Counted from the first letter of the stretch, positions 1 to 36,376 are shown. The stretch is DNA of 36,376 bases from Candidatus Methanomethylophilaceae archaeon (GCA_944321985.1 CALUNK010000007.1:1-36376); one strand, 5' to 3'. The notes: generated by a model from the letters alone, not told the origin. Numbers and translations: made by a program.

Positions 1-1046
1 CCAGGAGGCACTATGCCGCTATCAAGTTCCTGATCTACACGCACGTCGCGTCCCTGGTCATGCTGATCGGTATCTTCACCATGGGATTCGAAGCCGGAAC
101 CATGAACGGTGGAGTCGTGGACTTCTCCTTCGAGACAATCAACACACTGATGCCGCAGACATCCGAGGCCTTCCAGGCGATCGTCTTCGCCCTGATGTTC
201 TTCGGATTCATGGTCAAGATGCCTTCCGTTCCCTTCCATACATGGCTGCCCGACGCACACGTCGAGGCACCCACAGGAGGATCCGTCCTTCTGGCCGGTG
301 TCATGCTTAAGATGGGATCCTACGGTATCATCCGCGTCTGCCTCGAGGCCCTCCCCCTGGGAGCGGAGTACTGGCAGTGGCTGATCATCGCAATCGGACT
401 GATCTCGATGGTCTATGGCGCCTACGCCTGTATCGCGCAGACCGATCTCAAGAAGATGGTGGCGTTCTCGTCCATCAGCCACATGGGAATGGTAATGCTC
501 GGTATCGGATGCCTCTCCGACATCGGAATCACGTTCGCCATCTTCCAGATGTTCGCTCACGGACTGATCAGCGCCATGCTGTTCATGGTGTGCGGATTCA
601 CCGGACACGCTGTCGGAACCAGAGAGATGCCCCTCCTCGGCGGTCTCGCCGGAAGGATGCCCATGTACGCGACATTCATGATGATCGCATTCATGGCCTC
701 TCTCGGACTGCCCGGTCTCGTCGGATTCTGGGGAGAGTTCCCTCTCGTCTACGGATTCTACGAGTTCATCCAGGCCAACGACATGCTCTGGCTCATCCTG
801 TTCTGCCTGCTCACCCTCATGCTGACCGCAGGTTACTACATCTGGGCCATGCAGAAGACCCTGTTCGGACCCGAGACCACCAAGATCGACCTCGAGCACG
901 TCCATGATGTCAGCAAGTGCGAGGCCATCGCCCTTGCTGTCCTCGTCGTCCTCGTCGCCCTCTACGGAGTCTGGCCCGACGCCGCTCTCTCGTTCGTCGA
1001 CCCCTACGTCGACGGGCTTGTGGCTTCCCTTGCGGAGGTGATCTGA
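1..1046 (+). CDS. fpoM: F420H2 dehydrogenase-like (Fpo) subunit M, 5'-truncated
   Basis: Proton-pumping antiporter-like membrane subunit of an Fpo/complex I-type complex (NuoM family), which couples electron transfer to ion translocation in the cell membrane. The frame is open from base 3, before the first internal ATG at base 60, so the 5' end lies outside the window; about 347 residues are seen. Family hallmarks are the stretch KMPSVPFHTWLPDAH followed by VEAPTGGSVLLAG, the TDLKKMVAFSSISHMG segment, and repeated hydrophobic helices. Its TGA stop shares one base with the fpoN ATG, so the two are translationally coupled. In Methanomassiliicoccales such a complex is thought to lack the F420-input subunit FpoF and to work with heterodisulfide reductase; that part is family knowledge and cannot be tested here. 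Confidence 0.93.
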   Translation, partial: RRHYAAIKFLIYTHVASLVMLIGIFTMGFEAGTMNGGVVDFSFETINTLMPQTSEAFQAIVFALMFFGFMVKMPSVPFHTWLPDAHVEAPTGGSVLLAGVMLKMGSYGIIRVCLEALPLGAEYWQWLIIAIGLISMVYGAYACIAQTDLKKMVAFSSISHMGMVMLGIGCLSDIGITFAIFQMFAHGLISAMLFMVCGFTGHAVGTREMPLLGGLAGRMPMYATFMMIAFMASLGLPGLVGFWGEFPLVYGFYEFIQANDMLWLILFCLLTLMLTAGYYIWAMQKTLFGPETTKIDLEHVHDVSKCEAIALAVLVVLVALYGVWPDAALSFVDPYVDGLVASLAEVI

Positions 1047-2530
1047 TGGTTGACATAACTGGAATCTTCGGAGATTACGCGGCGTTCGCACCCATAATCA
1101 TCCTCGCTGTCAGTGCCCTGCTGCTTCCAGCAGTGCAGTTCATCGGAAAGAAGCGCACAGCCACCTGGGCGTTTGCCCTGGTGATGGTCGTCATCTCGAT
1201 GATCATCAATGGCATGATGCTCACCGACGAATTCGTCGGTGACGCTCTCGGACTGTACGAATACAACGCCTACTCAGGCCTGATGATTCTGCTGTTCCAG
1301 ATTGTTCTGTTCCTGGCCGTGCTGGTCTCCAACGCCAGCGTCGAGACGACCAGGCTCCACGTCGGAGCGTACTACGCCCTGATCACCGGAGCCACCATCG
1401 GTATGATGTTCGTCGCAGGATCCTCCGATCTGCTGACCATCTTCGTGGGAGTCGAGCTCACAAGTATCTCGTCCTACGCCCTGGTCACCATGAAGAGGAA
1501 GGACGGAAGGGCCGCCGAGGCCGGTGTGAAGTACGTGATCATCGGAGGAATGTCCACCGCCCTGACCATCTACGGTATCTCCATGCTGTACGGTCTGACC
1601 GGAACCACGGGCATCTCCGCCATCGCCGAGACCACCCAGCTGACCGGAATGAACTGGATGTTCGCCATCGCGCTCATCTGTATGATCGCCGGATACGGAT
1701 TCAAGATCGCAGCCGTGCCCTTCCACATGTGGGCACCCGATGTGTACGAGGGAGCCGCCTCCCCCGTCTCCATGTTCCTGGCAACGGGATCCAAGAAGAT
1801 GGGACTGGGCGTCTTCTTCCAGATCTTCCTGGTGATGTTCGTCGCAGGCAGCGCGACTGCCCAGATCGCCGGTGAGGAGGTCCAGTACCTCTTCGCCATC
1901 ATCGCCGCGTTCACCATGACCGTCGGTAACATCGTGGCGATCGCCCAGAACAACATCAAGAGGATGCTGGCCTACTCGTCCATCGCTCAGGCAGGATACA
2001 TCCTGATCGTCATGGCCGTCATGTCCGAGTACGCTCTCAGCGCCGGTCTGTTCCACATGTTCACACACGTGTTCATGAAGGGCGGAGCGTTCCTCATCGT
2101 CGGTGCCCTCATCTGCGCCGGAATCGGTGAGAAGCTCTCCGACTACAAGGGACTGGCAAAGAGGGCCCCGTTCCTGGCAGCCGCGATGATGCTGTTCCTG
2201 TTCTCGTTGGCCGGTATTCCGCCTCTGGCAGGATTCACCTCGAAGTTCTTCCTGTTCTCCTCCGCCATCGGCGGGGTCGACGGAGTCACTTCCCAGTGGG
2301 TCTGGCTGGCCTTCATCGCCATCCTCAACTCGGCCATCTCGCTGTACTACTACGCGAGGGTCGTCAAGGCGATGTACATCGAGAAGGGAACCAGCGCGGA
2401 GAAGATCAAGGTGCCCAAGGTCTTCACAATCGCCATTGCGATCTGTGTGATCTTCGTCATCGTCCTGGGTGTCTATCCCCAGCTGATCTTCGACTTCTGC
2501 GAGACGGCCGCTGCCGCTCTGCTGGGCTGA
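1046..2530 (+). CDS. fpoN: F420H2 dehydrogenase-like (Fpo) subunit N
   Basis: NuoN-family antiporter-like membrane subunit of 494 residues, normal for the family. The start is the ATG overlapping the fpoM stop (TGATG); a longer in-frame extension from base 917 would run through fpoM and is rejected. Seen: continuous transmembrane helices, FKIAAVPFHMWAPDVYEG followed by AASPVSMFLATGSKK (the quinone-oxidoreductase family core with conserved Pro and Lys), and NNIKRMLAYSSIAQAGY. It is the last gene of the Fpo cluster in this window, matching the usual M-N order at the end of fpo operons. A T-rich stretch at 2578-2585 follows and may end transcription. Confidence 0.95.
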   Translation: MVDITGIFGDYAAFAPIIILAVSALLLPAVQFIGKKRTATWAFALVMVVISMIINGMMLTDEFVGDALGLYEYNAYSGLMILLFQIVLFLAVLVSNASVETTRLHVGAYYALITGATIGMMFVAGSSDLLTIFVGVELTSISSYALVTMKRKDGRAAEAGVKYVIIGGMSTALTIYGISMLYGLTGTTGISAIAETTQLTGMNWMFAIALICMIAGYGFKIAAVPFHMWAPDVYEGAASPVSMFLATGSKKMGLGVFFQIFLVMFVAGSATAQIAGEEVQYLFAIIAAFTMTVGNIVAIAQNNIKRMLAYSSIAQAGYILIVMAVMSEYALSAGLFHMFTHVFMKGGAFLIVGALICAGIGEKLSDYKGLAKRAPFLAAAMMLFLFSLAGIPPLAGFTSKFFLFSSAIGGVDGVTSQWVWLAFIAILNSAISLYYYARVVKAMYIEKGTSAEKIKVPKVFTIAIAICVIFVIVLGVYPQLIFDFCETAAAALLG

Positions 2531-2573
2531 GAACGATCCAACAAACCTTTTCCCAAACATCTTCCAAAAACCT

Positions 2574-2647
2574 GTTAGTTTTTCATCACTCGCATGTGCC
2601 AGCGCTTCATCGAATAACCTTAAGTATCCAATGCTGATGACAAAGCG
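2574..2647 (+). promoter_or_regulatory. Fpo operon end and prenyl synthase promoter region
   Basis: The 117-base gap between fpoN and the prenyl synthase holds a T-rich run (2578-2585), as expected for archaeal oligo-T termination. A weak TATA-like CTTAAGTAT lies near 2617-2626, about 25 bases before the ATG at 2648, which would give an almost leaderless transcript. Both calls are by eye and weak. Confidence 0.35.
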
Positions 2648-3613
2648 ATGTCTGAGCCGTGGCACTCTTGTATAAGCGGGGAACTCGAGAAAGTCGAGGA
2701 GATCATGATGCACGATCTCAAGTCCGAGAATCCCGAACTCACTGAGATGTGCCAGTACGTGATAGCCTCCGGAGGCAAGCGCCTTAGGCCGGCACTGTGC
2801 ATTCTAAGCTATGGTGCCGTCGGTGGCGACGACATGATCACTCCGATCAAGGTCGGTGCCGCTTTCGAAATCATCCACAGTGCTACACTGATTCATGATG
2901 ATATCAACGATCAGGGTGAGATCAGGCGCGGCAGGAAGACCCTTCACAAGGAGTACACAATCAGCAAGGCGATCATCGCCGGGGACTACATGTTCGCGGT
3001 GGGGTTCCGGCTCCTGGCAGCAGAGGCGCCCCAGATCGTCGACTACATAGTCGAGGCCTCCGCCGCAATGGGGGCAGGCGAGTTCGTCCAGAAGGACTTC
3101 GAGCACGCTTCCAACGTCAGGGAGGAGGATTACATCCACATCATCACCGGCAAGACGGCCAAGCTGTTCGAGGCCTCCTCCAAATCAGGCGTCGCGGTCG
3201 CTAACGCGGACAGCTCCATGCTGGAAGCCCTCGGAAATTTCTCTTTTAACATCGGCCTGGCGTTCCAGATCGTGGACGACACCCTTGATGTGACCGGGGA
3301 CCCCCATAACACCGGCAAGGCCGTGGGTACCGACCTGATCGAGGGTAAACCCACCCTGCCCGTCATCTACGCGATGGAGGACAAGGTCAACGGTCCAAGG
3401 CTGATCGAGCTCTTCGAGAAGACCGATGTCACGATGGAGGATGTCAGGGAGGCGTTGGAGCTGATTCGCGCGACCGATTCGGTCGACAGGTGCCTTGCCA
3501 GAGCCAGCGAGTACGTGGACAAGGCGATGTCCTATCTGGGCGTCATCCCGGACTCGGTCTACAAGAGGTCGCTGCTCAGTCTCGCCCAGTACATCGTGAG
3601 CAGGGACAGGTGA
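2648..3613 (+). CDS. idsA: Geranylgeranyl diphosphate synthase-type polyprenyl synthase
   Basis: Trans-isoprenyl diphosphate synthase of 321 residues making the C20 (or similar) prenyl chain of archaeal ether lipids from IPP and allylic diphosphates. Seen: GGKRLRP at residues 42-48, first aspartate-rich motif DDIND at 84-88, second motif DDTLD at 210-214, and GKAVGTDLIEGKPTLP, which carries the conserved lysines. The fifth residue before the first motif is a small alanine, consistent with a product longer than farnesyl diphosphate; the exact chain length is inferred. The gene is 4 bases upstream of the geranylgeranyl reductase, forming a lipid operon. Confidence 0.93.
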   Translation: MSEPWHSCISGELEKVEEIMMHDLKSENPELTEMCQYVIASGGKRLRPALCILSYGAVGGDDMITPIKVGAAFEIIHSATLIHDDINDQGEIRRGRKTLHKEYTISKAIIAGDYMFAVGFRLLAAEAPQIVDYIVEASAAMGAGEFVQKDFEHASNVREEDYIHIITGKTAKLFEASSKSGVAVANADSSMLEALGNFSFNIGLAFQIVDDTLDVTGDPHNTGKAVGTDLIEGKPTLPVIYAMEDKVNGPRLIELFEKTDVTMEDVREALELIRATDSVDRCLARASEYVDKAMSYLGVIPDSVYKRSLLSLAQYIVSRDR

Positions 3614-3617
3614 TTCC

Positions 3618-4709
3618 ATGGACAGAACAGATGTCGATGTCCTCGTCGTGGGTTCCGGCCCTGCGGGTAGCACGACCGCCAGATACGCCGCGATGGGCGG
3701 TGCGAACGTAATGTTCATCGAGAGGCGCCCCGAGGTGGGCGTCCCTGTGAGGTGCGGCGAGTTCATGCCATCGCTGGGGGAGATCAAGAGCATGTTCCCC
3801 AATCTGGAGGATGCCGAGTCCCTTTTCGACATTCCTAAAGAGCTCCGTTGCCTGGAGACCAGGGGGATCAAACTCGTCGATCCCAAAGACAAGGTCACGC
3901 TCCTGGACTTCGAGGGCTACACCACCGATAGGGACCGTTTCGACCAGTATCTGGCGAATCTTGCTGTCGAGGAGGGTGCCGTTCTGGAGAAGAGCTGTCT
4001 CTTCAAGGGAATCGAGGGCGGAATCGCCAAGACGAGTCAGGGTGACATAAGGTACAAGGTGATAATCGGTGCCGACGGGCCCGGTTCGCGCGTGGCGAGG
4101 AGCCTGGGCCTTCCCAGGAACCAGAACCCGTATCCTGCCGTGACGGCGCAGGTAAAGGGCGACTTCGAGCCGTACCTCTACATGTTCTTCGGTGACGTCG
4201 CTCCCGGAGCATACAGTTGGATAATCCCAAAGGACGGGCGTGCGAACATCGGTGTAGGGTTCTCCCCCAAGTTCTCAAACGGAAACCTCTCCGACTATTT
4301 CGACAAGTTCGCCGAGAGGCGCGGTTTCAAGGATTGCACGAAGCTCGAGGGCAAGTACGTACCAAGCGAGGGGCCAATCTCGAAGACCGTCGTCGGCAAC
4401 GGCATGGTCGTCGGCGATGCCGCGGGACAGGTGATCTCCGTCAACGGAGGAGGCATCCCACTGGCGATGATCGCCGGTCGCATCTGCGGAAAGGTCGCAT
4501 CGGCAAACATCGCCTCCGGAAGTCCTCTGGCCGACTACGAGACGCAGTGGAGGCACGTCATGGAGAAGCCTCTGAAGACCGCCGCCTTCAACAAGAAGCT
4601 GGCTGACACCTTCGCCTTCAGGTCCGAGAAGAGCACTGTCATGTGCATGAACATCCTCGGTCAGAGGAGGATGGGCAACCTCATCCGCTGCAAGCGCATC
4701 TTCCCGTGA
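3618..4709 (+). CDS. Geranylgeranyl reductase family flavoprotein (archaeal lipid saturation)
   Basis: FAD-dependent digeranylgeranylglycerophospholipid reductase-type enzyme of 363 residues that saturates isoprenoid double bonds in archaeal membrane lipids. Seen: N-terminal dinucleotide-binding motif GSGPAGS at 12-18, the family segment PVRCGEFMPS near residue 43-52, IIGADGPGSRVAR near 150, and the C-terminal FAD motif VVGDAAGQVISVNGGGI. It directly follows the prenyl synthase with a 4-base gap. The 3' end faces nob1 across 47 bases. Paralogues acting on quinones or free geranylgeranyl diphosphate exist, but the neighbouring gene supports a lipid role. Confidence 0.9.
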   Translation: MDRTDVDVLVVGSGPAGSTTARYAAMGGANVMFIERRPEVGVPVRCGEFMPSLGEIKSMFPNLEDAESLFDIPKELRCLETRGIKLVDPKDKVTLLDFEGYTTDRDRFDQYLANLAVEEGAVLEKSCLFKGIEGGIAKTSQGDIRYKVIIGADGPGSRVARSLGLPRNQNPYPAVTAQVKGDFEPYLYMFFGDVAPGAYSWIIPKDGRANIGVGFSPKFSNGNLSDYFDKFAERRGFKDCTKLEGKYVPSEGPISKTVVGNGMVVGDAAGQVISVNGGGIPLAMIAGRICGKVASANIASGSPLADYETQWRHVMEKPLKTAAFNKKLADTFAFRSEKSTVMCMNILGQRRMGNLIRCKRIFP

Positions 4710-4756
4710 TCGCAGTGAACGGATGCGATGGACGTTGTGCATTCGTCGCCATGACG

Positions 4757-5215
4757 TCATTTGCGCCTGCACGCTCTCATCGGTGAGCCGCAGATCGGGC
4801 ATTCGGGCATCTTCTCCTTGTACCATTTCTTGCATCCGATGCACTGGTAGTTCCACTTAACCACCTTCTGGATGCCCTTCATGCCGATCGGTTTGAAGCC
4901 GATGCCCATTATGCGGGCGACATTCTGGATCGAGTAGTCGTCCGACCATATCGTCCCACCTACGTCAAGCGCGAGGGCTAGGACGGTCATGTCCACGGGC
5001 GAGAGCCTTCCTATGTCGCCACTCTTTCTTGCGGCCTCCGTCACTTTCTCCAGAGACTCCTTGGAACAGTCCGAGACACGGATCAGGTCTCCCCAGAGTG
5101 CGAGGCGGGGGTCCTCGTACTTCTCAAGTTCCCTGATGACTCCCGGGGGGCAGACGTGATCTTCCTCCGGAAGAGCGTCCATGGAGAAGAACGCGGAGCT
5201 GTCAAGAACCAACAT
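4757..5215 (-). CDS. nob1: Nob1-like rRNA endonuclease (PIN domain plus zinc ribbon)
   Basis: Ribosome-maturation endonuclease that in archaea trims the 3' end of 16S rRNA. The 152-residue protein has a PIN domain with acidic active-site residues visible as LVLDSSAF (Asp5), LSPVDMTVLALAL and the pair in WSDDYSI, followed by a C-terminal zinc ribbon with CIGC and CPIC cysteine pairs. This domain order and length match archaeal Nob1. It is a single gene on the minus strand, convergent with the lipid operon. The bases upstream (5216-5245) are A/T-richer and may hold its promoter. Confidence 0.92.
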   Translation of the reverse strand: MLVLDSSAFFSMDALPEEDHVCPPGVIRELEKYEDPRLALWGDLIRVSDCSKESLEKVTEAARKSGDIGRLSPVDMTVLALALDVGGTIWSDDYSIQNVARIMGIGFKPIGMKGIQKVVKWNYQCIGCKKWYKEKMPECPICGSPMRACRRK

Positions 5216-5329
5216 GATGCGTCATGACCATATGACTATTTGATGGTGAAGCAGGGTAGGATCCCTGTATTCGACGGGTTCCTCTCAATCGTTCCGTTGG
5301 GCTCGGAGCGGGTCTTCGCATTCTCTTTT

Positions 5330-5418
5330 GTTTTCGTTGCTTCGAACGAAGCAGGAGAGGGCTTCCAATGAAATTGTTTGGAAGGGGCATGCGGATAGCC
5401 CAAGCCCCATCCGCATGC
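5330..5418 (-). terminator. Tandem hairpins after the six-gene operon
   Basis: Directly after the stop of the membrane-protein gene are three inverted repeats: GCATGCGGAT (5387-5396) with its complement at 5409-5418 (10 perfect pairs, 12-base loop), CTTCCAA (5362-5368) with TTGGAAG (5378-5384), and GCTTCG/CGAAGC at 5339-5352. They probably end or protect the operon transcript. No T-run follows in the minus direction, so a 3'-end stability role is as likely as termination. The rest of the 5216-5428 gap shows no gene. Confidence 0.5.
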
Positions 5419-5428
5419 TGTTTCGGGT

Positions 5429-6094
5429 TCATCTGTTGCGGACCGTCCTCTCCCTCTTGGTGACGGTGTCCTTGAGGTCTGTGCACAGGATCCTGACGGT
5501 CTGTACGTCTTCCTTGTCGCGGACAGCTATCAGGATCTGGTTGGCCAATCCAGCGATGGTGATGTTTAGGTTTTCCACGTCCTTGGACTTGGGGGACGTC
5601 ATCGAGCGTACGGCGTCGTACGCGATTTCGATCTCCCTCATCATCTTCTTGTCATCGCACAGATCCATGGCGTCCTCCAGCGTGTTTTGAATCGAGCGGA
5701 ACGAACTCATCCTCTCATCGGTGAGCTTGTCGGATTCTGCCGTCTTCATGTTGGCATGGAGATTGAACGCGAAAACGGCCACCTCCACGATGAAGTAGAT
5801 TATCTCGACAGTAATCACAAGGGATTCTTCAAAGTCCATCAGTATGAAGATGAAGGTGAGGGCCGCACTAATGATCACGAAGATGATGACCAGTATGATC
5901 GACGATAATGCGAACACATCACCGTTCCTGCCCTTTGGGGAAGCGAGGGTGAATCCGATACCGATTCCGAAGGCGACGTTCATCGATATCGCAGAGACCA
6001 TCGCGATGTTTGTCCAGTCATCCACCAGGGTGTAGATGACTATGTCCAATATTGCAAGCAAGACTATTATCGACAGTGTATATCCAATTCTCAT
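5429..6094 (-). CDS. Four-helix membrane protein, unknown function
   Basis: No family recognised. The ATG at 6094 overlaps the preceding stop by four bases (ATGA) and gives 221 residues; a start at 6112 would run into the upstream gene and is less likely. Four hydrophobic helices are visible at about residues 5-25, 32-53, 66-89 and 92-115, followed by a soluble, charged, largely helical C-terminal half of about 105 residues with no cysteine pairs. It is the last gene of the operon and may anchor the soluble SPFH/zinc-ribbon protein to the membrane, an inference by analogy with the Bacillus YdjG-YdjH-YdjI group. Confidence 0.8.
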   Translation of the reverse strand: MRIGYTLSIIVLLAILDIVIYTLVDDWTNIAMVSAISMNVAFGIGIGFTLASPKGRNGDVFALSSIILVIIFVIISAALTFIFILMDFEESLVITVEIIYFIVEVAVFAFNLHANMKTAESDKLTDERMSSFRSIQNTLEDAMDLCDDKKMMREIEIAYDAVRSMTSPKSKDVENLNITIAGLANQILIAVRDKEDVQTVRILCTDLKDTVTKRERTVRNR

Positions 6095-7251
6095 CTCAAT
6101 CCCTTCCCGCATTCAGGGCAGAACTTTGACGAAGGTCCAACTTCGGTTCCACACTCTGGACAAGTTATTTTGACGGAAGCACCGCACTCAGGGCAGAACT
6201 TGGCACCCGGGGAGACCCTGTGTCCGCACGGTGCCACGATGGTGTTCGCATCCTGTTCTGGAACAGGGGCGGCACTGGGGGCGCTCGGACGAGGGTTCCC
6301 CAAAGGAGAGAGGAGGCCGTTGGCAGCAGATCCCATGACTCCGCCCATCGCGATTCCGGCTCCTAGCCCGAGTCCCTCGCCAACAACTCCCGAATGTGGG
6401 TTGTTGGCCGCACTCATCATAATCTCGGCGGTCTTTACACGGCCGTAGTCGTCCCCGAGTATGGTGACCTCCGATAACGATCCCCTTGCATGGACCATCT
6501 TGGCTGCGGCCTGAGCCCTGGCCTCCTTCAGAATCAGGTACGATTCGTCTTCGACAATCTCAAGGGCCTCCACATAGAAGTTCACGATGCGCACTCCGTA
6601 CTCGTCGAACGCTGCCTCCATGGGTTCCCTCATCATCTCCGCGATCTCCTCAAGACGGGAGCTTATCCCGACTATCTCCCTGTCCAATCCGGATACGATC
6701 TGAGCTATGACGGTCTTGATCTTCTGGTTGATGGGCGACCTCATGTCAGCGGAAATGTCATCAGCCGTGAGTGACGATGCGGTCGCACCAGCGAATTTGA
6801 GGTAGAACTTCTTGGCATCGGCAATCTGGAGCGAATACGATCCACGGGCGATCATGTTCACAGCCATGCCGTACACGTTGTCGACAACCTGTATCGGGCC
6901 GTCGGTTCCCCACCTGTTGTTGAGCTGGTGTGTCTTGTTGACGTAGATGATGCGGCAGTTGTATGCGCTTATACCACCGGATGCGACGTTCCTTATCCTG
7001 CTGAGGAACGCGTAGTTGTTGGTGCTTAGGGTATACTCGCCACCCGTGAACGATGCCTCTACGACACCGTTCTTGTAAAACAGCGCCTCCTCGTTCTCGG
7101 CGACGATGACCTTGGATCCCTCGTTGAAATCTTCGTATGGGACGCGCCACAGAATTACGTTGCGGGCGGCCTCGTTCTTTATTATCGTGAGTATGGTTTT
7201 CTTTCCAGTGGGGTAAAGCGCCTCGTTGGGATTCTTCCGCAGTAATGACAT
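6091..7251 (-). CDS. SPFH-domain (YdjI/virion core protein-like) with C-terminal double zinc ribbon
   Basis: A 386-residue protein resembling the SPFH 'virion core protein'/YdjI family. Residues about 25-250 form the SPFH-like part (for example NVILWRVPYEDFNEGSKVIV, and the helix region EEIAEMMREPMEAAFDEYGV). A glycine/alanine-rich and proline-rich linker follows (about 285-335). The end holds two zinc-binding units with CGH..CPEC and CPEC..CPEC spacing. The ATG has a strong AGGAGGT ribosome site just upstream. In Bacillus subtilis YdjI works with the zinc-ribbon protein YdjG in a membrane-stress complex that recruits PspA; no PspA is encoded nearby here. Role in this archaeon unknown. Confidence 0.85.
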   Translation of the reverse strand: MSLLRKNPNEALYPTGKKTILTIIKNEAARNVILWRVPYEDFNEGSKVIVAENEEALFYKNGVVEASFTGGEYTLSTNNYAFLSRIRNVASGGISAYNCRIIYVNKTHQLNNRWGTDGPIQVVDNVYGMAVNMIARGSYSLQIADAKKFYLKFAGATASSLTADDISADMRSPINQKIKTVIAQIVSGLDREIVGISSRLEEIAEMMREPMEAAFDEYGVRIVNFYVEALEIVEDESYLILKEARAQAAAKMVHARGSLSEVTILGDDYGRVKTAEIMMSAANNPHSGVVGEGLGLGAGIAMGGVMGSAANGLLSPLGNPRPSAPSAAPVPEQDANTIVAPCGHRVSPGAKFCPECGASVKITCPECGTEVGPSSKFCPECGKGLR

Positions 7252-7278
7252 TCTAGACCTCCTTCGACGTTATTTTGT

Positions 7279-7791
7279 TCAATCCGCAGGCATGGGCTGG
7301 ACCCTCAGAATCACATTGCCAATCGAGACCATGTCCCCGTAGTGGAGTCTCGAGGAGTTCGAGCCGAGGGCGATCCCGTTGATGTTCATGCGGACCTTCT
7401 GTTCCTTGCTGATGTTCAGGCTTTTTCCGATGCCGGAGATCTGCACTTTACCGGTCCCGGTTTCCGCGGCGATCTTCGCTTTGCACGGAATCGTCAGTCC
7501 ATCAGTCTTAATCTCCAATCCCAACGGATTGGGGTCCCCCGATGCCGCGCTGTCACGGTACTTCACGGTGATGGTGACCTCGTTCTCAATCGCGTGCTGG
7601 GTCTGTTCACCCTTGTAATACACGAAGAGGAAGAATTTCGCGGAATCCGACATTATGTTCACCACCTGGGACGGTGCCGCACGCGGGATCATGACCTTGT
7701 TGCCACAATACATGCAGAATCCGAATTCCATCGTGGTTTCGAACTTCAGCTCCCCGCCGCAATTCGGACATTTTAACGATATGGGTTCCAT
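7279..7791 (-). CDS. Zinc-ribbon protein with FHA-like C-terminus
   Basis: Protein of 170 residues starting at the ATG at 7791, preceded by AGGAG and five bases after the upstream stop. The N-terminus is a zinc ribbon (CPNCGG near residue 8 and CMYCGN near 27). The C-terminal half is beta-rich and ends RLHYGDMVSIGNVILRV, which resembles the last strands of FHA domains; the N-terminal FHA phosphopeptide-binding residues are not evident, so phospho-binding is uncertain. Zinc ribbons recur in the next gene, so the two products may form one assembly. Function unknown. Confidence 0.75.
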   Translation of the reverse strand: MEPISLKCPNCGGELKFETTMEFGFCMYCGNKVMIPRAAPSQVVNIMSDSAKFFLFVYYKGEQTQHAIENEVTITVKYRDSAASGDPNPLGLEIKTDGLTIPCKAKIAAETGTGKVQISGIGKSLNISKEQKVRMNINGIALGSNSSRLHYGDMVSIGNVILRVQPMPAD

Positions 7792-7795
7792 CGGA

Positions 7796-8263
7796 TCATC
7801 TCCTGAAGAAGGATCTCTTTCCGAACGAAGCGTCGAATATCGCGGCCTCGTCGTACATCTTGCTCTCTGCAAGGGCCGCCGCCTTGACCCTGAGAATCGT
7901 GGGGTCGTAGCCCTTCTCTATAGCCATCTTGTAGAATGAGGCAGAGGAGTCGTACTCCCCGATGCCGAAGTACGACTCGGCAAGGAAGACCAGGGAACTC
8001 ATATCATCCCGGTTGTCGTTGACATACTCCCTGAGATATCTCAGCCCGTTCCTTGATGTGGTCTTGATCAGGGCCATACCGAGATATTTTCTGAATTCGG
8101 GATCCGTGCCTCCTGAAGCCTCATAGAAAAGGAGGTCCGAGGCGCACTCGTCGAAGCATTTTAGTTCATACCACGTTTTTCCTCTGAGAAGGTACAATTC
8201 TATAGACATGGGGTCTTCCCTTATCTGGGAGGTGGCCATCTCCAATTCTGCGATGTCTGTCAT
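7796..8263 (-). CDS. Small TPR-like protein
   Basis: Helical protein of 155 residues built from TPR-type helix pairs: ELYLLRGKTWYELKCFDECASDL, SLVFLAESYFGIGEYDSSASFY and ILRVKAAALAESKMYDEAA show the W/L/G/Y/A/A spacing of tetratricopeptide repeats. No signal peptide or membrane helix. Its ATG overlaps the stop of the YidD-like gene by four bases. TPR proteins are usually adaptors, so it may bridge other products of this operon; no specific function can be assigned. Confidence 0.75.
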   Translation of the reverse strand: MTDIAELEMATSQIREDPMSIELYLLRGKTWYELKCFDECASDLLFYEASGGTDPEFRKYLGMALIKTTSRNGLRYLREYVNDNRDDMSSLVFLAESYFGIGEYDSSASFYKMAIEKGYDPTILRVKAAALAESKMYDEAAIFDASFGKRSFFRR

Positions 8264-8580
8264 GGTCTGTTCTCCTTTGGCCAGTCGGACAGCGGATCAG
8301 AGCATTGTTTGAGCCGTTCCATCGTAAGTAATGAAGCAGAAAGAAATCCGCATGTAAGGAACGATGCCCGGGCATATTCCGAACACGATGGGATGTGATT
8401 GCAGACATGCTCTTTGTTCTCTGTCTGATGTTGATAAAACTCGATGAGTAGGACAGCGATGTTATTGGGGAACGGTATCTTGGCCGTGCTACCGTATTCA
8501 CGCCTTCTTGTTATGTGTCTAAGGGTTGTGGGTGAGGGAGGTATTCCTTCGAATAGGGGTATCTCCCTCACCAGGGCCAT
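8260..8580 (-). CDS. YidD-like membrane insertion efficiency factor with N-terminal extension
   Basis: A 106-residue protein whose C-terminal two thirds match the small YidD (DUF37) family: LLIEFYQ at 44-50 (family LLIRFYQ), Cys60, PSCSEYA at 64-70 (family PTCSEYA), a GF..ASLLTMERL helix and Cys93-x-x-P in place of RCHP. In bacteria YidD is a membrane-associated helper of the YidC insertase. The first 40 residues have no counterpart in the usual 70-85 residue protein. The ATG at 8580 is supported by GAGG six bases upstream. The RCHP histidine is missing and one cysteine is shifted, so the protein may be divergent in function. Identified from motif memory only. Confidence 0.7.
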   Translation of the reverse strand: MALVREIPLFEGIPPSPTTLRHITRRREYGSTAKIPFPNNIAVLLIEFYQHQTENKEHVCNHIPSCSEYARASFLTCGFLSASLLTMERLKQCSDPLSDWPKENRP

Positions 8581-8595
8581 GCTACCGCCTCGGTT

Positions 8596-8952
8596 TCAGG
8601 TCCTCTCGTTGAACGCCTGAATGAGGGGCTTGACAGCATTGATGTTCTTTCCGACTATAATCGTGTAGACTGCCCCTTGCATGTTGACTTCAAGGACTCC
8701 CTGCTTTCCGAAGCATCCAATCTTCTGCTGGGCGGTCCTCATGTTAGTGATCTTGCTGATGGGGAAGTTCGCTGTCTCGTACGACTTCGTCTTCGAACCG
8801 GAATCATACAGTCTTGCGTTGTAGATGAGTCTCTCCTCAGTCAGTGCTATCCAACCGTATTTGCGGCTGAACAGGCCGTACCTGAGTTCCTGGAATTTGA
8901 CGATATTGTCTCCAGCTTTGATCTGGCTAAGTAGTTCTTGCGGATATGCCAT
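8596..8952 (-). CDS. PH-domain-like protein, first gene of the six-gene operon
   Basis: Small protein of 118 residues from the ATG at 8952; an in-frame upstream ATG at 9036 would extend across the promoter and operator-like repeats and is rejected. Sequence features typical of bacterial-type PH folds: an N-terminal helix, then strands with GLFSRKYGWIALTEERLIY, followed by ISKITNMR and a long C-terminal helix (AVKPLIQAFNER). Such domains often bind membranes or proteins. The A/T-rich TATA-like sequence lies about 20-30 bases upstream, suggesting a leaderless transcript. Fifteen bases separate it from the YidD-like gene. Confidence 0.72.
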   Translation of the reverse strand: MAYPQELLSQIKAGDNIVKFQELRYGLFSRKYGWIALTEERLIYNARLYDSGSKTKSYETANFPISKITNMRTAQQKIGCFGKQGVLEVNMQGAVYTIIVGKNINAVKPLIQAFNERT

Positions 8953-8965
8953 GATGTAAAAATAA

Positions 8966-9033
8966 TAGACTTTATATTTATAATGTCGTATGACATTTGT
9001 AAGATGTTCATACAAATGCCATTCTGATATATC
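8966..9033. promoter_or_regulatory. Divergent promoters with operator-like inverted repeats
   Basis: Between the PH-like gene (minus) and the RHH gene (plus). A TATA-like TTATAAATATAAA is read on the minus strand at about 8971-8983 and GATATATC on the plus strand at 9025-9032. Between them are two overlapping inverted repeats: ATGTC/GACAT (8983-8987 and 8992-8996) and CATTTGTA/TACAAATG (8994-9001 and 9011-9018, nine-base spacer). Position between two TATA boxes fits an operator controlling both transcripts. Confidence 0.6.
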
Positions 9034-9056
9034 CATGAAACAATTCTCCTAGTGTC

Positions 9057-9269
9057 ATGGGATCTCCAGGGCAGAACTCCGTCCAGATTACGTTCAAGGT
9101 CAATCGGGTGTTGAGAGATAAGATCGAGAAGGAGCGGGAGCTCAACGGGGGCACCCTATCCGAATTTCTCAACGATGCGGTAAAATTCTACATAGACTAC
9201 CTCGAAAGGAAGCGCTACGACGAGATGCAATACCAGCAGAGCATGAGGGAGTCCGATCGTAGGAATTGA
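9057..9269 (+). CDS. Ribbon-helix-helix (CopG/Arc-type) DNA-binding protein
   Basis: Seventy-residue protein with the RHH layout: a short strand NSVQITFKVNRVL, helix LRDKIEKERELNG, the turn GGTLSEFL and a second helix FLNDAVKFYIDYLERKR, then a charged tail. RHH proteins act as dimers that insert a beta ribbon in the DNA major groove and commonly repress their own promoter. It is divergent from the six-gene operon, with inverted repeats between the two promoters, so it is probably the local regulator (inference). There is no toxin-like partner next to it. Confidence 0.75.
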   Translation: MGSPGQNSVQITFKVNRVLRDKIEKERELNGGTLSEFLNDAVKFYIDYLERKRYDEMQYQQSMRESDRRN

Positions 9270-9308
9270 CGGATGTCGGCGATTCGCAACACATCCTGGA
9301 GCCAGTAA

Positions 9309-9320
9309 GGATTATACGTC
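9309..9320 (+). promoter_or_regulatory. TATA-like promoter of the carS operon
   Basis: GATTATACG at 9311-9319 lies about 30 bases before the carS ATG at 9348, the distance expected for an archaeal promoter giving a leader of about ten bases. Confidence 0.4.
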
Positions 9321-9347
9321 CAGTTTGCATCAGAGGATGCGATAGAT

Positions 9348-9920
9348 ATGGACGCCATCGGGGTCATTCTGATAATGTTCAACGGTCTCTGGCTCTTTCT
9401 GCCTGCGATGGTCCCGAATTCGGCGGCCGTCGTCTTCGGCGGAAAGACGAAGATCGATTTCGGGAAGTCGTGGAGGGGCAGACGCATCTTCGGGGACGGG
9501 AAGTCGTGGAGAGGATTCTTCGGAGGCGCCCTGTCCGGAGTCGCGATAGGGCTCATCCTCATAGCGATATCCTCGATCTGGGACCCGGAGAACTTCTGGG
9601 GATACGGGCCGTTCTGGGGTAACGTCGGAGTGCTGTTCTGCCTGGCGTTCGGTGCGGTCCTCGGTGACCTTTGCGGGGCGTTCATCAAGAGGCGCCTCGG
9701 CATGGAGAGGGGGCAGAAGGCTCCCGTTCTGGACCAATACGACTTCGTCATAGGTGCGTTCCTAGTCACCGCCCTGTTCTACCCCGACTGGGTGTACGCC
9801 AACTACATCGAGGGCTGGCATATCGCGGCCCTGATCTTCATCATAGTGATAATGTTCGCCATCCACAGGATCGTGAACATCATCGGATACAGGATGGGGC
9901 TCAAGAAGGAGCCCTGGTGA
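9348..9920 (+). CDS. carS: CDP-archaeol synthase
   Basis: Integral membrane enzyme of 190 residues that transfers CMP from CTP to 2,3-bis-O-geranylgeranylglycerol phosphate, the activation step before polar head-group addition to archaeal lipids. Seen: the family signature around KTKIDFGKSW and RRIFGDGKSWRGFFGG (residues about 33-58), RRLGMERGQKAPVLDQYDFVIGAF (about 108-131), and five hydrophobic segments. Length matches archaeal CarS. It is followed by pyrE four bases later and probably heads a four-gene operon. With the prenyl synthase and reductase at 2648-4709 it covers three steps of lipid synthesis in one window. Confidence 0.93.
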   Translation: MDAIGVILIMFNGLWLFLPAMVPNSAAVVFGGKTKIDFGKSWRGRRIFGDGKSWRGFFGGALSGVAIGLILIAISSIWDPENFWGYGPFWGNVGVLFCLAFGAVLGDLCGAFIKRRLGMERGQKAPVLDQYDFVIGAFLVTALFYPDWVYANYIEGWHIAALIFIIVIMFAIHRIVNIIGYRMGLKKEPW

Positions 9921-9924
9921 TTCC

Positions 9925-10452
9925 ATGAGCGAACTGTCAGAAGCGTTGAAATCATGCGGAGCGCTGCAGTTCGGCGAGTTCACACTCGCCTCCGGCGCCA
10001 AGAGCGACTACTACATCGACATCAAGAAGGCCAGCACCAATCCCGAGGTCCTTCGTCTCATCGCCAGGCTCATGGCCGAGAAGATGAGGGCGGAGGGGAT
10101 CGAGGCAGACAGGATCGCCGGCGTCGTCCTGGGGTCCGTCCCCCTCGCTACGGCTCTGGCCCTGGAGACGGGCATCCCCTACGTCATGATCCGCAAGGAG
10201 AAGAAGGACCATGGTACGGGGAAGCTGATCGAGGGCGATCTGAACCCCGGAGACAGGGTCCTCGTGGTGGAGGATGTGATCACAACCGCGGGATCCAGCA
10301 TCAAGGCCATAGGGACACTCCGCGAGGCTGGTGCTGAGGTGAGGTACGTCATCTCGGTCATCGACCGCGAAGGCGGAGGCGCCGAGAACCTGACGGAGGC
10401 CGGAGTGGACTTCCGTCCGCTGGTTAAGGCCTCGGAACTGGTGAAGAGATGA
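9925..10452 (+). CDS. pyrE: Orotate phosphoribosyltransferase
   Basis: Type I phosphoribosyltransferase of 175 residues converting orotate and PRPP to OMP in pyrimidine synthesis. Seen: GEFTLASGAKSDYYIDIKKA near residues 13-32, the lysine-rich loop MIRKEKKDHGTGKLIEG (about 90-106) and the PRPP-binding motif VLVVEDVITTAGSS (about 109-122). Length is standard for archaeal PyrE. The TGA stop overlaps the next start as ATGA, so pyrE and the glycosylase gene are translationally coupled. Confidence 0.95.
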   Translation: MSELSEALKSCGALQFGEFTLASGAKSDYYIDIKKASTNPEVLRLIARLMAEKMRAEGIEADRIAGVVLGSVPLATALALETGIPYVMIRKEKKDHGTGKLIEGDLNPGDRVLVVEDVITTAGSSIKAIGTLREAGAEVRYVISVIDREGGGAENLTEAGVDFRPLVKASELVKR

Positions 10453-10979
10453 GGCCGGCTCCCGACTGCACCCTGTGCGGCCTGCACAGGGGGCGCACCA
10501 CCATAGTCATGCCCGACGGGAACCCATCGAACGGGATCGTTTTCGTCGGGGAGGGGCCGGGCGAGTTCGAGGACCTGGAGGGCCGTCCGTTCGTTGGACG
10601 CTCAGGGAAGATCCTCGACGGGATGATGAAGGATGCCGGGTTCGACAGGACAAAGGTCATGATCACCAACACGGTGAAGTGCAGGCCCCCGAACAACAGG
10701 GACCCCATGCCGGAGGAGATGGCGGCATGCCGCCCATTCCTGGAGTCCGAGCTCTACGATGCCAGGCTCATCATCGGTCTGGGGAAGTCCGCCTGTCGCG
10801 ACCTGATGGGTTACGACGGCCCGATGTCCGAGGTCGTCAACATCCCCATGACCATCAGGATCAGGGACAGGGAGATCGTGTTCATACCCACGTACCATCC
10901 GGCGGCGACGATATACAACAAGGATTCGCGTGCCGCGCTCCAGGAGACCATGCGCGTAGTCGCGGAGTGGCTCAAATGA
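10449..10979 (+). CDS. Family 4 uracil-DNA glycosylase (iron-sulfur type)
   Basis: DNA-repair enzyme of 176 residues that removes uracil arising from cytosine deamination. Seen: the four cysteines expected to hold a [4Fe-4S] cluster (Cys7, Cys10, Cys78, Cys94), the motif GEGPGEFEDLEGRPFVGRSG (residues 34-53; the family usually has GEAPG, here GEGPG), and the C-terminal YHPAA motif with the catalytic-site histidine. It overlaps pyrE and the following HAD gene by ATGA. A pairing with pyrimidine synthesis is seen but need not be functional. Confidence 0.92.
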   Translation: MRPAPDCTLCGLHRGRTTIVMPDGNPSNGIVFVGEGPGEFEDLEGRPFVGRSGKILDGMMKDAGFDRTKVMITNTVKCRPPNNRDPMPEEMAACRPFLESELYDARLIIGLGKSACRDLMGYDGPMSEVVNIPMTIRIRDREIVFIPTYHPAATIYNKDSRAALQETMRVVAEWLK

Positions 10980-11881
10980 GGTTCGGCGGCTTCATGATAG
11001 ACATGGACGGCACCGTCTACAAGGGCGGTGTTTCGATCCCGGGGGCGAAGGACTTCGTTTCGTTTCTGAAGCGGAGGGGGATCCCGTTCGTGTTCCTCAC
11101 GAACAACTCGTCCCACGGCAGGTCGTTCTATCTGCAGAAGCTAACGCGCCTCGGCTTCGATGTTGGCATGGACAACATCCTGACATCGACCATAGCGACG
11201 ATAAGGTTCCTGACGACCCAGCGCCAGGGGATGACCGTCTACCCCGTGGCCGTTCCGGATGTCGTGGAGGAGATGCGCGCAGCGGGGGTCCCGCTCGTGG
11301 AGGAGGATCCGGACATAGTCGTCCTCACCTTCGACACCTCGATAACCTACGAGAAGATCAACAAGGCATTCCATTTTCTGAACTCCGGCTCGGAGCTCAT
11401 AGCAACCCATCCCGACGACGTCTGTCCCACGGAGGACTCCTACGACATCGACATCGGACCGTTCATAAGGATGTTCGAACAGATGTGCCAGACGACCGCG
11501 ACTGTCATCGGGAAGCCCAACAGGCTGATGCTCGAGATGGCGGCGGGCGAGCTGGGGGTGGCCCCGGAAGATACGGTCATGGTCGGAGACAGGCTGACAA
11601 CCGATATCGAGATGGCAGTCCGTGCCGGAACCCAGTCCATTCTGGTCCTGTCCGGTGAAACGGACATGGAGATGCTCTCGAGATGGGGCAAGGCCCCCAC
11701 CAAAGTGGTGGACTCGGTCGCCGACATACCGGGGCTGATCGGGAACCGATCCCGACTACCCGTCCGAGCGGAAACCGAATGTGCCAGCGTCCGTAAAACC
11801 GATTCCAGGCGATCGCCGCGGGCGCTCGTGGCGGCGCGGAAAGCCTTCCGAAGAACGTCTGGCGGCTTCCCTTCTTTTTAA
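10976..11881 (+). CDS. HAD-superfamily (NagD/pNPPase-type) phosphatase with unusual basic C-terminal tail
   Basis: Subclass IIA HAD hydrolase of 301 residues. Seen: DMDGTVYKG with nucleophile Asp9 and acid Asp11, TNNSS near residue 42, GKPNRLML with the catalytic lysine near 178, and MVGDRLTTDIEMA near 200. Such enzymes dephosphorylate sugar or other small phosphates; the substrate here is unknown. The family normally ends near 'ADIPGLI' (residue 255). About 46 more residues, rich in Arg and Ser and unlike any known domain, run to a stop in the T-rich sequence just before smc. A frameshift near 11740 would give an immediate TGA, so an indel or a decayed stop is possible. Confidence 0.85.
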   Translation: MRFGGFMIDMDGTVYKGGVSIPGAKDFVSFLKRRGIPFVFLTNNSSHGRSFYLQKLTRLGFDVGMDNILTSTIATIRFLTTQRQGMTVYPVAVPDVVEEMRAAGVPLVEEDPDIVVLTFDTSITYEKINKAFHFLNSGSELIATHPDDVCPTEDSYDIDIGPFIRMFEQMCQTTATVIGKPNRLMLEMAAGELGVAPEDTVMVGDRLTTDIEMAVRAGTQSILVLSGETDMEMLSRWGKAPTKVVDSVADIPGLIGNRSRLPVRAETECASVRKTDSRRSPRALVAARKAFRRTSGGFPSF

Positions 11882-12001
11882 ATAGGCGCATCCCATACTT
11901 TAAACAGTCGTGCGCGCGCCCGAGGAGTGAAGGGACCTCGGTCAGCGACCGGACATGCACGGCGATGGGATGCAGGGGCGCGTGCCCCAGAGGTGTAACG
12001 T
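11873..12001 (+). promoter_or_regulatory. smc promoter and structured 5' leader
   Basis: A TATA-like TTTTTAAATAGG at 11875-11886 predicts a start near 11905-11910 and a leader of about 90 bases before the TTG start of smc. The leader can fold: GCGCGCGCCC (11912-11921) pairs with GGGCGCGTGC (11976-11985) as ten pairs including one G-U, enclosing hairpins GAGG/CCTC (11922-11939) and CGGTC/GACCG (11939-11951). An alternative hairpin GGGGC/GCCCC lies at 11975-11988. A GAGGTG ribosome site (11990-11995) precedes the start. Confidence 0.5.
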
Positions 12002-15000
12002 TTGCATTTGAAAGCGGTCGAGATGGAGAACTTCAAGTCCTTCGGTGGCAAACTCGTGGTACCGTTGATGGAGGGCTACACAGCAATCACGGGGCCGAAC
12101 GGCTCCGGAAAGTCGAACATATCTGATGCCATCCTCTTCGTCTTGGGGCCGAAGAGCTCCAAGGCGGTCCGCGCAGGGAAGCTCACCGACCTCATATTCG
12201 ATGGCGGGAAGTCCAAGGGCAAGGCATCGTTCACGAAGGTCTCCCTGGTTTTCGACAACACCGACCGTCTCATGCCGTGGGACGACGACACCGTCAAGCT
12301 GACCCGTTACGTCAAGCTCTCCGACAACGGCACCGATTACAGTTCGTACTTCTACGTCAACGAACGCAAGTCTACCATGACCGAGTTCGACAGCCTGCTG
12401 ACCAAGGCAAGGATCAGCGCCGACGGATACAACCTTGTCCAGCAGGGAGACGTCACCCGCATAGTGCAGATGGGCGCCATCGAGAGGAGGCGCATCATAG
12501 ACGCCATCTCGGGCATAGCCAGTTTCGATGCGGACATCGAGAAGGCAAGGGAAGAGAGGTCTGAGGCAGAGACCAACCTCGACAGGGTCGGCATCGTCGT
12601 GGAGGAGCTCAACCACCAGGTGGACCGCCTCGCCAGGGACCGCGAGGACGCCAGGGCGTATCTCGACGCGCAATCCGCACTCGAGATGGCCAAGGCGCAG
12701 TACTCCCACAGGAAGCTTCAGATGGAGCAGGCCAAGCAGCAGGGCGTGGTCAACCAGATAGGCAAGCTGGAGGGGCGCATAGACTCAGACAGGGCGGAGA
12801 AGGCCGACCTGGAACTGCAGCGCTCCGAGAAAGAGAGGCTGATCTCCGAGAAGGAGGACGAGATCGCCTCGAAGGTCGGACCCGAGTACAAGGCCCTGAA
12901 GGCCCGCATCGAGCAGGCAAAGATCGATCTGGCAACCAAGAAGGACCGTCGTGAGGCCGCGGAGGCCGACCTGGAGGAGCAGCAGGGATTCAAGACGAGC
13001 TTCGAGGACTCTATCGCCAGGAACAACACGGAGGTCGTGATGCTGAGGCAGAATCGCGAGGACCTCGTGACGAAGCTAGCCGAGGCCGAGTCCCGTATGG
13101 AGGCTGCCCAGAATGAGGAGGCCGGGATATCCGCTGCCATAGCGGACACCGGCGGCGAGCAGAAGGAACTCCAGAAGGAGCTGGAGATGGTCGAGACCGA
13201 TTTCGACGCCTGCTCCGCGGAGCTCAGGTCCGTCCAGGGCAGACTCGCCAAGGCGGAGGCCGCTTCCGAGGAGGCCCACACAGCCTTCGCCAATCTGGAT
13301 GAGAGGATCCAGAACATTGATTTCGAGATCAAGGACGCCAAATGGAGCCTGGAGCAAACCAAGGCCGAGGCGGGCCCCAGCACCGAGGACTTCGGGAACA
13401 GGATCCTGGATGCGAAACGCAGGGAATCCGAGCTGGAGAAGCAGGAGGTGGAGCTCAACTCGGCATACCGCAGAATCGATGCGGAGTACAACTCGCTCCA
13501 GGCCGAGAAGAAGGTGTCCGAGAGGATGAACCGCGGCAGCGCCGCAGTGGAGGCGATACTGTCCCTGAGGAACCGCGGCGAGATGAAGGGCATCCACGGC
13601 ACCATACAGGAGCTCGCGACCGTGGACAAGGGCTTCGAGACCGCCCTGTCGGTGGCCGCCGGTGGCAAGATGCAGGCGGTGGTCGTGGACAACGACCAGG
13701 TCGCCGCTGATGCGATCAACTACCTCAAGAAGGAGAAGCTCGGACGTGTTACGTTCCTCCCCCTGACGAAGATGATGGGCGGAAAACCGAGGGCGAAGGC
13801 GATCATGAGCGTCAAGGATTCCGAGGGATACGCCATCGACCTCATAGATTTCGACCAGAAGTACTACAACGCGTTCTGGTACGTGCTGGGCGACACGCTG
13901 GTCGTCAGGGACATGGACACAGCCCGCCGCATCATGGGCGGGATAAGGATCGTGACGATGGGCGGGGAGCTCATAGAGGCTTCCGGGGCGATGGTCGGAG
14001 GCAACCTCAGTCAGCAGAACATGCTGAAGTTCGGCGCCGCATCCGAGGACAAGCTCGCCGAGGTCGGAGAGAAGCTCAGGAAGGCCGGGGACGCCCTGGA
14101 GGACGTCCGCCGGAGGCTCCGCCAGGTCCGCGACGAGATCCGCGCCATCGACGACGAGATGAGGAAAGCCTCCTCGTCGGGCATGGCCCAGAGGGAGCAG
14201 ATGGCCCAGCTGAAGGGAAGGGTCGCGGAGCTGGAGAAGACCAGGTCGTCGGCTTCGGCGGAGATGAAGGCTGCCAGGCAGAGGGTGTCCGACGCCGATG
14301 CAGAGCTGGAGTCCGCGCGCTCAGCGTTCGGGGACGTCTCGGAGAGGCTGTCGGAACTCACCGACTCCAGGTCGAAGATAAAGGCCCGCATGGCCGAGAT
14401 CGCCCCTGCGGACCTGCAGAACAAGATACAGGCAGTCAGGGACAGGATGTACAAGCTCAGGGAGGCCATCTCCGACTACAAACTGCAGATCGGGGGCATA
14501 GACACCGAGGTCGCAGGGTACGGGAAGCAGAACGAGTCCCTGCAGATCCAGCTCGACTCGGTGAACCGTGCCATAGAGGACGATTCCCGCATCATAGAGG
14601 AGAACACGGCGCTCATAGAGAGGGCGAGGATCGATCTGGACGCGCTCCGTGCAATAGAGTCGGACATGGAGGGCGGCATAGAGGGCCTCCGCAACCAGAA
14701 GGATGCCCTGGTGGCGGACAAGTACCGCCTGGACTCCGAGATCAGGGAAAGGTCCAAGGACATCGAGAACTCCGCCGCGGCGCTGGAGTCGTTCCGCGCC
14801 CAGGAGATCCAGTTGGAGCAGTCCGTCGAGGCACTCAGGGTGGAGGTCGACGCCATAACGATCGAGGTCGCCATGCCGATCCCCTCCGAGGAGGAGATCA
14901 GGCGCACGATAAGGGCTCAGGAGTCGGTGATGGCGAAGCTCGGCAACGTCAACCTTCGCGCCATCCAGGAGTACGACGAGAAGAAGGCGCGTCTGGACGG

Positions 15001-15586
15001 GCTCAACGCCGAGGTGGACAGCCTCAACCGTCACATCAGGGAGCTCACGGACCTGATGGCGAACCTCACGTCCAAGAAGAAGGGGCTGTTCATGCAGTCC
15101 TACAACGCCGTCAACGAGAACTTCAAGACAATCTACGCCCAGCTCTCCGGAGGGGGAGAGGCGTTTATGGGCCTCGAGGACGAGGACGACCCGTTCTCCG
15201 GAGGTCTGATGATAAACGCGAAGCCCAGGAACGGCAAGCTGCTCAAACTGGAGGCACTCTCCGGCGGGGAGAAGTCCCTCACGGCCCTGTCATTCATATT
15301 CGCGATCCAGGAGCATCAGCCGTCGCCGTTCTACGTGCTCGACGAGGTGGACATGTTCCTGGACTCCATAAACGCGGAGATGGTGGCCCGCAGGGTCAAG
15401 GAGAGCTCCGCGAGGGCGCAGTTCATACAGGTCTCCCTGAGGAAGGTCACGCTGGCGATGGCGGACCACCTCATCGGGGTCACAAGGCCGCCCAGCGGCA
15501 TAAGCAAGGTCATAATGCAACCAGATCTGGCAGAGGTCTCCCGCTACGAGGAGGAGGCCCTGAAGAAGCAGAAAGAGGTGCAGTAA
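12002..15586 (+). CDS. smc: Chromosome segregation protein SMC
   Basis: ATPase of 1194 residues that compacts and segregates chromosomes as a dimer with ScpA and ScpB. Seen: N-terminal Walker A GPNGSGKSN near residues 32-40, long coiled coils with heptad-like Glu/Lys/Arg/Leu pattern (about 165-500 and 680-1030), a hinge between (about 515-660, with MKGIHGTIQELATVDKGFE), and the C-terminal ABC signature LSGGEKSLTALS with Walker B FYVLDEVDMFLD. Length is typical. The start is a TTG preceded by GAGGTG; no ATG fits the conserved N-terminus. Gaps to scpA (1 base) and scpB show a three-gene operon. Confidence 0.97.
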   Translation: MHLKAVEMENFKSFGGKLVVPLMEGYTAITGPNGSGKSNISDAILFVLGPKSSKAVRAGKLTDLIFDGGKSKGKASFTKVSLVFDNTDRLMPWDDDTVKLTRYVKLSDNGTDYSSYFYVNERKSTMTEFDSLLTKARISADGYNLVQQGDVTRIVQMGAIERRRIIDAISGIASFDADIEKAREERSEAETNLDRVGIVVEELNHQVDRLARDREDARAYLDAQSALEMAKAQYSHRKLQMEQAKQQGVVNQIGKLEGRIDSDRAEKADLELQRSEKERLISEKEDEIASKVGPEYKALKARIEQAKIDLATKKDRREAAEADLEEQQGFKTSFEDSIARNNTEVVMLRQNREDLVTKLAEAESRMEAAQNEEAGISAAIADTGGEQKELQKELEMVETDFDACSAELRSVQGRLAKAEAASEEAHTAFANLDERIQNIDFEIKDAKWSLEQTKAEAGPSTEDFGNRILDAKRRESELEKQEVELNSAYRRIDAEYNSLQAEKKVSERMNRGSAAVEAILSLRNRGEMKGIHGTIQELATVDKGFETALSVAAGGKMQAVVVDNDQVAADAINYLKKEKLGRVTFLPLTKMMGGKPRAKAIMSVKDSEGYAIDLIDFDQKYYNAFWYVLGDTLVVRDMDTARRIMGGIRIVTMGGELIEASGAMVGGNLSQQNMLKFGAASEDKLAEVGEKLRKAGDALEDVRRRLRQVRDEIRAIDDEMRKASSSGMAQREQMAQLKGRVAELEKTRSSASAEMKAARQRVSDADAELESARSAFGDVSERLSELTDSRSKIKARMAEIAPADLQNKIQAVRDRMYKLREAISDYKLQIGGIDTEVAGYGKQNESLQIQLDSVNRAIEDDSRIIEENTALIERARIDLDALRAIESDMEGGIEGLRNQKDALVADKYRLDSEIRERSKDIENSAAALESFRAQEIQLEQSVEALRVEVDAITIEVAMPIPSEEEIRRTIRAQESVMAKLGNVNLRAIQEYDEKKARLDGLNAEVDSLNRHIRELTDLMANLTSKKKGLFMQSYNAVNENFKTIYAQLSGGGEAFMGLEDEDDPFSGGLMINAKPRNGKLLKLEALSGGEKSLTALSFIFAIQEHQPSPFYVLDEVDMFLDSINAEMVARRVKESSARAQFIQVSLRKVTLAMADHLIGVTRPPSGISKVIMQPDLAEVSRYEEEALKKQKEVQ

Positions 15587-15587
15587 G

Positions 15588-16457
15588 ATGGATGGGAATG
15601 CAAGGATAGAGGAGTTGGAGCAGCACCTGCTGTTCCACAAGGCGCTTGCGGACGACGACGAGTCGCTGAGGCGTCTGGGAGGATACATGGACATCCTCTC
15701 GCAGGCGGAATCTGGGGAGAGACTCCAGGATCCGGTGGACGAGTCCATAAGGGCCGTGTTCAGCCTGGTCCTGGAGAACGGGATGGATCCGTGGGAGATC
15801 GACCTCTCGCAGTTCGTCAGGATGTACCAGGCGAAGGTCTCGTCGGACAGTTTCGACATGATCGTCGCGGGCAAGCTCCTGCTGATGGCGTGGAGGATCC
15901 TCAGGATGCAGTCAGAGTCCACCAGGGAGAGGAGCGAACCGCCCGTGGAGGAGTTTGTGGAGGAAGTCGATGACAGCTTCTTCTACGAGGACGAGCCGAT
16001 GTACGTGCCCGAGGTCTCCTTCAGGGAGGCCTACTCCAGGGAGCCTGTCAGGCCCGTGACAATGTACGAGCTCATAGACGCCTTCGAGGACGCCAGGAAG
16101 GAGATCGAGATCCAGAGGGAGAGGGAGCGCATCCGCGCGGAACTCAGGTCGAAGGAGCCGAAGACCTTCCAGAACAAGGCTCACGAGGAGGACGACGAGC
16201 AGAACATCGAAGCCGTGTGGAGGAGGATCGAGAGGCTCGGCACCGGGCAGATCAGCATCCGCGACCTGTACACGGGGAGCATGGACGAGAACCTGACCGT
16301 GTTCATCTCGGTGCTCCACCTCGTGAGGGACGGGCGTCTGGCCGTGTGGCAGGACGACCTGCCGTACGGGGAGATCTACATCGAGATCAAGACCGAGTGG
16401 ACCTCCGGGACCATCGAGGACTCCCCAGAGGGGAGGATCCCCGAGGCGGTGATCTGA
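15588..16457 (+). CDS. scpA: Segregation and condensation protein A (kleisin)
   Basis: Kleisin subunit of 289 residues bridging the SMC heads. Seen: the family segment NGMDPWEIDLSQFVRMYQ near residues 64-81 (usual NPWDIDI), a helical N-terminal domain, an acidic/charged middle with long helix ARKEIEIQRERERIRAE, and a C-terminal winged-helix-like region ending FISVLHLVRDGRLAVWQDD. Starts one base after the smc stop, and scpB follows one base after its own stop. Assignment rests on both motif and context. Confidence 0.93.
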   Translation: MDGNARIEELEQHLLFHKALADDDESLRRLGGYMDILSQAESGERLQDPVDESIRAVFSLVLENGMDPWEIDLSQFVRMYQAKVSSDSFDMIVAGKLLLMAWRILRMQSESTRERSEPPVEEFVEEVDDSFFYEDEPMYVPEVSFREAYSREPVRPVTMYELIDAFEDARKEIEIQRERERIRAELRSKEPKTFQNKAHEEDDEQNIEAVWRRIERLGTGQISIRDLYTGSMDENLTVFISVLHLVRDGRLAVWQDDLPYGEIYIEIKTEWTSGTIEDSPEGRIPEAVI

Positions 16458-16458
16458 G

Positions 16459-16977
16459 TTGGATGCGAAACGCGCGGCGGAGGCCGCGCTGTTCTCAAGC
16501 GCGGAGGGGCTGAGGATCTCGGAGATATCCCAGCGGACGGGCATCGCCGAGGAGGACATACGCACCGCGGTCATGGACCTCCGCAGGGAATACGACGAGC
16601 GCGACTCGGCGATAATGATCTCGAAGGTCGGCAGCGAGTACAGGATGATGCTCCGCACGGAGTACTCGGACTTCACAGGGAAGTTCGCCAAGGCCGAGAT
16701 GCCCGCGGGTGTCATGAGGACCCTTTCAACGATCGCGTACAACCAGCCCGTGCTCCAGTCGGAGCTCCTGAAGACGCGCGGTCCTCGCACCTACGACGAC
16801 GTCCACAGGCTCATCGACATGGGGTTCGTGTCCGGAAAGAAGTCCGGCCAGACCCTGGAGCTCACGACCACGAACAAGTTCTCCGAGTACTTCGGAATCG
16901 GTTCCACCAGGAAGTCGGACATCAGGGCATGGATAGACGCCCAGGCGAAGAACTCCCCCCAGACCCAGGACGAGTGA
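16459..16977 (+). CDS. scpB: Segregation and condensation protein B
   Basis: Tandem winged-helix partner of ScpA, 172 residues, within the usual range for archaeal ScpB. Seen: AAEAALFSSAEGLRISEISQRTGI at the start (first winged helix), LRTEYSDFTGKFAKAEMPAGVMRTLSTIAYNQPVLQSEL in the middle, and the second winged helix with GPRTYDDVHRLIDMGFVSG. The start is TTG at 16459, one base after the scpA stop. It closes the smc operon; a hairpin follows at 16984-17013. Confidence 0.93.
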   Translation: MDAKRAAEAALFSSAEGLRISEISQRTGIAEEDIRTAVMDLRREYDERDSAIMISKVGSEYRMMLRTEYSDFTGKFAKAEMPAGVMRTLSTIAYNQPVLQSELLKTRGPRTYDDVHRLIDMGFVSGKKSGQTLELTTTNKFSEYFGIGSTRKSDIRAWIDAQAKNSPQTQDE

Positions 16978-17368
16978 CCTCCTGGCACGGCTCCAGTCCC
17001 ATCCCGCCGTGCCCGGACATCCGTTCAAGCGGAACTCGTGCATCGTTCGCCGGTTCGGCCTCTGCCCGCCTGAGTCGTTGTTATTCTCGTTACGACCGGA
17101 GGAAGCCATCCCTGCAACGGCAAGGTTCCGAACAGCGTTTCCCCTCCTGTCGTGGCTTCCACCGCGGACCTGCAGCCCATCCATCCTGTCACAGGAGACG
17201 TGGCGAGGATTCCATGAGGATGTCGATCCCGGTACCGTTCCGCACAGTTGTCGGTATGCAACCCTGATCGAGACCGCCACTTGTCGATGTGTCAGCATAC
17301 CGCAACCATAGTCCATATTGCCGTACCAAATCTATATAACAAAAGAAGGGGTGTAATGACCGATTGAT
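16978..17368. other. 391-base gap dense in inverted repeats; candidate RNA locus
   Basis: No convincing protein gene on either strand. Four inverted repeats are visible: GGCACGGC/GCCGTGCC (16984-16991, 17006-17013), GGAAGCCA/TGGCTTCC (17101-17108, 17153-17160), the palindrome TCCTGTCACAGGA (17184-17196), and CGGTATGC/GCATACCG (17252-17259, 17295-17302) with a nested ATCGA/TCGAT pair. The first could end the smc operon transcript. The palindromic TATA (CTATATAAC, 17332-17340) serves the LSm gene and could also drive minus-strand transcription into this region. No known RNA family recognised. Confidence 0.4.
17332..17340 (+). promoter_or_regulatory. TATA box of the LSm gene
   Basis: CTATATAAC about 30-37 bases before the LSm ATG at 17369, predicting a very short leader. 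Confidence 0.5.
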
Positions 17369-17590
17369 ATGGTCATGCCAGCAGCCCTGCTCGAGAGCTC
17401 TTTGGACAAGCGCATCTCCCTGCTTCTCAAGGACGGGAGGTCGCTGGAGGGCAAACTGACGGGATTCGACGAGTACATGAACATGGTGCTCGATGACACC
17501 ATGGAAACAGGGGCCGAAGGATCTGACGACAGGCGGTTGGGCAAGGTCGTCCTGCGCGGAAGCAACGTCGTCAGCATCGCCATTCTCTGA
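17369..17590 (+). CDS. LSm/Sm-like archaeal RNA-binding protein
   Basis: Small Sm-fold protein of 73 residues that forms rings binding U-rich RNA. Seen: Sm1 motif around RISLLLKDGRSLEGKLTGFDEYMNMVLDD and Sm2 motif VVLRGSNVVSIAIL with the RG pair. Length is typical. The ATG at 17369 is preferred; another in-frame ATG lies six bases later. The following permease gene begins after 15 bases and may be co-transcribed. Which RNAs it binds is unknown; the structured gap directly upstream is a possible but untested partner. Confidence 0.93.
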   Translation: MVMPAALLESSLDKRISLLLKDGRSLEGKLTGFDEYMNMVLDDTMETGAEGSDDRRLGKVVLRGSNVVSIAIL

Positions 17591-17605
17591 TGGAAGGGTG
17601 CTCAG

Positions 17606-19267
17606 TTGTCGCTGTTGAAGAGGATTGACGAGCTCTCCGGTAGCTCAAAGGTTCGCAAGGCCTGGTTTTCGTTCGCCTGTGCGATATTCCTGGTAGTAAT
17701 CGTCATCCCATCGATCTTCGTGGTCACCAACCTGGTCACCGACTGGGATCTTGTGAGCATGGTCGCACAGGATGAGGCCATCAGGAGCACGATCATCGGA
17801 GCCGTGGCCAACTCCTTCAGCATCGCACTGATCGTCACAGTCATAGACATCCTGGTCGGACTGCCGATGGCCTGGATAATGGTCCGCAAGGACTTCTCCG
17901 GGAAGAAGTGGTTGGACACGTTGCTCGACATGCCTCTCGCGTTCCCGACCGCGGTCCTGGGTATTTCCGTGGTCATGTTCTGGGTCGCCCCAGAGGGCGT
18001 AAACATCCCGGGGCTGGGTCTGAACCTATCCCCATACATGCTGCTGGTCCTTCTCCACATCCTCTTCACATACCCGTACATGGTCCGCTCGCTGTCCGCC
18101 ATCCTGGAACAGATCGATCCCAACTACGAGACGGCGGCGATGACCCTTGGCGCGTCCAGATGGACCGCCGTACGCACGATCACAATACCGCTGTTCAGGG
18201 CGGGACTCGCCACAGGGTTCATCCTGTGCTTCGCAAGGTCCCTTTCAGAGACGGGAGGGACCTACATAGCGCTGTCCATGATGGATGTCAAATCGTCGTT
18301 CTTCACCGGGCCGTCCTTCATCAGCTGGCTCAAGGACACCGAGCCGGGAGGGGGCGCGCTCATGTACAGCAGCGACGAGATGATGGGGGCGCAGATCCTC
18401 ATCAGCGTGGTGATGATCGTCCTCGCACTGATCCTCCTCATAGTGGTCAGGAGGCTGATCGCCAGGTTCCATTTCCCCATGGACAAGGTATGGCCGGAAC
18501 TGGGCAGGAAGGTGAGCAGGGGCGCGCTGCCCAAGGCCAAGGATTTCGTGACCATCGCGTTCCTGATCGTGGTCGTTCTTCTTCCTGCGTTCTATATATT
18601 CATGTATCTGGCCGAGCCGGCCTCGGACATAGACTACGGTGGTCTGCTGGGGTCGATAGGGATATCGTTCCTGGTGGCGGGGGTAGCCGTCGTCGTGGAC
18701 ATACTCATAGGCATCCCCATGGCAATGTACATCGCCAGACACAAGGGTCAGAAGCTGGGTCAGCTACTGGACAGTGTGGTGAACGTCCCGCTCATCATCC
18801 CGACCACGGCCCTGGGTGTGTCCCTGGCGCTGTTCTGGGGGAGCCTGGGGCTCGACAGCACGTTCGCACTGCTCCTCGTGATCCTGGGGCACATCTCGTT
18901 CACGTACCCGCTCGTGGTGAGAAATCTGGTGGGCGCGATAGAGGAGGTCGATCCCGCGTACGAGGAGGTCGCGATGACCCTGGGGGCGAAGCCGTTCCAG
19001 GCCTTCAGGAAGGTCCTGTTCCCGATAGTCAAGTCCGCGGTTATCGCTGGGGGAATCCTGGCGTTCACCAGGAGCCTTGGGGAGACCGGCGCAACGCTCG
19101 CTATAAGCCCCACCATGAACACGGTTCCGGTCTACATCACGAACCTGGTCAACCAGCACGCGTACTCCGAAGCTGCGATGTGCTCCATAGTCCTGATTCT
19201 GATATGCTTCGTCATCATATTCGGCCTGAGGATGATTACCAACAGGAGGTCGAGGCGCAATGCCTGA
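17606..19267 (+). CDS. ABC transporter permease with two fused permease domains
   Basis: Membrane protein of 553 residues carrying two permease halves, like the ThiP/FbpB (COG1178-type) group. Each half ends in an EAA loop: YETAAMTLGASRWTAVRTITIP (about residue 172) and YEEVAMTLGAKPFQAFRKVLFP (about 453). The first is followed by RSLSETGGT and the second by RSLGETGAT; a Glu at this place is common in oxyanion permeases (phosphate, molybdate, sulfate), which hints at an anionic substrate. Start is TTG at 17606 after GGAAGGG. The stop overlaps the first ATPase gene by eight bases. No solute-binding protein gene is in the window, so the substrate is open. Confidence 0.88.
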   Translation: MSLLKRIDELSGSSKVRKAWFSFACAIFLVVIVIPSIFVVTNLVTDWDLVSMVAQDEAIRSTIIGAVANSFSIALIVTVIDILVGLPMAWIMVRKDFSGKKWLDTLLDMPLAFPTAVLGISVVMFWVAPEGVNIPGLGLNLSPYMLLVLLHILFTYPYMVRSLSAILEQIDPNYETAAMTLGASRWTAVRTITIPLFRAGLATGFILCFARSLSETGGTYIALSMMDVKSSFFTGPSFISWLKDTEPGGGALMYSSDEMMGAQILISVVMIVLALILLIVVRRLIARFHFPMDKVWPELGRKVSRGALPKAKDFVTIAFLIVVVLLPAFYIFMYLAEPASDIDYGGLLGSIGISFLVAGVAVVVDILIGIPMAMYIARHKGQKLGQLLDSVVNVPLIIPTTALGVSLALFWGSLGLDSTFALLLVILGHISFTYPLVVRNLVGAIEEVDPAYEEVAMTLGAKPFQAFRKVLFPIVKSAVIAGGILAFTRSLGETGATLAISPTMNTVPVYITNLVNQHAYSEAAMCSIVLILICFVIIFGLRMITNRRSRRNA

Positions 19268-20366
19268 GATAGTCCTGGACCAGCTCTGCAAGAGCTTCGA
19301 CGGGCACGTCGCCGCGGACAGTCTGTCCCTCAGGATAGCCGACGGGGAGTACGTGTGCATCCTCGGGCCGACTGGGGCGGGGAAGACCACCTGCATGAGG
19401 ATGGTCTGCGGTCTGACTCGTCCCGACTCCGGGAGGGTGTATCTGGACGGCAGGGATGTCACGGACGATTCGGTCGATTCTCGCAACGCAACCATGCTGT
19501 CGCAGACATACGCTCTGTTCCCGCATCTCAACGTCTACGACAACGTCATGTTCGCCCCACGCATCAAAGGGTGGCCGGAGGACAACTCCAGGCAGATCGT
19601 CAGGAGCATGCTGCACATGGTCCATCTCGAGCAGAAGGCGGACTGGAAGCCGGACGAGCTCTCAGGGGGCCAGCAGCAGCGCATAGCTCTCGCGAGGGCG
19701 CTAGCGTCCGGATCGAAGGTGCTCCTCCTCGACGAACCCCTGAGGGCGCTGGATGCCCGTCTCAGGATAAACCTCCGCAAGGAGCTCAGATCTCTGGCCA
19801 AGGAGATGAGGCTCACATGCATCCATGTCACGCACGACCAGGATGAGGCACTGGAAATGGCCGACAAGATTGCCGTGATCCGCAAGGGCCGCATCATCCA
19901 GTTCGGGACGCCCAGGGACGTCTTCGAGAATCCCGCGACGCCGTTCGTCGCCAACTTCGTGGGTCGCTCCAACACACTGGTCGGCAAGGTGGTCTCGTCA
20001 GGCGACGAGACGGTTGTCGAGATGCCCTCTGGTGCTCGCATATCGGCGCGCGGTTCCGACCTGCAGGCGGGTTCGGACGCGGTCGTCACCGTGAAGACGG
20101 GCTTCACGAAGCTCGTCAGGGCATCAGACGATCAGGTCCAAGGTGCATTCCTCGAAGGCACCGTGGAACGCGTGCTGTACGAGGGCGTGACGATTACGGT
20201 GGAGGTCAGGGTGGACGGTATCGGCCTGATATCCGCAGGCCTTCCGAACAGGAAGTATGACGATTACTCAGCCGGCGACAGGGTCGGCATATCCTGGATC
20301 CCATCGAAGGCGTCAGTCTTCAGGATGCCTCCGGAGGGTCTGGAGGAAGAGATGAGGTTGGATTGA
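19260..20366 (+). CDS. ABC transporter ATPase 1 (with TOBE-like C-terminus)
   Basis: ATP-binding subunit of 368 residues for the adjacent fused permease. Seen: Walker A GPTGAGKT at 36-43, Q-loop SQTYALFPHLNV, signature LSGGQQQRIALARAL, Walker B LLLDEPLRALD (usual DEPLSALD, here Arg) and H-loop HVTHDQDEA. A C-terminal regulatory/TOBE-like region of about 130 residues follows (NFVGRSNTLVGKVV onward), as in CysA, PotA and FbpC. Begins inside the permease stop region (eight-base overlap) after an AGGAGGT ribosome site. All catalytic residues are present, so it should be an active ATPase. Confidence 0.93.
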   Translation: MPEIVLDQLCKSFDGHVAADSLSLRIADGEYVCILGPTGAGKTTCMRMVCGLTRPDSGRVYLDGRDVTDDSVDSRNATMLSQTYALFPHLNVYDNVMFAPRIKGWPEDNSRQIVRSMLHMVHLEQKADWKPDELSGGQQQRIALARALASGSKVLLLDEPLRALDARLRINLRKELRSLAKEMRLTCIHVTHDQDEALEMADKIAVIRKGRIIQFGTPRDVFENPATPFVANFVGRSNTLVGKVVSSGDETVVEMPSGARISARGSDLQAGSDAVVTVKTGFTKLVRASDDQVQGAFLEGTVERVLYEGVTITVEVRVDGIGLISAGLPNRKYDDYSAGDRVGISWIPSKASVFRMPPEGLEEEMRLD

Positions 20367-20367
20367 A

Positions 20368-21453
20368 ATGGCAAGGATAAAGCTGGAGCACATCTCGATG
20401 AGGTTCGGCGACTTCTACGCTGTGCGGGACATCAACCTCGACATCAACAACGGGGAGTACGTGACGATTCTGGGACCGTCCGGATGCGGGAAGACCACCC
20501 TCATCAAGATCATATCTGGGATATGGACGCCCACGGAGGGCAAGGTCTTCGTGGATGGGATGGACGTCACGAACGTCCCCCTGGAGGACAGGGACGTCGG
20601 GTATGTGTTCCAGAACATCTGCCTGTTCCCCCATCTGACTCTGAAGGACAACGTGGCGTACAGCCCCCGTGTAAAGGACCAGGGGGAGGAGGCCATGGGC
20701 TCCCTTTCGACGGAGTACCTCAGCCTGGTGAACATGCTGTCCCGTGCGGGCATGTTCCCCAAGGAGATCTCTGGAGGGGAGCAACAGAAGGTGGCCATCG
20801 CCAGGGCGTTGGCTTCCGGATCCAAGATGCTGATGTTGGACGAGCCCCTCTCCGCGCTAGACGCCCGCGTCCGTGTGGAGCTCCGCTACGAGCTCCGCAG
20901 GCTGGTGAAGAAGCTCGGCATCACTGTCGTCCACATCACCCATGATCAGGAGGAGGCCATGTCGGTCTCCGACCGCATCGTCCTGATGCGCTACGGCTCC
21001 ATAGCCGAGGTCGGCACGCCGCTCGAGCTGTACAGGCATCCGAAGTCCGTGTTCGCAGCCAACTTCGTAGGGGAGACGAATCTGCTCGAGTGCACCGTAT
21101 CCGAGAGGACGAAGAGCGGCAAGACGCGTGTGAAACTCAGGGGAGGCCAGGAGGTCAGGGCGTCCAAGACGGCATTCAACGTCGGGGACCCCGTGGTGAT
21201 CTCGGTGCGTCCCGAACATGTGTACACGGCCAACGACGGCCTCAGAGCGGAGGTAAGGTCGGTGGTCTTCATGGGCACCTACTGGAGGGTCCGCACGATA
21301 GCGGACAGCCGTGACTTTGTGGACTTCAACGTTCCCGCCGACGAGGAGGTCCCGAAGGAGGGCGACGTGGTGTACCTGGTATTCAACAAGAAGGCCGTGG
21401 TGGTCTTCGCGAGGCCGCAGGGCGGGATAGAGGAGGAGATTAAACTTGAGTGA
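20368..21453 (+). CDS. ABC transporter ATPase 2 (with TOBE-like C-terminus)
   Basis: Second complete ATPase, 361 residues: Walker A GPSGCGKT at 36-43, Q-loop FQNICLFPHLTL, signature ISGGEQQKVAIARAL, Walker B LMLDEPLSALD and H-loop HITHDQEEA, then a TOBE-like C-terminal part (NFVGETNLLECTV onward). It starts one base after ATPase 1. Two different ATPases beside one two-domain permease suggest a heterodimeric motor, each matched to one permease half; this is inference. It overlaps the PhoU-like gene by eight bases. Confidence 0.93.
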   Translation: MARIKLEHISMRFGDFYAVRDINLDINNGEYVTILGPSGCGKTTLIKIISGIWTPTEGKVFVDGMDVTNVPLEDRDVGYVFQNICLFPHLTLKDNVAYSPRVKDQGEEAMGSLSTEYLSLVNMLSRAGMFPKEISGGEQQKVAIARALASGSKMLMLDEPLSALDARVRVELRYELRRLVKKLGITVVHITHDQEEAMSVSDRIVLMRYGSIAEVGTPLELYRHPKSVFAANFVGETNLLECTVSERTKSGKTRVKLRGGQEVRASKTAFNVGDPVVISVRPEHVYTANDGLRAEVRSVVFMGTYWRVRTIADSRDFVDFNVPADEEVPKEGDVVYLVFNKKAVVVFARPQGGIEEEIKLE

Positions 21454-22126
21454 GGATGCGAAGGGACTTCTGGGATGGTTCGGCAAGAGGAAGGAGGATG
21501 TGATACAGAACGGTATGCGCGCGCACGCGCTGTCGGTTCTGGACTGCGTCACGGAGTTGGGCGCTGCCATGCGCTCCATGGAGATCGGGGACACGCAGAC
21601 GGCGTTGAAGGCCGTCGAGAGGCTCTATGCCTCGGAGCACGAGGCAGACGCTCTCGAGGACAACCTCTGCAACCAGATGAGCATCGGAGAGCTGGGCCCG
21701 CAGGAGAGGGAGGACCTGATGCATTTCGTCAAGAAGACGGACAGCATCGCCAACTGGTGCAAGGAGGCGGCGATCCACCTGCAGCTGGTGGTGGACACTG
21801 GGGCCGCGATCCCGGTCAACGTCTGGGGGATGTTCGCGTCGACGGTCTTCGACCTGGAGTCAGAGGTCAACGGTCTGATGAACGCCATCAAGATTCTCGG
21901 AACCGACGGGACAGGGATAGCGGAGTGCATCCAGGGCGTCAAGGACCAGGAGCGCAGGATCGATGCGGCGTACATGTCGGTCATGAAGGAGATCCTCACC
22001 GCGGACATGGACCACAAGGCGGTCATACTCTCCCTGAGGATGCTCGATTCTCTGGAGGAGGCTGCGGACACCTGTAAGGGCTGTGCCGACACGATAAACA
22101 TCCTTTTTTACGCAAAGAGGGTTTGA
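21446..22126 (+). CDS. PhoU-like DUF47 family protein
   Basis: Helical cytoplasmic protein of 226 residues resembling DUF47/PhoU relatives, built as antiparallel bundles with acidic metal-binding patches (YASEHEADALEDNLCNQ near 60-76; FVKKTDSIANWCKEAA near 94-109; LDSLEEAADTCKGCADTI near 200-217). DUF47 proteins usually pair with Pit phosphate transporters and PhoU proteins regulate Pst ABC transporters. Its TTG start at 21446 overlaps the second ATPase gene by eight bases, so it is coupled to an ABC transporter that is not a standard Pst. Phosphate or another oxyanion is the likely link. Confidence 0.82.
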   Translation: MSEDAKGLLGWFGKRKEDVIQNGMRAHALSVLDCVTELGAAMRSMEIGDTQTALKAVERLYASEHEADALEDNLCNQMSIGELGPQEREDLMHFVKKTDSIANWCKEAAIHLQLVVDTGAAIPVNVWGMFASTVFDLESEVNGLMNAIKILGTDGTGIAECIQGVKDQERRIDAAYMSVMKEILTADMDHKAVILSLRMLDSLEEAADTCKGCADTINILFYAKRV

Positions 22127-22133
22127 TCGTCCG

Positions 22134-23480
22134 ATGACACTCTTCGGGATCAACGGCGTGAGAGGCACCGCCAACAGGGAGCTCAGTCCGGAGACTGCCC
22201 TCCAGATCGGCAAGGCCGTCGGGAGGACCTACGGCAAGAGGATAGCCCTGGCGACAGACGCCCGCGATTCCGCCGACATGCTCAAAAGCGCCATTTCGGC
22301 AGGCATAATGTCCGTAGGGAGCGACATAGTCGACCTGGGGATCCTTCCGACACCGACCCTCCAGTACTACGTCAAGACGCACAGCGACATCACGGGCGGA
22401 GTGGTCATTACGGCATCCCACAACCCTCCCGAACACAACGGGTTCAAGTTCATCTGCGAGGACGGGATAGAGGCCACGCGTGCGGAGGAGCAGACCATCG
22501 AGAGTTTCTGCTCCACGGAGATAAGTCCTGCGAAATGGTCGGAGGTCGGGGAGATCTCCAAGGGCACCGGAGCAATACTCGAGCACGTGGAGGCCGTCGT
22601 GTCGCATGTGGACGCCGAAGCCATTCGCGCCGCGAACCTGACGGTTTGCATAGACTGCGCCAACGGCGCCACATGCACCGCCACGCCCCTCCTCCTCAAA
22701 AAGCTGAACGTCAGGGCCTTCACGATCAACGCGGATCCGCAGAGCGAGAGTCCGGGACGTTCCAGCGAGCCCACGGAGGAGAACCTGGAGCCGCTCATGG
22801 CGTTGACCAGGCAGGTCGGAGCCGACCTGGGGGCGGCACATGATGCGGACGGAGACCGCACGATATTCGTCACAGAGAAGGGCGACTACGTGATCGGAGA
22901 TGTGAGTCTTGCCCTGATAGCGAAGGCGGTTCTACAGAAGCGCAAGGGCAAGGTCATCACCCCTGTCAGCTCATCCTCCATCGTGGAGGATGTGGTCGAG
23001 GCGAACGGCGGTCTTCTGAAGTACACGTCGGTGGGATCCCATGTCGTCGTGAAGAAGATGGAGGAGAACATGGCCATCTTCGGCGGGGAGGAGAACGGTA
23101 GCATGGTCTTCCCGGAGATACAGCTGTGCAGGGATGGTCTCATGACGCTCGCGAAGATGCTCGAGTGCGTCGCGATCAACGGTCCGCTCTCCGAGCAGAT
23201 ATCCGTCTTCGAGAAGTACCACAATGTGAAGTGCAACGTTCAGTGTCCCGATTCCAAGAAATCCAAGCTCCTGGACCATTTCACGGACATGGTCGAGGGC
23301 AACCGCACCGAGACGGTGGACGGCCTCAAGGTCTACTTCGATGACGGCTGGATCCTGTTAAGGCCTTCGACCACTGAGGAGCTGTTCAGGATATACTCGG
23401 AATCCAAGGACGAGGCAATCGCCCAGAGCAGAGCCGACGAGTTCGAGTCCGAGGCAAAAAGATTCCTCGGATCCCCCTGA
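22134..23480 (+). CDS. Phosphohexomutase (phosphoglucosamine/phosphomannomutase family)
   Basis: Alpha-D-phosphohexomutase of 448 residues, family length. Seen: active-site serine loop TASHNPPEHNGFKF with Ser95, metal-binding loop HDADGDR (about residue 240), sugar-binding loop GGEENGSMVFPE (about 317-328) and the C-terminal phosphate loop region RPSTTEELFRIYSE. The GGEENG form is common in archaeal GlmM-like enzymes, so phosphoglucosamine mutase is the first guess, with phosphomannomutase as alternative. Seven bases separate it from the DUF47 gene, suggesting co-transcription. Its end faces speB across eight bases. Confidence 0.88.
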   Translation: MTLFGINGVRGTANRELSPETALQIGKAVGRTYGKRIALATDARDSADMLKSAISAGIMSVGSDIVDLGILPTPTLQYYVKTHSDITGGVVITASHNPPEHNGFKFICEDGIEATRAEEQTIESFCSTEISPAKWSEVGEISKGTGAILEHVEAVVSHVDAEAIRAANLTVCIDCANGATCTATPLLLKKLNVRAFTINADPQSESPGRSSEPTEENLEPLMALTRQVGADLGAAHDADGDRTIFVTEKGDYVIGDVSLALIAKAVLQKRKGKVITPVSSSSIVEDVVEANGGLLKYTSVGSHVVVKKMEENMAIFGGEENGSMVFPEIQLCRDGLMTLAKMLECVAINGPLSEQISVFEKYHNVKCNVQCPDSKKSKLLDHFTDMVEGNRTETVDGLKVYFDDGWILLRPSTTEELFRIYSESKDEAIAQSRADEFESEAKRFLGSP

Positions 23481-23488
23481 TCCTGCAA

Positions 23489-24352
23489 TCAGCATCTGAG
23501 GTTCTTGGCGTGGACTGCCATGACCTCGTTTATGTACCTGGCGGCCAGGATGGATGTGATTCCGGCGGGATCCGCCGGCGGGCAGACTTCCACGACATCG
23601 AAGCCCGCAAGCCTGTCGCCGATGATGTTGATGACCTTCTTCACATCCATCGGCATGAGCCCGAAGGGTTCCGGTGTGCCGGTTCCGGGTGCGAAGGCCG
23701 GGTCGATTCCATCGATGTCGAGGGTAAGGTATACGCGCTCGTTCTTGACGCTCTCAAGGGCTTTGTTGATCGCCCATTCGATGCCCCTGTCCATGATCTC
23801 ATAGGAGCTGATGAACGGCATCACGTCGTCCCTGTCGAGCTCCTCCTCCCCTATCGCCCTGGCGCCGAGGACGAAGACATTCTCGAGTCCCAGGTGCTCG
23901 GCTGCTCTGCGGGTTATGCAGGCATGGCTGTTCGGGGTGCCGAGGTACTCGTCCCTGGAGTCCAGGTGGGCGTCGATCGAGATGAGGGCTATGTCGTCCT
24001 TTTCGAAGTTCCTGACGATCGGGATGTTGACGGAGTGCTCTCCCCCGATGGCTATCGTAAACTTCCCGTCCCTTATGGCGGGGCCTACGGCGAAGTCTAC
24101 CTCTGCGAACATGTCCTCAGGGAGCACGAAGTCGTCGCAGTTTCCGTAGTCACAGACCTCAAGGTGCGGCTGGTGTACGCCGTGCTCGAAGTGGATCTCC
24201 TCAAAATTGTAGGAGGCCCGCCTTATGGCGGTCGGAGCCTCCCTGGCGCCTGCTTTGAAACAGGCGGTGTGGTCGTACGGGATGCCGAAGATCACGACGT
24301 CCGCGTCGTTGTAGTCAGCTTCGGCACCGGCGTAGCCTATCCCGTACGACAT
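23489..24352 (-). CDS. speB: Agmatinase (ureohydrolase)
   Basis: Mn-dependent ureohydrolase of 287 residues hydrolysing agmatine to putrescine and urea. Seen: GGEHSVN (about residue 102), the metal motif DAHLD (about 127-131), SHACITRR (about 142-149), and LDIDGIDPAFAPGTGTPEPFG (about 212-232) with the conserved DxDxxDP. It lies 12 bases downstream of the aIF5A gene on the same strand, so the two are probably co-transcribed. Putrescine leads to spermidine, whose aminobutyl group modifies aIF5A; the gene pairing therefore has a biochemical rationale. Arginase-type or other ureohydrolase activity cannot be excluded from sequence alone. Confidence 0.92.
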   Translation of the reverse strand: MSYGIGYAGAEADYNDADVVIFGIPYDHTACFKAGAREAPTAIRRASYNFEEIHFEHGVHQPHLEVCDYGNCDDFVLPEDMFAEVDFAVGPAIRDGKFTIAIGGEHSVNIPIVRNFEKDDIALISIDAHLDSRDEYLGTPNSHACITRRAAEHLGLENVFVLGARAIGEEELDRDDVMPFISSYEIMDRGIEWAINKALESVKNERVYLTLDIDGIDPAFAPGTGTPEPFGLMPMDVKKVINIIGDRLAGFDVVEVCPPADPAGITSILAARYINEVMAVHAKNLRC

Positions 24353-24364
24353 TGGTTTCAGACC

Positions 24365-24748
24365 TCACATGATCTTGTATCTGCCCATCGCGACGATGTA
24401 CAGGAGCTCCACTCCCTCCTCGACGGGCTGCTCGTGGTCGGGGTTGATCTCTATAGGGATCTGCTCGAAGGTCTCAAGGTCCATGACGAGGGCCTCGCTA
24501 CCCGAGATGGAAAGGACCTGGCCCTTCCTCTTGTCGATCATGGGGACCTGCACCTTGGTGCTCACAGGTCCGACGATGGACTTCTTGGCTCCGGTGAATA
24601 TGCTGACGGCGTCGATGTTCGCTTTCGCGGACCCGTGCTTTCCGGGCTTGGAAGTCGTGATCTTGATGATCTTGCAGGGTTCGTCGTCAACGTTGACGTA
24701 CCTTCCCTCTTTCAGCTCTCTGATCTCTTTCATCTCCCACATTGGCAC
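24365..24748 (-). CDS. Translation initiation factor aIF5A
   Basis: Archaeal homologue of eIF5A/EF-P, 127 residues, which helps ribosomes make difficult peptide bonds. Seen: N-terminal SH3-like domain with KEGRYVNVDDEPCKI, the hypusination loop SKPGKHGSAK with the target lysine at about residue 37, and a C-terminal OB-fold ending VEEGVELLYIVAMGRYKIM. The ATG at 24748 is followed by another in-frame Met two codons later, so the exact start is uncertain by six bases. Upstream lies a TATA-like element at about 24874-24890 and a leader of roughly 110 bases. Confidence 0.95.
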   Translation of the reverse strand: MPMWEMKEIRELKEGRYVNVDDEPCKIIKITTSKPGKHGSAKANIDAVSIFTGAKKSIVGPVSTKVQVPMIDKRKGQVLSISGSEALVMDLETFEQIPIEINPDHEQPVEEGVELLYIVAMGRYKIM

Positions 24749-24897
24749 TACCTTCTTTGTTGGATGTATGTCCGACGCTTACGGCCGGAAGTTCACTCCC
24801 CCGAGGGAAGTGTTGATGCGCAGGTCGAACTGTGTTGCAGACCTCATGCTATCTGGCAACCCCATTGCCCACTGAATTATATAATTTAATCGAAGAA
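24749..24897 (-). promoter_or_regulatory. aIF5A promoter and leader
   Basis: A strong A/T-rich TATA region (ATTAAATTATATAATTC on the minus strand, about 24873-24890) implies a start near 24860 and a leader of about 110 bases. The leader contains a hairpin at 24794-24812 (CAC, bulged T, TCCC, tetraloop TCGG, GGGA, GTG). A 28-codon open frame (24779-24865) overlaps the expected start point and is not considered a proven gene. Confidence 0.45.
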
Positions 24898-24914
24898 GGA
24901 GGCCAGAAGCCTCC
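24898..24914 (-). terminator. Hairpin after nop5
   Basis: GGAGGC and GCCTCC with a five-base CAGAA loop, 19 bases after the nop5 stop in the minus direction and followed by TTCTTC. Likely ends the mtnA-aldolase-nop5 transcript. Confidence 0.5.
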
Positions 24915-24932
24915 GGTTTCGAAGTGCCAGCA

Positions 24933-26021
24933 TCAGTGGGACCGGTCCTTCCCCCTCTTGCCGCGACGGGGTTTCTTCGACTTCTGGGGTTTCTTGGGAG
25001 GGTCCGGATAGCGCTTTTTGATGTCCTCGACACGCCTCATGAACTCCTCGTTGAGCCTGTCTCCGGCGAACTCGCCGTGGTATTGGTCGATCTTGGCGGC
25101 AATCAGCACCTTCCCCGCCAGAGCGCGGGCGATCTTGCCGCGTTGCCAGTACGGGGACCTGTGGACCTCGGGGTGCTGGTAGATGACCCCGTGCTTGGGT
25201 CCCTTCTTCCCAGACTTCAGGTGCCTGAACATGGCCTTTTCGGCACCCAGCAGCTGCACGGTGGAAGACGGCAGGGAGGCCAGCCTCTCCAGCCCTCCGG
25301 CGAGCGAGACCATCCTCGCCGCCAGCGGCGCCCCGAGTATGGCGCACATGTTGGGGCACGTCTCTTCGACTATGCCCTGGATGTACTCCTCGGTCCTCTC
25401 CTTGTCTTCGTAGAGGCGGCTGAGCGTGTCGGCGAGGTCCCTGATGGCTCCGATGTCGGCGGGATCCATGTCCGCGCCTATAGATTCGATCTCTATGCCC
25501 AGCTCCTCGATGACGCCCTCCCTCTCGCCGTTCATGGCGACCAGCTGTGCGTACCTTGCGTCGTGGGCGTAGTCCGCCAGCTCGGGGAAGTGCATCCCGT
25601 ACCACTCGTGCAGCCTCTCGTTGTAGAGGTTGATCGTCGCTATCTGGTCGTCAAGGCTCCTGATGGCCTGCACCAGGCTCCTGTCGCGAGGGATGGGCTC
25701 CGAGGTCCTCAGTTTGCCGAGGCCTATCATGACCTCATGCATGAACTCCCCGTCGTAGCCGAACTTCTCGGGGGTGATGGAGGACGAGTCGAACATCTCC
25801 GGCTTACCGAGTTCCGACTGCCTGCGGTCGGCCACCGCCAGCTTCCCGTCCACCTTCGCGGCGAGCTCGCGCTCCTCGTCGAGCAGCGATCCCCTCTGGA
25901 CGGAGGCCAGCTTCTCCGCGACGACATGGGCGTCCTTGGGCATCAGGCGCTTGTCTAGGATTCTGCCGCTCTTCTCGTCGCAGAGGAACACCCCGAACCA
26001 CTTCGTAACCAGTATCGCCAT
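24933..26021 (-). CDS. Nop5/Nop56-type C/D box RNP protein
   Basis: Core scaffold of box C/D sRNPs, 362 residues, which bridges fibrillarin and L7Ae on guide RNAs for 2'-O-methylation of rRNA and tRNA. Seen: N-terminal fibrillarin-binding domain, a coiled-coil (about 140-230) and the Nop domain with GAPLAARMVSLAGGLERLASLPSS (about 242-265), LGAEKAMFRHL and PKHGVIYQHPEVHRSPYWQRGKIARALAGK. The C-terminus is a basic tail (KKPQKSKKPRRGKRGKDRSH). It starts four bases after the aldolase stop. The fibrillarin gene, often adjacent to nop5 in archaea, is not in this window. Confidence 0.95.
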   Translation of the reverse strand: MAILVTKWFGVFLCDEKSGRILDKRLMPKDAHVVAEKLASVQRGSLLDEERELAAKVDGKLAVADRRQSELGKPEMFDSSSITPEKFGYDGEFMHEVMIGLGKLRTSEPIPRDRSLVQAIRSLDDQIATINLYNERLHEWYGMHFPELADYAHDARYAQLVAMNGEREGVIEELGIEIESIGADMDPADIGAIRDLADTLSRLYEDKERTEEYIQGIVEETCPNMCAILGAPLAARMVSLAGGLERLASLPSSTVQLLGAEKAMFRHLKSGKKGPKHGVIYQHPEVHRSPYWQRGKIARALAGKVLIAAKIDQYHGEFAGDRLNEEFMRRVEDIKKRYPDPPKKPQKSKKPRRGKRGKDRSH

Positions 26022-26025
26022 GGGG

Positions 26026-26631
26026 TCACATCCTGGTGAGCTTCTCGACCTCTTCGGCCGGGAGGTCCTGGGCGTCTCCGACTATGATCTGGAGTCTGGC
26101 CTGGAACTCCAGCTCCTCCATCCTGTTGTAGGCCTCCTCGAGGGTCCTCCCCTGGGTGAGCGCCCCGTGCCTCTCCATAAGCATGGCCTTGGCGTGCCCT
26201 TCCGCCGCCACCGCGTCCACGAGCTCCTGGGATCCCGGTGTGAAGTAGCCAATCATCGGTACATGGCCGAGGAGCATGGCACCCTCCGGTGTGAGGTTGC
26301 ACCTGATCGGCTCGTTCCTGACGGCAAGTGCGACGCAGTGCAGGGGATGGCAGTGGACGACCGCGTTGGTCTCCGGGTTCATCCTGTAAAGTGCGAGGTG
26401 GAACCTGTGCTCGATCGAGGGTTTGCCCTCCGAGAGCACCTCTCCGTCGATGGAGATCTTCACCATGTCCTCAGGTTCCAGGAGGCCCTTGTTCCGCCCC
26501 GACGGGGTGATGATGACCTCCCCCTCGTTGATGCGGACGCTCATGTTGCCTCCGGCGGAGACCGTCAGTTCCCTGTCGTAGAGCATCCTGCAGAAGTCGG
26601 CCAGCTGCTCCCTGGCGTACCTCTCGTTCAT
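26026..26631 (-). CDS. Class II (fuculose-phosphate type) aldolase
   Basis: Zinc-dependent class II aldolase/adducin-family enzyme of 201 residues. Seen: GGNMSVRI (about 28-35), TPSGRNKG (about 48-55), zinc ligands in VHCHPLHCVALA (about 95-106), and MERHGALTQGRTLEEAYNRMEELE (about 153-176) with the third histidine. These retro-aldolases split ketose-1-phosphates to DHAP and an aldehyde. The gene begins one base after the mtnA stop, so the likely substrate is 5-deoxyribulose-1-phosphate or a close relative made from 5-methylthioribose-phosphate metabolism, a link known from other prokaryotes with MtnA and class II aldolases. Confidence 0.88.
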   Translation of the reverse strand: MNERYAREQLADFCRMLYDRELTVSAGGNMSVRINEGEVIITPSGRNKGLLEPEDMVKISIDGEVLSEGKPSIEHRFHLALYRMNPETNAVVHCHPLHCVALAVRNEPIRCNLTPEGAMLLGHVPMIGYFTPGSQELVDAVAAEGHAKAMLMERHGALTQGRTLEEAYNRMEELEFQARLQIIVGDAQDLPAEEVEKLTRM

Positions 26632-26632
26632 G

Positions 26633-27631
26633 TCAGTCCCTCATGAGGTGGATCTCGTCAGGCCTCAGGATGCCCTTCTCGGTGATGAACCCGGTGACCA
26701 GCTCCGCGGGGGTGACGTCGAACGCGGGGTTGAGCGCCTGGGACTTCTCCGGGGCGATCCTGACCCCGTTCATCATGGTGACCTCCTCCTGGGACCTCTG
26801 CTCTATCACTATCTCCTTCCCGCTACCCATGGAGAGGTCGAATGTGGATATGGGGGCTGCCACGTAGAACGGGATGCCGAAGTGCTTGGCGACAATGGCC
26901 TTGTCGAACGTGCCTATCTTGTTGGCGAAGTCTCCGTTGGACGCTATCCTGTCTGCGCCGGTGATGATCATGTCCACCCCCTGGCTCATGTAGTAGGCCG
27001 AGGCCCCGTCCGGGATGATCCTGTGGTCGATGCCCTCCTGCGCGAGCTCCCAGGCGGTTAGCTGCATGCCCTGTAGACGGGGGCGCGTCTCGGAAACATA
27101 GACGAAGAAGTCGACACCGCGGGAGTGCGCATCCCTCATGGGTGCGAGGGCGGTCCCGACGTCAACGGTTGCGAGGGCGCCGGCGTTGCAGTGTGTCATG
27201 AGCTTCATGCCGTCCTTGACCAGCCTTCCACCGTGCTTACCGATGGCGGTGCACTTGTCGATCATCATCTGGGCGTATCCGTCAGCGGCCGAGACGGGGT
27301 CTGCCCCCTCCCCGAGTCTGGCGTACATGTAATCCACGGCGTAGAACAGGTCGAAGGCCGTGGGTCTTGCCGCCTTGATGTCCGCTGCAGCCTTTTCCAG
27401 GTCGCATCTCTTCAGGGCGGCGAGGCACATGCCGTATGCGGCGGTCGCCCCGATGGACGGTGCCCCGCGTGTGGTCATGTTCCTGATGGCCTCTGCCACG
27501 TCGAGGTAGTCGTCGAAACCGACGATGACGATCCCTCCGGGGAGCTTCCTCTGGTCGATCATCATCACCCTGCCGTCCTCGAACCATACGGCACGGACGT
27601 CTTTCTGCACACCATCGATCGTGGCCTTCAT
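26633..27631 (-). CDS. mtnA: S-methyl-5-thioribose-1-phosphate isomerase
   Basis: eIF2B-related isomerase of 332 residues that opens methylthioribose-1-phosphate to the ribulose form in methylthioadenosine salvage. Seen: TTRGAPSIGATAAYG (about 54-68), THCNAGALATVDVGT (about 151-165) with the catalytic cysteine, and TGADRIASNGDFANKIGT (about 230-247) with the catalytic aspartate. First gene of a three-gene minus-strand operon with the aldolase and nop5. Paralogues acting as ribose-1,5-bisphosphate isomerase are distinguished by sequence; the residues here fit MtnA better, by eye. Confidence 0.9.
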   Translation of the reverse strand: MKATIDGVQKDVRAVWFEDGRVMMIDQRKLPGGIVIVGFDDYLDVAEAIRNMTTRGAPSIGATAAYGMCLAALKRCDLEKAAADIKAARPTAFDLFYAVDYMYARLGEGADPVSAADGYAQMMIDKCTAIGKHGGRLVKDGMKLMTHCNAGALATVDVGTALAPMRDAHSRGVDFFVYVSETRPRLQGMQLTAWELAQEGIDHRIIPDGASAYYMSQGVDMIITGADRIASNGDFANKIGTFDKAIVAKHFGIPFYVAAPISTFDLSMGSGKEIVIEQRSQEEVTMMNGVRIAPEKSQALNPAFDVTPAELVTGFITEKGILRPDEIHLMRD

Positions 27632-27818
27632 AATGTCACCTTGTCACGGCGATGCAATCCACATCATATAATTGCGCCGTCGTCTCGGGCGACGGTCGGG
27701 GGCGCCCTCGGACGATGAACCGAATCCATCGCGTCGGGATGCCCCGGGCGGTCCAGAACGTTCGATAGAAGGACTGCGGAACCATTTATAACTTGAACAG
27801 GATATCCCCGCGATTGAA
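27632..27818. promoter_or_regulatory. Divergent promoter region of mtnA and the HTH gene
   Basis: A TATA-like TTATATGA read on the minus strand at about 27664-27671 lies 33-40 bases from the mtnA start. TTTATAA at 27784-27790 lies about 30 bases before the TTG of the HTH gene. Between them are CCGTCG/CGACGG (27677-27682, 27690-27695) and a near-palindrome centred on GGCGCC (about 27694-27712), possible operator sites. Confidence 0.45.
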
Positions 27819-28577
27819 TTGACCGACGGCCCGCTCACCGATTTCGAACTGTACTATACGAAAAACGGACTCGTCCAGGTGTCCAACGACGTAAGGCGCA
27901 GGATACTCCGCGAGCTGACGGACAAGAATCTTTCTCTGACAGATCTCTCGAAGATAACAGGGAAGGCGCAGTCCACGTTGTCAGTGCATCTCGACAAAAT
28001 GGTCTCGGAGGGTCTCATCGCCGCGCGTGACGACCCCGAGGACAGCCGCAGGAAGATCTACTCCCTGGTGTCGGTCATGCTGGCGTACTCTAAGCCCCCG
28101 TCCGACGAGGCGATGACCATGGCGCTCAACTCGCTCACCGACGTCGCCGACGATCCCGTGAAGACGCGCGACACCCTTGCCAGGTTCATGTTTCTGGGGT
28201 TCGACGCCATGGGGCTCTCGGTCGGCCCGATGGCATCCATGCTGGGCTCAATCCACGCCATGGCCCTTGGGGGGTTCCTGTCCGGCGACACGATAGAGGA
28301 CACGGTGGCAAACGCCCGCGACTACTACAGGAAGATGGGGTTCGGGGAGGCGAGCGTGTTCTCGCTCAAGCCATTGACGATAATCATCAAGGACGATGTG
28401 CCGTTCACAGAGGACTCAGCGAAATCACTCGGGTACTACGCGTCCGGGTTCTTCTCGAAGGTCCTTGAGGATGCCACGGGTAAGACCTATGACATGGTCT
28501 CTAACGAGGTCTTCGGTTCCGACTTCAACTACTTCCGTTTCGTCCTCGAGCCTGTTGCCAAGAACCCGATCGTTTGA
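27819..28577 (+). CDS. ArsR-type winged-helix regulator with V4R-like sensor domain
   Basis: Protein of 252 residues. The N-terminal part (about 15-80) is an ArsR-like winged helix: SNDVRRRILRELTDKNLSLTDLSKITGKAQSTLSVHLDKMVSEGLI, then a wing with DSRRKIYSLV. The C-terminal part (about 100-250) resembles 4-vinyl-reductase (V4R) sensor domains used by methanogen regulators, ending FGSDFNYFRFVLEP where V4R proteins usually carry a conserved cysteine; no cysteine is present in the whole domain. The start is a TTG about 30 bases after a TATA box. The ligand is unknown. Its 3' end overlaps the convergent reductase gene by 53 bases. Confidence 0.8.
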   Translation: MTDGPLTDFELYYTKNGLVQVSNDVRRRILRELTDKNLSLTDLSKITGKAQSTLSVHLDKMVSEGLIAARDDPEDSRRKIYSLVSVMLAYSKPPSDEAMTMALNSLTDVADDPVKTRDTLARFMFLGFDAMGLSVGPMASMLGSIHAMALGGFLSGDTIEDTVANARDYYRKMGFGEASVFSLKPLTIIIKDDVPFTEDSAKSLGYYASGFFSKVLEDATGKTYDMVSNEVFGSDFNYFRFVLEPVAKNPIV

Positions 28578-29214
28578 ACCCTCGGTACTTGGGGTCGAAC
28601 GTCAGGAGGGCTCCGTTACCGAGAGTCTCAACGTTGCGTAGCTCCAGCTTTACGCCGTCGGGAACTACCCACCCATCCCCGTCGCAGGGCGTCGGGGCAT
28701 CGGAGCCGCCGATGATCAGTCCGCCCACGAAGACGGTGTAGCGGTTCACCAGTCCCGCCCTGAAGAACGATGCGATGGTGCGTCCGCCGCCCTCCACGAG
28801 GATGTTCTCGATCCCCACCTCCTCGGAGAGCTCCTCCAGAACGGCGTCCAGGTCTATGGTGTCCTTCCCCTTCCTGATGATCTCCTCGCAGTCCCACTCG
28901 CGGTCGCAGTCCTCGAGGGTCACCATGATCGTCGGGGCCCTCTCGTCCAGGACCTGGGCGTCGTCCGGCGTCCTGCCGTGGGGATCCAGCACAATGCGGA
29001 CGGGGTTCGTGTCGTAGTCGAGGTCCTTCAGCGTCAGGTGGGGGTCGTCCGCGAGGACGGTCCCGACCCCGACCAGTATGGCGTCGTACTTTCTGCGGAG
29101 GTTCTTGGCACGGGACTTGTCCTCATCCGAGGATATGGCGACCTGGGTGCGGTCGTAACCCGCTATTTTGCCGTCGGCGGACATCGCGCAGTTGACGTGC
29201 ACGAAGGGTTTCAT
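28525..29214 (-). CDS. Diaminohydroxyphosphoribosylaminopyrimidine-type reductase (RibD C-terminal family)
   Basis: Archaeal reductase of 229 residues acting on 2,5-diamino-6-ribosylamino-pyrimidinone 5'-phosphate with NADPH, an early step to riboflavin and the F420 precursor. Seen: VNCAMSADGKIA at the start, LVGVGTVLADDPHLT (about 47-61), and ILVEGGGRTIASFF (about 138-151). It is translationally coupled to rtcA (ATGA overlap). The last 17 residues, rich in Gly, Arg and Ser, come entirely from DNA shared with the opposite-strand HTH gene and have no place in the family fold. Confidence 0.88.
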   Translation of the reverse strand: MKPFVHVNCAMSADGKIAGYDRTQVAISSDEDKSRAKNLRRKYDAILVGVGTVLADDPHLTLKDLDYDTNPVRIVLDPHGRTPDDAQVLDERAPTIMVTLEDCDREWDCEEIIRKGKDTIDLDAVLEELSEEVGIENILVEGGGRTIASFFRAGLVNRYTVFVGGLIIGGSDAPTPCDGDGWVVPDGVKLELRNVETLGNGALLTFDPKYRGFKRSGSWQQARGRNGSS

Positions 29215-30248
29215 TCTCTCGCCCCCGGCGTGACGCTGAACTTGTACACGTCTTCCTTCCTCTCAACCCCGAACTTGACGTCCAGGAACGATTCGAGGGT
29301 GTCCATCTGGCTGAGGAGGTGCTTACTAATCCTGGACACGGAGAAGCTGCTGCAGTCGTCGGCCATGGCCATGTACGGAAGGAGCTGATCCGCTGTGTGC
29401 ACGTCCATGGTGGACCCGCTCTCCATCTCCCTGATGAGGTCGACGGCAGCGTCCTTTCCGCATTTGTCTGGGGGATGTCCTCTAGACGACAGGGCGTTGC
29501 TCCCGAGCATCCCGTTCTCGTACTCTGCGACGAGCACGAGTCCGGCGCCCTGCGATCCCCCGTCGGTTCTCTGGAGCTCGAACTCGACGTCGGCGTATGG
29601 CTTCAGCGCCTCGGCGCAGCTCTTCATCATCTCCTGGGGGACCCAGTCGGAGAGGCGCTGACAGAAGCAGACGCCTCTGACCGCCACCAGGTCCCCGAGG
29701 GACTCCTGGTTGAGCGGCTTGATGGTCCCGACGGGATCCAGCGTTGCGATGACGCGTCCCCCTCCCTGGGGGTAGAAGCCCCTGTCGATGATCTTGGCAT
29801 CCGCGACGATGTTCATGCGGCTCATCATCGGGAACAGAAGCATCTGGTAGTAGTCTATCGGAGGGGCCCACATGACGTTGGTGCCTCCGCAGATGTCGAC
29901 CGTCAGCCTCTGGGTGTGGTTGCGGGCCGCGAGGAGCATGGCCTGAAGGACGAGGCTGATGCTACCTGCGGAGCTGATGTTGACGTCTATGTTGTATACC
30001 TGCTCGTCCCCGGGCACGAAGAAGAGGTCGCCGGAGCCGATCTTGCATCCTTCGACCTCCGACCCGGTCATGCGTGCAACCGCGTTGACGGCGGCCACAT
30101 GTTGTCTCGACAGTCCGTTGGTGGGTCTGTTCTCCCTTATGCGCGTGAGGTGGACTGGGATGCCGGTGACTGTGGACATCGCCACCGTGGTGCGAACCAT
30201 CTGTCCGCCTCCCTCTCCACGGGATCCGTCGATTTCGAGCATGTCCAT
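29211..30248 (-). CDS. rtcA: RNA 3'-terminal phosphate cyclase
   Basis: Enzyme of 345 residues converting RNA 3'-phosphates to 2',3'-cyclic phosphates using ATP. Seen: DGSRGEGGGQMVRTTVAMS (about 7-25), RENRPTNGLSRQHVAAV (about 38-54), GGTNVMWAPPIDY (about 120-132), PQGGGRV, and the C-terminal catalytic histidine segment DVHTADQLLPYMAMADD (about 289-305). Length is typical. It heads a two-gene unit with the reductase. Encoded beside no ligase RtcB, so its RNA substrate is not indicated. Confidence 0.93.
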   Translation of the reverse strand: MDMLEIDGSRGEGGGQMVRTTVAMSTVTGIPVHLTRIRENRPTNGLSRQHVAAVNAVARMTGSEVEGCKIGSGDLFFVPGDEQVYNIDVNISSAGSISLVLQAMLLAARNHTQRLTVDICGGTNVMWAPPIDYYQMLLFPMMSRMNIVADAKIIDRGFYPQGGGRVIATLDPVGTIKPLNQESLGDLVAVRGVCFCQRLSDWVPQEMMKSCAEALKPYADVEFELQRTDGGSQGAGLVLVAEYENGMLGSNALSSRGHPPDKCGKDAAVDLIREMESGSTMDVHTADQLLPYMAMADDCSSFSVSRISKHLLSQMDTLESFLDVKFGVERKEDVYKFSVTPGARE

Positions 30249-30302
30249 GGCTGGTACATGGAGGTCAAAATAATAAACAATGTGATGGGAATGTGAAAAG
30301 AA

Positions 30303-30380
30303 TGGTAGCGAGGGGTCGATTTGAACGACCGGTCTCCGGGTTATGAGCCCGACGGGATATCCTGGCTACCCCACCTCGCT
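30303..30380 (-). tRNA. Initiator tRNA-Met (CAT anticodon), CCA encoded
   Basis: The minus strand folds as a tRNA: acceptor AGCGAGG pairing with CCTCGCT, D-arm TAGCCAGG, anticodon arm CGGG-CTCATAA-CCCG with anticodon CAT, T-arm GGTCGTTCAAATCGACC (slightly variant) and encoded CCA at 30305-30303. Initiator hallmarks are the A1-U72 pair and three consecutive G-C pairs at the base of the anticodon stem. No intron. A TATA-like TTATTTATACT lies about 25-36 bases upstream (about 30405-30416). Confidence 0.95.
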
Positions 30381-30403
30381 GCAATCGACTTTAAACAAGG
30401 GGT

Positions 30404-30417
30404 AGTATAAATAACTA
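30404..30417 (-). promoter_or_regulatory. TATA box of the initiator tRNA gene
   Basis: TTATTTATACTA on the minus strand, centred about 30 bases upstream of the tRNA 5' end at 30380. Confidence 0.5.
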
Positions 30418-30420
30418 TGT

Positions 30421-30446
30421 GGGATGCCGGTCTCGCCAGGCATCCC
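30421..30446 (-). terminator. Hairpin after the RNase HII-SCP2 operon
   Basis: GGGATGCC (30421-30428) and GGCATCCC (30439-30446) form eight perfect pairs with a ten-base loop, seven bases after the SCP2-like stop. The downstream minus-strand sequence is A/T-rich and also holds the tRNA promoter. Confidence 0.6.
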
Positions 30447-30452
30447 GTTAAT

Positions 30453-30794
30453 TCAGAACAATTTCTTCAGGAACATCAGGTCGTCGATCTTACCTTTCAC
30501 GGCGATCTTCTTGAGGACGTAGGCGCGCATGGGCCTGAGCGTCCCGTCGATGAGTCCCTGCAGGTTCTCGGGGGTCGTGGTGACAGTGACGTCGGCGTCC
30601 TCGAGGAGTCCGGGCTCGAAGTAGTAGATCTTGGCGTCCTTGAGTTTCAGGCTGTAGGACTCGGTTCCGAGATCGAGGTTAAAGCTCTTGGTGAGAGGCT
30701 CTATCTCCTTCCTGATGTTCTCGTCCTTCTCCATCTTCCTGTGGAATCTGTCGATGACTTCCTGGATCTCCTGCTGCATGCTCATATCTTTCAC
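30453..30794 (-). CDS. SCP2-like sterol/lipid-transfer fold protein
   Basis: Soluble protein of 113 residues resembling the SCP2 fold: a helical N-terminus, a strand pattern SFNLDLGTESYSLKLKDAKIYYFEPG, then ADVTVTTTPENLQGLIDGTLRPMRAYVLKKIAVKGKIDDLMFLKKLF, the last part being the most typical (a 'VKG' strand followed by a helix). SCP2 domains bind hydrophobic ligands; archaeal versions are of unknown use. Its start overlaps the RNase HII stop as ATGA; an alternative Met lies three codons later. The ligand is not predictable. Confidence 0.75.
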   Translation of the reverse strand: MKDMSMQQEIQEVIDRFHRKMEKDENIRKEIEPLTKSFNLDLGTESYSLKLKDAKIYYFEPGLLEDADVTVTTTPENLQGLIDGTLRPMRAYVLKKIAVKGKIDDLMFLKKLF

Positions 30795-31426
30795 CAGTCG
30801 CTGATCTTCGTGTTAGCTCTTGCGGACAGCATGTGCCTGACGGGCTCCCAGGAGCACCTCACATGGGCAGGGGCGCTCCCGTTCTCTTTGATCCATGACG
30901 CGATGAAGTCCATCGTGTAGTGGTCGCTGGGATACCCGCTCCCGATGTTCGTGCCGAATTCGGCGCGGATGTCGTCCATCATCCTGTCCCTTGTGACCTT
31001 TGCCACAATCGAAGCAGCTGATACTACGGGGTAGGTGTCATCCGCTTTATGCTTTGCTATAATTGTCACGTCGGGCACCAGAGCACCGAGTTTTCTGGTG
31101 AACGAGGCTTCGTTGACATCGGGGCAGTCGGCGTAGACGGTCGCATCCATGCCGCCCACGGCTTCGGCGAACATGTTGAGCTCGACGTCGTTGAGGGACA
31201 TCTCCTTGCGGCGGGCGTCCACGTCCGCGGCAGTCGCCACGACGGTCCTCCATTCCGCGATGGACGTGATTTCGTCGTACATCCTCTCACGGGTCCTGGG
31301 TGTGAGCTTTTTGGAGTCCTTCACCCCGATGGCCGTCAGCTGCTCGTCGCTCTCGACGAACACGGCTCCGACGACCAGCGGACCCATGACGGATCCCCGA
31401 CCAGCTTCGTCCACTCCGCAGTGCAT
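30791..31426 (-). CDS. rnhB: Ribonuclease HII
   Basis: Removes RNA, including single ribonucleotides, from DNA hybrids. The 211-residue protein begins MHCGVDEAGRGSVMGPLVVGAVF, with catalytic Asp6 and Glu7, and contains KKLTPRTRERM (about 39-49), the region VYADCPDVNEASF (about 96-108) with the third acidic residue, KADDTYPVVSAASIVAKVTRDRMM (about 126-149), and GSGYPSDHYTMDFI. Length is normal for archaeal type 2 RNase H. It is the first gene of the SCP2 operon and divergent from mptA across 64 bases. Confidence 0.95.
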   Translation of the reverse strand: MHCGVDEAGRGSVMGPLVVGAVFVESDEQLTAIGVKDSKKLTPRTRERMYDEITSIAEWRTVVATAADVDARRKEMSLNDVELNMFAEAVGGMDATVYADCPDVNEASFTRKLGALVPDVTIIAKHKADDTYPVVSAASIVAKVTRDRMMDDIRAEFGTNIGSGYPSDHYTMDFIASWIKENGSAPAHVRCSWEPVRHMLSARANTKISDW

Positions 31427-31429
31427 GTT

Positions 31430-31480
31430 CCACCAACCGAATTGGTGGTAGATATAGGTTCTTTAAGTTGATGTGGTATT
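31430..31480. promoter_or_regulatory. Shared rnhB/mptA promoter region with inverted repeat
   Basis: CCACCAA (31430-31436) and TTGGTGG (31442-31448) form a perfect seven-base inverted repeat four bases upstream of the rnhB ATG. A TATA-like GATATAGG at about 31451-31458 and TTTAAG at about 31472-31477 lie beside it. The repeat covers the expected rnhB transcription start and its GGTGG could also pair with 16S rRNA. Confidence 0.5.
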
Positions 31481-31490
31481 CGGACGAATC

Positions 31491-32375
31491 ATGGCTTTGA
31501 AATGCGACTTGCAATACGGCAAAGGCGATGCCGGGTACAAGCTCACGCGTGTGGGTGTCAAAGGTGTCCGCAAACCCATCCTCGTGCACAGGGACGGTAG
31601 GGACGGGACGCTCAACAACGCTCTGAACTGCTCCATCGACATTTTCGTGGACCTCCCCGCGGACCAGAAGGGGTCTCACATGTCCAGGAACGTCGAGGTC
31701 CTCAACGAGGTCGTCGACGAGAGCCTCAGGAACCCCATTACCGCCATCGAGGACATGGCCGCCGACATCTGCAGGAAGCTGCTGGTCCATCACGAGTACG
31801 CCCACACCGCCGACGTCAGCATCTCTTCCGAGTACTTCCGCAGCTGCAAGACCCCGCTCGGCAAGGACACGTTCGAGATGTTCACGCTTCTCGCCGGGGG
31901 GCACATCGTCCGCGACGGCCCGCTCACGAAGACTGTGGGCGTCAAGGTCACCGGTATGACCGCGTGCCCCTGCGCCCAGCAGACGGTCACGGAGATGCTG
32001 GAGTACAGCGGGGACATGCCGGTGATGTCCCACAACCAGAGGAACGTATGCACGATCCTCATGACGATGCCCGAGGACGTAACCATCGAGGCCGACGAGC
32101 TCATCGACATCGTCCAGGACTCGTTCTCCTCCCCCACGTACGAGCTGCTGAAGAGGCCCGACGAGGGACAGGTCGTCATCAACGCCCACAGGAACACGAA
32201 GTTCGTCGAGGACGTCGTGAGGGGCGTCCTCGAGAGGGTCGTCAAGAGGTACGCGGACCTTCCCGACGACGTGCTGATCGATGTGATCAGCGATTCCGAG
32301 GAGTCCATCCACAAGCACGACGCCTTCGCGGAGAGGGTCGCCACGCTCGGGGAGCTCCGTCAGGAGAACCAGTGA
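31491..32375 (+). CDS. mptA: GTP cyclohydrolase IV (methanopterin biosynthesis)
   Basis: Fe(II)-dependent FolE2-family enzyme of 294 residues that converts GTP to 7,8-dihydroneopterin 2',3'-cyclic phosphate, the first step to tetrahydromethanopterin. Seen: LTRVGVKGVRKPILV near residue 18-32, VDLPADQKGSHMSRNVEV (about 53-70), and VKVTGMTACPCAQQTVTEM (about 151-169), with the conserved cysteine motif of the family. The ATG at 31491 is preferred to one 18 bases upstream, as it places MALKCDLQ at the N-terminus and leaves room for the promoter. Confidence 0.93.
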   Translation: MALKCDLQYGKGDAGYKLTRVGVKGVRKPILVHRDGRDGTLNNALNCSIDIFVDLPADQKGSHMSRNVEVLNEVVDESLRNPITAIEDMAADICRKLLVHHEYAHTADVSISSEYFRSCKTPLGKDTFEMFTLLAGGHIVRDGPLTKTVGVKVTGMTACPCAQQTVTEMLEYSGDMPVMSHNQRNVCTILMTMPEDVTIEADELIDIVQDSFSSPTYELLKRPDEGQVVINAHRNTKFVEDVVRGVLERVVKRYADLPDDVLIDVISDSEESIHKHDAFAERVATLGELRQENQ

Positions 32376-32383
32376 AACGCTTC

Positions 32384-32413
32384 GGAACCGGGACGGACGA
32401 CCGTCCCGGTTCC
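32384..32413. terminator. Bidirectional hairpin terminator between mptA and the TPD gene
   Basis: GGAACCGGGACGG (32384-32396) and its exact complement (32401-32413) make 13 pairs with a four-base loop ACGA. TTTTT follows on the plus strand at 32421-32425. It sits between two convergent genes. Confidence 0.7.
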
Positions 32414-32432
32414 ATCAGAATTTTTCAGAAAC

Positions 32433-33257
32433 TCATCTGACAGCGGGAGGGAGCTGCGAGAGCTCCTCCTCGGTGTATTTCCTCAGGTCCTTGTCCAGGA
32501 CGGAGATGTCGCATACGTACACGTCCTCGGGGCACTCGAGGTCGTCCAGGCATCCGACCCAGTACACTACAAGGCCGGGCCCGAACAGCTTCGTGTAGGG
32601 GACGAGCTGTTTCCTGGAGTTGAACCTGAACTCGGTGTTGTCCCCGAAAGAGGCCTTGCTCTCCACCCAGTAGATCGTCTTGCCCTCGTACTCCACCGGT
32701 TGGTCAAGCAGGCAGTCCGGGGTCTTGGTGAACTCCGTTCCCCTGAGGTCGTTCTCGGTCCTGTAGGTGACCCCCTGTCCGTCGAGCCACTCGTGGAGGA
32801 GCCCCTCGCCCCAGAGCCCGCGCTCCCTCTGGCGGTCGTTGGCGGCGGGGGAGTAGACTATGTCCTTCTCCAGGGCCTCTCTGACCTCGTCGGCGGTCTC
32901 CTCGGACTCCAGCAGGTCGGGGTCGCGGATGTAGCTCCAGAACTCCTTCTTGGTGGCTCCGTCCTCGAGGAAGATGAACATCGCGGTGAGGATTGGCGGG
33001 AACTTGTACTTCTTGGACAGGCCCATGATGGAGGTTCCCTTGCGCCATTCCTTCAGCATCTTCGCGGAGTTCTGCTTAACAACGTAGAAGCGCTTCTTGA
33101 CCTCCCTGGCGGTCTTCTGTGTGAACAGGCTGTCCAGCATACGCGGGTCGTACTCGGAAGACAGCCTCTCCACGTCTTCGGCGCAGTGGAGGCTGTTGTA
33201 CAGCTCCTTGTATTCATCGTATTTCACGTTATCACAGGTGCCTGCACAGGTCTTCAA
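32433..33257 (-). CDS. TPD-domain (CDIN1/C15orf41-like) predicted nuclease-fold protein
   Basis: Protein of 274 residues resembling the TPD family that includes human CDIN1. The N-terminal half (about 30-130) is helical with repeated helix-turn-helix-like segments (LKEWRKGTSIMGLSKKYKFPPILTAMFIFLE). The C-terminal half is a PD-(D/E)xK-like domain: Glu151 in GLWGEGLLHEWL, the eponymous TPD at 179-181, and ESK at 199-201. These would be the metal-binding and catalytic residues. An alternative GTG start at 33227 would avoid the 26-base overlap with the oxidoreductase gene. The archaeal role is unknown. Confidence 0.82.
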   Translation of the reverse strand: MKTCAGTCDNVKYDEYKELYNSLHCAEDVERLSSEYDPRMLDSLFTQKTAREVKKRFYVVKQNSAKMLKEWRKGTSIMGLSKKYKFPPILTAMFIFLEDGATKKEFWSYIRDPDLLESEETADEVREALEKDIVYSPAANDRQRERGLWGEGLLHEWLDGQGVTYRTENDLRGTEFTKTPDCLLDQPVEYEGKTIYWVESKASFGDNTEFRFNSRKQLVPYTKLFGPGLVVYWVGCLDDLECPEDVYVCDISVLDKDLRKYTEEELSQLPPAVR

Positions 33258-34578
33258 CCGCGGAGATGACGACGTCCTTGACCATGGATGTCGGCGGGCA
33301 GTAGGCGTTCTCGGAACGCATCAGGAAATCCTCTGCGGTCATGCCGTTGATTATGGCGGAGGTCAGCCAGTCGATGCGTCCGGTGGCATCCTCCCCGGCG
33401 ATTATCTGGGCGCCCACGATCCTGTGGGTGGTCCTGTCGGCGATGACCTTCACCCTCAGCTCCTTGCCGCCCGGGTAGTACCTCGCGCGGGTGAGCCCGC
33501 TGGCGATGCCGGTGGCGGTGTCTATGCCGTACCATGAGGCGAGGCCAAGGGACAGGCCGGTTCCTGCGATCTGCTTGTCGCCTATGACGCTCACCCAGGG
33601 GCTGGCGACCGGTCCGAACAGCATCTTCTTGCCGCAGGCGGCGTTGTTCCCCGCGACACGTCCCTGCTTGACGGCGGTGGAGCCCAACTGGCTCATGGTC
33701 GCCCCGGGCATGATCGCGGACTCGCACTGGACCACATCGCCCGCGACGTATACGTCGGGGACGATCCTGCCCCTCCTGTAAGCGTTGAGCGTGGGCGAGG
33801 CTATGAGAGCGTTGAGCTGCCCGACGTCGAGGCCGAGCGCCTTGGGGATGTCCAGGTTGGCGCGGACCCCGGTTGCGAATATCATCAGGCCGCAGGGATA
33901 CTCCACTCCCGCGGCGGTGACGCTGCTGACCTTCCCGTCTCCGTTCACGGCCTGGATGGGCGCCTTCATGACGAACCTGATGCCTTTGGATTCGAGGTGC
34001 TCCTGGATCTCGTCGGCCATGTCCTTGTCCGCTATGCGGGGGATGACCTGGTCCATCATCTCGATGACCGTCACGTCCTTGCCCATTTCCCTGAGGGCGA
34101 CGGCCAGTTCAAGGCCGATGACGCCGGCTCCGCCGATTACGACCCTGTCGACATCCTCCAGTGCCGCCTGGATGTCCTTCCCGTCCCTAACCGTCCTGAC
34201 GACGAAGACGTTTGCGAGGTCGGTGCCCGGTATGGGGGGTACGAACACCCTTCCGCCGGTGGCGATGATCAGCGAGTCGTAGGGGTACGTCTGCCCCCCT
34301 GCGGTGACCGTCTTGCCCTCGCCGTCTACGGATTCGACCCTCGTCTCAGTGATGACCTTGATGCCGCGCTCCTTCTCGTAGAACTCGGGCGTGTGCATGA
34401 CGATATCGTCCCAGCCGCTCCTGCCCTCGATCCCCCACGGGATGGCGCAGGGCGAGTAGGCGATGTCCTCGTCCTCTGTGAAAACCGTGATTTGCACGTC
34501 AGAGGATGCCTCCCTGGCTGCCGAGGCGGCCGACATCCCCGCCGCTCCCGAACCTATGACGATAATTCTCCTTGCCAT
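33232..34578 (-). CDS. FAD/NAD(P) disulfide-type oxidoreductase (NADH oxidase/CoA-disulfide reductase-like)
   Basis: Flavoprotein of 448 residues from the ATG at 34578. Seen: FAD motif VIGSGAAGMSAASAA (about 7-21), single active-site cysteine in YSPCAIPWG (Cys44), the NAD(P) motif VVIGGAGVIGLELAVALREMG (about 150-170), VYVAGDVVQ (about 280) and a C-terminal dimerisation domain. One cysteine rather than a CxxxxC pair fits the NADH oxidase/CoA-disulfide reductase group. It could protect against oxygen or reduce small disulfides; substrate not determined. Longer starts upstream (34593, 34719) lack family sequence. Confidence 0.87.
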   Translation of the reverse strand: MARRIIVIGSGAAGMSAASAAREASSDVQITVFTEDEDIAYSPCAIPWGIEGRSGWDDIVMHTPEFYEKERGIKVITETRVESVDGEGKTVTAGGQTYPYDSLIIATGGRVFVPPIPGTDLANVFVVRTVRDGKDIQAALEDVDRVVIGGAGVIGLELAVALREMGKDVTVIEMMDQVIPRIADKDMADEIQEHLESKGIRFVMKAPIQAVNGDGKVSSVTAAGVEYPCGLMIFATGVRANLDIPKALGLDVGQLNALIASPTLNAYRRGRIVPDVYVAGDVVQCESAIMPGATMSQLGSTAVKQGRVAGNNAACGKKMLFGPVASPWVSVIGDKQIAGTGLSLGLASWYGIDTATGIASGLTRARYYPGGKELRVKVIADRTTHRIVGAQIIAGEDATGRIDWLTSAIINGMTAEDFLMRSENAYCPPTSMVKDVVISAVEDLCRHL

Positions 34579-34774
34579 GTGGCTTACCTGCATTCCCGTA
34601 TAGCGTCCTTCTAAAAGCTTTTCCTGTTCGCACTCATGCACACGCGCGTCAGCGTGACGGGGCGGATTCGGAAATTCGGACGTCTGGCACATGCGCTCTC
34701 GATGCGCCCGGGCAAGCAACGGCGTCCGACCCTGTGGGTGGAAGGGTTAAATCTACGTCCAGGATAACGGATTC
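34579..34774. promoter_or_regulatory. Divergent intergenic region of the oxidoreductase and RaSEA genes
   Basis: 196 bases without a gene. A TATA-like CTTTTAGA read on the minus strand near 34608-34615 and GGTTAAATC near 34745-34752 on the plus strand could serve the two genes. Between are a direct repeat ATTCGGA (34666-34672, 34674-34680), a CGTCA/TGACG hairpin and TCGGACG/CGTCCGA (34676-34682, 34723-34729). Confidence 0.35.
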
Positions 34775-35770
34775 ATGATGAATGAGAAGAGGTCGCCTTC
34801 CCAGCTGGAGGCGCTTTGGAAGGAGAGCGACATGTCGAACGGTCGCAAGGTCGACGCGATGGTCGTGATCCTACGTACAAACGGATGCTGCTGGGTCAGG
34901 CAAGGCGGTTGCACGATGTGCGGCTACCGCGAGGCGTCGCTGACGGACGTGACCGCGGACGACCTCCTCAGACAGCTGGACCAGGCGCTGGCCAAATACA
35001 AGGGCGAGCCCTTCGTCAAGATCTACACATCGGGCAGCTTCCTGGACGACCGCGAGGTGCCGCCGGACGTCAGAGCGCGCTTCTTCGAGGCGTTCTCCGG
35101 TTGCGAGCGCATACTGTTCGAGAGCCGTCCCGAGTTCATAACGCCCGAGTCCCTGGAGGGGGTTCCGAAGACGGCCACAATCGCGCTGGGTCTCGAGAGC
35201 TCCGACCCGGTGGTGCTGGAGCGTTCTGTGCACAAGGGGTTCACCCCGGAGGACATCCGCAGGGCGGGGACCCTGATAAAGGAGAACGGCCTGATGGTGA
35301 GGACGTACCTGCTGCTCAAGCCCCCGTTCATGACCGAGGACATGGCGATAGAGGACGCCGTCAGGTCGGCAAGGTTCGCGGACCCCTTCTCGGACGAGAT
35401 CTCGGTCAACCCCCTGAACGTGCAGAGGGGGACCTACGTGGAGCGCCTTTGGAAGAGGGGCGAGTTCAGGTCTCCCTGGATATGGTCCCTCATCGAGGTG
35501 TTCAGACAACTGTCTGGCACTGTTGATTCTAGGCTCATGTCGTCGCCCTCCGGAGGAGGGGCGGCGAGGGGTGTGCACAACTGTGGCGAGTGCGACCGCA
35601 GGGCGTTGGACGCGGTCGAGATGTTCAGCTTCACGCAGGACCCGAAGGACCTCGACGTCGAATGCGGGTGCAGGGAGGAATGGCTGGCCTACAGGGAATC
35701 GGAGAGGATCCTCGGGTCGCCCGCGGACCTGGACCGCGATTTCGAAAACGACTTGATTCTAAGGATGTGA
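34775..35770 (+). CDS. Archaeosine synthesis radical SAM protein RaSEA
   Basis: Radical SAM enzyme of 331 residues. With ArcS it completes archaeosine at position 15 of archaeal tRNAs by cleaving the lysine adduct of preQ0-modified tRNA. Seen: ILRTNGCCWVRQGGCTMCGY, with cluster cysteines at about 38 or 39, 46 and 49, then KIYTSGSFLDDREVP (about 82-96), ALGLESSDPVVLERSVHKGF (about 138-157), LLKPPFM, and a C-terminal cysteine region HNCGECDRRAL and VECGCREEW. The partner ArcS is not in the window. The next gene starts four bases after its stop. Confidence 0.9.
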   Translation: MMNEKRSPSQLEALWKESDMSNGRKVDAMVVILRTNGCCWVRQGGCTMCGYREASLTDVTADDLLRQLDQALAKYKGEPFVKIYTSGSFLDDREVPPDVRARFFEAFSGCERILFESRPEFITPESLEGVPKTATIALGLESSDPVVLERSVHKGFTPEDIRRAGTLIKENGLMVRTYLLLKPPFMTEDMAIEDAVRSARFADPFSDEISVNPLNVQRGTYVERLWKRGEFRSPWIWSLIEVFRQLSGTVDSRLMSSPSGGGAARGVHNCGECDRRALDAVEMFSFTQDPKDLDVECGCREEWLAYRESERILGSPADLDRDFENDLILRM

Positions 35771-35774
35771 CAAC

Positions 35775-36101
35775 GTGGAGTACGACATCAAGAGAGGCTG
35801 GTTCAAGAACATCGAGGGCGACCTGCTCGAGAAGATGATGGCCGACGTCTTCGGCAACGTCACCAAGGAGGGCGACCTGCTGGTGTCCACCTACGGCGTC
35901 CTCGACAGGATAGAGGTCAAGGTCCTGACCAAGGACAAGCTGGACATCGTCACGGTCAACAAGGAGGGCGCGACGGCGGACGACGACGCCATCCTGGACA
36001 GCAAGAGGCGCCTGAACGAGTTCGCCGAGAAGGCCACGGGATTCGACGCCAAGGCCCGCATGAAGAGGGCCCAGAAAAAGGCGAAGGAAGGCACCCTCTG
36101 A
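35775..36101 (+). CDS. Small conserved archaeal protein, DUF5611-like
   Basis: Protein of 108 residues starting with GTG at 35775, four bases after the RaSEA stop, so co-transcribed with it. The N-terminal EYDIKRGWFKNIEG and the beta-alpha pattern DRIEVKVLTKDKLDIVTVN recall the small archaeal DUF5611 family, named from memory. The second half is a charged helix (DAILDSKRRLNEFAEKATGFDAKARMKRAQKKAK) suited to binding nucleic acid or a partner. No catalytic motif seen. Function unknown; the neighbour hints at tRNA modification but this is weak. Confidence 0.75.
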   Translation: MEYDIKRGWFKNIEGDLLEKMMADVFGNVTKEGDLLVSTYGVLDRIEVKVLTKDKLDIVTVNKEGATADDDAILDSKRRLNEFAEKATGFDAKARMKRAQKKAKEGTL

Positions 36102-36155
36102 GGCCCTCCTGCCAAACCGCTTCCACCTTTCTTATTATAAGGGCGCGATGGGTTA

Positions 36156-36376
36156 GGTTTAAATACAACACCCATATACAACCCCCTTAGATTGGACATA
36201 ATAGTGTTCGACCAGACGCATCGGGCAATGCGAACGCAACCCACGTCTGCCCCGCTTCCTTCGGGTTTCTAGGGGCGAATACGGCGTCACGGTCGGAGCA
36301 TTAAGACGTTCGTCTGATAAAACGCGAGGTTAGCGAAGAGACCCTCGCAGGTATGTGTAAAATATGCCGCAAAGGA
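36156..36376 (+). ncRNA. Candidate structured RNA or leader, cut by the window end
   Basis: A TATA-like GTTTAAATAC (36157-36166) predicts transcription from about 36190. No open frame of note follows. The sequence folds: CGACC-A-GACGC (36209-36219) pairs with GCGTC-AC-GGTCG (36284-36295), extended by T-G and T-A pairs; inside is GCCCC/GGGGC (36249-36253, 36272-36276). Further hairpins are AGAC-GTTC-GTCT (36304-36315) and GCGAGG/CCTCGC (about 36324-36348). I do not recognise RNase P, SRP, rRNA or riboswitch signatures. It may be an RNA gene or a long leader of a gene beyond the edge. Confidence 0.45.

Follow-up and report, generated by a model that had tools for sequence, protein, structure and literature searches.

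Research on YidD has treated it as an accessory factor in the bacterial YidC/Sec pathway. Among SPFH proteins, YdjI of Bacillus subtilis is soluble and carries a zinc finger; its membrane localisation needs both YdjG and YdjH, and it is required there for PspA (PMC8581546). YdjH has a TPM domain, and YdjG possesses zinc ribbons and a transmembrane segment (PMC11237479).

The locus described here belongs to a gut methanogen, Candidatus Methanomethylophilaceae archaeon, whose genome is incomplete (86%). The window, i.e., the whole stretch of DNA that was analysed, comprises 36,376 nt (GCA_944321985.1 CALUNK010000007.1:1-36376). Six complete reading frames follow one another on its minus strand from 8952 to 5429, coding for a PH-like protein, YidD, a TPR protein, a zinc-ribbon (ZR) protein, an SPFH protein and a four-helix membrane protein (4TM), respectively (Table 1). 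A previous examination, termed the sequence-only reading below, had described six genes on one strand which are joined by ATGA overlaps or short gaps, and these coordinates hold: in gene order, the junctions are a 15-nt gap, an ATGA overlap (YidD/TPR), gaps of 4 nt and 27 nt, and a second ATGA overlap (SPFH/4TM), corresponding to distances of 15, -4, 4, 27 and -4 nt.

Table 1. Features of the six-gene unit and its surroundings; positions are counted from the first nucleotide of the window.
Feature	Position	Strand	Basis
PH-like protein, 118 aa, first gene of the unit	8596..8952	-	AF2 model, pLDDT 71
YidD, 106 aa, CxxxPSCxxY motif and DWPxExxP tail	8260..8580	-	PF01809, TIGR00278
TPR protein, 155 aa, ATGA overlap with yidD	7796..8263	-	TPR_2 6e-5
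Zinc ribbon (CxxC..CxxC) and C-terminal region, 170 aa	7279..7791	-	Zn_Ribbon_TF 8e-4, sub-threshold
SPFH/Band_7_1 with two C-terminal zinc ribbons, 386 aa, no transmembrane helix	6091..7251	-	Band_7_1, DZR
Membrane protein, four transmembrane helices and helical tail, 221 aa, ATGA overlap with SPFH gene	5429..6094	-	Hydropathy
Archaeal TATA-like element TTATAAATATA, about 25 nt 5' of the PH ATG	8963..8982 (approximate)	-	Read from sequence
Inverted repeat, 15-nt arms, 87% complementary, candidate operator	8990..9022	.	Between unit and divergent small gene
Divergent small gene, 70 aa, likeness to ribbon-helix-helix (RHH) regulators by eye	9057..9269	+	Pfam: no match
Whole insertion slot between NOB1 and CarS, 4132 bp	5216..9347	.	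Comparison with relatives

Shine-Dalgarno-like sites of the GGAG/GAGG type were present at the internal genes and missing at the PH gene; since the latter has a TATA-like element at about 25 nt upstream, a leaderless transcript is probable. The inverted repeat has the core CATTTGTA-N9-TACAAATG, for which 0.00 occurrences are expected in shuffled sequences. Among the loci fetched, the RHH-like divergent gene was found in the source genome only. The TATA-like element, the Shine-Dalgarno-like sites, the overlaps and short gaps, and the divergent gene with its candidate operator together make a single transcription unit of all six genes likely, which is a prediction from sequence and agrees with the operon that had been proposed.

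Most of the family assignments in the sequence-only reading were borne out. YidD was a firm match to PF01809 (1.3e-12; 47.7 bits versus a cut-off of 27) and to TIGR00278 (45.9 bits versus a cut-off of 40) in Pfam and NCBIfam, and the SPFH protein with its double zinc ribbon passed the curated Pfam cut-offs for both Band_7_1 (1.3e-31) and DZR (6.4e-13). Hydropathy analysis indicated exactly four transmembrane helices in the last protein and zero in the other five, including the SPFH and the ZR proteins. For the first protein, bPH_3 of Pfam was sub-threshold (E 0.035); its AF2 model, made like the other structure models from the single window sequence without a homologue alignment, showed seven strands and a C-terminal helix, which is the PH topology (pLDDT 71), and several PH domains were among the best matches to this model in the PDB (Foldseek; probability 1.00, E 3e-3 or worse, TM-score of about 0.5). 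A PH-like protein is thus supported by a model of moderate confidence. The TPR protein contains the expected motif, although the score of its TPR_2 match was under the Pfam cut-off. As to the protein called zinc-ribbon/FHA-like, the ribbon is clear from its CxxC...CxxC pattern, although the profile match was below threshold; the FHA part was supported neither by a profile (no Pfam match at E<=1) nor by a model (pLDDT 36, unusable). Sequence searches of the PDB with the SPFH, ZR and PH proteins yielded nothing informative.

An insertion of about 4.1 kb, specific to the species, holds the six-gene unit, as follows from the slot between NOB1 and CarS being empty or otherwise filled in relatives. 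The distance between these two genes is 80-135 bp in five relatives; the three closest relatives have a slot of about 1.5 kb with one gene, which in one of them (L141) appears by eye to be an MFS-type transporter, and further relatives contain different genes again. The flanking block NuoN-like/GGPS/GGR/NOB1/CarS/PyrE/UDG is syntenic in relatives. An assembly chimera or contamination was ruled out, since both flanks (NuoN-like/GGPS/GGR/NOB1 on one side, CarS/PyrE/UDG on the other) keep their gene order in genomes of the same genus, with identities of up to 97%. The GC content of the unit's genes is 49-56%, compared to 57-63% in their neighbours, and the GC3 value of yidD is 51% versus 77-86%. 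Such a composition, together with the insertion hot spot and the sporadic distribution, would suit a cargo of mobile elements or a defence system, e.g., for phage-responsive sealing of the membrane, as would a related SPFH gene carried by a 20-kb plasmid of Butyrivibrio, where it adjoins a recombinase and a toxin-antitoxin pair, and the SPFH genes on a contig of a viral collection (L169). However, PADLOC matched 0/6 of the proteins, PHROG gave no function-bearing match except for one to a zinc ribbon only, and nuclease, nucleotide-signalling and effector domains are absent from the six proteins; we regard a defence or cargo role as improbable.

The complete six-gene set was present in no other genome searched. 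Scattering of the genes in relatives, which would have spoken against a common assembly, was found in part by the gene-neighbourhood search: PH, YidD and full-length ZR are missing from every other genome of the genus, and the TPR protein was found nowhere else. Sub-blocks do recur in other genomes, which, like the TATA-like element and the Shine-Dalgarno-like sites, speaks against a chance arrangement of the genes. The cluster combines two modules whose histories differ.

The first module consists of the SPFH and 4TM genes. SPFH orthologues with 42-49% identity were detected in five further genomes of the family (two of these, G003 and G013, apparently carry the same sequence), each followed by a 4TM homologue; independent BLAST matches placed the latter directly downstream, on the same strand, in five relatives. 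By iterated HMM search, a 4TM gene was immediately 3' of the SPFH gene in 44/100 loci, a number which counts abutting gene models only, a few more loci having an overlapping or upstream 4TM call; the window protein matched the family HMM with E 4e-55, being itself a member of the model. In a tree of 95 SPFH sequences the window protein formed one archaeal clade with those from G003, G028, G026 and G034 (100/100). The sister of this clade was a sequence from Clostridia (L022; 100/96), inside a Bacillota group (98/83), and the clade was far from the SPFH proteins of the order's other families. From this nesting we infer a transfer from bacteria to archaea. Adjacency of the two genes is kept in L101-L104 and in the Clostridia locus, and the pair was found in gut Bacillota, Sulfurospirillum and Synergistota. 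SPFH-4TM is a widespread bacterial gene pair, the archaeal form of which looks, from its position in the tree, acquired from gut Bacillota; the pair occurs widely in gut bacteria, and the literature search showed no study of it. In L101, L103 and L104, orthologous TPR/zinc-type and zinc-ribbon genes are located upstream of the pair, and thus the combination of ZR, SPFH and 4TM recurs with different adaptors; in G034 (L102) the pair is without partners of these types.

The second module comprises the PH, YidD and ZR genes and has a much narrower distribution. A homologue of the PH gene was detected in 2/102 genomes of the family (with a two-sequence profile), and a full-length ZR homologue in the same 2/102, other matches covering mostly the N-terminal ribbon, which is common to many proteins of the family with different C-termini. 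Chance co-occurrence of PH and full-length ZR in identical genomes has a probability of 2e-4 for two independent pairs. YidD was present in 4/102 family genomes; the remaining 30 genomes of the genus yielded none, and PH and full-length ZR were absent from all of these too. In a sample of 300 genomes of the class, YidD scored above the cut-off in three, namely the source genome, G033 and G185; the match in G185 was not counted as support, because it is on a 3.7-kb contig whose origin cannot be judged.

G350, a member of a different genus, shares the gene order PH, YidD, ZR; its YidD and ZR genes are joined by an ATGA overlap. Its PH homologue (L159:7874-8224) is 50% identical to that of the window, its YidD 42% identical over 78 aa (38% for YidD of G033), and its ZR homologue (L159:8574-9050; 24%, 5e-14) is the only full-length relative. 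At about 1.5 kb from these three genes, on the opposite strand, G350 encodes an SPFH protein (Band_7_1 8.7e-17) and a DUF4428 protein; this SPFH protein is a distant paralogue with 25% identity and a very long branch. In G033, which is a closed genome, and in G336, YidD occurs together with a zinc ribbon-TPR protein and a larger protein whose C-terminal region is PH-like by eye; the yidD gene of G336 lies on the opposite strand. SPFH and 4TM genes are absent nearby in both, and the two modules are therefore separable. The set of G336 is located between NuoN-like and GGPS, that is, in the same block of lipid genes as the unit of the window, in a different slot. A homologue of the TPR protein was not found in the loci fetched. 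Searches of plasmids and phages with YidD gave no match, and the PH profile found none in viral contigs; a YidD from a viral collection (L161) was rejected as being of bacterial type, following a DUF4177-like gene. Recurrence of PH-YidD-ZR was sought in archaea and, among bacteria, near the SPFH loci examined.

The literature search found no paper describing this gene set, consistent with the claim that no such system has been reported, and none on YidD in these archaea. The recurrent archaeal PH-YidD-zinc-ribbon cassette is the most novel component of the cluster, and the recruitment of YidD is unusual. The E. coli protein is listed among the Sec interactors, as a putative insertion-efficiency factor (PMC8082313). 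The archaeal YidD could perhaps be a dedicated insertion helper for the 4TM protein encoded in the unit, acting with an Oxa1-family insertase, and the remaining genes would be passengers; the source genome does have an EMC3/TMCO1 gene of the Oxa1 superfamily (2e-17). This idea is weakened by the separate occurrence of its parts, since the SPFH-4TM pair has no adjoining YidD in the other loci seen and no 4TM gene of this kind lies close to the YidD cassettes of G350, G033 and G336; its probability appears low. The PH-YidD-zinc-ribbon(-TPR) genes might encode an archaeal membrane-surface module, in which the bacterial insertion factor YidD, outside its YidC setting, would have a lipid-binding PH protein as its partner, with an SPFH-4TM scaffold added in some species, for PspA-free maintenance of the membrane or quality control of membrane proteins; this is proposed tentatively, at somewhat below an even chance. 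Repeated archaeal YidD genes beside PH and zinc-ribbon genes would offer an independent handle on the role of YidD.

As the NOB1-CarS slot is a hot spot which also takes up unrelated genes, the adjacency of the two modules may be accidental, and two unrelated cassettes could have come under one promoter, the SPFH-4TM pair then acting by itself as a membrane scaffold and PH-YidD-TPR-ZR having another role. The different contents of the slot in relatives would be in line with this, as would SPFH-4TM without such partners in G034, PH-like/ZR-TPR/YidD without SPFH in G033 and G336, and the union of both modules in one unit in a single genome. On the other hand, all six genes are tightly spaced, an SPFH gene is close to PH-YidD-ZR in G350, and zinc-ribbon and TPR-type partners also precede SPFH-4TM in L101, L103 and L104. 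We consider accidental union rather unlikely, though far from negligible. A functional link of the modules, for which one operon and the proximity in G350 speak, has about even odds.

The explanation we prefer is a laterally assembled compound cluster at a variable slot, whose products would most likely form a membrane-surface assembly free of PspA; it may be right or wrong with similar probability. In such an assembly the soluble SPFH protein would oligomerise on the cytoplasmic face and be held at the membrane by the 4TM protein, as YdjI is by YdjH and YdjG in Bacillus. This anchoring, suggested by the analogy and by the conserved adjacency of the genes, is the best-founded step. The PH-like protein and YidD would attach to the surface of the membrane, with the zinc-ribbon and TPR proteins as possible adaptors which join the other parts into a physical complex. 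Its likely task would be to maintain the membrane, or the proteins in it, during stress and with no help from PspA, similar to the envelope or membrane-stress function that the sequence-only reading had suggested for the cluster. The cluster thus suggests that SPFH membrane scaffolds have a PspA-free branch, and that genes for membrane maintenance were transferred from gut bacteria to methanogens with ether-lipid membranes.

Compared to the bacterial loci with an SPFH (zinc ribbon)-4TM pair, the archaeal unit has an SPFH protein of the same clade and a 4TM homologue directly downstream; the bacterial pair is often followed by small transmembrane and zinc-ribbon proteins, and homologues of YidD, PH and full-length ZR were not found near those examined. 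The YidD protein itself resembles the known family (PF01809, TIGR00278) in scoring above the curated cut-offs and in its CxxxPSCxxY core. It differs in its archaeal host, its DWPxExxP tail and its location outside rnpA-yidD-yidC, beside PH and zinc-ribbon genes; in the window, PH is upstream and TPR downstream of yidD, and the contexts in G350, G033 and G336 are similar. Archaeal Meth_adaptin ESCRT loci (PMC10936438) also combine SPFH and a zinc-ribbon protein in a membrane-remodelling locus, but their Vps4, ESCRT-III and adaptin-like genes are absent from the six-gene unit.

Of the proposed likeness to YdjG-H-I, the SPFH/zinc-ribbon design stands, and the link of the cluster to the membrane is likewise supported. 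PspA (PF04012), the functional centre of the Bacillus system, was found in 0/31 genomes of the genus, 17 of them of high quality, whereas the profile matched in 9/14 controls; since PspA is absent across the genus, the YdjGHI model cannot be carried over directly. A TPM domain as in YdjH had no Pfam match in any of the six proteins, which have the 4TM protein instead, and the ZR protein is without a hydropathy peak that would correspond to the transmembrane segment of YdjG. Membership in pspA-ydjGHI was therefore rejected, in view of the missing PspA and TPM proteins. The archaeal unit differs further in its additional PH, YidD and TPR proteins and in its transmembrane partner, which is of the 4TM family and encoded downstream of SPFH. 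Both systems (for B. subtilis, see PMC8581546; PMC11237479; PMC9239133) have in common a soluble SPFH/Band-7 protein with C-terminal zinc ribbon(s), which is encoded in one operon with a zinc-ribbon protein and a transmembrane protein. Although not a member of the Bacillus system, the archaeal unit may, by analogy, anchor its SPFH protein at the membrane in a manner similar to that of YdjGHI.

The interval between NOB1 and CarS that houses the six-gene unit is an insertion hot spot. Among the compared loci (the window, L140-L143, L146, L147, L149-L152 and L155), the two genes lie 80-135 bp apart in five relatives; in the three closest relatives the interval measures ~1.5 kb and holds a transporter-like gene, and in the remaining relatives it is occupied by other genes. 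Genome G336 of the same family carries its PH-like/zinc ribbon-TPR/YidD set in the same lipid-gene block as the window's unit, but in a different slot.

Coordinates of the loci considered
Locus	Position	Feature
Window	5216-9347	NOB1-CarS interval
L158 (G336)	6526-7959	set inserted between NuoN-like and GGPS
Window's own genome (G000), contig C25	19214-19663	second SPFH match, short; 193-aa open frame
L161 (viral-collection contig)	4735-5189	DUF4177-like gene overlapped by non-canonical YidD
L169 (viral-collection contig)	3995-7994	SPFH; 156-aa TM-type protein; 295-aa protein; second SPFH gene

A near-identical N-terminal zinc ribbon, LKCPxCGGxLxFEDxxEFGFCxYCGTKxMI, is common to many Methanomethylophilaceae-type proteins (L121-L131, L165-L168), fused there to widely varying C-termini (TPR-like, beta-rich and others); several of the genes adjoin leucine-rich-repeat surface-type genes. 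These proteins form a modular family which merits separate study.

In other families of the order (L105, L107, L113), a conserved operon encodes a helical protein of 176 aa, an SPFH protein that bears zinc ribbons, and three zinc-ribbon proteins, of which two seem to have TM ends; in L107 and L113 it is followed by NfeD-like and flotillin-like genes. This looks like an archaeal SPFH system, inherited vertically. The 20-kb Butyrivibrio fibrisolvens plasmid pNP21 (L162) carries an SPFH homologue (35%) adjoining a recombinase and a toxin-antitoxin pair. The 295-aa protein of L169 appears, by eye, to contain PH-like and zinc-ribbon parts; L169 is a bacterial-type locus, in which domain kinds as in the window's unit are combined.
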